Shown here one piece after another: positions 1-20,266 of a stretch of DNA of 20,266 nt. Made by a program: the position numbers and the translations under genes. This stretch comes from a virus: positions 1 to 20,266 of the IMG/VR virus record IMGVR_UViG_3300017739_000161; one strand, 5' to 3'. Below the pieces are notes generated by a model, which was given only the letters and a program-made list of their open reading frames with translations, was not told where the DNA came from and did no database searches. Within the stretch, counting starts at the first letter, position 1; each line of letters opens with the position of its first letter.

Positions 1-269
1 AATGTAAGATTATTAAAATCTACTACGGCTGTTGTACCGTCTAAAGTAGGAGTGCCAGTTTTAAGTGTAAGTGCAGAACCTCCAGCGGTATAGTTTGTGC
101 CTGATACCTCATTAGAGGTGCTGTAAGCTGTTGTTGAGGCATTTAGAGTAGCTGCATTAGTAAATAAAGCTAACTTGAAAGTGTCGGGTGATCCCCCTTG
201 ATCAAAGTTATGTATCCCTTTAAATAACTCTTGTTTAAATGAATTAGTTAAAGTTGATGTTATTGCCAT
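1..269 (-). CDS. Conserved small phage virion protein, C-terminus cut by window edge
   Basis: The frame opens at an ATG at 269 and stays open for 89 codons to the window edge without a stop, so the 3' end is missing. The product starts MAITSTLTNSFKQELFKGIH, then has a stretch around FKLALFTNAATLNAS and a Thr/Ser/Gly-rich part with TNYTAGG. I recall this pattern (short N-terminal helix with QEL..G.HNF, then TFK.AL, then GT.Y.AGG) as a common small conserved protein of tailed phages, often close to tail or neck genes, but its precise role is not known to me. It lies 9 bases after the stop of the 244-aa gene, so it belongs to the same transcription unit. Virion role is inferred from context. Confidence 0.8.
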   Translation of the reverse strand, partial: MAITSTLTNSFKQELFKGIHNFDQGGSPDTFKLALFTNAATLNASTTAYSTSNEVSGTNYTAGGSALTLKTGTPTLDGTTAVVDFNNLT

Positions 270-278
270 AACGAAATT

Positions 279-1013
279 CTACCATACATTTGGCTCAGGT
301 GGACTAGGATCGTGCCTACCAACCATTATTGGCTCATATACAGGTTGTTTGATTTGTTTCAGATATTCACTTCTTTTGATGGTCTTATATTCGCCATTAT
401 CATCTGTCATAACTAATAATGGGTCTGAAAGCCTGTGGTAGCCGTAAAGTTTTTCTTCTGACGGCACGTTAGCATCTAGAGTAGGTGATGTACTAGCTAC
501 ACCAACTTTCATGCCTTGTTCTATACATTTAGCTAGCCAATACTCAACACATGCTCTGCCTGCTTCAGCGTAATGTAGATTATTTTTATAGCTAAAATCT
601 GCACCATACAAGTTAAGTTCACCCACTTCCGCTAAGTATGCAAAGGCTACAGCATAAGCTACTGTATTGTTTAAATAATTAGTCTTACCTTTTTTAACAA
701 CTTCTTCTATTGGATACTCTACAAGACCAGGACATCTATCATCTAACTCACAAGTATAGATAGGCCCTTTATGTTTTTTAAGAACATCAGTCATAATATC
801 TGTTTGATTAGACGCATCTTCAGTATCTAAAAATCTAGCAGGTGGATCCATCATAAATACACGATCATGAAAAATAACTCCTGCTACAGAGTTTATTACC
901 CACACTTCATCAAAATGTGCGCTATGTGTCTTGCTTAGGCAAAAGTCATGCCAGCTTGCACCCATAGCTACTATGGCAACTTTCTTGCCTTTTAAAGCTT
1001 CTATTTCTTTCAT
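279..1013 (-). CDS. Rossmann-like protein, possibly MptE-like/DUF115 or glycosyltransferase-related
   Basis: This 244-aa protein has an N-terminal beta strand and Gly-containing turn (KKVAIVAMGAS, residues 10-20), then a second strand ending in VINS (39-42) and an Asp-Pro pair at 56-57. Further on is LNLYGADFSY followed by a His-Tyr (NNLHYAE). The layout of a GxS loop, an Asn after the next strand and YGxDxSY resembles the DUF115/MptE-like and sialyltransferase-like Rossmann proteins that phages often carry, but the match is distant and from memory. It has no signal peptide or membrane segment. It lies between an adaptor gene and a small virion protein, so it may modify a surface polymer or a virion part; this is a guess. 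Function unassigned. Confidence 0.8.
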   Translation of the reverse strand: MKEIEALKGKKVAIVAMGASWHDFCLSKTHSAHFDEVWVINSVAGVIFHDRVFMMDPPARFLDTEDASNQTDIMTDVLKKHKGPIYTCELDDRCPGLVEYPIEEVVKKGKTNYLNNTVAYAVAFAYLAEVGELNLYGADFSYKNNLHYAEAGRACVEYWLAKCIEQGMKVGVASTSPTLDANVPSEEKLYGYHRLSDPLLVMTDDNGEYKTIKRSEYLKQIKQPVYEPIMVGRHDPSPPEPNVW

Positions 1014-1019
1014 ATATAT

Positions 1020-1679
1020 TTAACGAACAGGAGTACGTAAAGAATCGTATCTATATTCGTCTCTTCTCCCTCTGCCTTCGGCTCTATTCTTGAGCCTAGC
1101 TATTTCTTGACTATACTTTTGATCGTATAACTGGAGAAGATCAGGATCGCCTTTCATGAATGTATAGGCTTCTATTAAGCAACCGTATAACAAAGCATTT
1201 CTAGCATTTTGTGAAAGCCAAGTTCCTGTTGTGTCAGTCACAAGAGAATTAGGCTTAAACAGATAATTCAACTCCACGCTGTAATTTTGATCTGGTACTG
1301 GTGCTACTACAAGACTAGAGCCACCAAGTTGTTTTGAAAAATCACCATAGTATTTAGGCAAACCACGTAAACTTACATCTGACGGATCAACTGTAAATTC
1401 TTGCATAAATGATGGGTGTTTTTTGTCTAAGTAATGATAATCAGAGTTACTGTCAATAACAGCTACACTAAAAGCTAAAACAAAATCTGCTGGTGTTGTA
1501 AGTATTTTATTGCCAGCAGTAAATGTCAAAGCGCTAGTTTTTCTAAAGTTATCAAATTGAACATCTTCAAAGATTCTTTCTTCAACGGTTTTAATTATTT
1601 CGTTTAAATCATTTACAAAAGTAGTCTCGGTATTTTGTAAGTAATCTTGAATGAGTCCTTTTAATTCTGTTAATGTCAT
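1020..1679 (-). CDS. Head-tail adaptor/connector-like protein (second copy type)
   Basis: The 219-aa product begins with a helical segment (LTELKGLIQDYL, then a long helix to about residue 40), followed by a beta-rich core with TPADF, YHYLDKK and a polar strand near VELNYLFKP. It ends in two helices, the first with ARNALLYGCLIEAYTFMKGD, and a basic Arg-rich tail. This helix-core-helix plan with a final basic tail is that of the phage adaptor (gp6/SU10-adaptor-like) proteins which join the portal to the tail. Its ATG overlaps the stop of the zinc-ribbon gene as ATGA. It resembles the neighbouring 224-aa gp4-like protein in plan, so both may be ring components of the neck. Family assignment is from pattern only. 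Confidence 0.82.
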   Translation of the reverse strand: MTLTELKGLIQDYLQNTETTFVNDLNEIIKTVEERIFEDVQFDNFRKTSALTFTAGNKILTTPADFVLAFSVAVIDSNSDYHYLDKKHPSFMQEFTVDPSDVSLRGLPKYYGDFSKQLGGSSLVVAPVPDQNYSVELNYLFKPNSLVTDTTGTWLSQNARNALLYGCLIEAYTFMKGDPDLLQLYDQKYSQEIARLKNRAEGRGRRDEYRYDSLRTPVR

Positions 1680-1981
1680 GTTGTTATTGTAACTCTTCCT
1701 AATGCAGATGTTAGCAAGAACCCTCTAAAACTTCTACCTATTGGATTATCATTTGAAAACACATTACCGCCGTTTGCTTCTACATCATTATTAACTCTAG
1801 GGTCATATAAAGCTTCAGGATCTGCTGTATGATTGAATGGACCTAACTGTGGATGTTTAGGTTCAAAACAATTATCGCATACCTTTAAACCTGTCCATTC
1901 TTTTCTTAGCTCATGTAATTTGTATTCAAAACCGCATCTATCACACAAAGCTCTAGCAAATTTGCCAGTTGCATATGTCAT
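1676..1981 (-). CDS. Cys4 zinc-ribbon phage protein
   Basis: The 101-aa product has CDRCG at residues 13-17 and CDNC at 35-38, four cysteines spaced as two CxxC knuckles 18 residues apart, typical of a structural zinc ribbon. Between them is LHELRKEWTGLKV and after them EPKHPQLGPF, a combination I recall from many phage proteins found beside head-tail joining genes. The C-terminal 25 residues (GRSFRGFLLTS...) are hydrophobic and basic. The start overlaps the stop of the gp4-like gene (ATGA at 1981-1978) and the end overlaps the next adaptor start (ATGA), so it is translated between two neck proteins and may be a small neck or tail part. It could also bind nucleic acid; nothing here decides this. 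Confidence 0.87.
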   Translation of the reverse strand: MTYATGKFARALCDRCGFEYKLHELRKEWTGLKVCDNCFEPKHPQLGPFNHTADPEALYDPRVNNDVEANGGNVFSNDNPIGRSFRGFLLTSALGRVTITT

Positions 1982-2652
1982 CTTCTGACTCCAGGATAAG
2001 GTCTGACTCTAAATGATGCTCTGTCCTCATCTTGGTCGGCTGCACGCCTAAATTCTTCCTCATATATAGCTTTAAGCTCCATACTTCGCTCAGGAGCTCT
2101 TTTTTGCGATAAGTAATAGGCAAGGCCTGCTACAAAGCAAGGAAATAGCCTGAAGGGCATCTGCATAGTGTTTGTTGCTGAATCAACATCATCTATTCTC
2201 TCTAATTTGGTAAATCTGATAATATCGGTAGAATTTTCAGGTGTTGGGTACAAATATAAAACTGGATTTATTTGCTTGTCTAAGAAAAATTGTGAAGGTT
2301 TTGATTTGGAGTCTTTGTTAGGTATAGAGAAATATTCTGATCTAGACAACCTATCCATACGTATATCTGTTGTGTCAGTCCCTACGGTTCTTCTAACTGT
2401 TACATCTAAAATGTCTATCGTGCTAGTACCTAGTTGATAGTTATTGGTGCCTTCAGTAACTGTTTGTGTGCCAGTTGATATGGTCCATTGATTAAGACCT
2501 CTGTTAGCCCATTCAGCTAACATTAGGTTTGCTGATCTAATAGCGGTTTTTAGATCATAACCAGTTCTAAGTTCTAAACCACACCTTTCGTATGCTTCTT
2601 CTATAAACTCTGTAATATTGAGTTCAAAATCTTTGCTACCTGAAACTGCCAT
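1978..2652 (-). CDS. P22 gp4-like head-tail adaptor (tail accessory factor-like)
   Basis: The 224-aa protein has an N-terminal helical bundle: ITEFIEEAYERCGLE, then TAIRSANLMLAEWANRGL, whose R.aN.ml.eWa..Gl pattern is the hallmark I know from P22 gp4-like and related adaptors. A beta-rich middle follows (YQLGTSTIDILDV, then PSQFFLDK and LYLYPTPENS), then a C-terminal helix rich in charged residues (RSMELKAIYEEEFRRAADQDEDRAS) and an Arg/Pro tail ending RPYPGVRR. In this family the C-terminal helices dock on the portal ring. It starts at a TAATG junction with the preceding 224-aa gene and ends in an ATGA overlap with the zinc-ribbon gene. I am fairly sure of the adaptor role, less of the exact family. 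Confidence 0.86.
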   Translation of the reverse strand: MAVSGSKDFELNITEFIEEAYERCGLELRTGYDLKTAIRSANLMLAEWANRGLNQWTISTGTQTVTEGTNNYQLGTSTIDILDVTVRRTVGTDTTDIRMDRLSRSEYFSIPNKDSKSKPSQFFLDKQINPVLYLYPTPENSTDIIRFTKLERIDDVDSATNTMQMPFRLFPCFVAGLAYYLSQKRAPERSMELKAIYEEEFRRAADQDEDRASFRVRPYPGVRR

Positions 2653-3326
2653 TAGTCTTCATATAAATTGTTAAATGTGATTGCTGGATCTAGATAGCTT
2701 TCGTGCCCTTCTGCTGAGTGCGTCCATTGTGACGGTTTAAAGTCAGGTGCACCTTCGCCTGTTCTCCAGAGTGCAGGACTAGTAGCCCTAACTCTGTTGT
2801 TCGGTAAAGCAACTAAGTTACCTTTCCATTTACAATCATCTGTTATATATAATACATGAGATTGCTTGTGTTGTGCAGGGTCATCTGCAATATCGTTATT
2901 TGTATAGTCAACCGTAAATAAATACTTGGCTTGATAGAATTGTCCATCAAGTTTAGCTAGCCAAGGAGATGAGCTTACACGATCAATACAAACAACCGCA
3001 TGATCTCTCGATTCGCAATCCCAAGGTTGGGCTATATGATCTTCCATAGGTTCAGGCCATTCTTCTAAAGGTATATCAGCTACAAGAGCTTGTATAGGCA
3101 TTCTGGCCCACATAGCACCACCATGTATATTGCCTTCCTCCCAATCTTCTGTGTCTATTTCACATCCAGTAAAAACAACCTGAAAACTAAGAGATCTATC
3201 AGGTATTGTGTTAACTGCTATAACATAAGCATGAATAAAATCGCCGTGATAGCGTTGATGATTAGCTGTAAATTCTCGTCTGACCCAGACTTTGAAATGC
3301 GGTATGTTACTTATCAGATGGGGCAT
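2652..3326 (-). CDS. Conserved phage protein of unknown function, near neck genes
   Basis: This 224-aa protein starts MPHLISNIPHFKVWVRREF and is rich in Trp, His and Asp with alternating beta strands (LSFQVVFTGCEI, HAVVCIDRV, YQAKYLFTVDY, SHVLYITDDC). There are no membrane segments or signal peptide. I do not recognise an enzyme motif; several His, Asp and Cys residues (for example the WDCESRDHAVVCID stretch around residues 112-125) could bind metal but also fit a plain beta-barrel fold. It overlaps the gp4-like gene at a TAATG junction and follows the basic 63-aa gene, also by TAATG. Its place directly before the adaptor genes suggests a neck, tail or head-completion role, but this is only positional. 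Confidence 0.85.
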   Translation of the reverse strand: MPHLISNIPHFKVWVRREFTANHQRYHGDFIHAYVIAVNTIPDRSLSFQVVFTGCEIDTEDWEEGNIHGGAMWARMPIQALVADIPLEEWPEPMEDHIAQPWDCESRDHAVVCIDRVSSSPWLAKLDGQFYQAKYLFTVDYTNNDIADDPAQHKQSHVLYITDDCKWKGNLVALPNNRVRATSPALWRTGEGAPDFKPSQWTHSAEGHESYLDPAITFNNLYED

Positions 3327-3517
3327 TAACGATTTACTTCAGCGCCTTGTTTGGCTCTTCTTCTGTTTGAGCCACCAGCAACCTGTAAATCGGAACTAAG
3401 ATTAACTTTGCCACCTTTTGCGTAGCCTTTTGTCTTCTTCATAGCTCCGCCTTTAGCATAACCTTTAGTTTTTTTCGCAGCTCCACCCATCGAATAACCT
3501 TTTGTTTTTTTATACAT
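3326..3517 (-). CDS. Very basic 63-aa protein with three 12-residue KKTKGY repeats
   Basis: The 63-residue product contains KKTKGYSMGGAA (3-14), KKTKGYAKGGAM (15-26) and KKTKGYAKGGKV (27-38), then a non-repeated tail, NLSSDLQVAGGSNRRRAKQG. Lys, Arg and Gly dominate the repeats, giving a strongly positive, probably disordered chain suited to nucleic acid contact. It has an ATG 2 bases past the preceding stop and ends in a TAATG junction. It is the last of a run of small basic genes around the nuclease gene. I know no function; a DNA-condensing or capsid-lining role is an inference from charge. Similar GG-containing segments occur in the neighbouring basic proteins and at the end of the 722-aa protein. 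Confidence 0.8.
   Translation of the reverse strand: MYKKTKGYSMGGAAKKTKGYAKGGAMKKTKGYAKGGKVNLSSDLQVAGGSNRRRAKQGAEVNR
3404..3511 (-). repeat. Three in-frame 36-base tandem repeats
   Basis: Three consecutive 36-base units encode residues 3-38 of the 63-aa basic protein. The amino-acid units are nearly identical while codons differ (for example AAA/AAG and GCT/GCA swaps), so the copies are old or selected at protein level rather than recently duplicated. Confidence 0.85.
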
Positions 3518-3519
3518 AA

Positions 3520-3792
3520 TTAACTTATTGTTGTAACCTTCCTTCGGTTACTCATTACTTTACCACACCCTTTAGCTATAAAGCCACCATTCTTTTTCTT
3601 TTGCCAGCTAATTCTTGCTGGTCCTGTTTTCTTTTTAGCTGCTGATGTGCATTGTGCTTTGGTTGGCCTGCATGCTGGATAACCTTTTCTTTTCTCACCT
3701 TTTTGTCTACCACAAGGTTTGCCTGTTTTGCAATCAATCCAACCCTTACCATCGTTTCGAGAAAACCATTTTCGTAACCCTTCTTTAGCCAT
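3520..3792 (-). CDS. Small basic Cys-rich phage protein (DUF5872-like)
   Basis: This 90-aa protein begins GLRKWFSRNDGKGWIDC and has CKTGKPCGRQKGEKRKGYPACRP, a block I associate with the DUF5872 type of small phage and giant-virus proteins. It has five cysteines in all: C21, C27, C41 and C48 in the N-terminal half, and C76 in a second block near the C-terminus, KNGGFIAKGCGKVMSNRRK. That C-terminal block is shared in form with the next basic gene (TGGLVAVKGCGKIM). Lys and Arg make up a large share, so DNA binding is plausible. The gene starts on a TAATG junction with the 72-aa gene. Function in the phage is not known; the family name is from memory. Confidence 0.83.
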   Translation of the reverse strand: MAKEGLRKWFSRNDGKGWIDCKTGKPCGRQKGEKRKGYPACRPTKAQCTSAAKKKTGPARISWQKKKNGGFIAKGCGKVMSNRRKVTTIS

Positions 3793-4010
3793 TATGCTAC
3801 TCTTGCTTTACGTTTTTTGCCTGGCATAATTTTTCCACAGCCTTTTACTGCGACTAAGCCACCAGTTGCCATTTTATTTTTAGATTTGTTACCCCAGTTC
3901 TTAGCACCTACTTTACGACACTTTGATAAAGCACCACTAGCATAAGCGCTAGGCCATACTTTATATCTAGATTTTACTTTATGGTAACATGCGTCTTTTT
4001 TACCAGCCAT
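3792..4010 (-). CDS. Small basic phage protein ending in a KGCGKxM motif
   Basis: I start this gene at the ATG at 4010 rather than the in-frame ATG at 4046. The longer form would overlap the nuclease gene by 29 bases, and MAGKKDACYHKVKSRYKVW is the natural beginning of this protein type, with 7 bases between the nuclease stop and this ATG. The 72-aa product has DACYHKVKSRYKVWPSAYAS, GALSKCRKVGAKNWGNK, and a C-terminal TGGLVAVKGCGKIMPGKKRK. The first block is a conserved sequence I have seen in many marine phage proteins of unknown role. The C-terminal block repeats the pattern in the adjacent 90-aa gene. High positive charge suggests nucleic-acid contact; this is inferred. Confidence 0.83.
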   Translation of the reverse strand: MAGKKDACYHKVKSRYKVWPSAYASGALSKCRKVGAKNWGNKSKNKMATGGLVAVKGCGKIMPGKKRKARVA

Positions 4011-4017
4011 ATTTTGA

Positions 4018-4437
4018 TTATACTGGCTCGTAGGCACCTTCTGCAATCAAAATATCTCTATTGACCATATGTTCTGCTTCAACGTCATCCTTGCTTTGAC
4101 CAAAGTATTTGACCGCTAGATTATTGGCTACCATAGCTTTATTGATATCTAAGTCGTCAACCACGATAGAACCAAGCACTCTGCCATATTTACCTTTAGA
4201 GTCTTTTAGTTCGCTTCTGAGAACTATATCTTTACCGTTATCTATAGAGTCTTGTAGAAATTTAGATGCTAGTTTTCCACGTGCTTTTTCATCTAAGTCA
4301 CGAGTTCTAGATTCTGGAGTATCAATACCGTATAGACGTACACGGCATTTATGAAGAATGCTAAAGCCTAGATCGAGGACACAATCTACCGTATCCCCGT
4401 CTACTACTCTAGTTACTTCGCATTTATATTCGTACAC
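4018..4437 (-). CDS. Staphylococcal nuclease-like (SNase family) endonuclease
   Basis: The 139-aa product is a compact SNase-fold nuclease (PF00565 type), which cuts DNA or RNA with a calcium ion. By alignment to the staphylococcal enzyme, VVDGDTV places metal-binding Asp15, CRVRLYGIDTPES holds Arg34, Asp39 and Glu42, and KYGRVLGS holds Arg86; these match the known Asp21, Arg35, Asp40, Glu43 and Arg87. All catalytic and metal positions are therefore present. The later NKAMVANNLAVKYFG is the usual second-half helix. There is no signal peptide, unlike secreted thermonucleases, so it should act in the host cell or in the virion. It sits amid small basic proteins in the structural block. Possible roles are host nucleic-acid degradation or DNA processing; unproven. 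Confidence 0.93.
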   Translation of the reverse strand: MYEYKCEVTRVVDGDTVDCVLDLGFSILHKCRVRLYGIDTPESRTRDLDEKARGKLASKFLQDSIDNGKDIVLRSELKDSKGKYGRVLGSIVVDDLDINKAMVANNLAVKYFGQSKDDVEAEHMVNRDILIAEGAYEPV

Positions 4438-4710
4438 TTATGCCCAAATAGCTGCGCAAACTGTTTTTACTAAAGCTTCTTCACCAGAATAATCAGTAGC
4501 AGCACCACCGTCTTCTACGAATTTACTTAGATGTTTGTTTTCATTTGCAACTGTACCGTTTAGATGAGCATCTGCACCAGTTCCAGTTAAAACATTTTCA
4601 TAACACACCATAACTGTTGGGTGTTTTGCGTTAGCTGTATCAGCTGCTGAGTCATCTGTTAGAGGATAAACCTCTATTCTTTGTACTTTTTGTTTACTTG
4701 TTATTGCCAT
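4438..4710 (-). CDS. Small conserved phage protein, unknown function
   Basis: A 90-aa protein starting MAITSKQKVQRIEVYPLTDD, then VMVCYENVLTG and a C-terminal helix (SGEEALVKTVCAAIWA). Two beta strands, an acidic loop and a terminal helix can be guessed from the pattern. It begins at a TAATG junction with the 59-aa gene and ends directly before the nuclease start (its stop is adjacent to the next ATG). I recall MAITSKQ-like small proteins near tail and neck genes in marine phages but cannot name a role; a minor virion protein fits the neighbours. Confidence 0.8.
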   Translation of the reverse strand: MAITSKQKVQRIEVYPLTDDSAADTANAKHPTVMVCYENVLTGTGADAHLNGTVANENKHLSKFVEDGGAATDYSGEEALVKTVCAAIWA

Positions 4711-4889
4711 TATTTAACCTTCTTTTTTTTATATTTACGTTTTGGTTTTTTAACCAAATCCTTATGTACCATTGTATAGGCTTCATTCTTCTCTGTCGAC
4801 TTGTCATCTGCAACATATCGACCATCTTCATCACGAGCTCTGACCTTTACCCAGCCAAACCAATTTCCTACTTTTTCCCAAAAATTCAT
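4710..4889 (-). CDS. Small basic protein with Trp-rich N-terminus (59 aa)
   Basis: This ORF is below the usual length cut-off but is convincing. An ATG at 4889 lies one base after the stop of the 94-aa gene, and the frame closes in TAA at a TAATG junction with the next ATG at 4710. The product reads MNFWEKVGNWFGWVKVRARD, then an acidic middle (EDGRYVADDKSTEKNE), and ends in a run of Lys and Arg (KKPKRKYKKKKVK). The Trp-rich start and strongly basic tail give an amphipathic plus DNA-binding look. No family is recognised. It is another member of the basic cluster at 3326-5175. Confidence 0.75.
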   Translation of the reverse strand: MNFWEKVGNWFGWVKVRARDEDGRYVADDKSTEKNEAYTMVHKDLVKKPKRKYKKKKVK

Positions 4890-4890
4890 A

Positions 4891-5175
4891 CTAGCACCTC
4901 CAGCGCCTGCGAGCCTGCCTTATTCTTGAGTTCGGATCATTCCTTGTCTTGGCAGAACTTCTTTTTAATTGCCCCAAAGATCTTGCACAATAAGATTTTC
5001 GTCTTTTTGCTGCTTTGCTATTACGTTTAACCTTACCAGTAACAGCGGTTTTAAGCTTAGAACCTGGGTTCTTACGTCTATATGCGGCAACACCTTTTTT
5101 GGTCATGCCAGCACCAGACTTAGTAGATCGGTAGTTTCCTCCCTTACCTACTGTTCTTCTTACATTTCCAGCCAT
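4891..5175 (-). CDS. Very basic phage protein (DUF6321-like, from memory)
   Basis: The 94-aa product is Lys/Arg-rich throughout: GMTKKGVAAYRRKNPGSKLK, then TGKVKRNSKAAKRRKSYCAR, then SAKTRNDPNSRIRQARRRWRC at the end. The order GxTxKGV..YRR.NPGSKL, an AKRRKS.CAR block and T..DPNSRI..ARR.W.C is one I recall from cyanophage-type proteins annotated only as a domain of unknown function (I believe DUF6321, not certain). No membrane segment. The stop lies one base before the 59-aa start. A role in binding phage DNA, perhaps within the head, fits its charge and the neighbouring basic genes but is not shown. Confidence 0.83.
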   Translation of the reverse strand: MAGNVRRTVGKGGNYRSTKSGAGMTKKGVAAYRRKNPGSKLKTAVTGKVKRNSKAAKRRKSYCARSLGQLKRSSAKTRNDPNSRIRQARRRWRC

Positions 5176-5176
5176 A

Positions 5177-5470
5177 CTAAGCGTGGAATATTGTCACCCT
5201 ATCTAAATTGGCTAAAACAGCATGTATGCCGTTTTCGAACAATACACCTTCTGACGGGATACTTAATGTTTCTGTATCATTAGCATTACAAGGAGCAACT
5301 AATAAAATTGTTCCTGTTACACTACCGTCTCTAAAAGTTACTGTACCATCTGATGAACCACCAGCTATTACATACCCTTTTAGTCTGGATCTATGTTGAG
5401 TTAGATCTACACCACCTGTAGCGGTTGAAGTTGAAGATGCTGTTTTGACATCACTTCCTACTAATCTCAT
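5177..5470 (-). CDS. Small beta-rich protein, probable virion component
   Basis: This 97-aa product is Thr/Ser/Gly/Val-rich with short beta strands: RLKGYVIAGGSSDGTVTFRD, then GTILLVAPCNANDTETLSIP, then GVLFENGIHAVLANLDRVTI. It looks like a small all-beta structural domain, of the kind found as head decoration or fibre-associated proteins in marine phages. It starts at a TAATG junction with the 43-aa gene and lies just downstream of the three jelly-roll-like paralogues, so it may be co-assembled with them. No motif gives a firm name. Confidence 0.8.
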   Translation of the reverse strand: MRLVGSDVKTASSTSTATGGVDLTQHRSRLKGYVIAGGSSDGTVTFRDGSVTGTILLVAPCNANDTETLSIPSEGVLFENGIHAVLANLDRVTIFHA

Positions 5471-5601
5471 TATTTTTTCTCCTGTATTTCAGCAGTACAA
5501 GGGCCTAAAGCCTCAAGTTTTTCTACTGCTTTCTTTTCGCTTGCGACTGAAACTTCTCCAGACTCGCCATTTGTTTTTGTATATTTAATTAAATATGCCA
5601 T
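5470..5601 (-). CDS. Tiny 43-aa protein between structural genes
   Basis: The short ORF starts at an ATG at 5601 overlapping the stop of the 276-aa paralogue (TAATG) and ends in another TAATG at 5470. It encodes MAYLIKYTKTNGESGEVSVA, then SEKKAVEKLEALGPCTAEIQ, ending EKK. The pattern of two beta strands and a helix is similar in style to the 42-aa gene at 7501, with which it shares position directly after a paralogue. Both-end overlaps make it very likely to be expressed by coupled translation. Function unknown. Confidence 0.72.
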   Translation of the reverse strand: MAYLIKYTKTNGESGEVSVASEKKAVEKLEALGPCTAEIQEKK

Positions 5602-6431
5602 TAGTATAAACCCTCCTGTCTTTCGTAGCCCATTAAAACGTAATCAATCTGAACTTTTTGATTATTACCAGCTGGATTCCAACCAACAAATGGATAAACG
5701 ATAGCACCACCTGATGAAGTTGGATCTAATTGTGCTGTAAGACCCTCAGTAGATAAACTATATTTCAAAGCTTCAGGTGAATTTGGTTTACCTGCTGAAA
5801 TACCGTTTACATCTTTATAAATAAACTTACTTTTAGGATCATACCAAGTAGTCCAAGTAATCCACTTACCTTTAGTACTTGCTTCTTGATAGTAGCCTTC
5901 AGTCCCAAATGAACCAAATGCGCCAGTAGCTGCAATAGTTGCAGTATTACCAATTTTGAACCAACTAGCACTAGATTGTGTTATCTGTTCATTAAATCCT
6001 GGTCTAAAAGCTAATCCAGGAGAAGTAGCACCTGTAGCAAACTGAGAATCTTGTGAGCATATTGCAAAGTTAAAATCACCTGTATTAGCACTATCTAGCT
6101 TATATCTGACTTGATGAAACCAATAACCATCAGGATGTATGTTCATAGTGGACCTGTTAGCTCCTGCGCCACCACCCCACTTTACAACTACGTCATTAGC
6201 AGCAGAACCGCTATTAAGTTCTAAAATACCACCTTCTGCATCGTTGACTATAGTAGCTGAAGAGTTGCCAGTTGTACCAACTAAGAAACCATTCGTATTA
6301 GTATTCATAGTATGGAAATCATCAAAAATTATATGAAACTTTGATGGCCACATACCACCTTCGAAATCGCCAGCAGCATGTTTAAGTGCTGATGGTAAGT
6401 TATTAAATCCTTTATTAAAGTTTGTACTCAT
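5601..6431 (-). CDS. Tandem surface-protein paralogue 3 (jelly-roll-like)
   Basis: The 276-aa product belongs to the same family as the next two genes upstream. Shared landmarks are SKFHIIFDDFH near the N-terminus, a TIVNDAEGGILEL segment, a beta stretch around NDVVVKWGGG, a WFHQVRYKL strand, and the C-terminal QIDYVLMGYER. In the upstream copies these appear as KFNQYFNDFH, IIDGDGGILRL, WFFKIRAKV and DIDYIWCGVER. Repeated short strands, high Gly/Asn/Thr/Ser and aromatic residues suggest a concanavalin-like beta-sandwich for a virion surface, perhaps receptor or carbohydrate contact; this fold is inferred. It follows paralogue 2 by a TAATG junction and precedes the 43-aa gene. Confidence 0.85.
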   Translation of the reverse strand: MSTNFNKGFNNLPSALKHAAGDFEGGMWPSKFHIIFDDFHTMNTNTNGFLVGTTGNSSATIVNDAEGGILELNSGSAANDVVVKWGGGAGANRSTMNIHPDGYWFHQVRYKLDSANTGDFNFAICSQDSQFATGATSPGLAFRPGFNEQITQSSASWFKIGNTATIAATGAFGSFGTEGYYQEASTKGKWITWTTWYDPKSKFIYKDVNGISAGKPNSPEALKYSLSTEGLTAQLDPTSSGGAIVYPFVGWNPAGNNQKVQIDYVLMGYERQEGLY

Positions 6432-7366
6432 TATCGCTCCTGCATCATTGTCATATAGTCAACAGTTAAAGTATTAGCTGCTGCCTCTTTGGTTGTTACC
6501 ATAATAGTTGGCATCATGTTTTGTCCAAGTGGCCAATCATTAGTATTTACTGCACCTGTAGCACCTGCTGGATCATCTTGCTTTTGTCTTAAATCACTAC
6601 AACTTACCCATTGTTCACCCACAGGTCTTGAAGGATCTCTAAAGTATGTTGAACGCATTTGATAAGCAGAGTTTGTTCCTGCTGTATTACCAGCGGTTCC
6701 ACTTGGAGGAACATTACTACCTCTAGAGGAGGACAACCTGTTCCCAACATTTCTGTTTGGTCTGTATACTAAACCAACTTCTATAAATTCATCGTCTGTA
6801 ATCGTTGGTGCATAGCCTTGCCCAGTACCGAATGCATCAATAGCTATACTTGTGCCTTGACTATTTAATGAGAATATTATGTTGTTACCACTTGCAAGCA
6901 ATGATTCTGTTGCAAAACCGTGGAGATAATCAGTACCTAATAAATCATTTAATCCTGTATCTCTTACATGTAAACCAACAAATATATTAGATGCTGACCA
7001 ATCAGAACATTTAAATCTAGCAAAAAAATATGTTTTTTTATTTGGATCTAAAACATAAGTTCCTTTAGCTTGTGTTTCACCACCACTCCATTGAAGGTTC
7101 ACTCTATCGCCATCAGCGTTATCAGTTACGACTGCTAGGCAACCGCCTGCAACACCGTCTACTACACCTACTGAATGAGATCCTGAACCAGCTTCGACAA
7201 CGGTTTTTTCCCATTGTCCAGCTACATAATTATCGAAATCATTATGCCAAACATTGAACCTGCAAGGATCAATTGCACCCAATCTTTCGAAGACAGAATT
7301 TTTCTTAAAGTTACCAATTTTATCAAAAGTGGTTCCTGTATTACTTTTTGTTGAGCTATTAGCCAT
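6431..7366 (-). CDS. Tandem surface-protein paralogue 2 (jelly-roll-like)
   Basis: This 311-aa protein has CRFNVWHNDFDNY, VVDGVAGGCLAVVTDNADGD, TYFFARFKC and the C-terminal TLTVDYMTMMQER, which line up with the same marks in the 313-aa and 276-aa genes. The VTDNADxD string is shared exactly with paralogue 1 (LVTDNADDD), so those two are closer to each other than to copy 3. It contains an Arg/Ser-rich loop (NRLSSSRGSNVPPSGTAGN). A beta-sandwich virion protein is the likely type; tail fibre, decoration or spike cannot be told apart. It starts one base after the 47-aa gene and ends in a TAATG junction with paralogue 3. Confidence 0.85.
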   Translation of the reverse strand: MANSSTKSNTGTTFDKIGNFKKNSVFERLGAIDPCRFNVWHNDFDNYVAGQWEKTVVEAGSGSHSVGVVDGVAGGCLAVVTDNADGDRVNLQWSGGETQAKGTYVLDPNKKTYFFARFKCSDWSASNIFVGLHVRDTGLNDLLGTDYLHGFATESLLASGNNIIFSLNSQGTSIAIDAFGTGQGYAPTITDDEFIEVGLVYRPNRNVGNRLSSSRGSNVPPSGTAGNTAGTNSAYQMRSTYFRDPSRPVGEQWVSCSDLRQKQDDPAGATGAVNTNDWPLGQNMMPTIMVTTKEAAANTLTVDYMTMMQER

Positions 7367-7367
7367 A

Positions 7368-7511
7368 TTACACCTCTACCTTTTCTACTGAAACAGCTTC
7401 ATTAGCTGCCATTCTAACTAATATTTCTGCAGCTGCTTTAGCTTTACCTGCATTTGTATCAGCAAATTGTTTAACATCATTTTCTGTTTTTACTTCTATT
7501 TTAGTCGCCAC
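7368..7511 (-). CDS. Tiny 47-aa protein with GTG start
   Basis: The frame runs from a GTG at 7511 to a TAA at 7368-7370, one base before the ATG of paralogue 2. A stop lies in frame just upstream of the GTG, so no earlier start exists, and a GAGG ribosome binding match sits 7 bases upstream. It encodes VATKIEVKTENDVKQFADTN, then AGKAKAAAEILVRMAANEAV, ending SVEKVEV. Ala/Lys/Glu-rich composition predicts a helix, perhaps a coiled coil. The start overlaps the 42-aa gene by 11 bases. No family is known to me. Confidence 0.68.
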   Translation of the reverse strand: MATKIEVKTENDVKQFADTNAGKAKAAAEILVRMAANEAVSVEKVEV

Positions 7512-7629
7512 AATCGAACCTCACGTTTTTTCCTTTAACTTCTATATTATTATCTTCTATATGCTTTTTTAAAGCAGCTTCATTTTTGAACTCACCAATA
7601 AGTTCACCGTCTAAATGCAATCTAATCAT
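7501..7629 (-). CDS. Tiny 42-aa protein between paralogues 1 and 2
   Basis: ATG at 7629 overlaps the stop of paralogue 1 as ATGA, and the stop TAA at 7501 lies inside the 47-aa start region. The product is MIRLHLDGELIGEFKNEAAL, then KKHIEDNNIEVKGKNVRFDC, ending GD. The beta-strand, turn, helix, strand pattern and coupling at both ends argue it is real. It may encode a small accessory protein for the neighbouring surface proteins, but I have no family evidence. Confidence 0.7.
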   Translation of the reverse strand: MIRLHLDGELIGEFKNEAALKKHIEDNNIEVKGKNVRFDCGD

Positions 7630-8567
7630 AGTACTAAATCCTCCGCACCTTCTCTTTCTACACCACACCAAATGTAATCTATATCTAGTGTTTTTGTAGC
7701 ACCTGCTTGTTGATTTCTAATACTTATAAATGGTGACATATATTTTGTTGAATCGTTTGTTCTTTCTGGTACACACCATCTTTGTGCCTGTAATGCATAA
7801 GCAGGCTTGAATAAATTACCAGAACCTCCTGCGTTAACAGGTTGATTGTCATCTGTATTACTAGATGTTTCGTAACCAAGTCTCATACCAGCAGTTATTA
7901 CACCATTTACTGATGTTCTTAATTTTTGTTTTTTTGCATCATAATACATCTCGACGACATTCCATTCATCTGCACCTAAATTTACAGGTGATGTTCCTGA
8001 AAAGCCTCCTAATATGCTGTCTTGATCTGGCGCTAAGTTTAAATTTACTGAAGAATTACCTGATGAACCTGCGTTGTTAGTTTGCACTTGTATATATTGA
8101 TCGTACTGTAAGAAGCCATATGGTGCATTCAAATAAGTACAAATATTAGGTATAAAATCTATCAGATCTGCACCAGTAGGTAAATCCCAACCTATACCAG
8201 CTTTAAAGATGAAATCATTACCGCCTGAAAACCCACTTACTTTAGCTCTTATTTTAAAGAACCAATCTTTATCAAAGTTAAATCTCATTGAGCTTTTGAA
8301 AGCATTACCATCACCTAATAATAAACAAACACAATCATCGTCAGCATTATCGGTAACTAACCTTAAAATACCACCGTCTCCATCAATAATGTTTGTAGTG
8401 GCTGCTCCTGAGCCACCTTCTACTTTTACTACTTCAAAATCATCAGCATTGTACTCATGAAAGTCATTGAAGTATTGATTGAATTTTGCGGGATGTAATA
8501 TACCAAAATTACTAGAGCTTTTGCCCTTTGGTACATTAGAAACGTTTGTTTTAAAATTTACACTCAT
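7626..8567 (-). CDS. Tandem surface-protein paralogue 1 (jelly-roll-like)
   Basis: First gene of the second block. The 313-aa protein has KFNQYFNDFHEYNADD, IIDGDGGILRLVTDNADDD, DWFFKIRAKV and a C-terminal TLDIDYIWCGVEREG, aligning with the two genes that follow. Repeated beta strands and Gly/Asn/Ser content suggest an all-beta virion surface protein. Such proteins in marine phages are often decoration, fibre or spike parts, and I cannot choose between them. It has the strongest ribosome site in the block (AAGGAGG at 8584-8578, 10 bases before ATG), fitting a new translation start after the terminator. No signal peptide or membrane segment is present. Confidence 0.87.
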   Translation of the reverse strand: MSVNFKTNVSNVPKGKSSSNFGILHPAKFNQYFNDFHEYNADDFEVVKVEGGSGAATTNIIDGDGGILRLVTDNADDDCVCLLLGDGNAFKSSMRFNFDKDWFFKIRAKVSGFSGGNDFIFKAGIGWDLPTGADLIDFIPNICTYLNAPYGFLQYDQYIQVQTNNAGSSGNSSVNLNLAPDQDSILGGFSGTSPVNLGADEWNVVEMYYDAKKQKLRTSVNGVITAGMRLGYETSSNTDDNQPVNAGGSGNLFKPAYALQAQRWCVPERTNDSTKYMSPFISIRNQQAGATKTLDIDYIWCGVEREGAEDLVL

Positions 8568-8577
8568 AAATTACAGC

Positions 8578-8584
8578 CCTCCTT
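8578..8584 (-). promoter_or_regulatory. Strong ribosome binding site for paralogue 1
   Basis: AAGGAGG on the minus strand lies 10 bases before the ATG at 8567. It is a near-perfect match to the anti-Shine-Dalgarno and is clearly stronger than at most other starts here. Confidence 0.75.
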
Positions 8585-8593
8585 GTAGGACCA

Positions 8594-8612
8594 GCATTTG
8601 TTTGCCAAATGC
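8594..8612 (-). promoter_or_regulatory. Leader hairpin upstream of paralogue 1
   Basis: A perfect 7-base inverted repeat (GCATTTG, then 5-base loop, then CAAATGC) lies in the non-coding leader, 9 bases before the ribosome site. On the minus strand it has no following T-run, so it is not a typical terminator. A transcript-end stabiliser or control element is possible; this is inferred. Confidence 0.4.
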
Positions 8613-8653
8613 CATAATTTATTTGAGTGTAACTCTGTTTAGATAATTAAGCA

Positions 8654-8681
8654 ATAAAAAAGGGAGCCCGAAAGCTCCCTT
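8654..8681 (-). terminator. Rho-independent terminator after the capsid gene
   Basis: On the minus strand, AAGGGAGC, a 6-base loop (TTTCGG) and GCTCCCTT form an 8-base-pair stem followed by TTTTT and then ATT. The GC-rich stem and T-run point to termination of leftward transcription, directly downstream of the capsid stop at 8700. The T-run is only on the minus-strand side. Confidence 0.9.
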
Positions 8682-8699
8682 GAGGGGTACAAGGTTTAA

Positions 8700-9608
8700 T
8701 TATGCACCTTGTGAAGCATCGACACATCTCCAGTTTGAGAATCCAAATGAATATCTCTCTCTAGCTTTGTATCTTAGATTTCCTGTATCAAAATCACCTT
8801 CAAGTGATGTTGCCATAGGTGATCTAACAAAATGCTTAAAGCCGTCTGGACAGTCTGACTTAACGAAGAAAGCATCTGGGTCTGTCAGATAGTGGTTAAC
8901 CACATACCCTTCAGGGAACATTCCCATATTCTTCATAGCGTTAATATCATTGTTTGCTGTACCAGATTGACCTGGGGAATTAAGAATTCTATCTGCCACA
9001 AATTGTAATTGTGGTGGAATGATAAGCTTAGTTCCTTGTAAAGCAATTGCTAATCCTCTATCGTCAACCTGAGTTGAGATTCTGATAAGCGTATCTTCAA
9101 GTGAAGTTTCATTCAAGTCAGCAAAAACTGCTGCTCTGTTAGCTCCAACACCACCACCAACTAATGGGTGATCAGATGCAACTAAAGGTTTTCCGTCGCC
9201 TCCAGGTGCAGCTGCTGAGAAAGCGTTATTAAGAATATTTGCAGCTTTGATCTGCTTGGTATTAGCCATACTTCTAGCTAATGCTTTAGTATATCTAGAA
9301 CCAAGTCTGTCATACAAATTATCCTCTACTGCTTCTTCAGTAAGTGCGAATGCTAACGCAACTGTTTCATGCTCATACCTTGCGGTAAAGCCTTCACTTG
9401 CGTTGTCATAAGATATACCAGCACCTTCTGCTTTATCAGGGGCGTTACCAAATCCAACAATTTGTACTTCTTCTTCAAACGCTCTGTCAGATGACTCTTG
9501 CTCGAAGATTTCAGCGTGCTCATTGTCGTATCTAGCATACTCCATACCGAATAAAGCGTTTAAGCCTGGCTCTAATTCTTTTGCTAATTGCGATCTATTA
9601 ATTGCCAT
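8700..9608 (-). CDS. Major capsid protein (HK97 fold, Mu gpT-like)
   Basis: The 302-aa protein has the features of a major head protein related to the Mu gpT family. It opens with MAINRSQLAKELEPGLNALF, then has a TARYEHETVALAFALTEEAVEDNLYD helix-rich part, a LARSMANTKQIKAANILNNAF backbone helix, HPLVGGG, TKLIIPPQLQFVADRIL (a surface strand and helix typical of this family), and ends GFSNWRCVDASQGA. It lies after the scaffold and a likely decoration gene, the usual order in a head module, and just before a strong terminator, as expected for the most abundant product. A TAGGAG ribosome site precedes the ATG. It forms the icosahedral shell. No cleaved delta domain or protease is evident. Confidence 0.93.
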   Translation of the reverse strand: MAINRSQLAKELEPGLNALFGMEYARYDNEHAEIFEQESSDRAFEEEVQIVGFGNAPDKAEGAGISYDNASEGFTARYEHETVALAFALTEEAVEDNLYDRLGSRYTKALARSMANTKQIKAANILNNAFSAAAPGGDGKPLVASDHPLVGGGVGANRAAVFADLNETSLEDTLIRISTQVDDRGLAIALQGTKLIIPPQLQFVADRILNSPGQSGTANNDINAMKNMGMFPEGYVVNHYLTDPDAFFVKSDCPDGFKHFVRSPMATSLEGDFDTGNLRYKARERYSFGFSNWRCVDASQGA

Positions 9609-9623
9609 TATTTACTCCTATTA

Positions 9624-10187
9624 TTAGACACCAGCTGTTGTGCTGTATGCATGCTCATTGATTTTGACTAAAAGTTTGACGTTTGCACCAAAAGCATTAT
9701 CAGGTTCGTTAACCTTACTAATAATTCTGAATTGTGCAGTACCAGCCCCTGATGAACCAGCTACCTCAGCCTTAGATTGGCCAGATACTGTATCACCAGC
9801 TGTATAAGCTAAATCAACGTTTGCGCCCACATCGGTTAATGCGAGTGAGCCTGAACTTTGTACTTCGTAAAGGTTCTCAGGTGAGTCCTCTACTAAAGCG
9901 ATAATTGTGGATGTAGATGTTTGTCCAGTTGGAAAGTGTGCTTTGTAAGTAATACTTCCATCTGTGTCAACGAATTTACAACCACGGAAGATCCCTAATA
10001 TTTTGACGGTAGTAGCTGAATTAACGACGCTAATGGTACCGCCTGTCAACATTTGAACAGGATCTCCAGAGAAAATTGAACCTGACTGTCCACTTGCGAT
10101 TTGATATTCAGTACAACCGTTATTTTGTGGTGCACTTCCTAACTTACCAACAAGCTTAAAGCCATTAGGTTTATCTGGGTTTGCCAT
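9624..10187 (-). CDS. Probable head decoration or minor structural protein
   Basis: This 187-aa protein starts MANPDKPNGFKLVGKLGSAP and has a short strand pattern: GSIFSGDPVQMLTGGTISVV, then VKILGIFRGCKFVDTDGSI, then a long Ser/Gly/Ala part and ILVKINEHAYSTTAG-like end. The opening MANPD.PNGF and the GDPV...G.I.V...LG.F.GC block are ones I recall as conserved in marine phage structural proteins lying next to the capsid gene. All-beta composition and location 15 bases before the capsid gene fit a shell decoration (cement) protein, but tail or neck parts cannot be excluded. Confidence 0.85.
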   Translation of the reverse strand: MANPDKPNGFKLVGKLGSAPQNNGCTEYQIASGQSGSIFSGDPVQMLTGGTISVVNSATTVKILGIFRGCKFVDTDGSITYKAHFPTGQTSTSTIIALVEDSPENLYEVQSSGSLALTDVGANVDLAYTAGDTVSGQSKAEVAGSSGAGTAQFRIISKVNEPDNAFGANVKLLVKINEHAYSTTAGV

Positions 10188-10206
10188 AATATTTTTTCCT
10201 TATATA

Positions 10207-10698
10207 TTATTTTCGTTTACCGCCCCCGAATGTTACTGAAGAAGTTCTCCTCGGAGACATAATTGGAGAACGAGCATCAGATTCCTTCAATAGATCATTA
10301 TCGATAGCTTCCTGCATAGTTCTGCTTCTGCTTTGATAATAAGAGTTACGTTCTTCTCTTGTCTCTAGTGGAATCTTAGCTAATAATAAGCCCCCTACAC
10401 CAATTACTCCTGCGTGCTTACCATCCATGATGCTAGGAAGTTCAAAATCTGTGACCTCTTCAGCTCGAACAAGTTCGAAACCTTCACGAAGTCTAGACAT
10501 TACATTCTTCCTATCTTCTTGGTTTAAAGTCTCTGCCCTTATCCACCTGTAGACATAGCCTTCAGGGGCGGGTGGAGTATCCAATGTGCTCGGTGGAGCC
10601 CAAGGTTTGCGTGCTACGTCTTTAGCACGAGTATCAGCAGAACGGGTCGTTCTGTCATTTTCTGGTTTTAAAAACCTACCCTTATCGTCTCTATTCAT
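10207..10698 (-). CDS. Conserved protein of the scaffold-capsid interval, unknown function
   Basis: The 163-aa product begins with a polar, basic, likely disordered part (MNRDDKGRFLKPENDRTTRS, to about residue 40). It then has PAPEGYVYRWIRAETLNQED, SRLREGFELVRAEEV, and a GVIGVGGLLLAKIP segment, and ends in a basic tail, PRRTSSVTFGGGKRK. The YVYRWIR..., G.ELV.AE and G.G.LLLA.IP blocks are conserved in phages at this gene position, between scaffold and shell protein, in my recollection. A head-assembly accessory or shell-linked protein is likely. No protease motif (Ser-His or ClpP-like) is seen. It starts 5 bases after the scaffold stop. Confidence 0.82.
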   Translation of the reverse strand: MNRDDKGRFLKPENDRTTRSADTRAKDVARKPWAPPSTLDTPPAPEGYVYRWIRAETLNQEDRKNVMSRLREGFELVRAEEVTDFELPSIMDGKHAGVIGVGGLLLAKIPLETREERNSYYQSRSRTMQEAIDNDLLKESDARSPIMSPRRTSSVTFGGGKRK

Positions 10699-10703
10699 AT
10701 CTA

Positions 10704-11615
10704 TTACCTTTTTACGAATTTTGCGTACTCATTAAGAGGTACGTTTAATTTCTTTGCCATCTGAACTTCAGAAGGCGATAATCTTACTTGCTTTTTGCTT
10801 GGCTTTGCAGTTGTATCTGCTCTACCTGCTGAAGCAACTCTTTGTGTTGGTTTCTTTGTGTTTTCTCCTTTAGAAAAATCATTTGGAAACCTAGCACGAA
10901 GCCTGTTATCAACCTCAGTATAATACTCATCGCTCTTCGGATCAAATCCTTCGTCTTCTACTAATTGTTTATGAATTGTAAAAGCAGCGTTAGTCATGAT
11001 TTCGTCAGTACCAAACCACTCGTTTTTTTCTGCCCAAGCTGTAGCCTTTTCATCAGGCTCAGGCATTGGGGCTGGTTGTGCAGTCTGTATTTGAGCTTGC
11101 GGTTGAACAACTTCTTGCTCTTGTGCTTTTTGTTCTTCTTGATATTCCAATTGAGATTTAGAAGATTCAATCTTGCTTTCTTCAACTGCAATCTTTGCGA
11201 TTATATCTTGTGCTTGTGCTACCTTATCAAAGTCTTGTTCCTCGTAAGCAGCTTTTAAAGCAGACTTAGCTTGTGCTTTTTGCGACTTTAATCTGTTTTC
11301 AGCTTCTGACAAGTATGATTTATCAGATTGAGATGTTTTTACTTTAAGGTTTTTATTCTCTTCTTGTAGCTGATTAGCATAAGTAAAAGCAGATTCACTT
11401 GCTCTTTCTGCTTCTCTCAACCTACGTGTTAAGGTTGCTATACGTTTCTGAACTCGATCAGAATATTGTTCGTGCTCGTCTTTTTCTTCAGACTCTTCTG
11501 GCTCGCTTTCAACTTCTTCTACAACTTCAGCATCTTCGGATTCACTCTGTTCTTCTTCCAGTTCTACAACTGTTTCTTCTTCCAGAGATTCGTCTTTTTT
11601 TACTTCTTCGCTCAT
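10704..11615 (-). CDS. Capsid scaffolding protein
   Basis: The 303-aa protein has three parts. First is an acidic N-terminus rich in Glu and Ser (residues 2-50). Next is a long helical/coiled-coil middle from RVQKRIATLTRRLREAERAS through about 165, with Gln/Glu/Lys heptads. Last is a Gln/Pro linker and a C-terminal domain with ATAWAEKNEWFGTDEIMTNA, then RLSPSEVQMAKKLNVPLNEY. Acidic head, coiled coil and small C-terminal domain is the normal build of phage scaffolds such as those of T7 and cyanophages, and the gene precedes the shell genes. It would form the inner core that shapes the procapsid. No protease domain is fused to it. The family call is pattern-based. Confidence 0.9.
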   Translation of the reverse strand: MSEEVKKDESLEEETVVELEEEQSESEDAEVVEEVESEPEESEEKDEHEQYSDRVQKRIATLTRRLREAERASESAFTYANQLQEENKNLKVKTSQSDKSYLSEAENRLKSQKAQAKSALKAAYEEQDFDKVAQAQDIIAKIAVEESKIESSKSQLEYQEEQKAQEQEVVQPQAQIQTAQPAPMPEPDEKATAWAEKNEWFGTDEIMTNAAFTIHKQLVEDEGFDPKSDEYYTEVDNRLRARFPNDFSKGENTKKPTQRVASAGRADTTAKPSKKQVRLSPSEVQMAKKLNVPLNEYAKFVKR

Positions 11616-11623
11616 ATTTACTC

Positions 11624-12124
11624 CTATACTGCAACGATATCGGTTGGATCGTGTATGGTTGCTATAACTTCATCATCATTGATAATTCTGCATTCTGCAT
11701 CATCACCAAGCTTAAAACGAGCTCCAGCATAACGGCCAATCAATACCCATTGTTTTTCTTTACACCAAGCTTTATTACCAAACTTAGCATCTTGATAACA
11801 AAGAGGGCCCATCTTTACCACATAAGCACATACCGTTGAAAGTCTTTCACGATCAACCGTATCTTTTGTCATAATGATTCCACCTTTAGACATGCCCATA
11901 CCAGCAAATGGCAATATCAACATACGCCACCCTGTAGGTGTTGGCATTCTTTCTAAAGCTGATTTGTCGAGTAGAGTGGGGTCTAATACTTTGACACCAG
12001 GATCGACATAGGCCTTTTCAACATCTTCACCTGTCTTTTGAACAGTTTCTGAAATTGAAGCATTTTCTTTTTCGATTTCTTTTGCGACGTGATCAGGAAT
12101 GACCACCTTGTTCGTCTTCGTCAT
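11624..12124 (-). CDS. GroES-like co-chaperonin
   Basis: Residues 60-166 of this 166-aa protein match the Cpn10/GroES fold. PTGWRMLILPF lines up with the GroES start (R.LHDRVIVKR), GMSKGGIIMTKDTVDRERLS with the mobile-loop region ending in the GG-I-[IV]-[LM] contact, and ARFKLGDDAECRIINDDEVIATI with the final strand (EEVLIMSESDILAIV). The mobile-loop contact residues of GroES (Ile-Val-Leu) correspond to Ile-Ile-Met at 83-85. A 59-residue N-terminal extension, rich in Glu/Val, is absent in GroES. Phage co-chaperonins such as T4 gp31 help host GroEL fold the capsid protein; here the gene lies directly before scaffold and capsid genes. It overlaps the previous gene by 32 bases. Confidence 0.88.
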   Translation of the reverse strand: MTKTNKVVIPDHVAKEIEKENASISETVQKTGEDVEKAYVDPGVKVLDPTLLDKSALERMPTPTGWRMLILPFAGMGMSKGGIIMTKDTVDRERLSTVCAYVVKMGPLCYQDAKFGNKAWCKEKQWVLIGRYAGARFKLGDDAECRIINDDEVIATIHDPTDIVAV

Positions 12125-12308
12125 CTTCTATTACTTTTCCCAGCAGCTCTCTTAATTTTATTTCTACTTGGACCAGAGCTGTATATTGTCCACGTAGAAA
12201 CTCATATTGACTGATGTCTTTGACACCAGCCAGTAATGTGTCTTTTACGGCTTCTTGTTGTTCATGAAGCTCTTTTTTAAGTTTTTCTCTTAACCAAAGA
12301 ACTGACAT
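12093..12308 (-). CDS. Small helical protein of the head module (71 aa)
   Basis: I place the start at the ATG at 12308, which overlaps the stop of the 54-aa gene as TGATG, rather than at a TTG three bases earlier. The 71-aa product is nearly all helical: MSVLWLREKLKKELHEQQEA, then LLAGVKDISQYEFLRGQYTA, then LVQVEIKLRELLGKVIED and an acidic tail (DDEDEQGGHS). Amphipathic repeats suggest a coiled coil or a small helix hairpin. It lies between the portal region and the co-chaperonin. I recall similar short proteins (with D.S.YE.LRG...AL..VE..L.EL) in phage head modules; no function is known. Confidence 0.82.
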   Translation of the reverse strand: MSVLWLREKLKKELHEQQEAVKDTLLAGVKDISQYEFLRGQYTALVQVEIKLRELLGKVIEDDEDEQGGHS

Positions 12309-12472
12309 CAATAAACGCCTGAAAACTTCGTACCAAACTCTGCTATTCCAGCGCCTCGTACTTTACCCTTTCCCATACCAGGTTGAGGGTTAGTGTTCAC
12401 GGATACTTTTTCAGTTTTTTTAAGAGGAACGCTACCTTTGTTGCTGTAGCTTTGCCTTTTTAATATTTTCAT
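12308..12472 (-). CDS. Small basic protein after the portal gene (54 aa)
   Basis: An ATG at 12472 lies 17 bases after the portal stop, and the frame closes at TGA in a TGATG overlap with the next gene. It encodes MKILKRQSYSNKGSVPLKKT, then EKVSVNTNPQPGMGKGKVRG, ending AGIAEFGTKFSGVY. The Lys/Gly-rich central part, with PGMGKGKVRGAG, is conserved-looking and the aromatic end is hydrophobic. No known family. Coupled translation on its 3' side and lack of a gap support it being real. Confidence 0.72.
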   Translation of the reverse strand: MKILKRQSYSNKGSVPLKKTEKVSVNTNPQPGMGKGKVRGAGIAEFGTKFSGVY

Positions 12473-12489
12473 TATTTTTGTATTATAAG

Positions 12490-14952
12490 TTACTTTTGGT
12501 ATTTTTGAATTAAATCTTGCATTTTAAGTTGTTTTTGCAATTCCATACGATCACGAGTTAAGTCAGCTTTTTCATCAGCAATATCTTGTTGTGTTTGTAT
12601 TCTTTGCACATCAATCTGATCTTCTCTTACACTTTCATCTCTTCTTCTTTGTTGATCAGCAATAAATTGTTGTTGTTCTTGCTGTAGTTCTTGACCTTTA
12701 AGAGCAAGCTCCTGTTTTCTTATTGTTACTAACGGATCTTCATCAGCAGGTGCAGATATTTGTGCAGTAAACTCAACCATTAACTCAGCCAAGATTGGTG
12801 CAGAAAACTGAGAAACCAGTTGTTGCATTTGTGCTTGTACTTGTGCTTGTTGTTGTTCTGGTATTTGTTGTAGTTGTGCCTCTAATTGATCGTATTGTTG
12901 TTTTAATTCAGGTGGCATCTGTTGCATACCTAAATTATCTGCTTTCATTTGTAAATGTTGCATGATATGAGAATGGATCATAGCTTGTATAGCAGCATTA
13001 GACTGAACTGGTGGTGTATTCAATAAACTCATGTGCACAGATATATGTGCATCATGGTTTTGTTCAGGAAATGCTTGTGCTGGTTGTCCCATCAATAACA
13101 TATTATTTTCCATACCTGCTTCAATAGGTTGTGGTTCAGTACTTGGCGGTGGTACTAGTAATTGATCAGGATTCTCTACGCCAATGGCTGCATACATTCT
13201 TCGGTATGATTCATAAACACCGTCTGGCCCATGTATTTCAGGATTAGAGTTTACCAACTGCATCATTTCTTGTGCCATAGCTATTCTTTGTGCGGTGCTA
13301 AAAATATCAGGATTTGAGACAGGTATAATATCTACTCTTTCATTAAAATCTTGTGCACCAACTTCTTGATTACCTTCTGGCGTCATGTATGGGTATTCAT
13401 TTGGCAAATATTCTTGGAATACGTTAGATAAAATTTTAAATTCTTTACGTTGAGCGTTATGCAACCTTTTGTGTATGGCTGACAAAACTTTGGTTGATCT
13501 TTCTAACAAAGCCATTGTAGTTCCAACTGGTGCTTGTGAGTTTCCTTGACCTGTATTTATTTCTGCTATTGATGCAAAGGTTTTACCTGAGTCAACTAAA
13601 ATTCCTAAGAGATTAAGCAAAGTACCGCTTGGCTCTTTGAATGGTAGTGGTTGTATAGATTCTCTTAAAGAACCACCAGGGGCATCTACATCTCTGAATT
13701 CTCCAGGCTGTAAGGGTGTATCTTCATCCCTTATCCTTATACCTCTTGTCTTAAACCCAGCAGGCAGGTTTGCAAGGGTACCTGCATCAATTAATTGCCT
13801 CATAATGGATGTAGATGCTTTCGAAAGTCCACCTATCATGTGTGTCAGTCCAAAACCATAAAAGCCTAGACCTGGCAAAAATTTAAAATGTACGAAATAT
13901 TCAATTTTGTTTTTGAGAGGATCTTCTTCTTTGAAGTTTCTTCTGATAGAAAGAACTTGATTAGAATTGGAGTCAATTGTAACTATATATGGTAGTTTTA
14001 CTCCTGTTGGACCATCGGCTCCCATATCCTCAAAGCCTGGAATGTCTAAATTTGCATGTATTTCATAAAGAACTGCAACCTCACCATCATCATAACTTGG
14101 TTGCATGCCTGTTAATTTGTCTAATTCTTCACTTACCTCACTTGTTTGTGTAGCATCATCACCGAGCTCTATTGAAACATCACGATAAAAACCAACACTT
14201 TGCAGTTTTTTTACTTCGTTTTCAGATAATTTGACAATATTTGTAATACGGCCACAAGATTCTAGATCTGTCGTGTAATATGGCACTATTAAGTCTTCAG
14301 GTGCTACAAATTTAGAAACAGCACGTCCTAAAGTCTCGTCATAATAGATTTTTTTGAATGCTGAACCTGCTAAAGGTAGATAAAATAGTAATTGATCTAG
14401 TTCTTGGTCGTATTCTTCCATTTTATGAACGATTTGATAGTTCATAAACTCTTTTACCCTTTGTGCTTGTAGCTCTACATTAGAATCGTAGTTACCTACT
14501 ACTTGAGTTTTGACAGGACCACCTGAAGGTAATAACTCTTTATAAGCCTGAGCTTGAAAAGATGTTACTGCTTCGCCTAGCAAAGGGTGTATAACACCTG
14601 AAGCACCTTCAAATGGTTCTGATCTGTCTTCATCGAACTTCATACCTAAGTATTTCAGACCGTCTTTGTAAGTTTTTTCCCAATCTTCTCGTGATGATTT
14701 GTCAGCTTCTATACCAGCAATAAGATCAGAGGCTATTTTTTTTAGTTCTGATTCTTCTATTGATTCTGCTAAGTTATCGTCAAAGCCACCAACGCTTGTT
14801 TCTTCAACTTCTTCACCTAAAATAGCGCTTCCATCTTCCATCATAGTGAAACCTTCCTCATCAGAAGGCTGTACTAACTCTACATCTTCTAAAAATTCTT
14901 GTTCTTCAGGTGTGTTAGCTACTATTGGTGTGCCGTCTTGTCTTTCTATCAT
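12490..14952 (-). CDS. Portal protein (P22-like type), with Gln-rich C-terminus
   Basis: The 820-aa protein has an acidic N-terminal extension (residues 1-75). A portal-type core follows, with SREDWEKTYKDGLKYLGMKF, FEGASGVIHPLLGEAV, QAQAYKELLPSGG and a membrane-free helical clip part, LLFYLPLAGSAFKKIYYDET, then FVAPEDLIVPYYTTDLESCG. Further on are GLGFYGFGLTHMIGGLSKAS and IMRQLIDAGTLANLPAGFKT, conserved in this portal group. The last about 180 residues are Gln/Glu/Leu-rich and probably coiled coil (QQLVSQF, QQEQQQFIADQQRRRDE), which fits a barrel or crown end. It forms the dodecameric ring through which DNA enters and leaves the head. At 820 residues it is longer than P22 gp1 (725). It sits right after TerL and a small gene. 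Confidence 0.9.
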   Translation of the reverse strand: MIERQDGTPIVANTPEEQEFLEDVELVQPSDEEGFTMMEDGSAILGEEVEETSVGGFDDNLAESIEESELKKIASDLIAGIEADKSSREDWEKTYKDGLKYLGMKFDEDRSEPFEGASGVIHPLLGEAVTSFQAQAYKELLPSGGPVKTQVVGNYDSNVELQAQRVKEFMNYQIVHKMEEYDQELDQLLFYLPLAGSAFKKIYYDETLGRAVSKFVAPEDLIVPYYTTDLESCGRITNIVKLSENEVKKLQSVGFYRDVSIELGDDATQTSEVSEELDKLTGMQPSYDDGEVAVLYEIHANLDIPGFEDMGADGPTGVKLPYIVTIDSNSNQVLSIRRNFKEEDPLKNKIEYFVHFKFLPGLGFYGFGLTHMIGGLSKASTSIMRQLIDAGTLANLPAGFKTRGIRIRDEDTPLQPGEFRDVDAPGGSLRESIQPLPFKEPSGTLLNLLGILVDSGKTFASIAEINTGQGNSQAPVGTTMALLERSTKVLSAIHKRLHNAQRKEFKILSNVFQEYLPNEYPYMTPEGNQEVGAQDFNERVDIIPVSNPDIFSTAQRIAMAQEMMQLVNSNPEIHGPDGVYESYRRMYAAIGVENPDQLLVPPPSTEPQPIEAGMENNMLLMGQPAQAFPEQNHDAHISVHMSLLNTPPVQSNAAIQAMIHSHIMQHLQMKADNLGMQQMPPELKQQYDQLEAQLQQIPEQQQAQVQAQMQQLVSQFSAPILAELMVEFTAQISAPADEDPLVTIRKQELALKGQELQQEQQQFIADQQRRRDESVREDQIDVQRIQTQQDIADEKADLTRDRMELQKQLKMQDLIQKYQK

Positions 14953-15131
14953 TAATGTACTTGTTGTGTGTTCAGGTCGGCTATATCCAATAAAGGAAAC
15001 ATTTCGCCAACTAGTGTTAATTTTAGTTCTTTTGCCTGTATATTAGCAACCTCTAGTGAAGATGCCATTATTATAGGACCATCTTTCAGTCGGCCATCTA
15101 CTTCATACTCTGTTAAATAGAACTGAATCAT
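14952..15131 (-). CDS. Tiny 59-aa protein between TerL and portal
   Basis: An ATG at 15131 lies one base after the TerL stop. The frame ends TAA overlapping the portal ATG (TAATG at 14954-14950), with no other frame filling the gap. It encodes MIQFYLTEYEVDGRLKDGPI, then IMASSLEVANIQAKELKLTL, then VGEMFPLLDIADLNTQQVH. The strand-turn-strand then helix pattern is regular and the composition is like its neighbours. Function unknown; its position between packaging motor and portal is conserved in style with short genes of other phages, but I make no functional claim. Confidence 0.75.
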   Translation of the reverse strand: MIQFYLTEYEVDGRLKDGPIIMASSLEVANIQAKELKLTLVGEMFPLLDIADLNTQQVH

Positions 15132-15132
15132 A

Positions 15133-16593
15133 TTAATAATATACCCTCTTTATTGGTGCTTTGTCTTCATCTTCATAGTCTGTTCCTAGTGAAACTAAAC
15201 CACCTTCACGAAAACGCATCAAGGCTTGAGTCATTGTATCACAGAGGTCGTCATGTGCAGAGAAAGGAAATGAAGCACACTCTTCAATCATGTCATCAGC
15301 AAATTGTTTCTTTGGTGCCCAAACTAAACCTGATTCGAAGATTGGAGCTACGGCATGCATACGAGAATGTTTGTCGTGACCACGTGATGGTGAATAGTTA
15401 ACTACTGGTATACCTTGTCTGCGCAACTCATGTGTTAAAGGTGTACCTGAAGCTTTAGCTTCTATCAAGACCATATCAGGATCCCAATACTTGTATTCTT
15501 CCATAGCCTTACTTTTTAAGTCTGGGAAATCCCAACGACCTTTCTGACAGTCAAGTAAAATAATAGAATCGGGCGCATCATCAGATGGCCTAAACACACC
15601 CCAAGTAGATATGGCGCTGAAGTCCGCTGTTTGTTTCTTACTAAAAGCCGTGTCATATGATTGTATTATATACTGAACAGCTGGCAGACTATCATGTGTC
15701 CATTCGTTCCACCAATCCCTTTTGATGATAGAGCCTTCTTCTGCGGTTGGAGTTTGCATCCATTGAGCATTCCATTTAATGCCTGGCAAAGAAGCTTTAA
15801 CTTTTAACAATTCATCTATTGGCCAAAACTCTGGCCATAAAGGGTTTTCAGTATCAGGAAAGATAGCAGGAAACTCTATCACTTCCCATTGATCAGCCAT
15901 AGGTTCTTTCTGAGCATCAAGCAATCTTTGTGTTAAATCTATTTGACTCCAACGAGTCATTACTAAAACTATGGCTCCTTTCGGTTGTAAACGTTGACGA
16001 GGTCCAGAGGTATACCATTCCCAAGCACCTTCCATAGCATTCATACTAAGAGCATCTTGTTCTGAGTGTGGATCATCAATAATCAATAAGTCCGCACCAC
16101 GACCTGTAATAGCTCCGCCAACACCAGCAGCGAAGTACTCGCCCCCTTTGTTAGTCTCCCAACGACCAGCAGATTTAGAGTCAGCCGATAAAGTCACTTC
16201 AGGAAAGATGCCTGCATACTCTTCTGTATCCATCAGGTTTCTAACTTTACGACCAAACCTGACAGCCAGCTCACCTGTGTGAGTGGTTTGCATAATCTTC
16301 TTGTTAGGAAAACGTCCCATTACCCAAGCAGGGAAGTAGGTTGAAGCGAACTCAGACTTTGTATGTCTAGGTGGCATGTTGACGATCAAACGGTTGATCT
16401 TGCCTGTTGCAATATCCTCAAGCTTTTGGGCAAATATTTTATGATGTCGGCCACAGATGAACTCAGGCCAGATATGTTCTATAAAATCCATAAAACCTTC
16501 TTGACAGGTTTCTTGTTTTTTTAGTAACTCTAGTCGTTCTTTTAGTAGCAGCGCCTCTCTAAGCTCGGCATCTGATAAGCTTTGTAATGTCAT
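15133..16593 (-). CDS. terL: Terminase large subunit (TerL)
   Basis: The 486-aa protein is the ATP-driven DNA packaging motor and endonuclease. The Walker A-like loop is PPRHTKS (74-80), which lacks the usual Gly-Lys pair and has Lys79. Walker B with the catalytic acidic pair is LLIIDDPH (169-176), and MTRW (212-215) fits the coupling motif. The RNase H-like nuclease has Asp314 (SYDTAF), Glu378 (LIEAKASG) and the Asp cluster HDDLCDT (447-453). All key parts of both domains are present, so it should be active. It overlaps the stop of the upstream 722-aa gene (ATGA). A small terminase subunit is not recognisable in this window. Confidence 0.96.
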   Translation of the reverse strand: MTLQSLSDAELREALLLKERLELLKKQETCQEGFMDFIEHIWPEFICGRHHKIFAQKLEDIATGKINRLIVNMPPRHTKSEFASTYFPAWVMGRFPNKKIMQTTHTGELAVRFGRKVRNLMDTEEYAGIFPEVTLSADSKSAGRWETNKGGEYFAAGVGGAITGRGADLLIIDDPHSEQDALSMNAMEGAWEWYTSGPRQRLQPKGAIVLVMTRWSQIDLTQRLLDAQKEPMADQWEVIEFPAIFPDTENPLWPEFWPIDELLKVKASLPGIKWNAQWMQTPTAEEGSIIKRDWWNEWTHDSLPAVQYIIQSYDTAFSKKQTADFSAISTWGVFRPSDDAPDSIILLDCQKGRWDFPDLKSKAMEEYKYWDPDMVLIEAKASGTPLTHELRRQGIPVVNYSPSRGHDKHSRMHAVAPIFESGLVWAPKKQFADDMIEECASFPFSAHDDLCDTMTQALMRFREGGLVSLGTDYEDEDKAPIKRVYY

Positions 16594-18758
16594 AAATTAT
16601 TTAATAAAGACTGTATACTTACAGGTCCTCCTTTTTTAAATGCATCAATAGTTTTTCCTTTATTTAAAGCATCACGCACAGCATCTAAATTAATACGCAT
16701 GTTATCTAGATCAACCTCTACTACATCGTATTTATTAGTTTTTTTATTGAAAATCTCAAAAGCTTGAACATCACCTTCCACTTTATACACACTACCAAAC
16801 GGCAGATCAAGTTCTTTTGCTATTTTTTGCATTTCACCATATGTGTCTTCATAAAAATCTCGAACACCTAGTTTGGCTGCATCATTATCGCCCCCAATTT
16901 CATTTGATCTAAAAAGTCTATCTAGCGGTACTTCTAAAAACTCTCTGTCAGTATTTTGTGCAGTTTCATTAATGATAGATCTAATAGGAAGTTTATGTGT
17001 TTGACTGGTATTTTTCTTAGCATACGGATCTTTTTTGTACACCAGCTTGCTATCCTCTAAATTAACATTTCGGATGGCATCATCAATACTATCTATATCC
17101 ATTTTTTTCTGAATACCAAATCTGTCGATAGGAAGTTCAGTATTACCATAATATTGAGGGTCAAGTGCAAACGTTTCATCTTCTGTTTGTCTAAAAACAT
17201 CGCTATCGTAAGCTAAGTTTCTTTGGGCAATACGACTTTGACCTGGGGCTAGATCAGTATAATCTGCTGAAAATTTTGGATTAACAACTCCTTGAAAAAA
17301 TCCTTCATTGAATAAAATTTCGTTATCTCTTTTTAACAAAGCTTTAATTTTATCAGTTATTTGATCACGTTTACGTAACCCGTCTAATACCTCTACAAGC
17401 TTTGAGCTGTTAGGGTTGTTACCAATCTTTGCAATTTCTTCAGGTTTCAACCTAGTTTTAGGTAAAGTGCTACCATCAGTTTTAATTATATTGCCTGTTT
17501 CATCTAGTTTGTAATCTTCAAACAGCAGGTTAAATGTTTCGTCTTTATTAATTTCTGCTATATCTTTATTTGTTTCTTGACCAATCTCTTTCAAATTTTT
17601 TAATTGTTCTTGTACATCATCACCTATATTTACTGTAGGTTTTTCAAAAGGATTATTAGAAAAAGGGCTGTTACTATAGTTTTCTGCTATCTTACGACGT
17701 TCTTTTTGAACCTTGCCCAGTTCTTCAGCATAATCACTTTGTATTCTATTTACTCTTATTACTTTTGGATCATTAGGATCTTTCACTACAGAGTCGAAAG
17801 CAATAGTATTGTCTGGGTTCTTATAATCTGGCGGTCCAGCGGAGTAATAACTGGAAGTATGGTCAAAGCTGTTTTTACTACCATCTACTCCTTTTACACC
17901 ATAAAGTCTTCTTTTTGCACCATCAACAGTATCGAGGCCATAATCCTTGCCTATTTGACTTTCATTAGGACCTAAAGTACGGACTTTGATGGAATCAGGC
18001 ATTTTATTGGTCATGTATAAATCTAATCCCGCTGGTGTAGCTATGTCTTTCCCATCAGTAAAAGCGGAAAAGAAACTACGAACTTCAGGTGTTAGAACTA
18101 TTTTATCCCCACTAAATTTGCCTGGCTTCACATCTTCAATAACGTTTAACATTCTTAGCTCACCAACTTTATCAGGGTTAGCTTTGACAAGTCTGGTAAC
18201 AAGCTTTATTAATGATTGTTTTTTATCAGATTTCATTTCACGCAAAGTTCTAAGATTAGGTGAAGACAGTCCCTTTTTTGTACCCTCTAATCTAGTTCCT
18301 ACATATTCGTTAGGTCTCACTTCTGGCAAAAATGTTGAAGGTCCACCAGTTGGCATATCAGAATCTACCTTAGCTACTCGGCCTAAGCTTTTACCTACCT
18401 TACCTGCTGCCCCAGCGACTGGACCGATTATCGGTAACAAGGAAGCACCTGCTAAACCTGACAGAGCTAGGTTGCCTATACCTCCTAGAGTATCATCTTG
18501 TGCAAACCTTTCATCTGCTCTGGTTTTAAACTCACCAGTTTCGAAAGCTGCAAGAGCATCTCCAAAGCCTGGTGTAATGCTTAAAGCTATTTGTTCCATA
18601 ATAGGTAATTCTTCAAAGACACGATAAGCTTCCCTGTTTTTACCTTCTGAAATTAGTTTAGTTATTTTTGCTTGTGCGACTGCACTTGATTCTTTACGGC
18701 TAGCTACTCTATCTTCTAGCCTTTTGATTGAATCGAGAAATTCTTGTTTGGTAGCCAT
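16590..18758 (-). CDS. Large protein with IQSD-type polyvalent-protein motifs
   Basis: The 722-aa protein begins with a helical region and a Gly/Ala-rich hydrophobic stretch at about 91-120 (LGGIGNLALSGLAGASLLPI, then GPVAGAAGKVGK) that could insert in a membrane. VIRVNRIQSDYAEE (333-346) resembles the V-EEIQSDW signature of large polyvalent-protein-associated domains, with a preceding NTIAFDSV part and a following PFEKP (370-374) like the PF element there. Near the end, KLGVRDFYEDTYGEMQKIAK (629-648) resembles the G-FYD-LP...K element of the same domain. It ends FKKGGPVSIQSLLNNL. Such proteins are proposed to enter the host with the DNA; this one is between an Arg/Met-rich gene and TerL. Domain assignment is from memory and may be partial. 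Confidence 0.86.
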   Translation of the reverse strand: MATKQEFLDSIKRLEDRVASRKESSAVAQAKITKLISEGKNREAYRVFEELPIMEQIALSITPGFGDALAAFETGEFKTRADERFAQDDTLGGIGNLALSGLAGASLLPIIGPVAGAAGKVGKSLGRVAKVDSDMPTGGPSTFLPEVRPNEYVGTRLEGTKKGLSSPNLRTLREMKSDKKQSLIKLVTRLVKANPDKVGELRMLNVIEDVKPGKFSGDKIVLTPEVRSFFSAFTDGKDIATPAGLDLYMTNKMPDSIKVRTLGPNESQIGKDYGLDTVDGAKRRLYGVKGVDGSKNSFDHTSSYYSAGPPDYKNPDNTIAFDSVVKDPNDPKVIRVNRIQSDYAEELGKVQKERRKIAENYSNSPFSNNPFEKPTVNIGDDVQEQLKNLKEIGQETNKDIAEINKDETFNLLFEDYKLDETGNIIKTDGSTLPKTRLKPEEIAKIGNNPNSSKLVEVLDGLRKRDQITDKIKALLKRDNEILFNEGFFQGVVNPKFSADYTDLAPGQSRIAQRNLAYDSDVFRQTEDETFALDPQYYGNTELPIDRFGIQKKMDIDSIDDAIRNVNLEDSKLVYKKDPYAKKNTSQTHKLPIRSIINETAQNTDREFLEVPLDRLFRSNEIGGDNDAAKLGVRDFYEDTYGEMQKIAKELDLPFGSVYKVEGDVQAFEIFNKKTNKYDVVEVDLDNMRINLDAVRDALNKGKTIDAFKKGGPVSIQSLLNNL

Positions 18759-18763
18759 TCATA

Positions 18764-19780
18764 TTAATCCGTCAAAGGCATGTTTCTTTCTTTAAATCTT
18801 CTTTCAACAAACATAGCTTGTGCTTTAACATCAGGATCTACAGTTCCGCCCTGGTCTTCTATTTGCTTTATGTTGTCTATCAATCTACGTCTGAGAAAAT
18901 TTACCTTGTCTATACCGATAGGATCATTTCTCAAGTCTACACCTTTTATTGCTTCTATAATTTTTAAAACAGAAGCTGAAAAAGGATTAGTAACGAAGAA
19001 AGGAACTCCATCGGGTCTGTCACTTTCTGCTTGTGGTCTGCCATATATATCAGTAAAGAATGGATCATTTTTTCTTCTATTTTCGTATTCATTATTTCTG
19101 AATATTGTATTTGGTAAAATTACAGATTCTGCATATTTTGAATCGGTATCTATTATATTGTTCAATTGATCTATTAACATTTCGGGCGACCTTCTAGGAA
19201 AGTTCTGAATATCCATAATACCGCCCTCTTCTCTTCCTAAAATCTTTTTGACAACATCAGGTCTTTCTTTAGCTAAAGCAGCTAGCCCTGCATTAGGGTA
19301 TTTATTTGCTTCACCACCGTTTGCCATAAATCTTCTGCCTTGCATGTCCATCATAGGATTTGGCATAGGCGGTAGACCTGAGCCTCTTGGTGGTACTCCT
19401 GGCATCTGATTTGCCATACCTAACTGAGGTGGTTGCTTCGGCATCATACCGTCTCTTGGCATAATGTCTGACATTCTTCCTGGTGTGGCCATAGGTAAGT
19501 TATTGCCAAGAGCAGGTAACTCTTTTTCAAGATTATAATTACCGATTCTATCGTTAGGATTAAAACCTTCTGATCTTCTTCTAGGTAACATATTACGCAT
19601 TATAGGTAAACTACCGAGGCCCATACCAGGCATCATCATGTTTCTACCCATACCACGCATACCCCTAAGGTTACGCATCCTTTCCATAAGTTGTGGTCTT
19701 TGTCTCAAAAAGCCACCCATTCGATTAGCTAACATAGGTCTTCTTTTTTTTATCTTATTTAACAAGCCTCTAAAAAACAT
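18764..19780 (-). CDS. Met/Arg/Pro-rich protein, unknown function
   Basis: In this 338-aa protein the first 152 residues contain about 25 Met along with many Arg, Gly and Pro (for example LMERMRNLRGMRGMGRNMMM). It therefore looks low-complexity and disordered, with a positive N-terminus (LLNKIKKRRP). A central FMANGGEANKYPNAGLAALA (151-170) is a conserved-looking motif I recall from other marine phage proteins. The C-terminal part is a more normal helical domain with KIIEAIKGVDLRNDPIGIDK. It starts in a TAATG overlap with the 89-aa gene. Role unknown; a virion internal protein or chaperone-like disordered partner are guesses. Confidence 0.85.
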   Translation of the reverse strand: MFFRGLLNKIKKRRPMLANRMGGFLRQRPQLMERMRNLRGMRGMGRNMMMPGMGLGSLPIMRNMLPRRRSEGFNPNDRIGNYNLEKELPALGNNLPMATPGRMSDIMPRDGMMPKQPPQLGMANQMPGVPPRGSGLPPMPNPMMDMQGRRFMANGGEANKYPNAGLAALAKERPDVVKKILGREEGGIMDIQNFPRRSPEMLIDQLNNIIDTDSKYAESVILPNTIFRNNEYENRRKNDPFFTDIYGRPQAESDRPDGVPFFVTNPFSASVLKIIEAIKGVDLRNDPIGIDKVNFLRRRLIDNIKQIEDQGGTVDPDVKAQAMFVERRFKERNMPLTD

Positions 19781-20013
19781 TAGATTTGTATACCTAAATC
19801 ATTTCCTTGAGAAAATAATTGTTCAGCAAATTCTAATTGTTCCATAGTAATACCAAGATCCGCTAGCATTTGCATAATTTCTTCTTCGGAAGCACCTTGC
19901 TCCATCAACTGTTGAATAACCGCTTTGATCTCCATAAGAGATTGTTGAGCCATTTGTTTTTCTTCTGATGATAAATTATCTATTTCTGCTTGTATTTGAT
20001 CTGGGGCTGTCAT
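19780..20013 (-). CDS. Small acidic Gln/Glu-rich protein (77-89 aa)
   Basis: The frame is open from an ATG at 20049 to the TAA at 19780-19782 (89 aa), but I prefer the internal ATG at 20013 (77 aa). It has AGGAG at 20027-20023, 9 bases upstream, while the 20049 ATG has no ribosome site and would sit almost on the promoter. The product from 20013 reads MTAPDQIQAEIDNLSSEEKQ, then MAQQSLMEIKAVIQQLMEQG, and a helix pair SEEEIMQMLADLGITMEQLE. It is nearly all helix, acidic and Gln/Met-rich. It is the first gene of the head and packaging block and overlaps the 338-aa gene as TAATG. No family is recognised. Confidence 0.8.
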   Translation of the reverse strand: MTAPDQIQAEIDNLSSEEKQMAQQSLMEIKAVIQQLMEQGASEEEIMQMLADLGITMEQLEFAEQLFSQGNDLGIQI

Positions 20014-20022
20014 TCCTGATAA

Positions 20023-20027
20023 CTCCT
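20023..20027 (-). promoter_or_regulatory. Ribosome binding site deciding the start of the first gene
   Basis: AGGAG on the minus strand lies 9 bases before the ATG at 20013, inside the longer reading frame that opens at 20049. It favours the shorter protein form. Confidence 0.6.
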
Positions 20028-20055
20028 GATTCATCATTTGAGGTTCCATAATCGA

Positions 20056-20084
20056 ATAGTATACGGATAAGAATCTTTTTGCAA
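20056..20084 (-). promoter_or_regulatory. Weak promoter match before the first gene
   Basis: On the minus strand, TTGCAA (20084-20079) is followed by TATACT (20063-20058, 15-base gap) or TACTAT (20061-20056, 17-base gap). Both are partial sigma-70 matches. A transcript would begin close to the ATG at 20049, so it would suit either a leaderless start there or translation from 20013. Confidence is low because AT-rich DNA gives such matches often. Confidence 0.3.
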
Positions 20085-20149
20085 GGGTAGGCTACTGCAA
20101 TCGTGGAGAAGAGCTAGATTTAATATAGCTTATAACAGTAGCCAAACCC
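20085..20149. repeat. Nested inverted repeat in the leader region
   Basis: GGCTACTG (20090-20097) and CAGTAGCC (20136-20143) are perfect complements, flanked by GGGT and ACCC, which can extend the stem with a small bulge. Inside lies a second pair AGCTA (20112-20116) and TAGCT (20126-20130) with a 9-base AT-rich loop. No T-run follows on either strand, so a simple terminator is unlikely. It could be an RNA structure, a protein site or part of an origin or packaging signal. Confidence 0.6.
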
Positions 20150-20164
20150 ATAAAAAATATAACA

Positions 20165-20183
20165 TATATACCCCCCGTATGGG
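20165..20183. repeat. TATATACCCC(CC)G element, copy 1
   Basis: TATATACCCCCCGTATGGG contains a C-run and a partial CCCGTATGGG palindrome. A related element is at 20240-20255. Confidence 0.5.
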
Positions 20184-20210
20184 ACCCTTTGTAAAAAAAG
20201 TGGTTTTTGT

Positions 20211-20246
20211 ATGTGTCAAACCTTGTGTAAAGTATTGTGTATATAC
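20211..20246. repeat. Three 12-base direct repeats with [A/T]TGTGT
   Basis: The hexamer [A/T]TGTGT begins at 20211, 20223 and 20235, spaced exactly 12 bases. The unit can be read as ATGTGTCAAACC, TTGTGTAAAGTA and TTGTGTATATAC. On the minus strand each carries ACACA, and one overlaps a perfect TTGACA (20219-20214), whose matching -10 element is poor. A regulator-binding array or iteron is possible. Confidence 0.5.
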
Positions 20247-20255
20247 CCCGCAGGG
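20240..20255. repeat. TATATACCCCG element, copy 2
   Basis: TATATACCCCGCAGGG repeats the form of the element at 20165-20183, with fewer C residues and CA in place of TA before the GGG. Confidence 0.5.
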
Positions 20256-20266
20256 CAAAATGGGTG

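What the first reader, a model, noticed from the sequence alone, without database searches (positions are those of the whole stretch)
16590..18758. Large IQSD-motif protein beside TerL, with possible membrane-inserting segment
VIRVNRIQSDYAEE (333-346), NPFEKP (369-374) and GVRDFYEDTYGEMQKIAK (631-648) occur in the order seen in large polyvalent-protein-associated domains (EIQSDW, then a PF element, then a GFYD element). About 250 residues of extra sequence separate the last two, and a Gly/Ala hydrophobic stretch precedes them (91-120). The Trp of the signature is a Tyr here. Polyvalent proteins have been proposed (Iyer and co-workers) to be injected with phage DNA as effectors; a version with a split domain and a hydrophobic leader next to the packaging motor would be unusual.
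Basis: partly seen in the sequence, partly recalled or inferred. Interest (0 to 1): 0.62.

Follow-up and report, generated by a model that had tools for sequence, protein, structure and literature searches.

The report
Hypervariable protein gene beside phage terminase

Summary
The protein belongs to an undescribed family with no Pfam, PHROGs, NCBIfam or PDB sequence match. In all 74 IMG/VR loci that show both genes, it lies immediately 5' of TerL, normally with an ATGA overlap. It is a distant sister of the large 'EIQSDW' phage proteins: profile-profile score 37 against at most 24.6 for shuffled profiles, and the elements H, QSD, [K/R], FY and the tail run in the same order. Where their neighbours are recognisable, those EIQSDW proteins lie between TerL and portal. 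The '250-residue split' is not unusual, and no LPD assignment was found.

New observation: residues 1-139 and the last ~30 are conserved, while the folded part between them is hypervariable (window versus L002: TerL 99.8%, portal 98.8%, N-terminus 99%, centre 38.6% identical). The borders coincide with a predicted disordered linker and the C-terminal GG tail.

AlphaFold plus Foldseek hints at a GNAT (acyltransferase) fold for the EIQSDW domain, but sequence profiles do not confirm this. Best reading: a virion-carried, host-directed effector. Packaging and enzymatic activity are inferred, not shown.

The parts
16590..18758 (-). 722-aa ORF, member of the TerL-linked family
   Evidence: open frame; about 90 homologous ORFs; always directly 5' of TerL
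18342..18758 (-). conserved N-terminal module (residues 1-139): helices, motif FEELPIxDQIAxSxxPGxGDAxAAxExGEF
   Evidence: DNA 92% identical to L002 up to about codon 139
18399..18488 (-). Gly/Ala hydrophobic stretch (91-120), helix 90-105 followed by predicted disorder 104-145
16689..18323 (-). hypervariable folded domain (residues 146-690), distant EIQSDW-type domain
17733..17741 (-). QSD 340-342, nearly invariant; end of a strand
17637..17654 (-). NPFEKP 369-374, conserved in close relatives only
16995..17678 (-). insert between QSD helix and LPIR helix (361-588), mostly helical, well predicted
16980..16991 (-). LPIR 590-593, aligns with the LAxKR helix of EIQSDW proteins; R593 invariant
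16845..16856 (-). FYED 635-638, aligns with FYDK; Y636 invariant
16593..16643 (-). conserved C-terminal tail AFKKGGPVSIQSLLNNL (706-722)
16590..16593 (-). ATGA overlap with TerL start (translational coupling likely)
15133..16593 (-). terminase large subunit
12490..14952 (-). portal protein
18764..19780 (-). upstream 338-aa ORF, conserved N-terminus and divergent C-terminus, GG motifs

Best explanation
The gene encodes a large late protein made together with TerL by overlapping start and stop codons. It belongs to a TerL-linked branch of the EIQSDW superfamily, whose other branch sits just upstream of portal. Most likely it is a head-internal cargo or ejection protein. The conserved N-terminal module (helices plus a hydrophobic segment) and the short GG tail fix it in the particle and guide its delivery. 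The folded middle, an enzyme-like domain with invariant H, QSD, R and Y and possibly a GNAT-like acyltransferase fold, acts in the newly infected cell. That middle domain diversifies rapidly between fixed borders while packaging genes stay constant, as expected of a host-directed effector. Shown here: family, position, kinship, hypervariability and borders. Inferred: packaging, ejection, enzyme activity and target.
For: Universal position directly 5' of TerL. EIQSDW kinship: hhalign 37.0 versus shuffled maximum 24.6, and a canonical HMM hits family members at E down to about 2e-5. The EIQSDW proteins lie directly upstream of portal in 30 of 31 loci with a recognisable portal, and downstream of TerL in 33 of 33. 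Close relatives of the phage carry other large proteins in the TerL-portal slot. Centre hypervariable: for TerL pairs of 99-100%, median identity N 93, centre 48, portal 98. Confident fold for 146-708. Foldseek of the canonical domain: the listed PDB hits are essentially all GNAT-fold, best E 1.1e-3; the window model gives 13 of 50 GNAT, none significant.
Against: No virion proteomics. The GNAT TM-scores are low (0.34 or less). Pfam GNAT models match no canonical member, and a GNAT profile scores only 20.4 against a null maximum of 18.6. The segment's hydropathy is borderline for a membrane helix. Hypervariability would also fit a surface protein or an anti-defence protein made late in infection.
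Confidence: 0.5

Rival explanations
1. A packaging or assembly factor: the protein binds TerL or the portal during head filling (a terminase accessory or scaffold-like protein) and does not enter the host. The variable middle would be tuned to other phage parts.
For: Invariant coupling to TerL by ATGA overlap; EIQSDW relatives abut portal.
Against: TerL and portal are mostly 97-100% identical in pairs whose centre is only 30-48% identical, so the middle does not co-vary with its supposed partners. The EIQSDW domain also occurs in a 4046-aa protein with helicase and LPD38 domains.
Confidence: 0.2
2. A late intracellular anti-defence or host-takeover protein that is expressed with the packaging cassette but not packaged.
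For: Hypervariable module; enzyme-like invariant residues.
Against: The late structural position is a poor time to fight defences; the conserved N-terminal hydrophobic module and tail are unexplained.
Confidence: 0.15
3. An adhesin or host-recognition protein, like the hypervariable lectin or tail-fibre regions of HTVC010P-type pelagiphages.
For: Such regions are known in pelagiphages (PMC10504331).
Against: The gene sits at TerL; no beta-rich fibre or lectin fold is predicted; the kin families are portal-adjacent and polyvalent-type.
Confidence: 0.08
4. One reading: an LPD polyvalent protein with a domain split unusually by an insert.
For: Motif order is real.
Against: No LPD match; inserts of this kind are ordinary in the superfamily; the whole of 146-708 is one predicted folded region.
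Confidence: 0.07

Closest known systems
Portal-adjacent EIQSDW phage proteins (120 IMG/VR loci, e.g. L088, L112, L122, L169); not in Pfam
   Same: Order H...QSD...[K/R] helix...FY...tail; same predicted secondary-structure order; TerL-portal cassette; large size
   Different: Trp of QSDW is Tyr/Phe; EI and HQ lost; gene lies 5' of TerL instead of 5' of portal; own N-terminal module; hypervariable centre
Phage polyvalent proteins (Iyer et al. 2017, PMC5512222)
   Same: Large protein encoded in a terminase-portal cassette; kin domain fused to helicase and LPD38 in L169
   Different: Only one folded domain recognised here; no catalogued polyvalent domain matched; injection not shown
Podovirus ejection proteins (T7 gp14-16, P22 gp7/16/20; PMC8954989)
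   Same: Proposed role; size variation and mosaicism; hydrophobic segment
   Different: No sequence match; located at TerL, not after the tail genes
HTVC023P-type pelagiphages (HTVC023P, HTVC027P, 023Pt_psg01) and DSL-LC04
   Same: TerL 59-63% identical, GroES and head-gene order alike
   Different: No homologue of this protein; other large proteins lie between TerL and portal
GNAT acyltransferases
   Same: Foldseek neighbours of the canonical domain; an invariant Tyr in the helix before the last two strands, where GNATs carry their catalytic Tyr (own knowledge)
   Different: No sequence-profile support; low TM-scores; large insert

Membership tests
EIQSDW superfamily | Exact EIQSDWHQ signature | tested here: not met
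   Only QSD is kept; W becomes Y/F
EIQSDW superfamily | Profile similarity over the domain, elements collinear | tested here: met
   hhalign 37.0 versus null maxima 24.6 and 17.8, reversed 13.6; HMM hits
EIQSDW superfamily | TerL/portal cassette location | tested here: met
   Both branches, but on different sides of TerL
LPD families (Pfam) | Match to an LPD profile | tested here: not met
   No hit for P0001 or 31 family members; one LPD39 hit among 62 canonical members
Polyvalent proteins | Two or more domains of disparate activity | tested here: not met
   No second known domain in P0001
Polyvalent proteins | Injected with phage DNA | not testable with these tools
   Needs virion proteomics
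GNAT acyltransferases | GNAT fold | tested here: inconclusive
   Canonical domain: listed hits essentially all GNAT, E 1.1e-3, TM 0.34 or less; window: 13/50, none significant
GNAT acyltransferases | Sequence profile match | tested here: not met
   Pfam none; hhalign 20.4 versus null 18.6
Podovirus ejection proteins | Present inside the virion and ejected | not testable with these tools
   Needs mass spectrometry and cryo-EM
Podovirus ejection proteins | Sequence homology to known ejection proteins | tested here: not met
   No PHROGs or PDB match

The most novel reading that the evidence does not exclude
A terminase-coupled, virion-delivered acyltransferase family: conserved delivery ends with exchangeable, hypervariable GNAT-like effector modules, a phage counterpart of polymorphic effectors, deployed by abundant marine podoviruses and related to portal-adjacent EIQSDW effectors in many phages.
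Probability: 0.22. Interest if true: 0.82.

Novelty: new variant of a known kind. Interest (0 to 1): 0.57.

Why it matters
It marks one gene, in a fixed place next to the packaging motor, where otherwise nearly identical marine phages differ strongly. [quoted passage not shown] It also ties two dark families together and offers a first fold hypothesis (GNAT) for the widespread, unnamed EIQSDW domain.

Tried and rejected
Pfam, PHROGs, NCBIfam and PDB sequence searches, tblastn against INPHARED phages, and a scan of 84,980 prokaryote genomes: nothing for this family. LPD assignment: not found. Homology of HTVC027P gp41/42, psg01 URG13084/5 and DSL-LC04 PcfJ-like proteins to this family: no HMM hit. 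Local hhalign on full alignments with the insert found only short pieces. Removing the insert and using shuffled controls resolved it. GNAT by sequence profile: not significant. Window model against PDB: nothing significant. Two attempts to pull GNAT controls by genome handle failed before one worked. An early parsing error and an aligner error were fixed.

Full report
What is in the window. The window is a 20,266-base IMG/VR virus record. All its credible genes read on the minus strand. Its TerL is 59-63% identical to Pelagibacter phages HTVC023P and HTVC027P, phage 023Pt_psg01 and phage DSL-LC04. Portal, a GroES-like protein and the major capsid protein follow in the order seen in DSL-LC04. 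GroES and terminase are core genes of HTVC023P-type phages (PMC9599517). Host assignment beyond this likeness is inference.

The observation. The ORF 16590-18758 is open, starts with ATG, and its TGA overlaps the ATG of TerL. All quoted motifs are at the stated residues. The protein had no match in Pfam, PHROGs, NCBIfam or PDB sequences, nor by tblastn in 50,697 phage records.

The family. Loci fetched with TerL and then with family alignments gave 93 homologous ORFs, mostly 650-860 aa with some of 1069-1491 aa. None of the 31 members scanned had a credible Pfam or PHROGs hit. In every one of the 74 loci with TerL in view the gene lies immediately 5' of TerL. In 66 the ORF end and the TerL start lie together as in the window. 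In eight the TerL reading frame begins at the same place, but my ORF caller took a later ATG. Some of these loci are the same contig fetched twice. The scan of 84,980 prokaryote genomes found no relative.

Conserved anatomy. Over 43 non-redundant members, the near-invariant residues include E73, E76, F77, R80, L91, G92, G95, P109 (N-terminal module), G199-E200-L201, Y286, H300, F321, R338, Q340-S341-D342, Y537, P578, R593, Y636, E642, E649, and A706-F707-K708 with G710-G711. The hydrophobic Gly/Ala stretch is part of the conserved N-terminal module. Its hydropathy (1.76 over 19 residues) is at the border for a membrane helix.

Kinship with EIQSDW proteins. I collected 120 loci that encode EIQSDWHQ exactly. 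Their QSD-to-FYD spacing ranges from about 120 to 500 residues, mostly 200-230, so the spacing here (295) is not a special split. A profile of these domains hits family members at E down to about 2e-5 in about 6,900 ORFs (5e-5 at Z=15000), through the FYD-to-tail part. hhalign places HKLPIR on HELAxKR, FYED on FYDK and AFKKGG on the canonical tail. With the insert removed, a maximum-accuracy alignment also places QSD on QSD. The local score is 37.0, against maxima of 24.6 for block-shuffled and 17.8 for column-shuffled profiles and 13.6 for the reversed one. H300 and Y636 correspond to H113 and Y289 of the canonical set, which are nearly and fully invariant there. The canonical signature itself is not met: W is replaced and EI and HQ are lost. 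I therefore file it as a sister branch, not as a canonical member.

Shared genomic place. Among the canonical loci, 44 have a TerL or portal recognisable from ours. Portal follows directly (-4 to 23 bases) in 30 of 31, and TerL lies upstream on the same strand in 33 of 33. Related phages without this family carry other large proteins between TerL and portal, such as a PcfJ-like protein in DSL-LC04. The packaging cassette thus looks like a slot for large cargo genes. Iyer et al. report that most phage polyvalent proteins belong to phages with a portal-terminase packaging system (PMC5512222). The EIQSDW domain also occurs in a 4046-aa protein with a Strawberry-notch helicase and LPD38.

Hypervariability with fixed borders. 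Window and L002 are 97% identical in DNA over 6.1 kb from TerL through portal. The gene itself is 92% identical to about codon 139 and then shows almost no DNA similarity until about 100 bases before its stop. L260/L256 and L258/L009 show the same borders. By protein, for pairs with TerL 99-100% identical, the medians are 93% (N-terminus), 48% (centre) and 98% (portal). The centre is below 50% in 22 of 40 such pairs (some pairs involve duplicate contigs). The borders fall on a predicted disordered linker (104-145) and on the C-terminal tail. The centre remains homologous and keeps its invariant residues, so this is allelic diversification or exchange of one domain, not random cargo. Exchange by recombination in the flanks is inferred.

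Structure. AlphaFold with 43 relatives gives pLDDT 80.6, with 146-708 well predicted. The canonical domain gives 82.2. The order of elements matches: strands, QSD at a strand end, helix, [K/R] helix, strand, FY helix, two strands, helix. Foldseek of the window model finds two uncharacterised phage proteins (E 2e-5 and 6e-4) and nothing significant in the PDB, with 13 of the 50 listed being GNAT acetyltransferases. For the canonical domain, 48 of the 50 listed PDB hits are acetyltransferases or proteins that I know to contain a GNAT domain. The other two rows are AQ1966, which I recall as the same superfamily. The best E is 1.1e-3 and TM-scores are at most 0.34. Sixteen E. coli GNATs as a profile gave 20.4 against a null maximum of 18.6, and Pfam gave no GNAT hit. 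GNAT is therefore a lead, not a result.

How it most likely works. Inference from position, module layout and diversification: the protein is made with TerL, held in the head by its constant ends, passed to the cell with or before the DNA, and its middle domain modifies or binds a host target. Steps shown: family, coupling, kinship, borders. Steps not shown: packaging, ejection, membrane entry, catalysis, target.

Noticed in passing
window 16593-16643, 15133-16593 (FREGGLVSL), 18764-19780 (NGGEA, EEGGIMDI), 3326-3517 (AKGGA repeats); L005 10430-12904 (AMGGPV, ADGGLVDI, AEGGEV): A short motif of the kind [FMY]xxGGx[VIA]x[IL] recurs in unrelated large or small proteins of these phages, including the TerL C-terminus and the PcfJ-like protein in the same genomic slot; possibly a shared targeting or processing tag.
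   Followed up: partly
window 18764-19780: The upstream 338-aa ORF also has a conserved N-terminus (MFFRGLxNKIKKRRPMLAxRMGGFLRQRP) and a divergent C-terminus compared with L002 (273 aa).
   Followed up: no
window 11624-12124: GroES-like co-chaperonin with an extra N-terminal ~60 aa (Cpn10 E 7.8e-5, PHROG GroES 1.6e-13); known as a core gene of HTVC023P-type phages.
   Followed up: partly
L052, L060, L048, L249 (1069-1491 aa forms): Long family members carry a C-terminal extension after AFKxGG with a second FAEGGEVPS-like motif in some and an end such as GLGLSxRGSPxLNIGFGRxF; L060 also has LNEELFHVGQF, which resembles a metallopeptidase motif.
   Followed up: no
window 4018-4437: 139-aa protein beginning MYEYKCEVTRVVDGDTVDCVLDLGFSILHKCRVRLYGIDTPESR, by eye a staphylococcal-nuclease-like (thermonuclease) protein among structural genes.
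   Followed up: no
L088-L207: EIQSDW proteins, lacking in Pfam and NCBIfam, sit directly upstream of portal in most loci where portal is recognisable.
   Followed up: yes
L002 3-554: A terminase-small-subunit-like ORF (by eye) lies more than 5 kb upstream of TerL, with many small genes between.
   Followed up: no
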